A program made the translations under genes and the position numbers. From Candidatus Gastranaerophilales bacterium (lineage in GTDB: Bacteria; Cyanobacteriota; Vampirovibrionia; Gastranaerophilales; Gastranaerophilaceae), in assembly GCA_944324135.1 (NCBI GenBank), contig CALUVE010000018.1, positions 1 to 42,702 of the forward strand: DNA of 42,702 nt, in the 5' to 3' direction. The notes beneath the pieces were generated by a model. The model worked only from the letters and a program-made list of their open reading frames with translations. It did not search any database and had not been told where the DNA came from. Position 1 is the stretch's first letter, and each line of letters begins with the position of its first letter. Below are positions 1 to 42,702 of the stretch, one piece after another.

Positions 1-71
1 GACGTGGCGCAGCTTGGTAGCGTGCTACCTTGGGGTGGTAGAGGTCGCAGGTTCAAATCCTGTCGTTCCGA
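1..71 (+). tRNA. tRNA-Pro (anticodon GGG), 5' end cut by window
   Basis: Cloverleaf readable from D arm to acceptor. The anticodon stem is 25-29 paired with 37-41. The 7-base loop 30-36 puts GGG at 32-34, which reads proline CCC. The T-arm GTTCAAATC lies around 51-59. The 3' acceptor strand CGTTCCG (64-70) pairs with GACG at 1-4 plus three missing bases, so the first three nucleotides are outside the window. The discriminator A71 is followed at once by T-runs, so CCA is not encoded and must be added enzymatically. Confidence 0.93.
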
Positions 72-109
72 TTTTTTTTTATTGTTTTTAATAACAAAAA
101 ATTTTTTTT
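72..109 (+). terminator. T-rich tract after the tRNA, possible weak terminator
   Basis: Nine T residues follow the tRNA directly. An AT-only inverted repeat (TTGTT / AACAA around 82-95) and a second T-run at 102-109 come next. It could end tRNA transcription, but the stem has almost no GC pairs. Confidence 0.4.
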
Positions 110-130
110 AGAGGTTTTTACTCTGTCGTA

Positions 131-997
131 ATGAAAATAACAGGTCAATATATAAACACCCCTATTTATCATACGGAGTATAAGAGTTATACTCCGAGTT
201 TCGGCATTAGTTTCAAGATGCCGGCTTTGTTGTCTGATATTTTTGAAAAACATACCGCCTGTCCAGTGAACGGGGTTACTAAAATAAAAAATCTGCGCCC
301 CGGCAGATACGGTACGGAATGTCAGTATTCTACACCTTTAGAGCCTTTTGAATACAGCTGCGGGCTTAAGGAAATTAAAGGTTTGTACAAAAAAGGGCTT
401 TCAACAAACACTGACGCCTGGGCGGATGCTTTTCTTAAGTCTTCTGCAGATACTCCCATTTCTACATCATCGGTTCATGATTGTTCTGTGATGTATTTGT
501 TTAATAAAGATACAAATACTCATTTTTTGTACCATTCATATTACAATATGGAGGAAGACGAGTTTATTTTTTTGATAAAGAATTTTATGTCAGAGGGTTT
601 TAGCAGCGCAGAAATTTTACCCGGGTCGCGCACATGGTATATGCGCCATTTTGAAACTCTGCCGGTTATGCTGCAAGCTATTAAGGCAAGTAACAAAAAA
701 GCTGTTGTTAATGTTCGTCATTACAGTTCAAAGCTGCCCGAAGTCGTAGGGTATAAAGGTCATTTGTATGAAATTCCTAATGACAGAATAGCTTTAGGTT
801 TTAGCGATAAAGGGCAGGCAAGTTTCAAGATATGCGATGTGAGAGCGAAAGATATAATGGAAGAAATTGAATCGCATTCGCAATCTCATCAAAAACTGGA
901 AATGCTGCGAAAATGGTATGCAGAAAAAGGATTTGATAAAGAAATTTTGAATGTTATAAACGGGCTTTTGGACAAAATGCAGTCTTTAATTCCTTAA
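131..997 (+). CDS. Unknown protein, possible CheD/CNF1-like deamidase fold
   Basis: 288 residues, no signal peptide and no membrane segment. I do not recognise a named family. The N-terminus carries YTPSFGISF (residues 20-28), an F-x-G tag shared with other proteins in this window. Residues 118-135 (CSVMYLFN...THFLYH) put a Cys and a His 17 residues apart within alternating hydrophobic strands. This is the same spacing and strand pattern as the catalytic Cys/His of CheD glutamine deamidases, but the downstream CheD signature is not visible, so function is only a hypothesis. The start lacks a well-spaced Shine-Dalgarno: a GAGG lies about 15 bases upstream. The gene follows the tRNA and converges on the polymerase-like gene with a 16-base gap. 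Confidence 0.8.
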   Translation: MKITGQYINTPIYHTEYKSYTPSFGISFKMPALLSDIFEKHTACPVNGVTKIKNLRPGRYGTECQYSTPLEPFEYSCGLKEIKGLYKKGLSTNTDAWADAFLKSSADTPISTSSVHDCSVMYLFNKDTNTHFLYHSYYNMEEDEFIFLIKNFMSEGFSSAEILPGSRTWYMRHFETLPVMLQAIKASNKKAVVNVRHYSSKLPEVVGYKGHLYEIPNDRIALGFSDKGQASFKICDVRAKDIMEEIESHSQSHQKLEMLRKWYAEKGFDKEILNVINGLLDKMQSLIP

Positions 998-1013
998 TAT
1001 TAGAGATATAGAT

Positions 1014-2129
1014 TTAGTCTTTTTCAAAGAGTTTATAGTTGTTAAGTAAGGCTGAAAAGGCTAAGATTGAAAAATTTAAGTAATATACAGCTGGCAGATT
1101 TTCTGTGATGCCTTGGAACAGGCTTAATATTAAAATACTAATTAATGCCATATCATTATTTTTTGAAGCTTTTTTAATTAATATGGCATACGCTGTAATA
1201 AATATAAAAAACAGACATACACCATAATTTATCAGCAAATTTATATAAAAATTTTTGATTAACATCATATCGTGTGTAATTTTGATATGATTTCCAAAGA
1301 ATTTAAGCGGGAAACTGGCAAAACAATAACATGAGTTTCTTAACCTATAAGAAAGAAAATCATCAATCAGCAGGCCAAGCGGGTTTGCTATACAGTATAG
1401 TTTTGTCATAATAACAGAAAGTGCCGGACATAAAATGAGCAGACTTTCTGCAAAGTATGTAAGAAAATCTTTGTTTAGATATTTTTTTATATTCATAATT
1501 ACCAGGAGAATGACGAGTAAAAGAGAGGATGTTCTGGAATTTGTAAAGAAGAACGTGAGGCACAAAACTGAAAAAGTAAAGATATTGTCTTTAGAGCCCC
1601 AATTTTTCCATCTAAGGTATATGTGAGCCATACAAATTTGAAAAAGATATGCAGCAAATAAAGTTGGATTTAAAAAACCGTATGAATATCTTATTAAATT
1701 AGTTCCGGGGCGAAGAAACGAGATTATTTCTCCGTGTCCGAGAGCTGTCATTATAAGGATTGGTATTATGGCAGCAGTAGTTACGGCTAAAACGGTTTTG
1801 GAAATTTTTGTAAAGTTCACAGGGGGAACCGCCAGCAGCAAAAACCATAAAAAAGCCATTGAAGATTTGTAGCCTGAAGTTGACAGCAGTATGAGAGCTG
1901 TAATTACCAGATGCAGCAAGAATTTTTTTATATTGTAGGTTTTATAAACAAATATGTTGAATAAAATTCCAGCTGCGCACAGTATATTCATTAACATTTT
2001 TTGTTCGTCTAAGTATTTATAGATGTCAAAAATATAAACACTTGAGAAATATATGCTGAAAACTGCACCTACAGCATAAATAATGAAAAAAATATATATA
2101 GGTTTTATTTTTTGAAGTGATTTAATCAT
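1014..2129 (-). CDS. O-antigen polymerase/ligase-like membrane protein
   Basis: 371 residues made almost wholly of hydrophobic segments (about ten predicted membrane spans), with a longer polar stretch in the C-terminal half. NPTLFAAYLFQ near residue 150 and NSRTSSLLLVILL near residue 197 resemble the conserved N-x-x-F and S-R-T-S/G segments of Wzy/WaaL-type polysaccharide polymerases and O-antigen ligases. The likely role is linking repeat units or attaching glycan to a carrier at the periplasmic face of the inner membrane. Which of the two roles cannot be told from sequence alone. No glycosyltransferase is adjacent, so it is not within a classical O-antigen cluster. The ATG has no Shine-Dalgarno but a TATAAT ends eight bases upstream. 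Confidence 0.7.
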   Translation of the reverse strand: MIKSLQKIKPIYIFFIIYAVGAVFSIYFSSVYIFDIYKYLDEQKMLMNILCAAGILFNIFVYKTYNIKKFLLHLVITALILLSTSGYKSSMAFLWFLLLAVPPVNFTKISKTVLAVTTAAIIPILIMTALGHGEIISFLRPGTNLIRYSYGFLNPTLFAAYLFQICMAHIYLRWKNWGSKDNIFTFSVLCLTFFFTNSRTSSLLLVILLVIMNIKKYLNKDFLTYFAESLLILCPALSVIMTKLYCIANPLGLLIDDFLSYRLRNSCYCFASFPLKFFGNHIKITHDMMLIKNFYINLLINYGVCLFFIFITAYAILIKKASKNNDMALISILILSLFQGITENLPAVYYLNFSILAFSALLNNYKLFEKD

Positions 2130-2131
2130 TG

Positions 2132-2143
2132 ATTATAATTATA
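2132..2143 (-). promoter_or_regulatory. -10 element abutting the ATG of the polymerase-like gene
   Basis: On the minus strand TATAATTATAAT (two overlapping candidate hexamers) precedes the ATG at 2129. The upstream hexamer would start transcription about one base before the ATG, giving a leaderless or near-leaderless mRNA. No clear -35 and no Shine-Dalgarno are visible. Confidence 0.45.
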
Positions 2144-2172
2144 CAAGCCGATTTTACTCAAAAATCGGCTTG
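2144..2172 (-). terminator. Stem-loop after the prepilin gene
   Basis: A 12-bp perfect stem (2144-2155 with 2161-2172) with a 5-base loop, in the short gap between the stop of the prepilin gene (2186) and the start of the next minus-strand gene (2129). The sequence following it on the minus strand is AT-rich but not a run of T, so termination efficiency is uncertain. Confidence 0.55.
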
Positions 2173-2185
2173 AAAATCTTACTTA

Positions 2186-2917
2186 TTACCAGTATTGATA
2201 AGTTCTGCAAGAATCACCTTCCCATGTAACAGCCCACATTCCGTTTTCGTCATCTTCGGGCAGTTCTATAGAGTAGCACAATTCTTTTGATGTGCAGGCT
2301 CCAATATTATCAAAACGGCATTCATTGGTTTGGGTTAATTCCTCACTTACATCGAAAAGCTGACCTTTGCTTGAAAATCTAAATTTACGTAAATCTTTTA
2401 ATGCAGTGTTCGGCTGGCTTTTTGCATTGACATCTACAAAAACATCAAAACTTGTAAGGTTATCATCGGGAGTTACCCCGAAAACCATACCATCGCCTGT
2501 CATATACATATATTTTGTATCTTCCCATTTAAAAGGAGACGGGGTATCTTCATTTTCAATTTTATATTCTGCGGGCATTATCTCAGGTTTGAGGCTTCCT
2601 GTGGAATCATTAAATATTTGAAAAGCCCGTTTATGTTCTGTTGATACACAGGAGGTGTTATTCATAGCATTACAGCCTGAAAGAAATTTTAGGTTTGCAG
2701 TCTCAAAGAGTTCATCCCGCGCCATCATTAATTTATATCCGTTTGCTACAATAGTTTTGGCTTTTCCTACCTGTGTTTCTAATACTTTATCCTGAACATT
2801 GTTTAGTAGTGTAGGAATAGTCAGCGCTGCTACAACACCGATTATTCCCAAAGTTATCAAGACTTCTGCCAGAGTAAAACCCGAAGTTTTTGCGGATGCC
2901 AAAATTTTATTTTTCAT
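2186..2917 (-). CDS. Type IV prepilin-like / pseudopilin protein
   Basis: 243 residues from the chosen ATG at 2917. That start has a good AGGAG five bases upstream and gives a short basic leader ending in SGFTLAEVLITLGIIG. This is the class III prepilin signal: cleavage would fall after the Gly, Phe becomes the N-methylated first residue, and Glu is at +5. About 20 hydrophobic residues follow, then an alpha-helix (LLNNVQDKVLETQVGKAK) and a soluble C-terminal domain with several Cys, probably in disulfides. It should be processed by a PilD-type peptidase and assembled in a type IV pilus or type II secretion pseudopilus. No assembly genes lie nearby; orphan prepilins of this kind are common in the presumed lineage. 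The longer reading frame starting at 2980 has no ribosome site. Confidence 0.85.
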   Translation of the reverse strand: MKNKILASAKTSGFTLAEVLITLGIIGVVAALTIPTLLNNVQDKVLETQVGKAKTIVANGYKLMMARDELFETANLKFLSGCNAMNNTSCVSTEHKRAFQIFNDSTGSLKPEIMPAEYKIENEDTPSPFKWEDTKYMYMTGDGMVFGVTPDDNLTSFDVFVDVNAKSQPNTALKDLRKFRFSSKGQLFDVSEELTQTNECRFDNIGACTSKELCYSIELPEDDENGMWAVTWEGDSCRTYQYW

Positions 2918-3028
2918 ACTCTCTCCTGTATTATAACCTGATAAAATTTTTATAAGATTAATTATATTATAAAAAGCCATTTATGGCAAAGATGATAAAG
3001 TTTTTTAATAAAGCAGGTTTGTGATAAT

Positions 3029-4507
3029 TTAAACTTCTTTTTTGATTATAACTTCCGGTCGGTTTATGAGTTCTTTTGTTATTACAAAATCCTCCTGCAT
3101 ATTTGCAAGTTTTGGGGAGGGGATATTTTTTTGCGGGATATTCAGCTGAATTTCTGTCGGGATAAACCTTGCGTAATTCATGTGATAAACTTTACCGTCT
3201 GTGTCTATCAGCCTTTCCATAATGTATTTGTGGTAACGTCCGTCTTCTTGCAAATTTCTGATAACTTCTTTCATGGTGGCATCATATTCCAGAAGAGGGG
3301 CTTTTATCCCGAATTCCTCCATAAATTTTTTCATTCTGCCGGAGGAATTCAAAGAGGTATCAAGGTGGTTTATTTTCAGGAGGAGATTTACCATTTTTTC
3401 ATCCATCATATCCTGCGATTTAATATATTTCCGGCTGCCGTTTAAGTCTTTGTTGTAAAGCTCGCCAACCCTTTCTATAATATCTTCTGCAAGATTGCGG
3501 AGATTTTTTGTGGTAAATCCTCCGGCATTTTGGGCATTAGAGTCAAAGCTGCGGATAAGTATATGGAATTTAGGGTTTTCAATCAGCGGGGTGAATGTGA
3601 AAATGGTATTTGCCATATTATCAACATAGCGTTCACGGAGCCTTTTAGCTTTATCAAAGTCACCGTTTTTGAAAGCTTTTCTTGAAGCCACGTAGGAGGC
3701 ATTAAATACATTGATTGAAAGGTTAAAGGCATTCAGTTTTTCCATATTTTGGGGGGCGGAAAAATATTCTGCGTATTTTTCTGCGCGTTGCTGCATTTTG
3801 GTGTTATTGCGATTCCATCCGGAGGTGTCAAAGGCTGTACGCCTGCCAAGTGATTCGTAAAGTTCTGTTGAAAGCTCCGTAAAATCATACACGCGCCCTT
3901 TTTTATCTTTTATTGCCAAATCCATGCAGTCTGCGTCATAAAAAAGTTCTGTTGTCTGGTCTATTATATCTTTTCGTGTTACAGGGTTGTTTTGACCGTA
4001 AATATCAAGCCCTTGAAATCTTTTGCGCAGGGTTTTAAATCCTCTTGTTATTGTTGTGAAATCTTCCCAGCTCATTTCTCTGTTTTGTGGTTTAGCGTCT
4101 GCATAGCAGTGGGCGCACATATTTTTGCAACCCCGTTTGACTGCAATTACGTGGAGATTTTCGCTTAGATACTGGATTTCTTTCATCGTCAAACCTTTGA
4201 ATACTTTTATTCCGTATTGCAGTCCCTCTATATATTCCATACTGTAATTTCTCAGCCAGAAACTGTCCTGCTGGTTGGTTCGTTCAATATAATTTTTCAG
4301 CTTTTTGACAGCACTTTGTGCGTGCAAATATTCTGCAATGTGTTGAAATTCTTTTAATGGATTTCCGCTAAAGCTTACGGGCGCAGGATCTGACTGTATA
4401 TAATTGTCTGATATAACGCTATACCGTGTCTGTATAGCCGCAGGTGCGGTAGTTGTTTTTGGCTGTATTTTTGGCGTGGTATATGTTTGGATGTTTTGAA
4501 TTTTCAT
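3029..4507 (-). CDS. Radical SAM protein, substrate unknown
   Basis: 492 residues. The sequence RGCKNMCAHCYADAKP contains the CX3CX2C cluster (C127, C131, C134) that binds the [4Fe-4S] used to cleave S-adenosylmethionine, followed by the usual aromatic residue. The first roughly 45 residues are a Thr/Pro/Gln-rich tail ending in PVSFSGNP, the lineage F-x-G tag. The remainder (for example FDTSGWNRNN and the long helical C-terminal half) matches no radical SAM subfamily I can name, and no SPASM-type extra Cys cluster is obvious. Neighbours (prepilin, acyltransferase) give no substrate hint. The start lacks a Shine-Dalgarno. A likely -10 (TACAAT) sits about 25 bases upstream. Confidence 0.82.
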   Translation of the reverse strand: MKIQNIQTYTTPKIQPKTTTAPAAIQTRYSVISDNYIQSDPAPVSFSGNPLKEFQHIAEYLHAQSAVKKLKNYIERTNQQDSFWLRNYSMEYIEGLQYGIKVFKGLTMKEIQYLSENLHVIAVKRGCKNMCAHCYADAKPQNREMSWEDFTTITRGFKTLRKRFQGLDIYGQNNPVTRKDIIDQTTELFYDADCMDLAIKDKKGRVYDFTELSTELYESLGRRTAFDTSGWNRNNTKMQQRAEKYAEYFSAPQNMEKLNAFNLSINVFNASYVASRKAFKNGDFDKAKRLRERYVDNMANTIFTFTPLIENPKFHILIRSFDSNAQNAGGFTTKNLRNLAEDIIERVGELYNKDLNGSRKYIKSQDMMDEKMVNLLLKINHLDTSLNSSGRMKKFMEEFGIKAPLLEYDATMKEVIRNLQEDGRYHKYIMERLIDTDGKVYHMNYARFIPTEIQLNIPQKNIPSPKLANMQEDFVITKELINRPEVIIKKEV

Positions 4508-4566
4508 TTTTACGGGTTTTATTCAAGTGAATTGTATCTATATAAGTTTCGTAAAAAATTTTTTTG

Positions 4567-5670
4567 CTATTGTTTTGCATAAATCAGGCATGCTGCAAGT
4601 TTATCTACAGTATTCTTTTTCAAAAACTTTAAAACAACTCCTGAATAGGTAGTTATAAGCATTGTCAGTACAAAGTACAGGTAAGTGTTTTGGACAGGGT
4701 TATAAATCCAGTAGATGTCGTGTGCCTCTATCATATTTAGCGGAAGTTTGTTGATTGTAAGAATTGTTATTGTCATCAAATACATAACAAGCAGATGGTT
4801 TGCCATAATGTGATAGGTGTTTTCGCCGATTAGTTTAAGGAATTTGATATCCTTAATGTATTTGTAAGTAACATCAATAAACAACAGAGAAAACCAAATA
4901 CCGGTCAAACTTGTGAGTATCGGAACTATTATCTGGTCGTCAAATCTTGCCCATACAAGCACATAACTTAGGCCGATGCCGTGTTCATGAGTGTAATCTC
5001 TGTTGAAGTGCCAGAGTATTGCCTGTAGACAAATTACAAATCCTGCAGCTTTCGGAGAAAAAATGTTGTAATTGCCGCGGATTTTGTGGACGTATAAATG
5101 TCCAAGATACACAAAAAATATAGAAAACATCGTTCTTATTAAAACCAAGTTCCATGATGAAATGTCAATAACCTTGGAAAGCGGGATTGCGGAAAGTCCA
5201 AGTATGGTGTAGAAAATCCCTCTGACAATTTCGCTGGTGTTACGGAAAAATTTCTGGCAGAAAAGAAACACAATCATTGTTATGAATAACTGCGGCACAA
5301 ACCACATCGGACAGGACAAATCAAACTGATGACCGTTTAAAAACGGAGTGAGGAAAAAGTTTTTCCAGCTTAATTCCATCCCCCAGAACTTCCCTGTGTA
5401 TTTTGCGATAATTATTGTTATCACCATATAAAATGCTGAATACAGATAATATAATACAAGCAGACTTTTGATTCGTCTTTTTATAAAATCAAAAACAGCA
5501 TCAAGATATTTGTCTTTAAACAACATTCCGGAGATAAAAAAGAATAAAGACAGCTGGAACGAATACGGCGGAAACATTCCGAACAGTGAAAATTCCAGAT
5601 GTCCTGAAACGACAAGAGAAATTGCCAGACATTTTAAGAGGTTGATTTTATCCGAAAAAACTTTGTCCAT
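4567..5670 (-). CDS. Acyltransferase family 3 membrane protein (OafA-like)
   Basis: 367 residues with about ten hydrophobic spans. It begins with the family's typical NLLKCLAISLVVSGHLEF, including the conserved His in the first span, and continues with FFFISGMLFKDKY and a basic loop (FIKRRIKSLL). This is the Pfam Acyl_transf_3 architecture. Members move acetyl or other acyl groups across the inner membrane onto sugars of surface glycans. It lacks an appended SGNH domain, so a partner might be needed for some reactions. No specific acceptor can be deduced. The ribosome site is weak (AGG about 12 bases upstream). Confidence 0.85.
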   Translation of the reverse strand: MDKVFSDKINLLKCLAISLVVSGHLEFSLFGMFPPYSFQLSLFFFISGMLFKDKYLDAVFDFIKRRIKSLLVLYYLYSAFYMVITIIIAKYTGKFWGMELSWKNFFLTPFLNGHQFDLSCPMWFVPQLFITMIVFLFCQKFFRNTSEIVRGIFYTILGLSAIPLSKVIDISSWNLVLIRTMFSIFFVYLGHLYVHKIRGNYNIFSPKAAGFVICLQAILWHFNRDYTHEHGIGLSYVLVWARFDDQIIVPILTSLTGIWFSLLFIDVTYKYIKDIKFLKLIGENTYHIMANHLLVMYLMTITILTINKLPLNMIEAHDIYWIYNPVQNTYLYFVLTMLITTYSGVVLKFLKKNTVDKLAACLIYAKQ

Positions 5671-5833
5671 AATTGTTTAACCTTTATGTAGTTATATGAT
5701 AATATTTTTATCCAATCCTAAAAGTTGCACGTGATGTGCCTTTTAGGCTGGTTTGAATCGTCCGGTACAATTTGTTCAAACATATTTTATTATAGCCGGC
5801 GGAAATTTTTTATACAGAGAATTCTCCGGCATT

Positions 5834-5848
5834 TTTACAATTTGTAAA
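5834..5848. promoter_or_regulatory. 15-bp palindrome upstream of the phosphate operon
   Basis: TTTACAA-T-TTGTAAA, perfect 7-base arms around one central T, about 65 bases before the DUF47 start and within a 243-base gap between divergent genes. It has the form of a dimeric repressor or activator operator. It does not resemble the E. coli PhoB box as I know it. I see nothing else definite in this gap. Confidence 0.45.
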
Positions 5849-5913
5849 TAAATACTATGCAAAGAGCTTTGTTTTAAGTATGCTATCCGTGAGTATGAAT
5901 AAGGAGATTTATC

Positions 5914-6555
5914 ATGCCTAAATTTAATTTGATGTCTTATATTATGCCGCCTGAGGACAAAATGTTCTTTACTTATTTTCAGGATAGTGCAGAAATTTGC
6001 AGAAAGTCAGCCTGTCTTTATGACAATATTATGCATAATCAGTTGACCGATGAGTATAAAGAAAAAGCTTTGAAATACAAGAAAAAAGGAAAACTTTCTT
6101 ATAAAGCTATTCTTAAACAGTTGAACAAAAGTTTTATAACCCCGCTGGAGAGAGAAGATATTCAAACCATTGCGGTTCAGTTAAATAAAATCAATAAAAA
6201 AATTATTAAAGCCTGTCTTAATTTGGAAGTGTATAGATTAAATAATTACACTGATGAAATGAAAGAACAGGCTTTAACTTTGGTTCAGGCAACCGAAAAA
6301 CTCGGAGAAATTGTTAAAATTTTCAAAAAAGTTTCCGATGTCGAAAAAATTACAAAACTGAATATTGAAATGAAAGAAATAGAAGCACACGGTGATGAAA
6401 TTCACCGCCGCGCAATGAGTAATCTCTTCTCAGGCAAGTATGAAGCTATTGAAGTTATTAAACTCAGAGATATGTACAAAGAAATTGAAAATGCTTTTGA
6501 TGCGTGCTTCTATGTAACAGACACTATTTTGAATGTCGTATTAAAACAATCGTAG
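5914..6555 (+). CDS. DUF47 / PhoU-like accessory protein of PiT
   Basis: 213 residues, almost entirely charged amphipathic helices, matching the DUF47 (TIGR00153) family of PhoU-like four-helix bundles. The family is routinely encoded just before a PiT phosphate permease and is thought to control or assemble it. The MPKFNLMSYIMPPEDKMFF start and the motif EAHGDEIHRRAMSNLF, equivalent to the family's metal-binding E-x-x-x-D segment, support this. AAGGAG lies seven bases before the ATG. The stop is 7 bases from the permease start, so the two are co-transcribed. Confidence 0.92.
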   Translation: MPKFNLMSYIMPPEDKMFFTYFQDSAEICRKSACLYDNIMHNQLTDEYKEKALKYKKKGKLSYKAILKQLNKSFITPLEREDIQTIAVQLNKINKKIIKACLNLEVYRLNNYTDEMKEQALTLVQATEKLGEIVKIFKKVSDVEKITKLNIEMKEIEAHGDEIHRRAMSNLFSGKYEAIEVIKLRDMYKEIENAFDACFYVTDTILNVVLKQS

Positions 6556-6562
6556 GTAATTT

Positions 6563-7579
6563 ATGACTATAACAATATTACTTTTAATAGCTGTAGTTGT
6601 GATTGCTCTTGTGTTTGAATTTATAAACGGTTTTCATGACTGTGCAAACGCAATCGCGACTGTGGTATCCACAAAAGTTTTATCCCCGAAACAGGCAGTA
6701 TTGTTTGGCGCAAGTCTTGAATTTGTCGGAGCTCTCACAGGTACTCACGTTGCCAAGACTATAGGTTCAGGCATTGTAAATGCTGAAATGATTACTCTCA
6801 CTGTAATTTTTTGCGCACTGGCTGCTGCTGTTATATGGAATTTATTCACATGGTGGCTCGGACTTCCGTCAAGTTCTTCTCATGCTCTAATCGGCGGACT
6901 CCTCGGGGCTACTATTGTAAAAGCCGGTGTTGATGCAGTACATGTTCATACATTGATGGACAAAGTTATAATCCCGATGTTTACATCTCCGGTTCTTGGA
7001 TTTTGTGCAGGCTTTACTTTGATGCTGATTTTAGCGTGGTTTATTCTCCTGACACGGGTGCATCCGGATAAGGTTAATAAAAAATTCAGAAAGCTGCAGC
7101 TTCTCTCATCCGGTTTGATGGCATTAAGCCACGGTTCAAATGATGCCCAAAAAACAATGGGTATTATTACTCTGGCACTTCTTGCCGGCGGGGTCCTCCA
7201 CAAAAGTCCGACAGGTGATTTTGAAATCCCTATTTATGTAATTATCATCTGTGCGTTGACAATGGCTGCAGGTACTATGAATGGCGGATGGAAAATTATC
7301 AAAACAATGGGACATAAAATTATCAAACTGAAACCTATCCACGGGTTTGCGGCTGAAACCTCTGCTGCAGGTTTGATTTTAACAGCATCTCATTTCGGGA
7401 TTCCGTTGAGTACAACCCACGTAATTTCTACGGCAATTATGGGTGTCGGCTCTACTCTCCACGCTCACGCCGTTAAATGGAATATTGTAGGGAATATTGT
7501 TACCGCCTGGGTTCTGACTATACCGGCATGTATGATTATTTCTTCCGTAATTTACTTTTTGATTTATAAAATATTTTAA
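6563..7579 (+). CDS. pit: PiT-family inorganic phosphate transporter
   Basis: 338 residues, about ten membrane spans, a normal length for bacterial PiT permeases. The two inverted repeats carry the hallmark motifs: NGFHDCANAIAT (22-33) in the first half and HGSNDAQKTMG (190-200) in the second, with the central polar loop between them. It should import phosphate, usually as a metal-phosphate complex, driven by a proton or sodium gradient. It follows its DUF47 partner after 7 bases with a TAGGT ribosome site. AT-rich DNA follows without an obvious terminator. Confidence 0.95.
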   Translation: MTITILLLIAVVVIALVFEFINGFHDCANAIATVVSTKVLSPKQAVLFGASLEFVGALTGTHVAKTIGSGIVNAEMITLTVIFCALAAAVIWNLFTWWLGLPSSSSHALIGGLLGATIVKAGVDAVHVHTLMDKVIIPMFTSPVLGFCAGFTLMLILAWFILLTRVHPDKVNKKFRKLQLLSSGLMALSHGSNDAQKTMGIITLALLAGGVLHKSPTGDFEIPIYVIIICALTMAAGTMNGGWKIIKTMGHKIIKLKPIHGFAAETSAAGLILTASHFGIPLSTTHVISTAIMGVGSTLHAHAVKWNIVGNIVTAWVLTIPACMIISSVIYFLIYKIF

Positions 7580-7692
7580 TCTTAGTTATAGAAAAAATTT
7601 TTTTGTTATTTTGTATTTTAATTTTGTACATGTGGCAAAAAAATTTTTTTTCATATTTTATCTTATCACGTACTCAAATAACGGAGACAAAA

Positions 7693-8007
7693 ATGATTTC
7701 AACAACCGGCTGCAATTCTACCCCGACATTTACCGGATTTTATAAAGTAAAAGGGCCTGCAAGTGAGTTGCGTCCTCTTGTGCATCCTATTAAAGAAGCT
7801 TTTCCTGATAGTTTTGTGTTTTTTAAAGACAAAACTAAGTGGAGGAGAACTTTGTATATTCTGACAGGCAAGCATCAGGATAAATTTGTAGAAAATATCG
7901 GGAAAGTCGATTTTATGGATTTGAAAGAACAGGTTGAAAAGTTCCTTGGAGAAAAGGCTTCCAAAATAAAATTGAAAAAAATTAAAAAAATGATAGATAA
8001 AAAATAA
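7693..8007 (+). CDS. Small lineage-type protein with F-x-G tag
   Basis: 104 residues from the ATG at 7693, chosen because GGAG lies six bases upstream; the frame extends further upstream but without a ribosome site. It starts MISTTGCNSTPTFTGFYKVKG, another copy of the short T/S-F-T-G element seen in this window. The body is a predicted alpha/beta domain with a very basic Lys-rich end (KIKLKKIKKMIDKK). There are no membrane segments. I do not recognise a function. Confidence 0.7.
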   Translation: MISTTGCNSTPTFTGFYKVKGPASELRPLVHPIKEAFPDSFVFFKDKTKWRRTLYILTGKHQDKFVENIGKVDFMDLKEQVEKFLGEKASKIKLKKIKKMIDKK

Positions 8008-8019
8008 TTTTTAGTCTTT

Positions 8020-8607
8020 TTAGTTTTGTTTAAACCATTCAAGAAGCGGTCTTATTTCACCAAATTCCAATCCGTCAATTCCTTTTGTTAATTCATTAAT
8101 CATATAGTTTAAGTCAGGCGGGTGGGGGAGGAAATTTTTTGTGCCGTAAGAGTTAAATTTTTCCATATCAACAAGGGAATTTTCTCTGTCATAAATTTCC
8201 GAGTAATTCAGTCCTATTTTACAGCATTGAGGAAGTTTCACAACTTTTTGTCCGTTGATTTCGTCAAATGCAGCCAGCCCGAAAGTCCTGCATATTATTC
8301 CGCGTCTTTCATAGAGTGCGCATTTACTATCAATTAAGAAAGGGCATCTGTGCAGGAATTTACCATCAGACGGTTTATTTGCGAGCAGTTCTGTGATATT
8401 TTTTTTAATTTTTTGTTTGGTTTCAGCGGGAAGTTTTACAAATCCTGCCATAAGATATTCCATCTCAAGACGGGAAAACGGATATTCACCTGTTTCGCAG
8501 CAATCAGTACATCCTGCTTTACAGTGAATAAAAGGTTTCTGTTCCAGAAAACATTGCTGCAGATAATTATCAATGACTTCAAGATATTTTTCGTATAGTT
8601 TCAGCAT
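8020..8607 (-). CDS. YkgJ-family cysteine-cluster protein
   Basis: 195 residues. The N-terminal HCKAGCTDCC (C29, C33, C36, C37) followed by CPFLIDSKCALYERRGIICRTFG (C88, C96, C106) is the signature of the YkgJ / CxxCxxCC zinc- or iron-chelating family (PF03692). An additional CC at 128-129 may join the site. Biochemical role is unknown in general; a metal cluster carrier or modification enzyme has been suggested. Its ATG overlaps the end of the upstream aldolase gene by 7 bases, so translation is coupled and the two products may act together. Confidence 0.88.
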   Translation of the reverse strand: MLKLYEKYLEVIDNYLQQCFLEQKPFIHCKAGCTDCCETGEYPFSRLEMEYLMAGFVKLPAETKQKIKKNITELLANKPSDGKFLHRCPFLIDSKCALYERRGIICRTFGLAAFDEINGQKVVKLPQCCKIGLNYSEIYDRENSLVDMEKFNSYGTKNFLPHPPDLNYMINELTKGIDGLEFGEIRPLLEWFKQN

Positions 8608-9620
8608 ACCGGCTCTCCGGTGATTGTATTGTACAAATTTTCTATCAAATTTTTGTCATAACAGGATTTTTTGTTTTCAGGAATTTTCTTTAAAATTTTA
8701 TCAATTGTTTCAAAAGCCAAATTTTTTTCTATTAGAAAAGATGCATAATTTGGATGGCAGAAATTTTGCGCTGCCATATAATATGGAACACTGTATCCCC
8801 AAGGTTTTTCTTCAAAAAACTTGTTTATGATGTTATGGATTAAAGATAAAACCGGTACAAGGTTATAATGTTTTTTTTGATGTTCATTCAAGTAATTTAT
8901 TAAAAATTCCGTTTTAATATTACCTGCACCTCGTCCCATTCCAAATAAACTTGAATCAATAATTATGTCACGCGTACTTTTTATTTTTATTAATTCAAGC
9001 GCATTTGTAAACGAAAGCTGTAGGTTGTTGTGAGAATGAAAGCATAGAGTAATATTTTGATTTAGCTTGTTGTCAGCAAGTTCAAAAAGTTCTCGTGCAT
9101 TATTTTTATGCATAATTCCCATTGAATCAACGATTGAAAAAGCATAAGGATTTATCTCATTTACCTGTTCAATTACATTTGTAAATTCTTCTTTTGTATA
9201 TTGATTTATAAAAGTCGGATTAATAAAAATATTGTATCCTTTTGCCTGTATTTTTGCGGCCGCTGTCAGTGCTTCTGTCAGATGTTTTTTTTTGAAAATA
9301 ATCCTGAATCCGAATATAGATTTTTCATTTTTATCGGAAAGTTTTGTAAAGTCAAATTCCCCGTAGTCTATCATTGCAACAAGTTTTTCCCGTGGTATAT
9401 CTGCCGGTATGGCTGATGTTAAATTTTCTTGTAGGTTATACAAACTTTTATTGATGTTATAGTCTGTGTCTTTCATAAAACCACATTCTATAAAGTCAAT
9501 TTCAGCACGATTAAGTCCGCTGACAATATCACGTATATTATCAATCCCAAAATTCCAGTCATTCACATACCCGCCGTCACGCAAAGTACAATCAAGTATT
9601 TTTACAGACCTGCTTTTCAT
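8601..9620 (-). CDS. DRE-TIM metallolyase, HMGL/aldolase type
   Basis: 339 residues. LDCTLRDGGYVNDW (9-22) has the R-D-G of DRE-TIM metallolyases, DSMG (165-168) the strand-5 motif, and FHSHNN (H195, H197) the divalent-metal ligands. The closest characterised relatives by motif are 4-hydroxy-2-oxovalerate aldolases and aldolase-like proteins found in surface-polysaccharide loci. It lacks the features of isopropylmalate or citramalate synthases (no LeuA regulatory domain, short length). The reaction is probably an aldol cleavage or condensation with pyruvate, substrate unknown. There is no Shine-Dalgarno; an extended -10 abuts the ATG. Overlaps the YkgJ gene at its end. Confidence 0.82.
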   Translation of the reverse strand: MKSRSVKILDCTLRDGGYVNDWNFGIDNIRDIVSGLNRAEIDFIECGFMKDTDYNINKSLYNLQENLTSAIPADIPREKLVAMIDYGEFDFTKLSDKNEKSIFGFRIIFKKKHLTEALTAAAKIQAKGYNIFINPTFINQYTKEEFTNVIEQVNEINPYAFSIVDSMGIMHKNNARELFELADNKLNQNITLCFHSHNNLQLSFTNALELIKIKSTRDIIIDSSLFGMGRGAGNIKTEFLINYLNEHQKKHYNLVPVLSLIHNIINKFFEEKPWGYSVPYYMAAQNFCHPNYASFLIEKNLAFETIDKILKKIPENKKSCYDKNLIENLYNTITGEPVC

Positions 9621-9626
9621 AGCAAA

Positions 9627-9635
9627 AATATATCA
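9627..9635 (-). promoter_or_regulatory. Extended -10 (TGATATATT) six bases before the aldolase ATG
   Basis: TGn-TATATT on the minus strand with exactly six bases between the hexamer and ATG 9620. Transcription would begin on or next to the A of the ATG, so the aldolase mRNA should be leaderless. No -35 match and no Shine-Dalgarno are visible. Confidence 0.55.
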
Positions 9636-9652
9636 TAAAAAAGCTCTGTTCA

Positions 9653-9661
9653 TGATATAAT
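9653..9661 (+). promoter_or_regulatory. Extended -10 (TGATATAAT) of the nitrilase gene
   Basis: TGn-TATAAT on the plus strand, predicting a start near 9668 and a leader of about 18 bases that includes AGGAGG (9673-9678). It is divergent from the extended -10 of the aldolase gene, with only about 20 bases between the two hexamers. Confidence 0.6.
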
Positions 9662-9685
9662 TTCTAAAAAACAGGAGGTTTTCCG

Positions 9686-10489
9686 ATGGCTGGTATTTTA
9701 TCTCTGCAATACAAACAAGTTCCGGGGAATAAAAAAGAGAATATCTTAAAAGTTACTGATATGCTCTCTGCTAATACTGATAAAGTTTTGGATTTAGTTG
9801 TTCTGCCGGAGTTCTTTTCAACAGGTATTTGTGATGAAATGTATACAACACCTGAAAACTCCGACGGCGGTGAAACGGTTAAGGCTGTCTCTATGCTCGC
9901 AAAAAAATACAAGACTAATATTATCTCCGGTACTGTTATAGAAAAAGATGGTGACAAACTTTATAACACAATGTATGTTCTGGATAGAGAAGGTAAGATA
10001 ATCGGAAAGTATAGAAAAATTCACCTGTTTGCCTATATGGGCGGTACAGAAGATAAAGCTCTCACTCCGGGTGATAGGGAAGTTATTATAGATTTGGATT
10101 TTGCCCGTGTTGGATTGAGTATATGTTTTGATATCCGATATCCTCTCCATCATAGAAAACTTGCGCAAAGTGGTGCAGAAATTATTGTGTCGCCGTCGGC
10201 ATTCAGCTATCCTGCCAGTTTAAGCGATGAGGACAAAACTGCTTTTGTGAACACTTGGCGCGCTTTGAATGTTACAAGAGCTACAGAAAATCTTGTCTAT
10301 TTTATTTCATCAAATCTTTTCGGGAAAAGTTATCCGTATCTTTATTCAATCGGTAATTCCATGATTACTGACCCGTGGGGGCGCGTTCTTGCTGATGCGA
10401 AAGAGGAAGAGACTGCAATTTATGCGGATATTTCACTTGCCGCAGGAAAAGAAATAAGAAAAGTTTACCCTGCCTGTCATATTTCTTAA
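9686..10489 (+). CDS. Carbon-nitrogen hydrolase (nitrilase superfamily, amidase)
   Basis: 267 residues, typical size. The catalytic triad is in place: E42 in VVLPEFFSTG, K111 in GKYRKIHLF and C147 in GLSICFDIRYP. The alpha-beta-beta-alpha sandwich should hydrolyse an amide. The pattern fits the omega-amidase / YafV-Nit2-like branch acting on alpha-keto acid amides, but substrate cannot be fixed from motifs. AGGAGG seven bases upstream of the ATG gives a firm start. It is monocistronic, divergent from the aldolase operon and followed by a 60-base gap. Confidence 0.9.
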   Translation: MAGILSLQYKQVPGNKKENILKVTDMLSANTDKVLDLVVLPEFFSTGICDEMYTTPENSDGGETVKAVSMLAKKYKTNIISGTVIEKDGDKLYNTMYVLDREGKIIGKYRKIHLFAYMGGTEDKALTPGDREVIIDLDFARVGLSICFDIRYPLHHRKLAQSGAEIIVSPSAFSYPASLSDEDKTAFVNTWRALNVTRATENLVYFISSNLFGKSYPYLYSIGNSMITDPWGRVLADAKEEETAIYADISLAAGKEIRKVYPACHIS

Positions 10490-10549
10490 TAATTTCTAAA
10501 GTTTTTTCTGTTTTATACCGTAAACACAATTGTGAAAGGGTTTATGTAA

Positions 10550-11353
10550 ATGTTTAGAATAGAAAAGACAGAAAATGTGTCATTTGGCAAAACTGATCCT
10601 CCGGTTTCAGCCGGCGGTAAAAAAAGTACAGGTTTATCTGCTAGTGAAGAAGCCGCTTTGCAGGGCGGTTTGCAAGGCGCGGCAGAAGAGTCGGAGGTAA
10701 TTAAAGGATGCGGTGTTGAAAAACATAGCGAATCCGCAGCAAAGCCGGAAGATACTACAGCAAAAGAAGTTAAAAAGCTGAAAGATATGTGGTCGCCTGT
10801 TGCAAAAGGGATTTCTGACGATTTTTATAAACAAATTGTAGAAATTGCACAAAGAGTAAAATGTGACCCTGTTTATTTGTCAATAGTTCTCTATCAGGAG
10901 TCAAAATTTAATCCGCGTGCAAAAAAAGGTATGTATCACGGTCTTGGACAAATGACTCAGATTTCTCTTACAGACAGTTTGCAAAATGTTAAACGAAAAA
11001 AATTGGATATAGATGTTAACACATCAATGTCTATCAATCGTTTTGCGCAATTATCAAGAGAAAATCAGCTTCCGTACATAGAGGCTTATATAGTAAATGC
11101 TAAACGGCTTGCGGGCATAGGTCCAAATGAAAAACTTGAGCCCGGGGAATTGTACGCATTGTTTTTCCTGCCCGGATATGCGAACAAATCAGTGCTGGCA
11201 TCAAAAACTAACCCTAAAACTGCAAAGTATTACCGTTCCAACAGGCCATTTGATATGAATAAAGACGGAAAAATTACGCAGGCTGAATTAAAGAAATTTT
11301 TAGATGACAGGGCAGATGCCTGGGGAATTAAACGGCCCGATGAGACTTCTTAG
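10550..11353 (+). CDS. Lytic-transglycosylase-like protein with C-terminal EF-hand
   Basis: 267 residues. The first 75 are disordered, begin with ENVSFGK (lineage tag) and are Ala/Glu/Lys-rich. Residues about 90-215 look like a goose-type lysozyme / SLT fold: YQESKFNPRAKKG has the candidate catalytic E117, and GLGQM (131-135) matches the family's G-x-x-Q-M. Residues 235-246 (D-M-N-K-D-G-K-I-T-Q-A-E) are a textbook EF-hand loop with all calcium ligands. Such proteins cut peptidoglycan glycan strands, but this one has no hydrophobic signal peptide, so how or whether it reaches the wall is unclear. AAGGG precedes the ATG. Its end overlaps the convergent CDF gene by 26 bases. Confidence 0.75.
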   Translation: MFRIEKTENVSFGKTDPPVSAGGKKSTGLSASEEAALQGGLQGAAEESEVIKGCGVEKHSESAAKPEDTTAKEVKKLKDMWSPVAKGISDDFYKQIVEIAQRVKCDPVYLSIVLYQESKFNPRAKKGMYHGLGQMTQISLTDSLQNVKRKKLDIDVNTSMSINRFAQLSRENQLPYIEAYIVNAKRLAGIGPNEKLEPGELYALFFLPGYANKSVLASKTNPKTAKYYRSNRPFDMNKDGKITQAELKKFLDDRADAWGIKRPDETS

Positions 11354-12245
11354 AGCATCTGTGGCAGTAAGCCTCGGGTTCGGCGTGGATAAATACAACT
11401 GTGTTGCCGCCGAGTTTTGAGTCAATGGCATCTTCAATTTCATCACAAATTCTGTGGCAGTCATAGATTTTTATATCATTATGAAAGAACAAAGTTAATT
11501 CAATATTTTTTTTAGGTCCTGCTCTGCGGGACTTCAAATTTTTATAGCCGGCAATTTTTTTCAACTTAATAAATTCATCAAGAACCATTTCTATGGTTCT
11601 AACGGTTTCTTCGGGCAACGAGCCGTCAAGAAGATTGTTCAGTGCTTTTTTTGTTATAAAGAAACCGGTTCTCATAATAAATGCCGCAACAAGGATTGCA
11701 ATTACAGCATCTAAGATATGCAGCCCCGTAAATTTAATCAAGACCAATCCGCCAAGTACACCGAGGGAAGAAAGAATATCGGTATTGAGGTGCTCGGCAT
11801 CCGCAAGAAGTGAAAGAGAATCAGATTTTTTTGCAACGTGGAATAAATATTTGCTAACCAGAAAGTTTGCAACAACAGCTGCAATCATAACGATTATACC
11901 AGGGAGTGTTTCAATTTCTGCGACGGTATTCATATATAATTTTTGTACAGCCTCATAGATGATATAAATAGCGGCAAGGACAATCAAAATCCCTTCCAAA
12001 AAACCTGACATATCTTCATATTTTCCGTGACCGTAAGGATGGTCGCTGTCTGCCGGTCGGGCAGACTTCATAACGGAAAAGAAAGTCAGAAATGACGCAA
12101 GTAAATCACTCATGGAATGAATCGCTTCAGAAATTACACTTATACTCCCTGAGATAAATCCGGCGATTAGTTTCAGAACTATTATGGTTGTATTTGATAC
12201 TATGGAAAGTCCTGCTGCTAATTTTTTTTCTGTTTCTATATTCAT
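11328..12245 (-). CDS. Cation diffusion facilitator (CDF) metal exporter
   Basis: 305 residues, six membrane spans then a cytoplasmic domain, as in FieF/YiiP. The transport site motifs are present: HSMSD (H43, D47) in span 2 and HLNTD (H152, D156) in span 5, with the HPYGHGKYE loop at 69-77. H-x-x-x-D in span 2 instead of D-x-x-x-D points to zinc selectivity over iron in studied members, but this is an inference. The C-terminal tail AYCHRCSKKSH may add a metal site. It should export Zn2+ or Mn2+/Fe2+ in exchange for protons. Its ATG overlaps the stop of the AlkD-like gene (ATGA), so the two are co-translated. Confidence 0.93.
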   Translation of the reverse strand: MNIETEKKLAAGLSIVSNTTIIVLKLIAGFISGSISVISEAIHSMSDLLASFLTFFSVMKSARPADSDHPYGHGKYEDMSGFLEGILIVLAAIYIIYEAVQKLYMNTVAEIETLPGIIVMIAAVVANFLVSKYLFHVAKKSDSLSLLADAEHLNTDILSSLGVLGGLVLIKFTGLHILDAVIAILVAAFIMRTGFFITKKALNNLLDGSLPEETVRTIEMVLDEFIKLKKIAGYKNLKSRRAGPKKNIELTLFFHNDIKIYDCHRICDEIEDAIDSKLGGNTVVFIHAEPEAYCHRCSKKSHRAV

Positions 12246-12934
12246 TTTGTTATCCTGCGTTTCATTTTTTTCAAAGTCTCTTTTGTTGGTTTATCTATCC
12301 TGTAGGATTCTATTATTTTTTGGATTGATTTGTTGAAAGTCCAGTCGTCCAGTTTACAGTTTTTTAAGAATTTGTGTGTTTTTTCAGGGAATTTTATATA
12401 ACAAATTGACACAGCCCAGGCAACACCCATTTTTACATAATATCCCTCATGCCTGATATTTTCTAATAAGTTCAGGATTTCGTCAAGGTAATCTTCTTCT
12501 ATAAAGAATGACAAAAGCATTACAACTCCGAATCGGATGTCATAATCTCTTTTGGATTTCAAATACGGTTTTAGAAATTCCCACACAAGTTCTTTGTTAT
12601 TTTTGGTGAATTTGAGACTGTTGCAGAAAGTATCACACACTGCCCAGTTCGTGATTTGCGGAACAAAGTTTTTTACATATTCAAGAATTTTTTCCGGCTT
12701 ATCTTTGATTAATCCGATAAGTATTCCGCGGAGCATTGTTTCTTCCATAAATTCGCTCTCAGCGGAGTTTACAAATTCCTGCCAGTTTCCGTTTTTGTAT
12801 ATTTCTTTTGCAATTTTGCGTAAAGCGGGAAGTCTGACCCCGAGAATATTATGAACATCCGGGATAATTCCCGAGGAAAATTCACGGTAATTTTCCTCAG
12901 CCTGTTCCAGTAACATTTTCTTTATTGTATTCAT
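12242..12934 (-). CDS. AlkD-like DNA alkylation repair protein
   Basis: 230 residues of helical HEAT-like repeats: LGVRLPALRKIAKEIYKNGNW near 30-50, MEETMLRGILIGLI, NWAVCDTFCNSL and VKMGVAWAVSICYIKFPE. This is the AlkD family (PF08713), whose glycosylases remove bulky or cationic N3/N7-alkylated bases without base flipping. NWAVCDTFC contains the D of the family's W-x-x-x-D catalytic segment. Many family members have no tested glycosylase activity, so enzymatic function is likely but not certain. GGAG upstream of the ATG. Forms an operon with the CDF exporter (4-base overlap) and lies 23 bases after ispF. Confidence 0.88.
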   Translation of the reverse strand: MNTIKKMLLEQAEENYREFSSGIIPDVHNILGVRLPALRKIAKEIYKNGNWQEFVNSAESEFMEETMLRGILIGLIKDKPEKILEYVKNFVPQITNWAVCDTFCNSLKFTKNNKELVWEFLKPYLKSKRDYDIRFGVVMLLSFFIEEDYLDEILNLLENIRHEGYYVKMGVAWAVSICYIKFPEKTHKFLKNCKLDDWTFNKSIQKIIESYRIDKPTKETLKKMKRRITK

Positions 12935-12957
12935 AAATTCTCCGGCATAAATATAGG

Positions 12958-13440
12958 TTAAGCTTCTTTTTTCTTCAGCATAACCACAGAGTGTGCTTCT
13001 ATTGCAAGTTTTTGTCCGACGGCGTCCATTTTTTCATTGGTTTTGGCTTTTATAGACAAATCTTCATAAGATATTTCAAGAATTTTGCACAGAATTTCTT
13101 TCATCTTCGGTATATAAGGCATCATTTTAGGCTCTTGAGCGATAATATTGCTGTCAATATTATTTATGGTATACCCTTTTTCTTTTATTTTTGAATAAAC
13201 TTTTTTTAACAGGACAGTGCTATCCGCATTTTTATATTTTTTGTCAGTGTCAGGAAAGAGTGTGCCGATATCTGTCAGCGCCAGAGCGCCAAGCATTCCG
13301 TCTATTATGGCGTGGATTAGTACATCTGCATCAGAATGTCCGAGCAATCCTTTTTCGTGGGTAATTTTTACCCCTCCGATAATCAAATCTCTACCGGTGG
13401 TCAGCTGGTGTATATCGTATCCCAATCCTATTCTGTACAT
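12958..13440 (-). CDS. ispF: 2-C-methyl-D-erythritol 2,4-cyclodiphosphate synthase
   Basis: 160 residues, usual length. It forms ME-cyclodiphosphate with release of CMP in the MEP isoprenoid pathway as a homotrimer. Zinc ligands D9, H11 (GYDIHQL) and H43 (DVLIHAIIDG) are present, as are GHSDADV and the CDP-binding AKTNEKMDAVGQ near the end. AAGGAG seven bases before the ATG. No ispD is fused or adjacent. The neighbouring AlkD-like and CDF genes are probably in the same transcript. Confidence 0.97.
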   Translation of the reverse strand: MYRIGLGYDIHQLTTGRDLIIGGVKITHEKGLLGHSDADVLIHAIIDGMLGALALTDIGTLFPDTDKKYKNADSTVLLKKVYSKIKEKGYTINNIDSNIIAQEPKMMPYIPKMKEILCKILEISYEDLSIKAKTNEKMDAVGQKLAIEAHSVVMLKKKEA

Positions 13441-13494
13441 AATTTCTCCTTAACTTATACCCAATTATAGCATATTTTAAAGAGAACGCACAGT

Positions 13495-14115
13495 TTATTT
13501 ATGCTGGAATTGTAAAAGTTTTAAACCGCGTTTTTGTTTTTCGTGTTCAATGTCAGGGAGTTCATAACACTGAATGCATCTTGCTTCGTACGTTTCGTCT
13601 CCCCCAATCATAATGAGCGGCGAATTTTTATCTGCAGGTTTGCCGTCAATTAATCTTTGTGTTCTTGTCGCGTGATCGCAGCCGCATTTCATGCATACTG
13701 CGTGTAACTTGTCTACTTTTGTCGCAATACACATAAGTTCCGGCATGCTGCCGAACGGTTCTGCTTTGAAGTCAAGTTCCAGACCGGTGCCGATAACTTT
13801 TTTCCCCTCTTCCATCAGCTTTGTGATGACTTTTACAATATTGGAATCAAAAAATTGAAGTTCATCTATTGCAACAACTTCATCTTCAGGTTTTACAATA
13901 CTCATAATTTGTATTGCGTGCTTAACTTTGATAGCATCAAGCCACAGTCCGTTTCTGGATTCTATATAATCCCCTTTTGCTCTCGTATCAATATCAGGAG
14001 AAATAACTTTTACTTTTTTCTTGGCAATAATACAGCGTCTGATACGTCTCAAAAGTTCTTCTGTTTTTCCGCAGCTCATCGGACCTGTTATTATCTCAAA
14101 ACTATAACCTTGCAT
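13495..14115 (-). CDS. tdk: Thymidine kinase (type II)
   Basis: 206 residues. P-loop GPMSCGKT (11-18), the Walker B/catalytic segment AIDELQFFD and the four-Cys zinc site (VCMKCGC and ARCIQC) are all present, as is the dNTP-binding region near the end. It phosphorylates thymidine to dTMP in the salvage pathway and is normally feedback-inhibited by dTTP. GAGGAG six bases before the ATG. Gap of 54 bases to ispF; probably separately transcribed. Confidence 0.96.
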   Translation of the reverse strand: MQGYSFEIITGPMSCGKTEELLRRIRRCIIAKKKVKVISPDIDTRAKGDYIESRNGLWLDAIKVKHAIQIMSIVKPEDEVVAIDELQFFDSNIVKVITKLMEEGKKVIGTGLELDFKAEPFGSMPELMCIATKVDKLHAVCMKCGCDHATRTQRLIDGKPADKNSPLIMIGGDETYEARCIQCYELPDIEHEKQKRGLKLLQFQHK

Positions 14116-14230
14116 TATTTCTCCTCTTTCCCCAGTCTGATAAAATATATTGTTCTTCTTACACTTTTCATTATACGCTGTGGATTTTGTTTTGAGAAGT
14201 GAACGTAAAAAAATGTTACGGCAATATACA

Positions 14231-14275
14231 AAAAAACTTTCGCTGATGTGTGAATTAACTTCAGCGAAAGTTTTT
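14231..14275 (-). terminator. Rho-independent terminator of pgi
   Basis: The arms AAAAACTTTCGCTGA and TCAGCGAAAGTTTTT form a 15-bp stem around a 14-base loop, just beyond the pgi stop (14298). Read on the minus strand the stem is followed by a T-run. The A/T ends make it potentially bidirectional, serving the divergent side as well. Confidence 0.85.
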
Positions 14276-14297
14276 AGGCTTTTATATTGGTTTGTTG

Positions 14298-15614
14298 TTA
14301 TTTAGAAATTCTTCCCGGGACAACTACTCCGCCTTTGAGATTCTTTTTGTAGAATTCAACGTGCGGTTGGAGTACGCTGTCAAGAACTTCAGGGAATGCA
14401 ATTCCTTTTACAGTCTTTTCAATAATTTCCTGATAAACTGTTGCGTATGCTCTCAATTGAGTCATTGCACCTGCTGCTTTTGGAGTCAAGCCCATACCTT
14501 TTGTGTTAACTTCTTCGTTAAAGAAATTACCTGTGCTGATATAGGATTTGTCAAGAGCGCCGATATAGGCTTCAGCATTTTCTCTGCAAACGCCGTTATC
14601 TTTCGGAACTGTGAGAGCAAATGCGAATTTGTTTGCAGGGTTAAAGTGTGCTTCTGCGCTGTGGTGCATTGCATCCGGAACTTTTGCTACCTGTTTAAGG
14701 GTGTCTTTTACTGATTCATTTTGCATTTGAGCGTGCCAGTAAACAGTATTTTCAAAGATTGAACCCATATATTGATGAACGGATGCTTCAATTCCGTTTA
14801 ATTTAGCATCTGCCCAGAAAATACCCTCTTTCAGTGCATCGTTTACATTCAAATCAGCTGTGAGTGATAATGCTGACATATCTTGTGCAGCTTGAAGCAT
14901 TTCAATCATATCTTCTTTTTTCATGCCTGCATAAGCAAGTGTGAACAGTGCGTGGTCATCAAAAGCTGAGAATCTGCCGCCTACATCATCGTGGATGTAA
15001 AGATCGCCTAACCAGCCGTTTTCATTAGAAGTTCTGCGAAGTTCACTTTTTTCTGCATTGGCATCTGTTACAGCGATAAAGTGTTTGTTGGCTGATTTTT
15101 TAGCTTCTTCTGCTGTTTGACCTTTAGCTTTGTATGCATCTTCGAGCATTTCCCATACTCTTAAAAATCCGTCTTTTGTTTCAAAAGTTGAGCCTGATTT
15201 TGATGCAATCATAAAGTTTGCAGATGTAACATCGTTGCCTAATTTGTATAAGAAACGTGCAAGACTTGCTGAATCAACATCAGAATAGAATACAACATCT
15301 TCAGAACATATATTCAAGCCGTTGATGCTTAACATATGTTCAACGGTGTGTTTTGAACCGCCTATACCCATTACGCAAAGTCTTGATGCGTTTGTTTGTT
15401 TTTTTAATTTGTCTGCTAAATCATAAAGTTCATTAACTCTTGACAATTGTACCTGCGGGAGGTTAACCCAGTTTAAGAATTGTCCTTTTTGATTTGCGCG
15501 TTTTGAAAATTCATTTACAAAATCTGAAACTTTTGCTTCATATTTTGAAAAATCGACACCTGTAAATTTAACATTGATGTCTGCAATTTTTTTAACCATA
15601 GTTTCGTTTACCAT
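14298..15614 (-). CDS. pgi: Glucose-6-phosphate isomerase
   Basis: 438 residues from the ATG at 15614, selected because GGAAAGG lies just upstream; length and start fit the short Bacillus/Thermotoga-type enzymes. It interconverts glucose 6-phosphate and fructose 6-phosphate in the cytosol. Motifs include VMGIGGSKHTVEH (phosphate binding), SKSGSTFETKDGF (the SKTGTT-type segment), DDVGGRFSAF (the signature DxxGGR) and the catalytic EAHFNPANK region. An in-frame ATG six codons upstream (15632) sits exactly six bases after a TATAAT, so a leaderless product with six additional residues (MKGKDV) is also possible. Followed by a strong terminator. Confidence 0.95.
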   Translation of the reverse strand: MVNETMVKKIADINVKFTGVDFSKYEAKVSDFVNEFSKRANQKGQFLNWVNLPQVQLSRVNELYDLADKLKKQTNASRLCVMGIGGSKHTVEHMLSINGLNICSEDVVFYSDVDSASLARFLYKLGNDVTSANFMIASKSGSTFETKDGFLRVWEMLEDAYKAKGQTAEEAKKSANKHFIAVTDANAEKSELRRTSNENGWLGDLYIHDDVGGRFSAFDDHALFTLAYAGMKKEDMIEMLQAAQDMSALSLTADLNVNDALKEGIFWADAKLNGIEASVHQYMGSIFENTVYWHAQMQNESVKDTLKQVAKVPDAMHHSAEAHFNPANKFAFALTVPKDNGVCRENAEAYIGALDKSYISTGNFFNEEVNTKGMGLTPKAAGAMTQLRAYATVYQEIIEKTVKGIAFPEVLDSVLQPHVEFYKKNLKGGVVVPGRISK

Positions 15615-15638
15615 AACATCCTTTCCTTTCATAGAATT

Positions 15639-15644
15639 ATTATA
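15639..15644 (-). promoter_or_regulatory. pgi -10 element
   Basis: TATAAT on the minus strand, six bases before the ATG at 15632 and 24 bases before the Shine-Dalgarno-led ATG at 15614. Transcription starting at the first ATG would leave an 18-base leader containing GGAAAGG for the second. Both start modes are possible. Confidence 0.5.
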
Positions 15645-15710
15645 AGATAAAAATAGCAAATTGTATAAAAACTGCTCAACCGGATAATAGATGCTGCCTT
15701 TTTTAAATTC

Positions 15711-15716
15711 TATTAT
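15711..15716 (+). promoter_or_regulatory. Candidate -10 of the autotransporter gene
   Basis: TATTAT, seven bases before the ATG at 15724, with no Shine-Dalgarno. It agrees with the start that gives a proper signal peptide and predicts a leaderless mRNA. No -35 match. Confidence 0.4.
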
Positions 15717-15723
15717 CATTTGT

Positions 15724-18594
15724 ATGAAAAATCACAGAAAAAATTTATTAACCATAATTGCACTGTTGACCATAACATCAGCTGTATATGCAGAAGATAT
15801 TCAGGTTGCGACGTTTAGAGAACTGATGGATTCTCGGCCTGCAAGCGGAGATATTTTGCAATTTACTGATAATATGATTTCTGATGCGACGATAGGTCGT
15901 AATTTTTACAATCTTGATATTACATTTGCGGGCAACAATTATTCTATTAACGGCAGAAGTGTATTTGGCGGTTTTGTATTGAATGAGGACAGTTTATTCA
16001 ACCGTGTCAGAATTTTGAATTGTAAAGGTCAGGAATACAACAGGTCAAATTTTGCGGGCGCGATATATAACAGCGGAGGAAATTTAGAGATAACAGAATC
16101 AGCGTTCAGCGGGAATTTTACAGATGCGGCGGGGTTCAACTTCGGGGTTGGCGGAGCTGTTTATAATTTGAACGGCGGGGAAATAACGGTGAACAGTACT
16201 CTGTTTGAAAATAATTATTCAAACGGAGCATCTTCTTACGGCGGCGCTGTTGCAAACGGTTACCGGCAGGGCGCAAAAGCGGTGATGACTGTTAATAATT
16301 CAATTTTTCAGAATAATTATTCATACGGTTCTTTGATTCCGCATGGAGGTGCGCTTTATAATAACGGAGATATCACGGTGAACGGAACAAAGTTTACCGG
16401 CAATTATTCGGAAGGCCCTGAGGGTGCCTATGCTTATGGCGGTGCTTTTACAAATGAGGGTACCGGAGAGATTTCAGACAGCAGTTTTTCAGGGAATTAT
16501 GCCACTGCCGGCAACTATTCTCTTGCCTATGGCGGAGTTATAAGTAATACTGCAAATCTTGATATTAAAAATTCGACTTTTGAGGACAATTATGCCAAAA
16601 GCGGTACTGATGCCAGGACGGCTGGCGGAAGTATTTATAATTCAGGAACAATAACTATTGAGTCCGGATTGTTTGAAAATAATTCCGCAATCGGAGGGGC
16701 GGAAGCCTCAGGCGGTGCGTTGTATAACGAGACCGGCGGGATTATGACGGTAAAAGATACGGATTTTAATTCAAATAAAGTTTCGGGTAATGATGGCGAT
16801 GGGGGCGCTGTATATAATCTCGGTACATTGACGATTGATGGCGGAGCTTTAAACGGGAATTCCGTGAGCGGTACCAATAGCGCTTATGGCGGAGCATTAT
16901 ATAACGGAGCAAGCGGCAGTGCCACGATTACGGATGCAATACTAAAAGATAACAGTCTGGCTTCTTCAAGCGGAGAGGGCGGAGCTGTTTATAATGCGGG
17001 GAAATTAACATTTGAAAATTCGGTTCTTGAAAATAATACTGACAGGAACGGTGAGCTTAATGATATTTATAATGACAACGGGACAATTGAATTTGCCGGT
17101 GGTGAAAATAATACAATCAAAAGCGGGATTTCGGGAACAGGTACTATTACAAAGACAGGGAGCGGGGTATTAAATCTCGGCGGAGTAAACAAAAATTTTA
17201 CGGGAAATTTTAATGTTGAGGAGGGAACGGTTTATCTTATTCCCGACAGCAGTTATTTTGCTGCTCAAAATACGGTGTTTGCAAATAATATTAACTTCGA
17301 TATGCAAAATAATGAAATCAACAATATAAATTTCGGGAATTTGACGTTGAACGGCAGGACAAATATTCAGGCGGATTTAGATTTTAATACGCGGGTGATG
17401 GATAGAATAAATGCTTCAAGTGTCACAGGGAACGGTGAACTTTTTGTGAACAGTCTTGAGATGAAAGGGGCGCCGTCCGGCAGTAGTTTTTCTATACCTT
17501 TTGCAGACAGTGTCTTGAAAGACTACGTAGATTATGACCCTGTAAATATCAAAACTCCTATATATAATTATCGTGCAAGTTATAATTCTTCAAGCGGTGA
17601 TTTTGATTTTACAAGGGAAAGCTTTAATACCGCGATATTTGCACCGGCGGTAGCTGCGCAGATAGCGGGTTATTTAACCCAGCTGGAGACATACAAAAAT
17701 ATTTTTGCAAATCTTGATATGGTGATGATTACACCGCCGGAGCGCCGGGGAAGTTTTTCGCTGGAAAATAAAACAGCATTTAATGGCGGACAGTTTGCGT
17801 TTTCACCTCTGGTGATGCCGGAAGAACGAGCCGGTGTATGGATAAAACCTTATACCACATTTGAAAATGTTCCGCTAAAAAACGGGCCAAAAGTTTCTAA
17901 TGTCAGTTACGGCACCTTGCTTGGAGGCGAAAGCGGGTTGAAAAAACTTCCAAAAGGCTGGTATGCTTTGTACGGAGCTTATGCTGCTTATAACGGTTCT
18001 CATCAGAGCTATGACAAAAACAGTATTTACAATAACGGCGGTTTGATAGGCATGGATACGGTATTTTATAGAGGGAAATTTTTTTCTATCTGGACTGCAA
18101 ATGCAGGAGCAAATGTTGCCGAAGCTAATACACTTGACGGGCGGGATGAATTTACAATGTTGAACACCGGTATTGCACAAAAAACCGGATATAATTTTGA
18201 AACTTTAGACAGAAGATTAATAATCCAGCCGTCTTTAATTACTTCATATTCTTTTATAAACACATTTGATTATACAACCTCCTCAAATGTTGATATAAAT
18301 TCAGACCCGCTGCACGCAATCCATATTGAACCGCAGATAAAATTTATCGGAAATTTCAAAGATTATCTCCAGCCGTATTTGAGTGTGTCAATGGTCTGGA
18401 ACATAATAGACGATACAAAATTCAGAGCAAACGATGTTTACCTTCCTGAATTGTCTGTAAAACCGTTTGTGCAGTATGGTGTCGGTGTTCAGAAACGATG
18501 GGGGGACAGACTGACAGGATTTTTAGAGGGAATGATTAGAAACGGAGGCAGAAACGGTATTGCTCTGATGTTCGGCTTCAGAATCAGTATTTAG
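15724..18594 (+). CDS. Autotransporter adhesin with Pmp-like GGA(I/V)/FxxN repeats
   Basis: 956 residues from ATG 15724. MKNHRKNLLTIIALLTITSA then VYAED is a clear Sec signal peptide; the upstream in-frame ATG at 15691 would spoil it. Residues about 100-460 are about eleven imperfect repeats, each with G-G-A-[IVLF]-[YTA]-N and, some 20 residues away, F-x-x-N. These are the hallmarks of the beta-helical passenger of chlamydial polymorphic membrane proteins. From about 690 the sequence alternates like an outer-membrane beta-barrel (GVWIKPYTTFE, KPFVQYGVGVQKRW) and ends RNGIALMFGFRISI, as expected of an autotransporter domain, though Ile rather than Phe is the final residue. It is probably surface-exposed and adhesive. 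It overlaps no neighbour but ends 11 bases into the convergent HNH gene. Confidence 0.88.
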   Translation: MKNHRKNLLTIIALLTITSAVYAEDIQVATFRELMDSRPASGDILQFTDNMISDATIGRNFYNLDITFAGNNYSINGRSVFGGFVLNEDSLFNRVRILNCKGQEYNRSNFAGAIYNSGGNLEITESAFSGNFTDAAGFNFGVGGAVYNLNGGEITVNSTLFENNYSNGASSYGGAVANGYRQGAKAVMTVNNSIFQNNYSYGSLIPHGGALYNNGDITVNGTKFTGNYSEGPEGAYAYGGAFTNEGTGEISDSSFSGNYATAGNYSLAYGGVISNTANLDIKNSTFEDNYAKSGTDARTAGGSIYNSGTITIESGLFENNSAIGGAEASGGALYNETGGIMTVKDTDFNSNKVSGNDGDGGAVYNLGTLTIDGGALNGNSVSGTNSAYGGALYNGASGSATITDAILKDNSLASSSGEGGAVYNAGKLTFENSVLENNTDRNGELNDIYNDNGTIEFAGGENNTIKSGISGTGTITKTGSGVLNLGGVNKNFTGNFNVEEGTVYLIPDSSYFAAQNTVFANNINFDMQNNEINNINFGNLTLNGRTNIQADLDFNTRVMDRINASSVTGNGELFVNSLEMKGAPSGSSFSIPFADSVLKDYVDYDPVNIKTPIYNYRASYNSSSGDFDFTRESFNTAIFAPAVAAQIAGYLTQLETYKNIFANLDMVMITPPERRGSFSLENKTAFNGGQFAFSPLVMPEERAGVWIKPYTTFENVPLKNGPKVSNVSYGTLLGGESGLKKLPKGWYALYGAYAAYNGSHQSYDKNSIYNNGGLIGMDTVFYRGKFFSIWTANAGANVAEANTLDGRDEFTMLNTGIAQKTGYNFETLDRRLIIQPSLITSYSFINTFDYTTSSNVDINSDPLHAIHIEPQIKFIGNFKDYLQPYLSVSMVWNIIDDTKFRANDVYLPELSVKPFVQYGVGVQKRWGDRLTGFLEGMIRNGGRNGIALMFGFRISI
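16050..17060 (+). repeat. In-frame Pmp-type repeat region of the autotransporter
   Basis: About eleven degenerate coding repeats of 75-100 bases. Each encodes a G-G-A-[IV]-[YTA]-N element (GGAVYN, GGALYN, GGAFTN and similar). The DNA copies such as GGCGGAGC(T/G)...TATAA are similar enough for recombination, so passenger length may vary between strains. Confidence 0.75.
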
Positions 18595-19810
18595 AATAAT
18601 TTTGGTTGATTAAGAATTTAATCTGTTCAAAATCGTTTGTGCTTATCTTTAAAAAACGTTCGTCGTTCAAACCGGTTTTCAGCACCTGTAAAAATTCTGA
18701 AAAATCATAAATGGTTTCAACCTCGGAATTTTCAATATTTTCTTTTATTCTGTCAGTTTTTGATAATAGTAATAATTTTTGGTAGGATTTGCAGGTTTCA
18801 TCGGTTTTATTTTTAGGATGCGCAAAATTCAGGTGCTGCGTAGGAGTGAGCGCAATAAGATTTTCAAGACAATAGCTTATTTCAGGGAATTCACTTTTCG
18901 GGAAAATATGGTGAATTTGAGCCGCATCTCCACTGTTGTATTCATCAATGTGCTCGCTCAGCCCGTCTCTGTATTGATTATTGAATTTTTTGAGGTAATT
19001 TACGGCTTTGTTAGATAAATATTTGTAATAAGCCTCAGTTGAATATTTAAGCCCGGAATTTTTGTCGTGTTCTTTTCTTGTAATCTGTTTTGGTTTGTCA
19101 GAATAGGTGTCTCTAAAGTTGTACCGGTTGTACATAAGCATATCATAGGTTATGTTATCTTTAGATAGATTACCGTGTTCAGTGCCTTTTAAGCCTTTTG
19201 AGTAGGCGAGAGGATTTAAAACTTTTATAAAAATACGGTTGCATTCTGTTTCCCCGTTTATCGGGGTGTTATTTATAATAAAGTCTGAAAAACCCTGTTT
19301 AAGATTTTTGTAGCTGTCTTTATTCTGTTCTTTGAAAAAATCATTGAATAAATCTATTATACCGCTGTCTTTCAATGTTTTTTCAATATAAATTTGTAAG
19401 AATAGAAGTGAGTTTTTTTCTCTTAAAGAAATATATTCTAACAGGTCTCTATTGAGAACGTGATAGAAATTCCGTCCGCCTTTTTTTATTTTTCCGAGTA
19501 TGCCGGCAGCCGCAAATAATTCCATTGGCTGCTGAAAAAATTTGTCATATTCATTTTTTGCAGCATTTGAAGAAACATCAGGTTTTTTAAAGATATTTTC
19601 AATGTTTTCTACAGTATACGGGCAGAGCCAGATGTCTTTTGTTGTAAAAATTTTGCCGGGTTCATTTTCTGTGAAATTTAAAATGCAGTCTGCAATTGCC
19701 ATAGTAACATCAAAGGTGCATTTCTGGTCAATCCAGCGGGCATTGCCTGTTTTTTTGATGTCATAATTATGTGTATTGCAAAATTCAATTATATCATTTG
19801 TGGTCAGCAT
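18584..19810 (-). CDS. HNH restriction endonuclease of a type II-like system
   Basis: 408 residues. The C-terminal third carries an HNH (beta-beta-alpha-metal) site: QIHHIFPKSEFPE (H300, H301), then ENLIALTPTQHLNFAHP (N317, H326, H331). No zinc-binding Cys pairs surround it. The N-terminal 280 residues are of unknown fold and probably recognise DNA. The ATG follows the methyltransferase stop by four bases with GAGG upstream, so it is the second gene of the restriction-modification operon. Restriction activity is inferred from this pairing and not from overall similarity to a known enzyme. Its 3' end overlaps the convergent autotransporter gene by 11 bases. Confidence 0.82.
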   Translation of the reverse strand: MLTTNDIIEFCNTHNYDIKKTGNARWIDQKCTFDVTMAIADCILNFTENEPGKIFTTKDIWLCPYTVENIENIFKKPDVSSNAAKNEYDKFFQQPMELFAAAGILGKIKKGGRNFYHVLNRDLLEYISLREKNSLLFLQIYIEKTLKDSGIIDLFNDFFKEQNKDSYKNLKQGFSDFIINNTPINGETECNRIFIKVLNPLAYSKGLKGTEHGNLSKDNITYDMLMYNRYNFRDTYSDKPKQITRKEHDKNSGLKYSTEAYYKYLSNKAVNYLKKFNNQYRDGLSEHIDEYNSGDAAQIHHIFPKSEFPEISYCLENLIALTPTQHLNFAHPKNKTDETCKSYQKLLLLSKTDRIKENIENSEVETIYDFSEFLQVLKTGLNDERFLKISTNDFEQIKFLINQNYSKY

Positions 19811-19814
19811 TTTA

Positions 19815-22316
19815 TTACCTCTTTTTACCGAAATAATAAATTGAATTTTTGTCTATATTCAAAGAACGTGTGCTTAAATTCCGTGCGATGCTGTAGAATT
19901 CCCGGAATTCTTCTCCTGAAAAATATTTTAAATCTTCGTCAGTTATTTTTACATTTTTCTTTAATTCTAATATTGCAACAGAGCCGTTAACAATAGTATT
20001 TTTCGGCTTTTTGATAACCCGCGGATAATAAGTCATATTAGGACTCAAAAATACGTCGTCCCGTTCATAAAATTGCATTACTGAAAAATTTTTGTCAGGA
20101 CTGTTCAAATATGAGTCATAATCTTTTAAGTGCTCAATTTTGCTGCCGTCCTGTTTGATATTTCTTGATTTAATAACCCAGACTTGACCGTCAGAGACAA
20201 GGTTTTTGTTAGTAATTTGTCTGTCTCTGAAGCAGTTGAATATATCAAATTTCATTTTGGAGGCTGTTTTGTTAAACTCTTTGTTTCTATAGATAAGCCA
20301 GTTTGGAAATTTGGAATCAGTAAGTTCTTTCTGGTCAATGATGTTGGTGTAATCATGTGTCACAGAAAAACATTCTGTTTTTTGGGGCTTTAATCTGGTA
20401 TTTACAATCAAGCAGATGGTCTCAATCAAAACTCCTTTGAAACCTTTTTCGCCAAAATCAATTATATTAGAAATTTTATATTTGTCTGTAAGCTCCCTTG
20501 CATAAGCAAAATCTGTATTATGCAGAAAATATTTAGGAAGAATCAGACAAACATTATCAGCTGATGTCAGAGCTTTTTCTAAAAAGAAAGCAGATATATT
20601 GTTCGCATTGAAATCGTTAAAGGTTTCTCTGTATTTTTTTAACAGTTTTTTGTCTGTAATTTTTTTGAACGGAGGATTTCCTATTACAATATCATAATGA
20701 GTATCAGATTCATTAAGCAAAAAGTCTTTGCAGTAGAGATTTAATTTAATATTGGACGGGATTCCGTCATTTAAATATAAAATTTTTAAAACTTCCAGCG
20801 AAAATTTATCTATGTCAAAAACATCTATAACCAAATTTTTATTAATTCCGTATTTAGCCGCAATCATCGGAAGAAAATTTCCTACCCCCACGGCAGGTTC
20901 TAAAATTTTTATGGTTTCATTTTTTATATCCGGCAATTTTTTATAGATTTGAAACAGAGTTTTTTTATCGGTGTAGAACGCTGCATTTTCTGTTCTCTGC
21001 GTGTTTGCAAGTTCTGCAAATCTTGCAAGAGTTGCAGGCAGATATTTTTCTTTATTTGTTTTCAGAAATTTTATGAGATTTTCCGGTTTTTCCAGATTAT
21101 TTTTTTTAATTTGATTTTTTATTTCTTTATCCGATAAATATTCAGAATCCAGATAGTTCTTTATTTTTTGTGCAATATTGTATAAGACTGCGGTCGGAAC
21201 AGCTTCTCCGATACTTTGTCTTATATTCATATCATTTTTTTTCAAAAAGGCTTTCTTTTCTTCAAGCGAAAGGGTGTTTAATTCGTCTTCATTTAATTCA
21301 CTCCACTTGAAAGTCGATGGAATAGACATAAATGTCATAAGTTCGCGAATGCTGAAAACTCTGTCATCTTGCGGATGAACGGTGTTCTGGCTTGCTAAGA
21401 TATCGTTGCGGGTATGGATGCACGGCGGAACTTTATCCCAGTACTGCCTTTTATATTTATCCCCGTTTTTATTAACATTAAGAACAATTTTTCCGTCAAC
21501 AATTGTATGTGGACGTTTGTTTATATCTTTGTTGTCATAGGCGGATTCACCCTCTTTGATATCTGCAATCCAGGGGCGCATATTAGGAGCATATTCTCTG
21601 AAAAAATGATAAATATCCCCGGTTGAAATTTCACCCATTTGGCTCAGGCGCGGCAGGTCATAAATTAATTCCCGCATAGTTTTTTCTTCTCTGTAATCAG
21701 GGAAGAGTTCAAACGGCAATATTTCATCTGAATAATCTTTTCTCACCCCGATGACAAGGGTTCTTGTTCTGCTTGAATTTGACCCGTAATTTTTAAAATT
21801 CATTATTTTATCGGCATAGTCATAATCTCGGGATAAATTATCAAAAATTGCCTCTGATATAGTTTTTTGGATTCCTTTATCATAGCATTTTGTTTTCATA
21901 AATGCTTGAACGTTTTCAAATATAAAAAATTTAGGCTTAATTTCGTTAATAATGTCAATTGCCTCTACAACAAGAGAGTTTCTATGTATTTCATAAGAAG
22001 TTTTTTTGTGGTTAGCAACGGACATCCCCTGACACGGCGGGGTTGCGATAACTACATCAATATCTTTTATCTGTTCTTTTTTCTTGTAGAATTCAATTTG
22101 GTTAAAGAGTTTTGCTCTTACGTCAGGTGCAGTTATGTCCCCCGGAATATAACCGGAGTCATAGCTGCATTTATTGTTAAATTTTTGGATATTTAAACGA
22201 CGCTCAATAAGTTCATTTGTTGCAACGCAGTCAAAATCGTTTTGTTTGAATCCGTAACATCCGACTCCGGCGCTGCTGAATAAACTTATATATGTCTTTT
22301 TGTCTTTCTTCCCCAT
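19815..22316 (-). CDS. Bifunctional m5C + m6A DNA methyltransferase
   Basis: 833 residues from ATG 22316. Residues 1-395 are a complete C5-cytosine methyltransferase: motif I SLFSSAGVGCYGF (11-23), motif IV TPPCQG with catalytic C95, motif VI ENV (134-136), motif VIII SSRTRTLVIGVR, motif IX IRELMTFM and motif X SIGEAVP (368-374). A Lys-rich linker leads to a second domain with the order EPAVGVGNF (473-481, SAM binding) then NPPF (547-550, target base) then a C-terminal recognition region, as in gamma-class (TaqI-like) N6-adenine methyltransferases. Both catalytic motifs are intact. Next to an HNH nuclease, one enzyme modifying C and A suggests protection of an asymmetric site, with a different base marked on each strand. 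There is no Shine-Dalgarno; see the abutting promoter. Confidence 0.9.
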   Translation of the reverse strand: MGKKDKKTYISLFSSAGVGCYGFKQNDFDCVATNELIERRLNIQKFNNKCSYDSGYIPGDITAPDVRAKLFNQIEFYKKKEQIKDIDVVIATPPCQGMSVANHKKTSYEIHRNSLVVEAIDIINEIKPKFFIFENVQAFMKTKCYDKGIQKTISEAIFDNLSRDYDYADKIMNFKNYGSNSSRTRTLVIGVRKDYSDEILPFELFPDYREEKTMRELIYDLPRLSQMGEISTGDIYHFFREYAPNMRPWIADIKEGESAYDNKDINKRPHTIVDGKIVLNVNKNGDKYKRQYWDKVPPCIHTRNDILASQNTVHPQDDRVFSIRELMTFMSIPSTFKWSELNEDELNTLSLEEKKAFLKKNDMNIRQSIGEAVPTAVLYNIAQKIKNYLDSEYLSDKEIKNQIKKNNLEKPENLIKFLKTNKEKYLPATLARFAELANTQRTENAAFYTDKKTLFQIYKKLPDIKNETIKILEPAVGVGNFLPMIAAKYGINKNLVIDVFDIDKFSLEVLKILYLNDGIPSNIKLNLYCKDFLLNESDTHYDIVIGNPPFKKITDKKLLKKYRETFNDFNANNISAFFLEKALTSADNVCLILPKYFLHNTDFAYARELTDKYKISNIIDFGEKGFKGVLIETICLIVNTRLKPQKTECFSVTHDYTNIIDQKELTDSKFPNWLIYRNKEFNKTASKMKFDIFNCFRDRQITNKNLVSDGQVWVIKSRNIKQDGSKIEHLKDYDSYLNSPDKNFSVMQFYERDDVFLSPNMTYYPRVIKKPKNTIVNGSVAILELKKNVKITDEDLKYFSGEEFREFYSIARNLSTRSLNIDKNSIYYFGKKR

Positions 22317-22322
22317 AGTACA

Positions 22323-22331
22323 ATTATACCA
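22323..22331 (-). promoter_or_regulatory. Extended -10 (TGGTATAAT) abutting the methyltransferase ATG
   Basis: TGn-TATAAT on the minus strand with six bases (TGTACT) to the ATG at 22316. The expected transcription start is the A of the ATG itself, so the restriction-modification operon mRNA should be leaderless. No -35 consensus is visible, as is usual for extended -10 promoters. Confidence 0.65.
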
Positions 22332-22377
22332 TAACAAATGATTACGTAGAATAATTGTAACGATTATCAATAATAAA

Positions 22378-22406
22378 TTGTTGGGAGTGAATCTTTTTGT
22401 TAAGAT
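22378..22406 (+). promoter_or_regulatory. Promoter of the EndoQ-helicase gene
   Basis: TTGTTG (22378-22383), 17-base spacer, TAAGAT (22401-22406). Predicted start about 22413, giving a 16-base leader that contains GAGGAG (22415-22420). It lies back-to-back with the methyltransferase promoter in a 112-base gap. Confidence 0.6.
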
Positions 22407-22428
22407 GATAAGATGAGGAGTTAAAAAG

Positions 22429-25341
22429 ATGGTTTTTTATGCTGATTTACATATCCATTCAAAGTATTCGCGTGCGACAAGCAAGAGCTGTAATCTGGAG
22501 GAGCTTGCTCTCTGGGCGCAGAAGAAAGGTTTGAGCGTAATTTCAACAGGTGATTTTACACATCCTGCGTGGTTTAAGGAAATACAAGAAAAACTTATAC
22601 CAGCAGGTAACGGTGTTTTCAGGCTTAAACCGGAGATTGAAAAATCGGTTTTGCAATCAGGCGGAAACCCTGTATATTTTCTTCTCTCTGTTGAAATCTC
22701 TACGATTTACAAAAAAGGTGACAAAACAAGAAAAGTACATCACGTTTGTTTTGTGCCGGATATGGAAGCTGCCGGAAATTTCAGGAACAAACTCGGTGCT
22801 ATAGGAAACATTAATTCAGACGGGCGTCCTATTCTTGGGCTTGATTCAAGGAATCTTCTGGAGACCGTGCTGGAATCAGGCGAGGGTTCTTATATAATTC
22901 CGGCACACATCTGGACTCCGTGGTTTTCGGTTCTGGGGTCAAAGTCGGGGTTTGATTCTATAGAAGAATGCTATGGCGATCTTGCGGATAATATTTTTGC
23001 TGTTGAAACAGGGCTTTCATCTGACCCTGAAATGAACTGGAAAGTTTCAAAACTCGACAGATTCAGGCTTGTTTCAAACTCTGATGCGCACTCCCCGTCG
23101 AAGTTAGCGCGGGAAGCTACAGTTTTTGATACCAACCCTGACTATTTCAGCATTATGAATGCGCTCAAAACCGGAGACGGTTACACCGGCACTGTGGAAT
23201 TCTTTCCGGAAGAGGGAAAATACCACGAGGACGGACACAGAAAATGTAATGTCTGCCTGACGCCTGAGGAAACAAAACAATTAGGCGGAATTTGCCCTGT
23301 TTGCGGCAAACCGCTCACCATAGGGGTTTCATACAGAGTTCACGAACTCTCTGACAGACCATTCAACTCGGATTTCAAACCGCAGACAGGCGGAAAAGTT
23401 TACAGCCTGGTTCCTCTGCAGGAAATTATCTCTGAAATCCTGCAGGTCGGAACCTCCAGCAAATCTGTCGTCACGGAATATGAAAGACTTATACATAAAC
23501 TTGGGTCGGAACTTTCTATTTTACAGGATGTTCCGGTGGATGAAATAACAAAAGAGTCAACACTACTCGGGGAAGCAATTTCCCGTCTCAGAGCCGGAAA
23601 AGTTATCAAACAAGCAGGTTATGACGGTGAATATGGTGTTATCAGATTGTTTGAGGACGGTGAATTAAACAAGAAAAAATCCGCAGTTAATCTTAAGCTT
23701 AATATTGACATTCCTAAGGTGAGAGAGAATAAGAGTACAAAGACCTGGAATATCCCTCAGGCTGTGCGGGAAATAGCCGCAGAAGAACAGAAAAAATCAG
23801 GCGGGCTTGATGAATATCAGCAGGCTGCAGTGGAAAATCTTAACAATCAAATTTTGATTATAGCAGGGCCCGGTTCAGGTAAAACAACCGTTTTGACGCG
23901 GCGAATTGCACATCTTATAAATGATGCCGTCGTCTCGCCGGAAAACTGTCTTGCGATTACTTTCACGCGCCGTGCCGCAGAAGAAATGAGAGAAAGACTC
24001 TCCCGTCTTGTTCCTGATAATTTTACTAAAATCAATATTCATACATTTCATTCATTGTGTTTTTCAATTCTCAGGGAAAATTTGGAAAAGGCGGGGTTTT
24101 CCGGTGGCTTTTCAGTAATCAGCGAACAGGAAAAATCACTTTATAAAGATGGAGAACTTCCTGAAAATGCTCTGACTTTTGACGATTTAATCACTTTTAC
24201 AGTCAAATTGTTTGAGGAGTATCCGGAGATTCTTACAGCTTATCAAAACCGTTATAAATACGTTTCAGTTGATGAGTATCAGGATATTGACACTTACCAG
24301 TACAAACTTATACGTTTGTTAGTCTCTGCAGATGGTAATATTTATGCAATCGGCGACCCTAATCAGGCTATATACGGATTTCGCGGCGGCAGTTCAAAAT
24401 TCTTTAACAACTTTAAAGAGGATTATAAAAATGTCGAAATAATTAATTTGAAAAACAACTACCGCTCCACTGAAAGTATCGTGAACGCTTCCAATCAAAT
24501 GATTGATTGTTACAACACTGTTTCACGGTATGTGAAAGGACATGAAAAAATTACTATCCACACAGCTCCGACAGATAAGTCTGAGGGGGAATTTGTCGTG
24601 AGTACAATAGAAAATCTTATCGGCGGACATAGCTTTTTCTCAATAGATTCAGCACGTTCCGAGGGGCAGGAGGAGGATTATTCATTCTCTGATTTTGCGA
24701 TTCTTTATAGAACTTCTTCCCAGCTTAAGACATTGATTGAGGCTCTTAATCGCTCAGGTATGCCGTATGTCAAGTTTTCTGATGATTTGCTGTGTGATAA
24801 AAAAGAAATCCGCGATTTGATTAAGAATCTAAAAGAGGACATTCCTGTTTATGAACAGCTGGACAGTCTACCTGAAAGTATCAGAGGCGGGCTGGAAGAT
24901 TATATCCTGAAATATTTGAAAAAACTTTCAGAAAAATATCCGCACAAATCGGATTTTATCCATGAAGTTTCGCTGATAAAAGAATCAGATACGCTTGATA
25001 AGCGTGCCGACAGAATTTCTTTGATGACGCTGCATTCTTCAAAAGGTCTGGAATTCAGATGTGTATTTATTACAGGACTGGAGGACGGAATTCTTCCTTT
25101 TTATCGTGCAGAAACCCCAGAGGAAATCGAAGAAGAACGCAGACTTTTGTATGTCGGGATGACGCGTGCAAAACAAAGATTATTTTTAAGCCGTGCCGAA
25201 AAACGTTTTGTATACGGTGAGCTTAAACATCCTCTTATTTCTCCGTTTTTGAAAAAGATAGAAGAAGACCTGCTGAAACTTTCCAAATTTGAAAAACAAT
25301 ATCAGGAAAAAGAACACTCCGGTCAATTGTCTCTATTTTAG
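22429..25341 (+). CDS. EndoQ-like PHP nuclease fused to UvrD-type helicase, C-terminal clamp motif
   Basis: 970 residues. Part 1 (1 to about 410): a PHP metal site (H8, H10, H45, E89, H105, H160, E193, D219, H221) and a zinc finger C273-x2-C276...C289-x2-C292. This is the layout of endonuclease Q, which nicks DNA 5' of deaminated bases. Part 2 (about 458-930): a superfamily 1 helicase with Q motif DEYQQAA, Walker A GPGSGKTT (480-487), FTRRAAEEM, DEYQD (615-619), GDPNQAIYGFRGG, LKNNYRS, TLHSSKGLEF and YVGMTRAK. At about 510 residues it is short for UvrD and lacks much of the 1B/2B insertions. The last five residues, QLSLF, match the bacterial sliding-clamp-binding consensus. GAGGAG precedes the ATG by eight bases. 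The combined protein could find, nick, unwind and hand over damaged DNA at replication forks. Confidence 0.92.
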   Translation: MVFYADLHIHSKYSRATSKSCNLEELALWAQKKGLSVISTGDFTHPAWFKEIQEKLIPAGNGVFRLKPEIEKSVLQSGGNPVYFLLSVEISTIYKKGDKTRKVHHVCFVPDMEAAGNFRNKLGAIGNINSDGRPILGLDSRNLLETVLESGEGSYIIPAHIWTPWFSVLGSKSGFDSIEECYGDLADNIFAVETGLSSDPEMNWKVSKLDRFRLVSNSDAHSPSKLAREATVFDTNPDYFSIMNALKTGDGYTGTVEFFPEEGKYHEDGHRKCNVCLTPEETKQLGGICPVCGKPLTIGVSYRVHELSDRPFNSDFKPQTGGKVYSLVPLQEIISEILQVGTSSKSVVTEYERLIHKLGSELSILQDVPVDEITKESTLLGEAISRLRAGKVIKQAGYDGEYGVIRLFEDGELNKKKSAVNLKLNIDIPKVRENKSTKTWNIPQAVREIAAEEQKKSGGLDEYQQAAVENLNNQILIIAGPGSGKTTVLTRRIAHLINDAVVSPENCLAITFTRRAAEEMRERLSRLVPDNFTKINIHTFHSLCFSILRENLEKAGFSGGFSVISEQEKSLYKDGELPENALTFDDLITFTVKLFEEYPEILTAYQNRYKYVSVDEYQDIDTYQYKLIRLLVSADGNIYAIGDPNQAIYGFRGGSSKFFNNFKEDYKNVEIINLKNNYRSTESIVNASNQMIDCYNTVSRYVKGHEKITIHTAPTDKSEGEFVVSTIENLIGGHSFFSIDSARSEGQEEDYSFSDFAILYRTSSQLKTLIEALNRSGMPYVKFSDDLLCDKKEIRDLIKNLKEDIPVYEQLDSLPESIRGGLEDYILKYLKKLSEKYPHKSDFIHEVSLIKESDTLDKRADRISLMTLHSSKGLEFRCVFITGLEDGILPFYRAETPEEIEEERRLLYVGMTRAKQRLFLSRAEKRFVYGELKHPLISPFLKKIEEDLLKLSKFEKQYQEKEHSGQLSLF

Positions 25342-25410
25342 CCGAAACCCTTAATAACTCCGGCTTTAGGCGAGTCATCTATATGTTGGATGACATCCCT
25401 GTTTAAATTT

Positions 25411-25439
25411 TTTACGATAACAGTAGAAAATTGTATACT
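25411..25439 (+). promoter_or_regulatory. Promoter of the RND efflux operon
   Basis: TTTACG (25411-25416), 17-base spacer, TATACT (25434-25439). It predicts a start near 25446 and a 30-base leader including GGAGAG before ATG 25476. No regulator gene is adjacent. Confidence 0.55.
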
Positions 25440-25475
25440 TATGCGGCTAAAAATTAAAAAAAATTGGAGAGAAGT

Positions 25476-26621
25476 ATGAAGTTCAGCTTATCAAGAAAAC
25501 AATGGGGCATACTGATATTACTGGTAATAATTGTTCCTATTATTTATAACAAAACCTCAGGGTTCATTGCAGGTATGATTCAGCAGCAATTGATGCGTCT
25601 GCCAAAAGAAGTTGAGGTTGACTATCCTCATATGGAGGATGTGAATGTTTCAGCGGAAGCCACAGGACGAGTAGAGGCAAAATATTCTGTTGACCTTGTT
25701 GCTCGTGTTCCCGGATTTTTGTTGAAAAAGTATTTTAAAGAAGGGGATACAGTTAAAAAAGGTCAGCTGTTATTTCAGATTGACCCGAGAGAATACCAGA
25801 TAGAAGTTAACAACTCTGCCGCAAATGTTAATCAGTACAGTGCATTGCTGAAAAACGCCCAGCAGGAGCTCAACAGAGCCAACGCTCTTATAAAAGAAGA
25901 TTTGATAAGCCGTTCTGATGTTGACCAGAGCCTTGCTTTGCGAAACCAGAATAAAGCGCTCCTTGATGCTGCAAAACAGCAGCTTGAACTTGCAAAAGTC
26001 AACCTCAGTTATACCTCTATCAAATCTCCGATAGACGGCAGGATAGGTAAAGTTAATATTACAGAAGGCAACTATGTTACTCCGACATCAGGTTCTTTAG
26101 TAAATATCTCAAGTACCGACCCTGTTTATGTAACATTCAGCCTTAAGGATAACGATTTTGTGAACCTTTTGCGCTCCAGCGACCGCCTGAAAGATGTTGA
26201 AGTAAAAGTTCAGTTTGATGACGGCGACTGGTATCCTTATACCGGTAAAATCAACTTTGTTGATAATAAAGTTGACAAAGATTCCGGTACAATAACCTCC
26301 CGCGCCACTTTTGAAAACCCAAAGGGCTGGCTTGTTCCGGGAACTTATATGAAAGTTAAATTAACAGCTCCGAAAGTTATTCAATATATGACAGTTCCGC
26401 AATCCTGCACAAAAGGCGACCCGATGAGCGGATACTATGTATGGACTGTTCAGGATAATAAAGCCGTCAGAAAAAATATAAAAGTTTCTGATGATATTAA
26501 TAATAACTGGGTAGTTGACAGCGGGCTTGAACTCACTGATGTTGTCGTTGTATCAGGTATTCAGAATATCAATACCGAGGGGCAAAAACTCAAAATTATA
26601 GATAAATCCGACAAAAAATAA
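25476..26621 (+). CDS. RND efflux periplasmic adaptor (membrane fusion protein)
   Basis: 381 residues from ATG 25476 (GGAG upstream; a TTG four codons earlier is less likely). One N-terminal membrane anchor (about 8-26), then a lipoyl/biotinyl half (YFKEGDTVKKGQLLFQIDPREY), a coiled-coil hairpin (NNSAANVNQYSALLKNAQQELNRA... region) and the second lipoyl half with IKSPIDGRIGKV, a beta-barrel, and a membrane-proximal domain. This is the AcrA/HlyD architecture that links the inner-membrane pump to the outer-membrane channel. First gene of a three-gene operon, 18 bases before the pump. Confidence 0.95.
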   Translation: MKFSLSRKQWGILILLVIIVPIIYNKTSGFIAGMIQQQLMRLPKEVEVDYPHMEDVNVSAEATGRVEAKYSVDLVARVPGFLLKKYFKEGDTVKKGQLLFQIDPREYQIEVNNSAANVNQYSALLKNAQQELNRANALIKEDLISRSDVDQSLALRNQNKALLDAAKQQLELAKVNLSYTSIKSPIDGRIGKVNITEGNYVTPTSGSLVNISSTDPVYVTFSLKDNDFVNLLRSSDRLKDVEVKVQFDDGDWYPYTGKINFVDNKVDKDSGTITSRATFENPKGWLVPGTYMKVKLTAPKVIQYMTVPQSCTKGDPMSGYYVWTVQDNKAVRKNIKVSDDINNNWVVDSGLELTDVVVVSGIQNINTEGQKLKIIDKSDKK

Positions 26622-26639
26622 CGAGCAGGAATTTTAAGT

Positions 26640-29600
26640 ATGAAAAAAATATTTGACAGGGAAAAATTGTATTTCTTCATAAGAAAACCAAGATTTGCAC
26701 TTGTAATTTCAATCTGTATAGTGATTCTGGGGCTCATATCTCTTATGAGTCTTAAACAGGAAAGCTATCCTGATGTTACCCCGCCGCAGGTCAGGGTTTC
26801 TGCTTCTTATCAGGGCGCGAGCGCGGAGGTTATTGAATCTTCCGTGGCAACTGTGCTGGAAAATAAGCTCAACGGTGTTGAAAATATGACCTATATGACC
26901 TCAACATCCTATGACGGAAGTTATACATTGACATTGTATTTTAAAGTCGGCACCGATAAAAATATTAACCTGATGAATGTTCAGAACCTTATTCAGAGAG
27001 TTCAATCCCAATTGCCGGAAGAAGTTCAAAGAACAGGTGTTACGGCAATCAGCCGTTCTTCAGGTTCAGGGGCCGTTATCCTGACGTTATATCCTGAATC
27101 CGGTGACTGGACTCAGCTGGATTTGACAAACTACGGTTCTATATATATTAAAGACGAACTCAAACGTGTTGAGGGCGTTGCTGATGTAATGGTATTCGGC
27201 GGCGGAAACTATTCAATGAGAATCTGGCTCGACCCGCAGAAAATGGCAGGTTTGAATATTTCTACAAGTGAAGTCAAAAACGCAATTACAAGCCAAAATA
27301 CGCAGGTCGCCGCAGGTGCACTCGGGCAGCTTCCGACAGATGAAGAAAGAGCTCTCCAGCTTACTCTCAAAACTCCGGGGAGGCTTTCTGATGTAGAAGA
27401 ATTTGAAAATATAATTATCCGTTCTAATTCCGATGGCTCAAATGTCAGAATTAAAGATATAGCACGCGTTGAACTCGGGGCTGAATCTTATTCCAACCTC
27501 GGTCTTGTAAACGGCAAACCGTCTGCGGTTGTTGTTATTTCTCAGCTGCCTGATGCAAACGTTATTAATATGTCAAAAGCTATTAAGGCTAAAGTGGATG
27601 AATTAAATGCAAGACTCACAAACGGAATAAAAATTCTCTATGTAAAAGATGATGCGGATTTTATCCACGAATCTATGAAAGAAGTTGAATTTACTATCCT
27701 TTTGACAGCTTTGATTGTTGTAATAATTATCTTCCTGTTCCTTGGAGACGGAATGGCGACACTCGTACCTTGCGTTACGATTCCGGTGTCGCTTGTGGGT
27801 ACGTTCTTTGTCTTAAAGGCACTGGATATGTCAATAAATCTGTTATCGTTGTTTGCACTTGTACTTGCGGTAGCAGTTGTAGTTGACGATGCCATAGTTG
27901 TTATTGAAAACGTTAAACGACACATTGACGAGGGCAAGTCTGCCATTATGGCAACCCAGTTAACAATGGAGGAAGTTGGGTTTGCACTTGTTGCAATGGC
28001 GCTTGTGTTGATGGCGGTATTTGTTCCGATTACCTTTATGGGCGGTATGACAGGGGTTATGTATAAACAGTTTGCGGTATGTATTGCCGTTTCTATTGCT
28101 TTGTCTGCTGTTTGCGCACTGACACTCTCTCCTGCGATGTGTTCGCATTTCCTCGGACAGAAAAAGAAACCGCACGGCGAATATAAATTCCGTTTCCTTG
28201 AAGTTTTAGATCATATTAAAGAAAGAATAGGGCAGAGAACTGCTGTTTGCGTAGTCAAATTTAATGAAATGTTTTCTAAAATAGAAGATTTCTATATGGA
28301 ATACGTAAAGAAATTCGTATATGATAAAAAACTTGTTGCAATTACTTATGCAATAGTTATTGTGCTTACACTGATTTCATTCAAAACAATTCCGACAGGT
28401 TTTATTCCTGATGAAGACCAGGGAGTACTGCTTGCGACAATAACTCTTCCTGACGGCGCTTCTCTCCAGAGAACTGAAGAAGTTTCCAGAAAATTTATCG
28501 ACCAGATTAAAGATATAGACGGAATTAACAAAGAAAAATTGACAGTATTCGGGGGCGACGGTGCTGTTAACCAGTCAACCGTAATCATTCAGCTGTATGA
28601 ACATAAAGACAGAAAAATCGGACCTGCCCAGTGGATTATAAGAAAATTCAAAGGTCAGGCAACGGATTTATCTCACGTCGCAGTATTGAATAAAGTCAGA
28701 GCAATCGCTGCAAATACAAAAGAAGCCTCCATAATGGCATTTTCACCTCCGGCAATTACCGGTATGAGTATGATGGGCGGTTTTGAGTTCCAGATGCTCT
28801 CACAGGGAGAATACACCTCTCAAGATATGGAAAAATGGGCAAATACGCTTATTGCAGCAGCTAACCAGGATCCGTCATTGTCAAACGTTAATACATCTTT
28901 CCAGGCAAACGTTCCTCAGTATATTATTGACATTGATTTTGAAAAAGCACTTGCTCAAAATATTGACCTGCAGGAACTGTATTCAACACTTTCCTCAATG
29001 CTCGGTACTTATTACGTAAACGATTTTAACAAATATGACCGTGTATTCAAAGTTCAAATGCAGGCAGAAAGCGATTTTCGTAACAAAGCCACAGACCTTT
29101 CCGGAATATATGTTAAAAACAAAAACGGTGTAATGGTGCCGATATTATCGGTTGTCAAATTGAAACAAACAGTTGGTACTGCCGCGATTTCAAGATATAA
29201 CCAGTATAAATCCGTACAAATTCAAGGTCAGCAGGGCGCAGGCAAAAGTTCTGGCGATGCTATGAACGCTATGGAAGCTCTTGCGAAAAAAGTTCTTCCT
29301 GCGGATATGACTTTTGACTGGTCAGGTACTTCCGCTCAGGAAAGAGAAGCCTCAGGACAAACTACTATGATTATCAGTATGGCATTGATATTTGTATATT
29401 TATTCCTTGTTGCACTATATGAAAGTTATACAATCCCTATTGCCGTATTGTTGATTTCTCCTGTAGCAGCGCTCGGGGCATTGATATTCCAGATGATGAT
29501 TAACCAGTCATTTGATATCTATTCACAGGTCGGTATGATTACACTCATCGGGCTTGCTGCAAAACAATCCATCCTGATTGTCGAGTTTGCTAAAGAAGAA

Positions 29601-29900
29601 CACGAAAAATACGGACTTGCTGTCAAAGATGCAGCCATAAAAGCGGCAAAACTGAGATTCAGAGCGATTATGATGACAGAGCTTGCATTTATTATCGGTG
29701 TTATGCCGATGCTGTTTGCACAGGGAGCCGGCGCAAATTCAAGAATTTCAGTCGGGTCAACAGTATTTGGCGGTATGATAGCTGCTTGTACACTCGGTGC
29801 GGTATTAACACCTGCTTTCTACGTAATAGTTCAGGAATTTGTTGATATGTTTCCTAAAAAAGAAATAACTGATGAAGAGTTGGAGATTACTGAAAAATGA
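26640..29900 (+). CDS. RND family multidrug/hydrophobe efflux pump (HAE1, AcrB-like)
   Basis: 1086 residues, normal size for HAE1 pumps. Twelve membrane spans with two large periplasmic loops. The proton relay is intact: D416-D417 in [13 protein letters not shown] (AcrB D407/D408) and K975 in [12 protein letters not shown] (AcrB K940). The periplasmic loop and the [18 protein letters not shown] start match the family. It should expel lipophilic compounds such as bile salts or antibiotics from the periplasm using the proton gradient, which fits a gut organism. AGGA precedes the ATG. Stop overlaps the next start by four bases (ATGA). Confidence 0.96.
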
Positions 29901-31423
29901 AGAAGGTTCTAAACTTATTTATAATATGTTCGGTTCTTGCGGTTGGTTCCGCAGCTGTCAATGCAGTGGAAGAAGTTCCGCCCTCTCAGGTCGATATCGC
30001 TAAAAAACCTGAAGAAGTTCATATTGTAAAACCGGAAAAAGAAAAAAAGGTTAACAAGAGAGAAGAACGCAAAAAGAACGCTGAAAATGCCAAAACAAAA
30101 AAGGAAACTTCTAAAGAAGCAGAAGGAATGTATGAAACGAAGTTCCCGGCAATTAACAGCCAGATAGAATACACTGATATGAACGGCGAAGTTACTCTGT
30201 CTGACTGTATCAAGCTTGCCATTACTCACCACCCTACAATTATGTCAGCCATCAGTAATGCTGAAATCTATAAATCCAGAATAGGGCAGGCATGGTCTAA
30301 TTACTTTCCGACAATCAGCGCCGGCGCAAGCTATTCAAGAAACGATATGCTGATGTCTAATATGCCTTCCGGCATGTCCAGAATGATGGTTCAAAAATAT
30401 AATATGTTTTACGTTCCGACCATATCTGCAAATATGCTTCTGTTCGACTTCGGCAAAACAAAAGCCATAGCGGATTCAGCAAAAAGAAGTTACGAAGCAT
30501 CAAGATATGACGCGGAAACAAGCATTGAAAGTGTCATCTATAACGTAAAAGTTGCTTATTACAACCTCGTGTTTGCCAAAATTCAGCAGACTGTCTACGA
30601 AGATACAGTAAAAGATTTTGAACTCCAGCTCAAACAGGCAAGCGCTCATTATCAGATTGGTAAAAAGGCGAAAATAGATGTCACTACTGCGGAATATAAC
30701 CTCGGCAACGCAAAGGTTAACCTTATCAAAGCAAAAAATACCATGGAGCTTGCCGCTGCAGAACTTGCAAATGCTGTAGGTATTCCGGAGCTTGAAAATG
30801 TAATATTAAAGGACAAATTGAATACGAAAGCTTATGATGTCAATTTTGAAGATCTTTTGAAAACAGCTGAAGAAGCCCGTCCGGCACTTCTTGCCGCTAA
30901 AAAATTAATGGATGCGGCAGAATTGAATGTCAGAAGTGCCAAAAGAGCATTTACTCCGGATTTGAGTGCTTTCGGCTCTTACAACTACGGCGGACGCCAG
31001 ATAGACAGCGACTACGGGTATCAATTCGGAGTTCAACTGAACTACAACGCATTCAATGTAATGCTTTTGAAAAAACAGGTTGACGAAGCTACTGCAACTT
31101 ACAAAAAATACGTAGCTGATTACGAACAGCAAAAACAAAACGTATATCTGGAAGTTAAAAGTGCTTACATAAGCCTTATGAACTCACACGACAGTCTTGA
31201 CGTTGCAAAACTCGCGCTCCAACAGGCAAAAGAGCGTCAATATCAGGCGTTTAGAAGATATCAGGTAGGACTCGGTGATGCGATTGAGTTTAAAGATGCT
31301 GAAAACTCTTATCTCAACGCACAGCTCGATTATTATTCAAACCTCCTGACCTACAACGTGAATGCTGCCGAGCTTGAAAGAGTAATCGGTGCTCCGATAG
31401 AAGAATCTGATGTTGAATTGTAG
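29897..31423 (+). CDS. TolC-family outer membrane efflux channel
   Basis: 508 residues with a Sec signal peptide ([23 protein letters not shown]). An unusual, highly charged Lys/Glu-rich stretch (about 30-80), longer than in most TolC proteins, comes before the channel domain. The channel itself has the two pseudo-repeats of the outer-membrane efflux family (for example [15 protein letters not shown] and the [16 protein letters not shown]...A repeats). It should form the trimeric exit duct for the pump encoded upstream. It completes the operon; its stop is eight bases from that of the convergent nuclease-like gene. Confidence 0.93.
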
Positions 31424-31431
31424 TATAAAAT

Positions 31432-32490
31432 TTATTTAAGTGAATTCAAGTCCTTTTGGATTTTTTCGACAAGTTCTTTTACGGAGATGTTTTCCGGCAG
31501 GTTTTCTTTAGAATACAACATTGTGTACAATTGAAAATCCTGATTGTAGAATGTACCGTCTGCTTTTTTAGCACCTTTGAAGAAATCTTTAAAACGGCTT
31601 TCTTTTTGGAGCAATTCGGAATATTTTTTTCTGATATCAGAGCTTTTGCCCTCATCTGTTTCTTTAAAGACAAACGCGCAGTATCTGTATTCATAGCCGT
31701 GGACGGCTATTCCTATATCTTCGATTATTCTGTCTTCCGCCTCTTTCCAGAATTCAAACGTAAATCTTTCTCCCGGGTCTGCCCCGATTGAAATCCGCAC
31801 ATCATTTTCTATCTCAGTTCCTGATAGGATTTTTTTTGCGAAATTAGATAGCGACAGGTTAATAAAAGTTGTGTCGGAATTTATATCAGCCAATTTTTCG
31901 CTGTAGGTTGAATAAAATTTGAAAAAATCTCTGTAGCAGCTTTCGTCCTCCCATTTATACGCAGATTTCAGGCTCTCCAGAAGTTCAAGACATTCTGTGT
32001 AACCTTTGATATATGGATTATCAGTCTTTATTGATTGTAAACCTTTTAAAATTTGGCTGTAAGTCAGAGAATCCGTGTTTATATTGTAGTTTTTCCTGTA
32101 GTCGTAATCATCTTCTTTTTTCCATTTTTTGGTAATAAATGCAGGTTCGGGGTAAGAGATTCTGAGGATTTTTTGGGGAGATAAATTTTTTTCTGCCGTG
32201 TCAATCCACAATGACTCAAGCTGTTCTTTATTCAGTGCTGAATTGTATTTGTTGTCTATGATATACAGCCCGTCAGGGAATTTCAGGGACAGATTAAGCT
32301 CATTTTTGCGGAGAAGAATTTCAGGTTTTGGGGAATTTTCAAACTCGGAATCAAAAACGCGGGCAGTTTCTTCCCAGTGGTTGTCAAGCAGCCAGCCCCA
32401 GAAGTTCTGGTGAAAAAGTTCCTGCCCTGTCAGTGACAGTCTGAAAATAATATTTTTTGAAAGTTTGTCTAAAATCCCCGTAAAATCCAT
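31432..32490 (-). CDS. PD-(D/E)XK nuclease superfamily protein
   Basis: 352 residues. The N-terminal 95 residues resemble the PF14281-type family: an early Glu (GQELFHQNFWGWLL, E24), then KFPDGLYIIDNKYNSALNKEQLESLW with D73, D79-x-K81 and the later Gln. Here the third acidic residue is Asp rather than the usual Glu. Such standalone proteins are often near defence islands or restriction genes, but no partner is adjacent here, so function is unknown. AGGAGGGG gives a firm start. No membrane or signal segments. Confidence 0.75.
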   Translation of the reverse strand: MDFTGILDKLSKNIIFRLSLTGQELFHQNFWGWLLDNHWEETARVFDSEFENSPKPEILLRKNELNLSLKFPDGLYIIDNKYNSALNKEQLESLWIDTAEKNLSPQKILRISYPEPAFITKKWKKEDDYDYRKNYNINTDSLTYSQILKGLQSIKTDNPYIKGYTECLELLESLKSAYKWEDESCYRDFFKFYSTYSEKLADINSDTTFINLSLSNFAKKILSGTEIENDVRISIGADPGERFTFEFWKEAEDRIIEDIGIAVHGYEYRYCAFVFKETDEGKSSDIRKKYSELLQKESRFKDFFKGAKKADGTFYNQDFQLYTMLYSKENLPENISVKELVEKIQKDLNSLK

Positions 32491-32573
32491 ATTATCCCCT
32501 CCTTGATTTTCAATTATCTCATAAGTACTTCAAAAATAAAAATTTTTATTATATCTTTAAATTAGAGGGAAAA

Positions 32574-34124
32574 ATGGAAGAAGAAAAAACGCAAAAGGAA
32601 TACAACCCCTATATTGTTGCGTTGTCCGTATTATTACCCGCATTTTTGGCGCTGGCAGCGTCATCGGCTACTAACGTAAGCCAGCCGCATATTGCAGGAT
32701 TTTACGGTGCCACACAATATGAGGCAAATACGGTAATAACATGTTACATAATCTCAGGCGGGCTTATGCTGCCTGTTACCGGATATCTGGTTAGACTTAT
32801 AGGGAAAAAACTGTTAATGTTTTACAGTATCTGGGTATTTTGTATCGGATGTTTGTTGTGTTTGTTGGCGCCGAATTTGCAGGCATTGATTGCGGCAAGG
32901 ATTGTTCAGGGAATAGGAAGCGGTGCGATATTACCGTTATGTCAGGCAATATTGCTGGAGGTATTTCCTCCGAACAGGCGCGGAGTTGCAATGAGTTTGT
33001 TCGGGGTCGCGGCAATGTTTTCCCCGCTTGCAGGGCCTTTTATGGGCGGTTATTTGACGGATAACCTTTCGTGGCAGTGGGTTTTTATCATAAATATTCC
33101 GCTGTGTATGCTGGCGTTTTTGCTGGTGAAAATTTTTGTCCGTTCGGATAAGCCGGAAAAATTAAAATATAAGAAGAAATTTGATATAGTCGGTTATCTG
33201 TCAATAGTTACAGCTATGGCTTGTATGCAGATAGTACTGGATAGAGGTCAGCAGTACAACTGGTTTGATACCTCTTGGATTTGCTGGCTGACGGGGATAT
33301 GTATATTTTCGTTTGTATTTTTCTATGTGTGGGAGCTGGAATACAAATACCCTGTCATAGATATCAGAGTTTTTAAGGACAGAAACTTTTTGTTCGGAAC
33401 AATAATAAGTTCTTTTATAAACGTAATGTTGTATTCAACATTGCTGCTTGTTCCGATGTTTGTACAGAGTTTGCTCGGATACAGCCCGTCAAAATCAGGG
33501 CTTGCAATGTTTCCGAGAGCCGTAATATGTTTAATCGGACTGTTAGTCGTCGGAGAACTTTCAAAACATATAAAACCCAAAATACTTGCTGTCACGGGGT
33601 TGTTAATAATGGGCGGTTCAATCTTGATGCTTACCCAACTGAACACGACGGCGTCAATAGAGAGCGTAATTTTGCCGAACATATTGCTCTGTATAGGTGT
33701 TCCGACAGCATTTGTACCGATAACTGCGATGTCATTCCAGACGCTCCATCCGACCAAAAACGCGGATGCTGCAGCATTACATGCTTTGTTCAAGAATATA
33801 ATAACTGCAATAGCTACCTCAATGTCAGCAACATTTATAGCGCGTGTATCACAGGTGCATCAGACATATCTGGTAGGAAATCTTGCGCATCACAACCCTA
33901 TGTTTCTGGTGAAATTGACTGCGCTTCAGCACAAATTCTTAATCCACTATTCAGAGTTCACAGCGGCAAGAAAAGCCAGCGGCACATTGTATAGGGAACT
34001 TTTGCAGCAGGCGCGGCTGGCGTCATTTTATGATGCGTTTGCGCTTCTTGCATTAATGTGCGTGATTATTATACCGGTACTGTTCCTTTTGAAGCCTAAA
34101 AAGGCTAAAAAGAACGCTGTATAA
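32574..34124 (+). CDS. MFS exporter of the DHA2 (EmrB/QacA) type
   Basis: 516 residues with about 14 membrane spans, the DHA2 drug:proton antiporter layout. It has the typical start ALAASSATNVSQPHIAG, the loop-2-3 motif GYLVRLIGKKLL (motif A), the span-4 R in AARIVQGIGSGAILPL (motif B) and span-5 GPFMGGYLTDNLSWQWVFIIN (motif C). The substrate is unknown. There is no EmrA-type adaptor beside it, so it may work alone across the inner membrane. GAGGG precedes the ATG. It lies in an otherwise isolated transcription unit. Confidence 0.93.
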   Translation: MEEEKTQKEYNPYIVALSVLLPAFLALAASSATNVSQPHIAGFYGATQYEANTVITCYIISGGLMLPVTGYLVRLIGKKLLMFYSIWVFCIGCLLCLLAPNLQALIAARIVQGIGSGAILPLCQAILLEVFPPNRRGVAMSLFGVAAMFSPLAGPFMGGYLTDNLSWQWVFIINIPLCMLAFLLVKIFVRSDKPEKLKYKKKFDIVGYLSIVTAMACMQIVLDRGQQYNWFDTSWICWLTGICIFSFVFFYVWELEYKYPVIDIRVFKDRNFLFGTIISSFINVMLYSTLLLVPMFVQSLLGYSPSKSGLAMFPRAVICLIGLLVVGELSKHIKPKILAVTGLLIMGGSILMLTQLNTTASIESVILPNILLCIGVPTAFVPITAMSFQTLHPTKNADAAALHALFKNIITAIATSMSATFIARVSQVHQTYLVGNLAHHNPMFLVKLTALQHKFLIHYSEFTAARKASGTLYRELLQQARLASFYDAFALLALMCVIIIPVLFLLKPKKAKKNAV

Positions 34125-34162
34125 TATTTATTGCAGTCAAAATGTTTATAACCGGTGGAATT

Positions 34163-35653
34163 TTATATTTCCGTGAACAAATTATCCATAGCATCAAGCA
34201 GGATTTTGTCGGAAATTTCTATGTTCTGGCTGGCAAGTTCGCTGTTTTCTCTTAAAGCATTTGCAAAGCGGTTTTTGCGCTCGTCCGTCCAGAATCGTTT
34301 GAAAAACGCATTTTTGTAATGTTCTTCCAAACTTTCTATTGTTTTTTTCATTTCTTCAATGTTGAATTGTGATTTGAACTCTTGAAATCTTTCTGTTTTG
34401 AGCAGGTTCTTATCCATATCCAAATCCTTTGATGATTTGTACAGCCGTTTTAGGAGCATTATTTTTGTTTTGTCCATATACGGTGTTTCTAAATGTTTTG
34501 CAAAAGGATTCGGGTTAATCCCTGTTGTTTTGCCGTTTTTGAACAAGTTTACCAAATATGCGTCTATAAGTTTTTCTGTCGGATAATATGTGGTTTCCGG
34601 AAACATAGTCTTCTGCCATACGGCTTTTACCAGACTCCAGTCTTTTTTGTAGGCGGTTTCATTCCCTAAATCCACCCGCAGCTTGCTGGTTCTCCAGCTT
34701 TTTGTCATTATTGCCGAGCTTATTTCATGTCTGTCCAGATTCCCGAGGTTTTGGAATTGTTGGGCATTGTGTTCGCTTGATTTGATAAGTCCTCTGAAAT
34801 ATTTGTCAAGTTCACCGAACTTGAAGTTGTATTTCAGACGCTGGGCATTTATTTCTTTGCCGTCAGTTGTTTTTATCGCTATTTCGGTATAACCTTTGCC
34901 GTTGATGAAATGTTCTTTAAGCATTTCTATGAACGCTTTTTCCCTATCCTCTGTATGAATAAATCTGTACCGGAGCGGCATTTTCTGGTTAAATGCACTG
35001 TATGTGCCGGTTTGTGAACTTGTACTTACGTATTTGCCGTCAATTATTTCATCTGCAACTTTATTTTGTATTGCTTTGAATTCAGGGTAAATTTCCCAGC
35101 TTTCAACCTGTTTTGAGATATTTTTCTTGAAGTATTCATCCAGAAGTGCTTGTTTTTCTTCTCTTGTTTTTAATTTTGCTACTCCGTCACAAATCTCTTT
35201 TGAGACGATGTTTTTTATTTTTGTTTCAATTTCTTCTTCAAAATTGAGTTTAGGCGGGTTGATTTCCGGATAAAGTTTTCTGACATCTTCCAGTGTTTTA
35301 CATTGGTTTAAGCCCGAGTAGTGTTCGGACACGGTTTTTTGCAGTGAAAAATCATTAGCATCAACCTGTTTTTCAAGTTTTGCGATAAGTTCATCCGGCA
35401 CGAACCCCTTGAATGTCGCAAGTTTCGTTTTAAAATCTGCTACAAAATCAGAAAAGTTTTCAAACAATTTTTTTGTGTTTACGCCGTGGTAAGCCTGCAA
35501 AAGTTCACTGCCTGCTTTTGCAGTTTGAGATGTTACCTGTTCGGTAATACTTTCCGCTGTTTCGTTCCCTTTTACTGCTTTCTGCCCCAGTTCTATAATA
35601 CTGTCCGCTAGTTGAATCGGTTTTATCATACTTTTATAAAAGTATTTTTTCAT
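34163..35653 (-). CDS. Large helical protein of unknown function
   Basis: 496 residues, strongly charged and mostly helical, without a signal peptide or membrane segment. Several segments look coiled-coil (LAADFKTKLATFK..., EEIETKIKNIVSKEI), and a central block FKFGELDKYFRGLIKSSE is followed by a cluster of basic residues. I recognise no domain. Start ATG 35653 has no Shine-Dalgarno; a second in-frame ATG eight codons later (35629) has none either. It lies between the MFS exporter (convergent) and uvrC (same strand, 77 bases away), and could follow uvrC in one transcript. Confidence 0.72.
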   Translation of the reverse strand: MKKYFYKSMIKPIQLADSIIELGQKAVKGNETAESITEQVTSQTAKAGSELLQAYHGVNTKKLFENFSDFVADFKTKLATFKGFVPDELIAKLEKQVDANDFSLQKTVSEHYSGLNQCKTLEDVRKLYPEINPPKLNFEEEIETKIKNIVSKEICDGVAKLKTREEKQALLDEYFKKNISKQVESWEIYPEFKAIQNKVADEIIDGKYVSTSSQTGTYSAFNQKMPLRYRFIHTEDREKAFIEMLKEHFINGKGYTEIAIKTTDGKEINAQRLKYNFKFGELDKYFRGLIKSSEHNAQQFQNLGNLDRHEISSAIMTKSWRTSKLRVDLGNETAYKKDWSLVKAVWQKTMFPETTYYPTEKLIDAYLVNLFKNGKTTGINPNPFAKHLETPYMDKTKIMLLKRLYKSSKDLDMDKNLLKTERFQEFKSQFNIEEMKKTIESLEEHYKNAFFKRFWTDERKNRFANALRENSELASQNIEISDKILLDAMDNLFTEI

Positions 35654-35730
35654 CGGGAATTGCTTTTTTGTAAAGTTTTTTTAATGACGCAGCTAACTCA
35701 TTTATGTAAATTATTGAAACCACATCCGGC

Positions 35731-37389
35731 TTATTTATGTTTCAGTGCTTTAGAGCGCAGGTTGCGGTGGTAAGTTATGGCAAATCTGTGCGCTTCATCT
35801 CTTATCCGCTGGAACAGAAACAATGCGCTGGAATTTCTTGGCAGGATTACAGGTTCGGACTGTTCGGGCAGAAAAACTTCTTCATTACGCTTGGCAAGCG
35901 AGACAACATCTATCCCCTCAATTCCAAGTTCTTTTATGATTTCCATAACACTGGAAAGCTGCCCCTTGCCTCCGTCTATAATCATCAAATCCGGCTTGTC
36001 CCAGTTTTTTTCTCCCAGATGTGAGAGCCGGCGTGTGAGCACTTCTTTCATAGACAGAAAATCATCAGGTTTTCCCTCGGTTGTTTTAATTTTGAATTTT
36101 TTGTATTCCGATTTTTTGCTCAAACCGTTGATGAATGTAACCATTGAGGCAACTGTATTTGTTCCTTGAATATGTGAAATATCATAGCATTCAATTCTGT
36201 GCGGAAAGTTTTTGAGCCGCAGTTTTTCCGCCAGATATGAGCCTATTTCATTAAAGTCATCCCTGATTTTGGACATTTTGGAAATTTTGGCGTTGTCCAG
36301 CACAACTTTTGCATTTTTGTCAGCGAGCGCCTGAAGTTCCTTTCCTTGTGCAGATTTGCCGTAACTGATTTTGACTTTTTTGCCTGCCAGAATTTCCAGC
36401 CATTCTTCATAGAGCGCCTTGTTCCCGACAGCCTCAAGCTCATTGGAGATGACTTTGTCCGGAAACTCAAGCGAGAGCGTGCTGTAGTATTCTTTGAAGA
36501 AAGTTTCAAAAAATTCTGTCCTGTCGTCCTCTTCAACTTCGTAAACAAAGTCTTTTTTGTCGATAAGCCGCCCCTCTCGCACCATGAGGATTACTATCGC
36601 AAAAATTCCGTCCTCTGCCATCAGAGAAATTACGTCCTCGTTTAGTTTTGTGTTTTCGTACACTACTTTTTGTTTTTCCAGTGTCTTTTTCAAATCAAGG
36701 TAGCTGTCCCTCAATCGTGCAGCTTTTTCAAACTGGAGAGTGTCCGAATATTTTTGGATTTGTGCCATCAGCTGGTTCATTAATTCGGTTTGTTTACCGG
36801 CGAGGAAAAGTTCTGCCTGATGAACGATATTTTTGTATTCTTCGCTGGTTACAAGGTTCTGGCACGGTGCCATACAGCGCCCTATCTGGTAATAAAGACA
36901 CGGACGGTCTTTGAATTTCGGGGTTTTGCACTGTTTGAGCGGAAAAATTTTTTTCAGAAAATCAAGTGTGGAATACATCGCTCTCACATCTGTATAGGGG
37001 CCGTAATATCTGCCTTTTTCCGGATTCATATTCTTTTTTCTCACAACCGATATGCGCGGAAAATCTTCGTCTGTTACCAGAAAATACGGATATTTTTTGT
37101 CATCTTTTAAAAGAATGTTGTAGCGGGGTTTGTGTTTTTTAATGAGGTGGCTTTCGAGGATTAGTGCTTCAACCTCGGTGTTTGTGATGATGTATTCAAG
37201 CCTGTCTATTTGTGAAACAAGCACCTGAACCTTAACGCTGTCATGTTTTTTGTTGAAATAACTTTTTACGCGGCGTTTGAGGATTTTGGCTTTGCCTACA
37301 TATATTATTTCATTGTCTTTGTTGTAATAGATATAGCAGCCGGGGAGTTCCGGCAAGAGTTTCAGAGTTTGTTTTAATTTTTCGTTCAT
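35731..37389 (-). CDS. uvrC: UvrC excinuclease subunit, lacking the C-terminal HhH domain
   Basis: 552 residues from ATG 37389. It carries the GIY-YIG nuclease (LPGCYIYYNKDNEIIYVGKAK), the central Cys-bearing region, a UvrB-interacting UVR segment (QKYSDTLQFEKAARLRD) and the RNase-H-like C-terminal nuclease (ECYDISHIQGT, MIIDGGKGQL, RDEAHRFAITYHR). It cuts on both sides of lesions in the UvrABC pathway. The protein stops at HRNLRSKALKHK, exactly where family members continue into the tandem helix-hairpin-helix (IPGIGxKR...), so about 50-60 residues are absent. No frameshifted HhH remnant is seen after the stop. The ATG has no Shine-Dalgarno but an extended -10 abuts it. A TTG nine codons upstream is less likely. 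Confidence 0.94.
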   Translation of the reverse strand: MNEKLKQTLKLLPELPGCYIYYNKDNEIIYVGKAKILKRRVKSYFNKKHDSVKVQVLVSQIDRLEYIITNTEVEALILESHLIKKHKPRYNILLKDDKKYPYFLVTDEDFPRISVVRKKNMNPEKGRYYGPYTDVRAMYSTLDFLKKIFPLKQCKTPKFKDRPCLYYQIGRCMAPCQNLVTSEEYKNIVHQAELFLAGKQTELMNQLMAQIQKYSDTLQFEKAARLRDSYLDLKKTLEKQKVVYENTKLNEDVISLMAEDGIFAIVILMVREGRLIDKKDFVYEVEEDDRTEFFETFFKEYYSTLSLEFPDKVISNELEAVGNKALYEEWLEILAGKKVKISYGKSAQGKELQALADKNAKVVLDNAKISKMSKIRDDFNEIGSYLAEKLRLKNFPHRIECYDISHIQGTNTVASMVTFINGLSKKSEYKKFKIKTTEGKPDDFLSMKEVLTRRLSHLGEKNWDKPDLMIIDGGKGQLSSVMEIIKELGIEGIDVVSLAKRNEEVFLPEQSEPVILPRNSSALFLFQRIRDEAHRFAITYHRNLRSKALKHK

Positions 37390-37396
37390 TGTTATT

Positions 37397-37405
37397 ATTA
37401 TAACA
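37397..37405 (-). promoter_or_regulatory. Extended -10 (TGTTATAAT) abutting the uvrC ATG
   Basis: TGn-TATAAT on the minus strand with seven bases (AATAACA) to ATG 37389. The transcript would start on the last base before the ATG or at the A. No -35 and no Shine-Dalgarno at a usable distance. Same arrangement as the methyltransferase and aldolase genes. Confidence 0.6.
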
Positions 37406-37430
37406 TATTCCTGCAATCTAGCTATTGTGG

Positions 37431-37563
37431 CATGCCGGAATGGCGGATTTTTAAAATTATTTACATTTCTTAATGCGGTTTTAAATCATGGAAAAGCATG
37501 CTCGGAGCATGATTTCATGATGTGTCATGCCTCAAATCATGTCATTGCTTAAGTTAGAGCATG
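37431..37563. repeat. Phased CATG cluster between uvrC and the hpf region
   Basis: CATG occurs at 37431, 37487, 37497, 37508, 37516, 37526, 37538 and 37560. From 37487 the steps are 10, 11, 8, 10, 12 and 22 bases, close to one and two helical turns, so the sites lie on one DNA face. Nested inverted repeats are also present: AAATCATG (37483-37490) with CATGATTT (37508-37515), and a shorter one inside. No reading frame of note occurs here. It may be a protein-binding array or a structured RNA. I found no match to a known family. Confidence 0.6.
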
Positions 37564-37623
37564 ATTGACTTCTGTAAACCCTTAAAACAGCTCGGACACA
37601 GCGTTTCGTTACAAATGTTCATA

Positions 37624-37635
37624 ATAACATGTTAT
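37624..37635. promoter_or_regulatory. Palindromic operator candidate ATAACATGTTAT
   Basis: A perfect 12-base palindrome centred on CATG, ending four bases before the -35 of the promoter at 37640. It sits where a repressor or activator dimer would act. It continues the CATG theme of the upstream cluster. Confidence 0.5.
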
Positions 37636-37639
37636 CCTC

Positions 37640-37667
37640 TTGAAATACATGGGTTATTTTCTATAAT
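37640..37667 (+). promoter_or_regulatory. Promoter of the small Cys-rich gene and leader RNA
   Basis: TTGAAA (37640-37645), 16-base spacer, TATAAT (37662-37667); predicted start at about 37674. Another CATG lies in the spacer (37648). Confidence 0.75.
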
Positions 37668-37673
37668 GTAATT

Positions 37674-37772
37674 AAGAGGTGCATGACGCCCTCAGGGGTG
37701 GAGGTTCAGACGACTAAAAACGTCATGGATTTTCATGGGATATGTAGATAATTATTGGAGATAAAATATAAA
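37674..37772 (+). ncRNA. Putative structured leader upstream of the Cys-rich gene
   Basis: The predicted 5' leader is about 100 bases. CATGACG (37682-37688) pairs perfectly with CGTCATG (37721-37727), and inside it CCTC (37690-37693) can pair with GAGG (37701-37704). A second GACG (37709-37712) can pair with the same CGTC (37721-37724), so two folds exclude each other, as in a switch. I cannot match it to a known riboswitch or to the raiA-motif consensus from memory. It could be a novel regulatory RNA or a plain leader. Confidence 0.4.
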
Positions 37773-37994
37773 GTGTTTAGAAGTAGAGATATGGGCAGAG
37801 CTGTAGCTGTTAGAAGATGGACACCGACGGCTCTTGAATGTTATAAACGTGGTTGTAATTGTGAGGGTTGCTTTTACAGAGATTTCTTCAGCGGTTCTTC
37901 TCAAAAATGCCAGATGAAAGCATCTGTTCTGGAATTGGTTAGAGTAATCGGCACTCCAAACGTTGAATTGCAGCAATTTATTTTAGAAGATTAG
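37773..37994 (+). CDS. Small cysteine-rich protein, unknown
   Basis: 73 residues if it starts at GTG 37773 (GGAG 12 bases upstream); ATG 37791 would give 67 residues. The core RRWTPTALECYKRGCNCEGC has four cysteines in a C-x4-C-x-C-x2-C pattern, followed by KCQMKASVLELVRVIGTP with a fifth. This suggests a metal or iron-sulfur site next to a helix-turn-helix-like C-terminus. I believe homologues exist in related bacteria but cannot name the family. It lies between the structured leader and hpf. It ends 68 bases before hpf, which has its own promoter. Confidence 0.65.
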   Translation: MFRSRDMGRAVAVRRWTPTALECYKRGCNCEGCFYRDFFSGSSQKCQMKASVLELVRVIGTPNVELQQFILED

Positions 37995-38024
37995 TCCTAA
38001 ACCCTTTAAAAATTCTAAAATATA

Positions 38025-38050
38025 TGTTATACTGTATAAGCGCAGTATAA
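38025..38050 (+). promoter_or_regulatory. hpf promoter overlapped by an inverted repeat
   Basis: TG-T-TATACT (38025-38033) is an extended -10. The same bases form the left arm of TTATACTG (38027-38034) with CAGTATAA (38043-38050), 8-bp arms and an 8-base loop, just before AGGAGG (38053-38058). It could be an operator for a dimeric regulator, since the likely start near 38040 removes the left arm from the mRNA. Confidence 0.5.
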
Positions 38051-38062
38051 TAGGAGGTCTAA

Positions 38063-38446
38063 ATGCACATTCACGTAAATGGCAGAAACATTGAAATTAC
38101 GGATGCAATCAAAGCATACGTAAAAGAAAAAATCGGTAAAGTAGCAGCACACTATGACCAGATTCAAGGTATAGATGTTGTTCTCACTGTTATTAAAAAT
38201 CCTGCTGCATCAGGCAAGCATATTGCAGAAGTCTCTTGCAAAACAAATTCAGGCGTAATCCACTGTGAAGAAGCCGGCGAATCTATGTATGCAAGTATTG
38301 ACCTGCTTGCCGCTAAGTTAGCAAGACAAATCCAAAAAATGAAAGACAAAAATCTGTCCTCAGACAAAGCTTCAATCAGAACAGATGCGGTAAGCTCTGT
38401 AGATAGCGAAGAAGAAACAGAAGAAGTCGCAGCTGTAGAAGAATAA
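38063..38446 (+). CDS. hpf: Ribosome hibernation promoting factor (short HPF/RaiA type)
   Basis: 127 residues. The sequence MHIHVNGRNIEITDAIKAYV starts the beta-alpha-beta-beta-beta-alpha fold. KIGKVAAHYDQIQGIDVVL, EVSCKTNSGVIHCEEAGESMYASIDLLAAKLARQI and the basic helices that sit in the decoding centre follow. It binds the 30S subunit in stationary phase and stops translation. It lacks the roughly 60-residue C-terminal dimerisation domain of long HPF; instead it ends in an acidic Glu-rich tail (about 115-127). AGGAGG four bases before the ATG. Confidence 0.93.
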   Translation: MHIHVNGRNIEITDAIKAYVKEKIGKVAAHYDQIQGIDVVLTVIKNPAASGKHIAEVSCKTNSGVIHCEEAGESMYASIDLLAAKLARQIQKMKDKNLSSDKASIRTDAVSSVDSEEETEEVAAVEE

Positions 38447-38463
38447 TTTATTGAAAAAACACT

Positions 38464-39249
38464 ATGATTAACGGTAAAAAAGTCGTCGTAATAATGCCCG
38501 CTTACAATGCGGAGAAAACCTTAAAACAAACCTACGATGAAATATATCAGGATTTTGTAGATGAAGTTATCCTGGTTGATGACAATTCTCAGGACAATAC
38601 CAAAAACATCTCAAAATCATTAAACATCAAAACAATCGTACACAAGCAAAATAAAGGATACGGCGGCAACCAGAAATCATGTTATAAAGCAGCATTGAAA
38701 TCCGGAGCAGACATCGTTGTGATGCTGCATCCGGATTATCAATATACTCCGAAATTAATACCTGCAATAGTTTCTATGATGGCGTTCGAGCAGTACGATG
38801 CGGTTTTTGCTTCCCGAATGCTCGGTAATTCCGCTCTCAAAGGCGGGATGCCTTTGTACAAATTTGTAGCGAATAAATTTTTGACAGCGTTTGAAAACTT
38901 TATGACCGGTGAAAAATTATCCGAATACCACACAGGTTTCAGAGGATTCACGCGCAAGGTTCTGGAAACTCTTCCGCTTGAGGACTGTGATGATGATTTT
39001 ATTTTTGACAACCAGATGATAGCGCTTTTGTTCTATTACAAATTCTCGATAGGGGAACTATCTTGCCCTACAAAATATTTCAAAGAAGCCTCCTCCATAA
39101 ACTTTTTACGTTCCTGCAAATATGGCTTCGGGGTTTTGGGGGTCAGTGTTGAGTATTTTCTTACTAAATTGGGAATCAAATCAAAGATTTTCCGCTCAGA
39201 TGCACGCAAACTGGATTTAGATGCCGAGTTGGAATATTATTTTCAGTAA
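38464..39249 (+). CDS. Family 2 glycosyltransferase
   Basis: 261 residues of GT-A fold. VVVIMPAYNAEKTL opens it, EVILVDDNSQDNT (D39, D40) binds the nucleotide, and VMLHPDYQYTP (HPDYQY at 89-94) occupies the place of the usual D-x-D/DGDGQ metal site. FRGFTRKVLETLPLEDC corresponds to the acceptor region. It belongs to the soluble dolichyl-phosphate-mannose-synthase-like branch with the HPDYQ variant; a sugar is probably transferred to a polyprenyl phosphate or glycan. It begins 17 bases after hpf with no Shine-Dalgarno, so it may depend on read-through from hpf. Confidence 0.88.
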   Translation: MINGKKVVVIMPAYNAEKTLKQTYDEIYQDFVDEVILVDDNSQDNTKNISKSLNIKTIVHKQNKGYGGNQKSCYKAALKSGADIVVMLHPDYQYTPKLIPAIVSMMAFEQYDAVFASRMLGNSALKGGMPLYKFVANKFLTAFENFMTGEKLSEYHTGFRGFTRKVLETLPLEDCDDDFIFDNQMIALLFYYKFSIGELSCPTKYFKEASSINFLRSCKYGFGVLGVSVEYFLTKLGIKSKIFRSDARKLDLDAELEYYFQ

Positions 39250-39253
39250 AAAA

Positions 39254-39583
39254 TTATTTGAGTAACTGTTTTGTGTTTATGAGCAGTTTGTAAATAAATT
39301 CGACTTCTTTTTGTGTGGAAGCGGCGAGAATTTTGTTTATCTGTTTTATCAGAGCATCTTTATTCTGAAAATGTTCAAAGTCAAATAAATCGTGTTCCTT
39401 TACTCCTAATTTTTCGGCAATTTTAGTAATATTTTCTTCTTTTGGCATCTGGTAGCCGCTTTCAATCCTTGTGAGATTAGACGGTTCCATCTCAAGCATC
39501 TCGGCGAGTTCAAATTGTTTTATCCCGAGTCCTTCTCTTATTTCTTTTATTCTTTTTCCGATTTTTTTACTGAGTTGTCCCAT
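39254..39583 (-). CDS. XRE-family HTH transcriptional regulator
   Basis: 109 residues from ATG 39583 (AGGAAA upstream); the 31-codon longer frame from 39676 lacks a good ribosome site. An N-terminal Cro/C1-type HTH (about 5-62) is clear: IGKRIKEIREGLGIKQFELAEMLEMEPSNLTRIESGYQMPKEENITKIAEKLGV. The C-terminal 40 residues form a helical tail that probably dimerises. It is probably a repressor acting on its own or the divergent polysaccharide-acylation operon. It lies on the opposite strand to hpf-GT2, four bases beyond their end. Confidence 0.88.
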   Translation of the reverse strand: MGQLSKKIGKRIKEIREGLGIKQFELAEMLEMEPSNLTRIESGYQMPKEENITKIAEKLGVKEHDLFDFEHFQNKDALIKQINKILAASTQKEVEFIYKLLINTKQLLK

Positions 39584-39715
39584 GATATTTCCTATATCAA
39601 GGATAGCGTTTTCATTCAAATAACTAAACACTGTGTTGGCGCAATAATAATTGACAAAATTGCTTTTCTGTGACATGAATATCTTTAAAAATGCTCCAAT
39701 GTAGAAGTTTAAATA

Positions 39716-39721
39716 TAATTT
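39716..39721 (+). promoter_or_regulatory. Weak -10 candidate of the SGNH/MBOAT pair
   Basis: TATAAT-like hexamer preceding TTTTTTG, about 40 bases before ATG 39762. The -35 is poor, as expected if it needs an activator or the divergent XRE regulator. Confidence 0.35.
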
Positions 39722-39761
39722 TTTGTTTTATTGGACAGAAAATTATTTTCAGGAGAGGTGA

Positions 39762-40853
39762 ATGGAATACAGAAAGTACAATATCAGACTACTGTCCGTT
39801 TTAGGCGGTGTATTGGTTTTTACCGGAATTTTAAATTATTTTGTGAATCCGTTCAATGCTTTCCCGCAAAACCAGAGCCTGTTAAATAGAGTCCGCCCCG
39901 GGATACACCGTCAGGAGCGTTTGACCAAGCAGATGGAGATAAGAAATCTCAAGTCCTGCGACACAATTTTTATCGGAACTTCGCGTGTGGATTTTTCACT
40001 TCCTTACGATTATTATCAAAAGATTACGGGAAAAAGGGCGCTGAATTTGGGACTGGAAAAATCTGACTTTTCCGAACACAAGTATATGATATACAAAGCC
40101 CTGAAATACCTGCCTGATATAAAGACTGTTCTAATCGAGGTTGATTTTGATTTTTCATATAACCTGCAGGAAAGTGAGACCGGAAGTCTTGAAAATTATG
40201 ACAGAGACGGACTGCATAATTATACCTCACTTTTGCTGTCTGCGGATGCACTTGGAGCATCGTTCAAGACGCTATTTAAAAGTTTGAACAAAGGATATAA
40301 CAAAGGTTATCTCCAAAACGGCGTGAAAGCTGTTTATCATAACAAAAATATCGAACATCAGTTTGATGAAACAATAGAGCAGTATAAATCAACAGGATTG
40401 AATTATGCGCCGCAGCCGGATTTGACGCTGCTTAAACATCTGGTAAAAGATTTAAACAAAAAAGGTGTGAGCGTCATACTGGTTCTCCAGCCGCTCCATA
40501 CAACGATGTACGAGGTTGTAAAGCAAAATGGCGCGTGGGATAAGGTTGAAACTTTCAAAAAAGAATTAGCCAAAATTCAGCCTTTTTATGATTTTTATTA
40601 TCCGTCAGAGTATTCAAATGAAGAAATTTCGCCGGATATGAAGTATTTCTTTGAGTCCTCCCACTGCACATATCTTCTCGGGGAAAAGATTCTGGATAAA
40701 ATTTTTCTGGATAAAGGCGGCTACGGCTATCTTGTAAGGTCAGACAATGTTGAAATTTTAAATACACAACACCGCAAAGCTCTGGAAAAATGGGAAAAAG
40801 AAAACCCTCAGCTTGTGGAAAGAATACGCCAAATCAGAGAAAACGGAATTTAG
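39762..40853 (+). CDS. Membrane-anchored SGNH-like protein, partner of MBOAT
   Basis: 363 residues. One N-terminal membrane helix (about 9-27) leaves the rest outside. TIFIGTSRVDFSLP gives the nucleophile position of an SGNH/GDSL hydrolase (S74) and FESSHCTYLLGEKI (H301) the C-terminal catalytic His region, with an Asp/Ser near it (SSH instead of the usual DxxH). By position before an MBOAT acyltransferase it resembles the DltD/AlgX/AlgJ type, which accepts the acyl group and passes it to an extracellular glycan. It shares no obvious similarity with DltD itself. AGGAGAGG precedes the ATG; the MBOAT gene follows after 13 bases. Confidence 0.72.
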   Translation: MEYRKYNIRLLSVLGGVLVFTGILNYFVNPFNAFPQNQSLLNRVRPGIHRQERLTKQMEIRNLKSCDTIFIGTSRVDFSLPYDYYQKITGKRALNLGLEKSDFSEHKYMIYKALKYLPDIKTVLIEVDFDFSYNLQESETGSLENYDRDGLHNYTSLLLSADALGASFKTLFKSLNKGYNKGYLQNGVKAVYHNKNIEHQFDETIEQYKSTGLNYAPQPDLTLLKHLVKDLNKKGVSVILVLQPLHTTMYEVVKQNGAWDKVETFKKELAKIQPFYDFYYPSEYSNEEISPDMKYFFESSHCTYLLGEKILDKIFLDKGGYGYLVRSDNVEILNTQHRKALEKWEKENPQLVERIRQIRENGI

Positions 40854-40866
40854 AAGAGGAAGTTAA

Positions 40867-42279
40867 ATGCTATTTAATTCAGTAGAATTTTTGTTTATAT
40901 TTTTGCCTGTTACATTCTTTGTCTATTTTGCACTGAATAAGCTTAAGCTGATTACGATTGCTACAGGCTGGCTTGTTATAGCGTCTCTGGCGTTTTATTC
41001 ATACTGGAAGCCGGATTATCTTCCCTTGATTCTGCTTTCCATGATATTTAATTATACCCTTGGCACAACACTTTCTAACGAAAAATTGAAAATAAACCGG
41101 AAACTTGTCCTGCTCGGCGGGATTGCCCTGAATGTAGCTTTGCTCGGGTATTACAAGTATTTTGATTTTCTTATACAGAATGTTAATGCTCTGTTCCATT
41201 CGGATTTCAACTATATGCATATAATGCTTCCTTTAGGTATAAGCTTTTTCACATTCCAGCAAATAGCCTACGTTGTTGACAGCTACAAAGGTTTAACAAA
41301 AGAATACGATTTTCTGACTTATTCTCTGTTTGTAACCTTTTTCCCTCAGCTAATTGCCGGACCTATTGTACATCACAAGGAAATGATGCCCCAGTTTGCA
41401 AAACTTCGCAATCGTTTTATTAACCATAAAAATATCACTACGGGTTTGTTCTTTCTTGGGGTAGGGTTGTTTAAAAAAGTCATGATAGCGGATTATTTTT
41501 CGCCGTTTGTGCAGGAAACATTTGATATAGAGACTCATCTGACCTTTTTCCAAAGCTGGCTTGCCTCATTAAGCTATACATTTCAGTTGTATTTTGACTT
41601 TTCAGGTTACTGTGATATGGCAGTCGGACTCGGGTATCTGTTCAACATAGCCCTCCCGCAGAACTTTAATTCGCCGTATAAGGCGGAGAGCATTCAAGAT
41701 TTCTGGCGCAGATGGCACATAACCCTTTCAAGATTTTTGAAAGATTATATCTATATCCCTCTCGGCGGCAACAGGCTTGGAGATTTGAAAACCTACAGAA
41801 ATGTGTTTTTAACTTTCTTAATCGGCGGAATCTGGCATGGCGCAAACTGGACATTCATAATCTGGGGCGCACTTCATGGGCTCGCTGGCTGTGTAAACCG
41901 CCTGTATGTAAAATTTATGCCCGCTCTTCCTAAATGTTTTTCAGTCGCGTTGACTTTCCTTTTTGTTAATTTTGCCTGGGTGTTTTTTAGAGCAAAAGAC
42001 CTCTCACGTGCTTTTGATATCCTGAAATCAATGACAGGCATGAATGGTTTTGCGCCTGTAATCATAGATAAACTCCGATTTTCGTTTTTTAACGGCGAAC
42101 TGAAATTGAGTTTGTTCCTACTCCTCGGAGCATGTATATTGCTGTGTCTCCCGAATTCAAACGAACTATCCAAACGCGTTAAACCAAATATGCTGTATGC
42201 AGTAATAACGTTCTCCCTGCTGCTGATTTCAATACTTCAGCTGAACAAAATAAGTGAATTTCTATACTTCCAGTTCTGA
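40867..42279 (+). CDS. MBOAT-family membrane O-acyltransferase (AlgI/DltB-like)
   Basis: 470 residues, about ten to twelve spans, normal for AlgI. The MBOAT core is clear: LPLGISFFTFQQIAYVVD, FFPQLIAGPIVHHKEMMPQF, YFDFSGYCDMAVGLGYLF, FWRRWHITLSRFLKDYIYIPLGG and the catalytic-His segment GGIWHGANWTFIIWGALHG. It transfers acyl groups, probably acetyl, across the inner membrane to a surface or extracellular polysaccharide. Together with the preceding SGNH-like protein it forms an acylation unit. GAGGAAG seven bases before the ATG. Confidence 0.93.
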   Translation: MLFNSVEFLFIFLPVTFFVYFALNKLKLITIATGWLVIASLAFYSYWKPDYLPLILLSMIFNYTLGTTLSNEKLKINRKLVLLGGIALNVALLGYYKYFDFLIQNVNALFHSDFNYMHIMLPLGISFFTFQQIAYVVDSYKGLTKEYDFLTYSLFVTFFPQLIAGPIVHHKEMMPQFAKLRNRFINHKNITTGLFFLGVGLFKKVMIADYFSPFVQETFDIETHLTFFQSWLASLSYTFQLYFDFSGYCDMAVGLGYLFNIALPQNFNSPYKAESIQDFWRRWHITLSRFLKDYIYIPLGGNRLGDLKTYRNVFLTFLIGGIWHGANWTFIIWGALHGLAGCVNRLYVKFMPALPKCFSVALTFLFVNFAWVFFRAKDLSRAFDILKSMTGMNGFAPVIIDKLRFSFFNGELKLSLFLLLGACILLCLPNSNELSKRVKPNMLYAVITFSLLLISILQLNKISEFLYFQF

Positions 42280-42335
42280 TAAAATATGTCACCGAAAGAA
42301 TTGTTAAAACATGTTAAAAAATATAGAAAAAAGAC

Positions 42336-42364
42336 TTGAAATTTATTTTTTTTCAGATTAAGAT
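42336..42364 (+). promoter_or_regulatory. rRNA operon promoter P1
   Basis: TTGAAA (42336-42341), 17-base spacer, TAAGAT (42359-42364). It lies 57 bases after the MBOAT stop and about 330 bases before the 16S start. Confidence 0.6.
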
Positions 42365-42439
42365 ATTCCATGCGGAAACGCAATGAAATCTTAGGGATCT
42401 TGAATAAAAAAGTTTTCTAAAAAATATTTAAAAAACTAC

Positions 42440-42467
42440 TTGACAAGAAAAATTTATGTACTAAGAT
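42440..42467 (+). promoter_or_regulatory. rRNA operon promoter P2
   Basis: TTGACA (42440-42445, a perfect -35), 16-base spacer, TAAGAT (42462-42467). Tandem with P1. It shares the TAAGAT form of -10 with P1 and with the EndoQ-helicase promoter. Confidence 0.75.
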
Positions 42468-42473
42468 GATAAT

Positions 42474-42690
42474 TACGGTGAAAACCGAATTGCACTATGC
42501 TGGAGCCCCAAAGAGACTTCTGAACTTTAAAAATAAAGATCTATCTCTGTCGGCAAATAGCGGACGCACATTGAAAACAGAATAGCTGAAAACGAAAAAA
42601 CTTGTTGATTCGAGAAGAAATGACAGGACAACGAAAAGAGTTCGAGCGTTCTATAGAGATATAGGACAAAGGAAATAAAAACTTTCTGAC
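42474..42690 (+). ncRNA. rRNA operon leader
   Basis: About 217 bases of untranslated leader between the P2 start and the mature 16S. It contains ATTGAAAACAGAATAGCTGAA (about 42571-42591), close to the conserved leader seen before many bacterial 16S genes, where boxA-type antitermination occurs. Processing stems are expected here but their 3' partners lie beyond the window. Confidence 0.6.
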
Positions 42691-42702
42691 AATGGAGAGT
42701 TT
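42691..42702 (+). rRNA. 16S rRNA, first bases (cut by window end)
   Basis: AATGGAGAGTTT continues in mature 16S as GATCCTGGCTCAG in cyanobacteria-like genes. The exact first base of the mature RNA is uncertain by about two. The rRNA operon therefore begins immediately at the right edge. Confidence 0.75.

Follow-up and report, generated by a model that had tools for sequence, protein, structure and literature searches.

In this study, the window, which is the whole analysed stretch of 42,702 nucleotides from a Candidatus Gastranaerophilales bacterium, was observed to carry two adjacent genes that very probably form a type IIS restriction-modification (R-M) system of the HpyAV/Hin4II family, predicted to mark and cut DNA at CCTTC. 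Both genes lie on the minus strand, with the methylase gene (19815-22316) directly before the nuclease gene (18584-19810). Judged from their sequences, the two proteins have matches far beyond chance, and the pair is an R-M system of the HpyAV/Hin4II kind, ordinary and of an arrangement that is already known. The preliminary description had noticed complete m5C motifs including PCQG with C95, gamma-class m6A motifs with NPPF within the same 833-residue protein, and an HNH protein four bases away; all of these were confirmed by the translation, the profile matches and the alignments given below, with the gap between the genes at 19811-19814.

The methylase gene is a single intact open reading frame (ORF; 19815..22316, minus strand) encoding a fused m5C and m6A DNA methyltransferase of the M.HpyAV-like type, with a length of 833 aa from its ATG start. 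An in-frame TTG upstream would give 851 aa, and the ATG was preferred because the relatives start at about the same residue. The m5C domain comprises residues 8-390 (21147..22295, minus strand) and was recognised by Pfam as DNA_methylase PF00145 (E=1e-35, residues 9-386). Its PPCQG begins at residue 93 and makes the catalytic cysteine C95 (codon at 22032-22034, minus strand), and the presumed target-recognition region lies between motifs VIII and IX at residues 195-316 (21369..21734, minus strand). The gamma-class m6A domain, assigned from its motif order and an invariant NPP, comprises residues 441-833 (19818..20996, minus strand), with a Pfam match to the Eco57I methylase family PF07669 (E=1.8e-12, residues 529-624) and NPPF from residue 547 (20667-20678, minus strand). 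Both C95 and N547-P548-P549 are invariant in an alignment of 18 sequences. In the PADLOC profiles, MTase_II PDLC03277 (823 positions) matches the protein end to end (E=2.5e-259, residues 6-831 of 833), and the half-profiles PDLC03370 (387 positions; E=2.1e-151) and PDLC03382 (445 positions; E=1.9e-89) match its m5C and m6A halves, respectively. Since these profile lengths equal the published lengths of M.HpyAV (823), M1.Hin4II (387) and M2.Hin4II (445) (PMC2816704), the profiles were presumably built from those proteins.

The nuclease gene (18584..19810, minus strand) encodes an HpyAV-like HNH restriction endonuclease of 408 aa, with 44-61% identity to most of the relatives found. PADLOC REase_II PDLC03488 matches it end to end (E=9.6e-132), and apart from this HpyAV-like profile the PADLOC scan of the nuclease returned one weak candidate-defence profile and nothing else; the Pfam HNH match was weak and below the cut-off (E=0.049). 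The ORF is full length with every catalytic residue present. Residues H294, H295, N311 and H320 are important for cleavage by HpyAV (PMC2816704), and H300, H301, N317 and H326 of the window nuclease (18833..18913, minus strand) correspond to these published positions with identical spacing and an offset of six. The four residues are invariant in 23 sequences from Bacillota, Spirochaetota, Campylobacterota, Pseudomonadota, Deferribacterota and one archaeon. In the AlphaFold model (pLDDT 88), the first strand carries H300 and H301, N317 immediately precedes the second, and H326 lies in the helix that follows, so that the modelled placement is as expected for a beta-beta-alpha-metal site. A sequence search of solved structures with the nuclease returned only the HNH of pyocin S8 at chance level (E=0.63), and Foldseek with the model gave no match below E=0.2. 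The VIA structural comparison gave middling matches that are too weak as a basis for further inference, including the HNH region of EcoKMcrA (Z 6.1, rmsd 3.4 over 82 residues). In the same comparison, residues 32-119 of the model resemble winged-helix domains including that of DpnI (Z 6.6, rmsd 2.3 over 70 residues, 24% identity); this N-terminal part may be the DNA-recognition part, although scores of this size are common.

With reference to the literature, HpyAV of Helicobacter pylori 26695 (HP0053/HP0054) combines an HNH nuclease cutting CCTTC at 6/5 with a fused m5C-m6A methylase that precedes it, Hin4II is its isoschizomer with split methylases, and the methylases of ten further putative systems are all fused (PMC2816704). 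In SMRT sequencing of strain 26695, 91.9% of CCTTC sites carried m5C and 96.0% carried m6A on the opposite strand, and both marks were attributed to M.HpyAV (hp0054; PMC3936762). Our comparison with HpyAV was made through a Helicobacter bilis family orthologue (L057), the best scorer against the 823-position methylase profile (1869.5 bits), together with the published HpyAV residue numbers. The window pair shares with HpyAV a fused methylase of about 820-830 aa, an HNH nuclease of about 410-420 aa encoded immediately downstream in the same direction, the spacing of the four catalytic residues and similar recognition regions, although it belongs to another bacterial lineage and its methylase identity is about 49-50% as measured against L057. 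Hin4II likewise has homologous m5C and m6A domains with an HNH nuclease, and half-profiles of the Hin4II lengths match each half of the window methylase; it differs in having two separate methylase genes where the window has one fused gene.

The identity to L057 is 55% in the m5C recognition region against 59 and 61% in the m5C core parts, and 45% in the C-terminal region of the m6A domain against 40% in the m6A core. Across the family, the m5C recognition region is 55-65% identical, as high as the core, whereas four m5C methylases from outside the family show 21-22% in this region and 27-29% in the core. Conservation on a par with that of the cores predicts that the target has not changed, so that the window system would target CCTTC as HpyAV does.

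The genome of the host was further compared with this predicted target by counting pentamers against a Markov expectation in a sample of 400 kb, taken as 20 kb from each of 20 contigs. CCTTC/GAAGG was observed 127 times against 410 expected, and its ratio of 0.31 is the lowest of all 512 pentamers; within the window there were 11 against 40 expected. It is also the pentamer most depleted in the host relative to its genus, and two genus mates without the system, G082 and G130, have ratios of 0.95 and 0.83. In 16 further family genomes without a match to the system, the ratio ranged from 0.61 to 1.38 (samples of 20-40 kb). Across the family, carriage of the system and depletion of CCTTC go together only in part, as two genomes do not fit. 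In the genus mate G414, depletion is strong (ratio 0.39, rank 2 of 512), and neither a methylase nor a nuclease of the HpyAV type was found there. In G479, a contig of 6 kb bears a divergent pair, and CCTTC is not depleted (ratio 1.06). Past carriage in G414, and recent acquisition or assembly contamination in G479, would explain these misfits. The avoidance of CCTTC is support, not proof, for a CCTTC target. Among the other pentamers, CCAGG, of the CCWGG type, is strongly depleted across the genus and family, and GAGAC/GTCTC is also strongly depleted in several genomes, which hints at other widespread restriction specificities.

The methylase was found in only one other of 239 family genomes, and a search of the phylum with the nuclease profile gave one weak further match only (G177). 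The two genes that flank the pair in the window, one autotransporter-like and one for a helicase, are direct neighbours in G414, where R-M genes are absent from the space between them, and the arrangement in G082 is equally empty; in view of these two empty sites, the pair behaves like a unit that was acquired. The GC content of the pair is about 0.32-0.35, below most of its surroundings, and relatives of the system occur on plasmids of Acinetobacter and Psychrobacter as well as on contigs that are filed as phage. These sequence data are most simply read as horizontal acquisition. On one side of the pair, a plus-strand gene (15691-18594) encodes a protein of 967 aa that has repeated motifs of the GGAxYN type, whose C-terminal part resembles an autotransporter barrel and for which no Pfam match was found; its 3' end is convergent with that of the nuclease gene, and the two overlap by 11 bases. 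On the other side, a plus-strand gene (22429-25341) encodes a UvrD-type helicase that is kept at 84-86% in all three genus mates, with an N-terminal extension resembling a PHP domain and a C-x2-C zinc motif, which we take to be reminiscent of endonuclease Q.

A tree of 24 methylases places the window methylase with the split forms of Acinetobacter, Weissella and Methanobrevibacter (support 100/99), and the remaining forms are fused. This suggests that these split forms derived from a fusion, in a tree that is midpoint-rooted and whose root is not established. Other arrangements were also noticed: in a Methanobrevibacter locus, the split m5C and m6A methylase genes overlap each other and are followed by two tandem HpyAV-like nuclease genes (L021:3684-4808 and 4962-6188), and in G479 (contig C114, L205:1617-3877) an HpyAV-like nuclease gene shares one base with the gene downstream of it, which encodes a second m5C methylase of unrelated appearance.

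In the mechanism that we propose, the fused methyltransferase would recognise the asymmetric CCTTC/GAAGG, its N-terminal half placing m5C on the CCTTC strand and its C-terminal gamma-class half placing m6A on the GAAGG strand. With each strand carrying its own mark, a newly replicated duplex could be marked again on the new strand. The one-metal HNH nuclease would bind CCTTC where it is unmodified and cleave about 6/5 bases downstream of it, by which incoming DNA would be destroyed. The preliminary description had proposed that one fusion marks both strands of an asymmetric site and that the nuclease may cut at a distance, which is very probably right in outline, as HpyAV does so (PMC2816704, PMC3936762). 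That the window pair is active, with the site and cut position of HpyAV, is likewise drawn by analogy and would follow from this kinship.

Three other readings were weighed against this one. It is unlikely that the nuclease lacks activity or expression and that the methylase works as a solitary epigenetic enzyme. Such losses do occur among relatives, as L057 has its nuclease frame broken into two parts and H. pylori G27 has a stop within the HNH site (PMC2816704), but the window nuclease shows no such lesion, keeping its full length and catalytic residues, and the strong site avoidance suggests restriction activity over time. Quite improbable is an HpyAV-family architecture with a changed site, either a relative of CCTTC or another pentamer; equally so is a move to a new asymmetric target, in which the methylase recognition regions and the nuclease would have changed together while the architecture was kept. 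An identity of about 50% leaves space for a shift, targets differing by one base in distant relatives were raised by the HpyAV authors (PMC2816704), and G414 avoids CCTTC without having the system. Against a changed site stand the conservation of both recognition regions, which is like that of the cores, and the rank of CCTTC as the pentamer that the host avoids most.

The Eco31I/Alw26I systems have an asymmetric site, of which one strand is marked by m5C and the other by m6A, and the Eco31I nuclease is of the HNH type, so that enzyme content and marks would agree with the window pair. The preliminary description had taken them as its comparator. Membership in this Eco31I/Alw26I/Esp3I group, with GTCTC-containing sites, is nevertheless extremely improbable, as the predicted site is a different one, no specific similarity appeared in the PADLOC profile scan, and both proteins match the HpyAV-like profiles from end to end; Eco31I was replaced by HpyAV/Hin4II as the nearest relative. 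GTCTC/GAGAC also does not rank among the twelve pentamers most depleted in the host, although it does so in some relatives. Among known nucleases, HpyAV is reportedly homologous to Hin4II alone (PMC2816704).

In summary, a type IIS system of the HpyAV/Hin4II family remains our reading of the pair, and conceptually it requires no new idea. In practical terms, it offers a further candidate for a type IIS enzyme that cuts CCTTC and whose methylase is encoded by a single gene. For the host, the avoidance of the predicted site supports past activity of the system, and for the family, one more lineage is added to a widely transferred restriction system.
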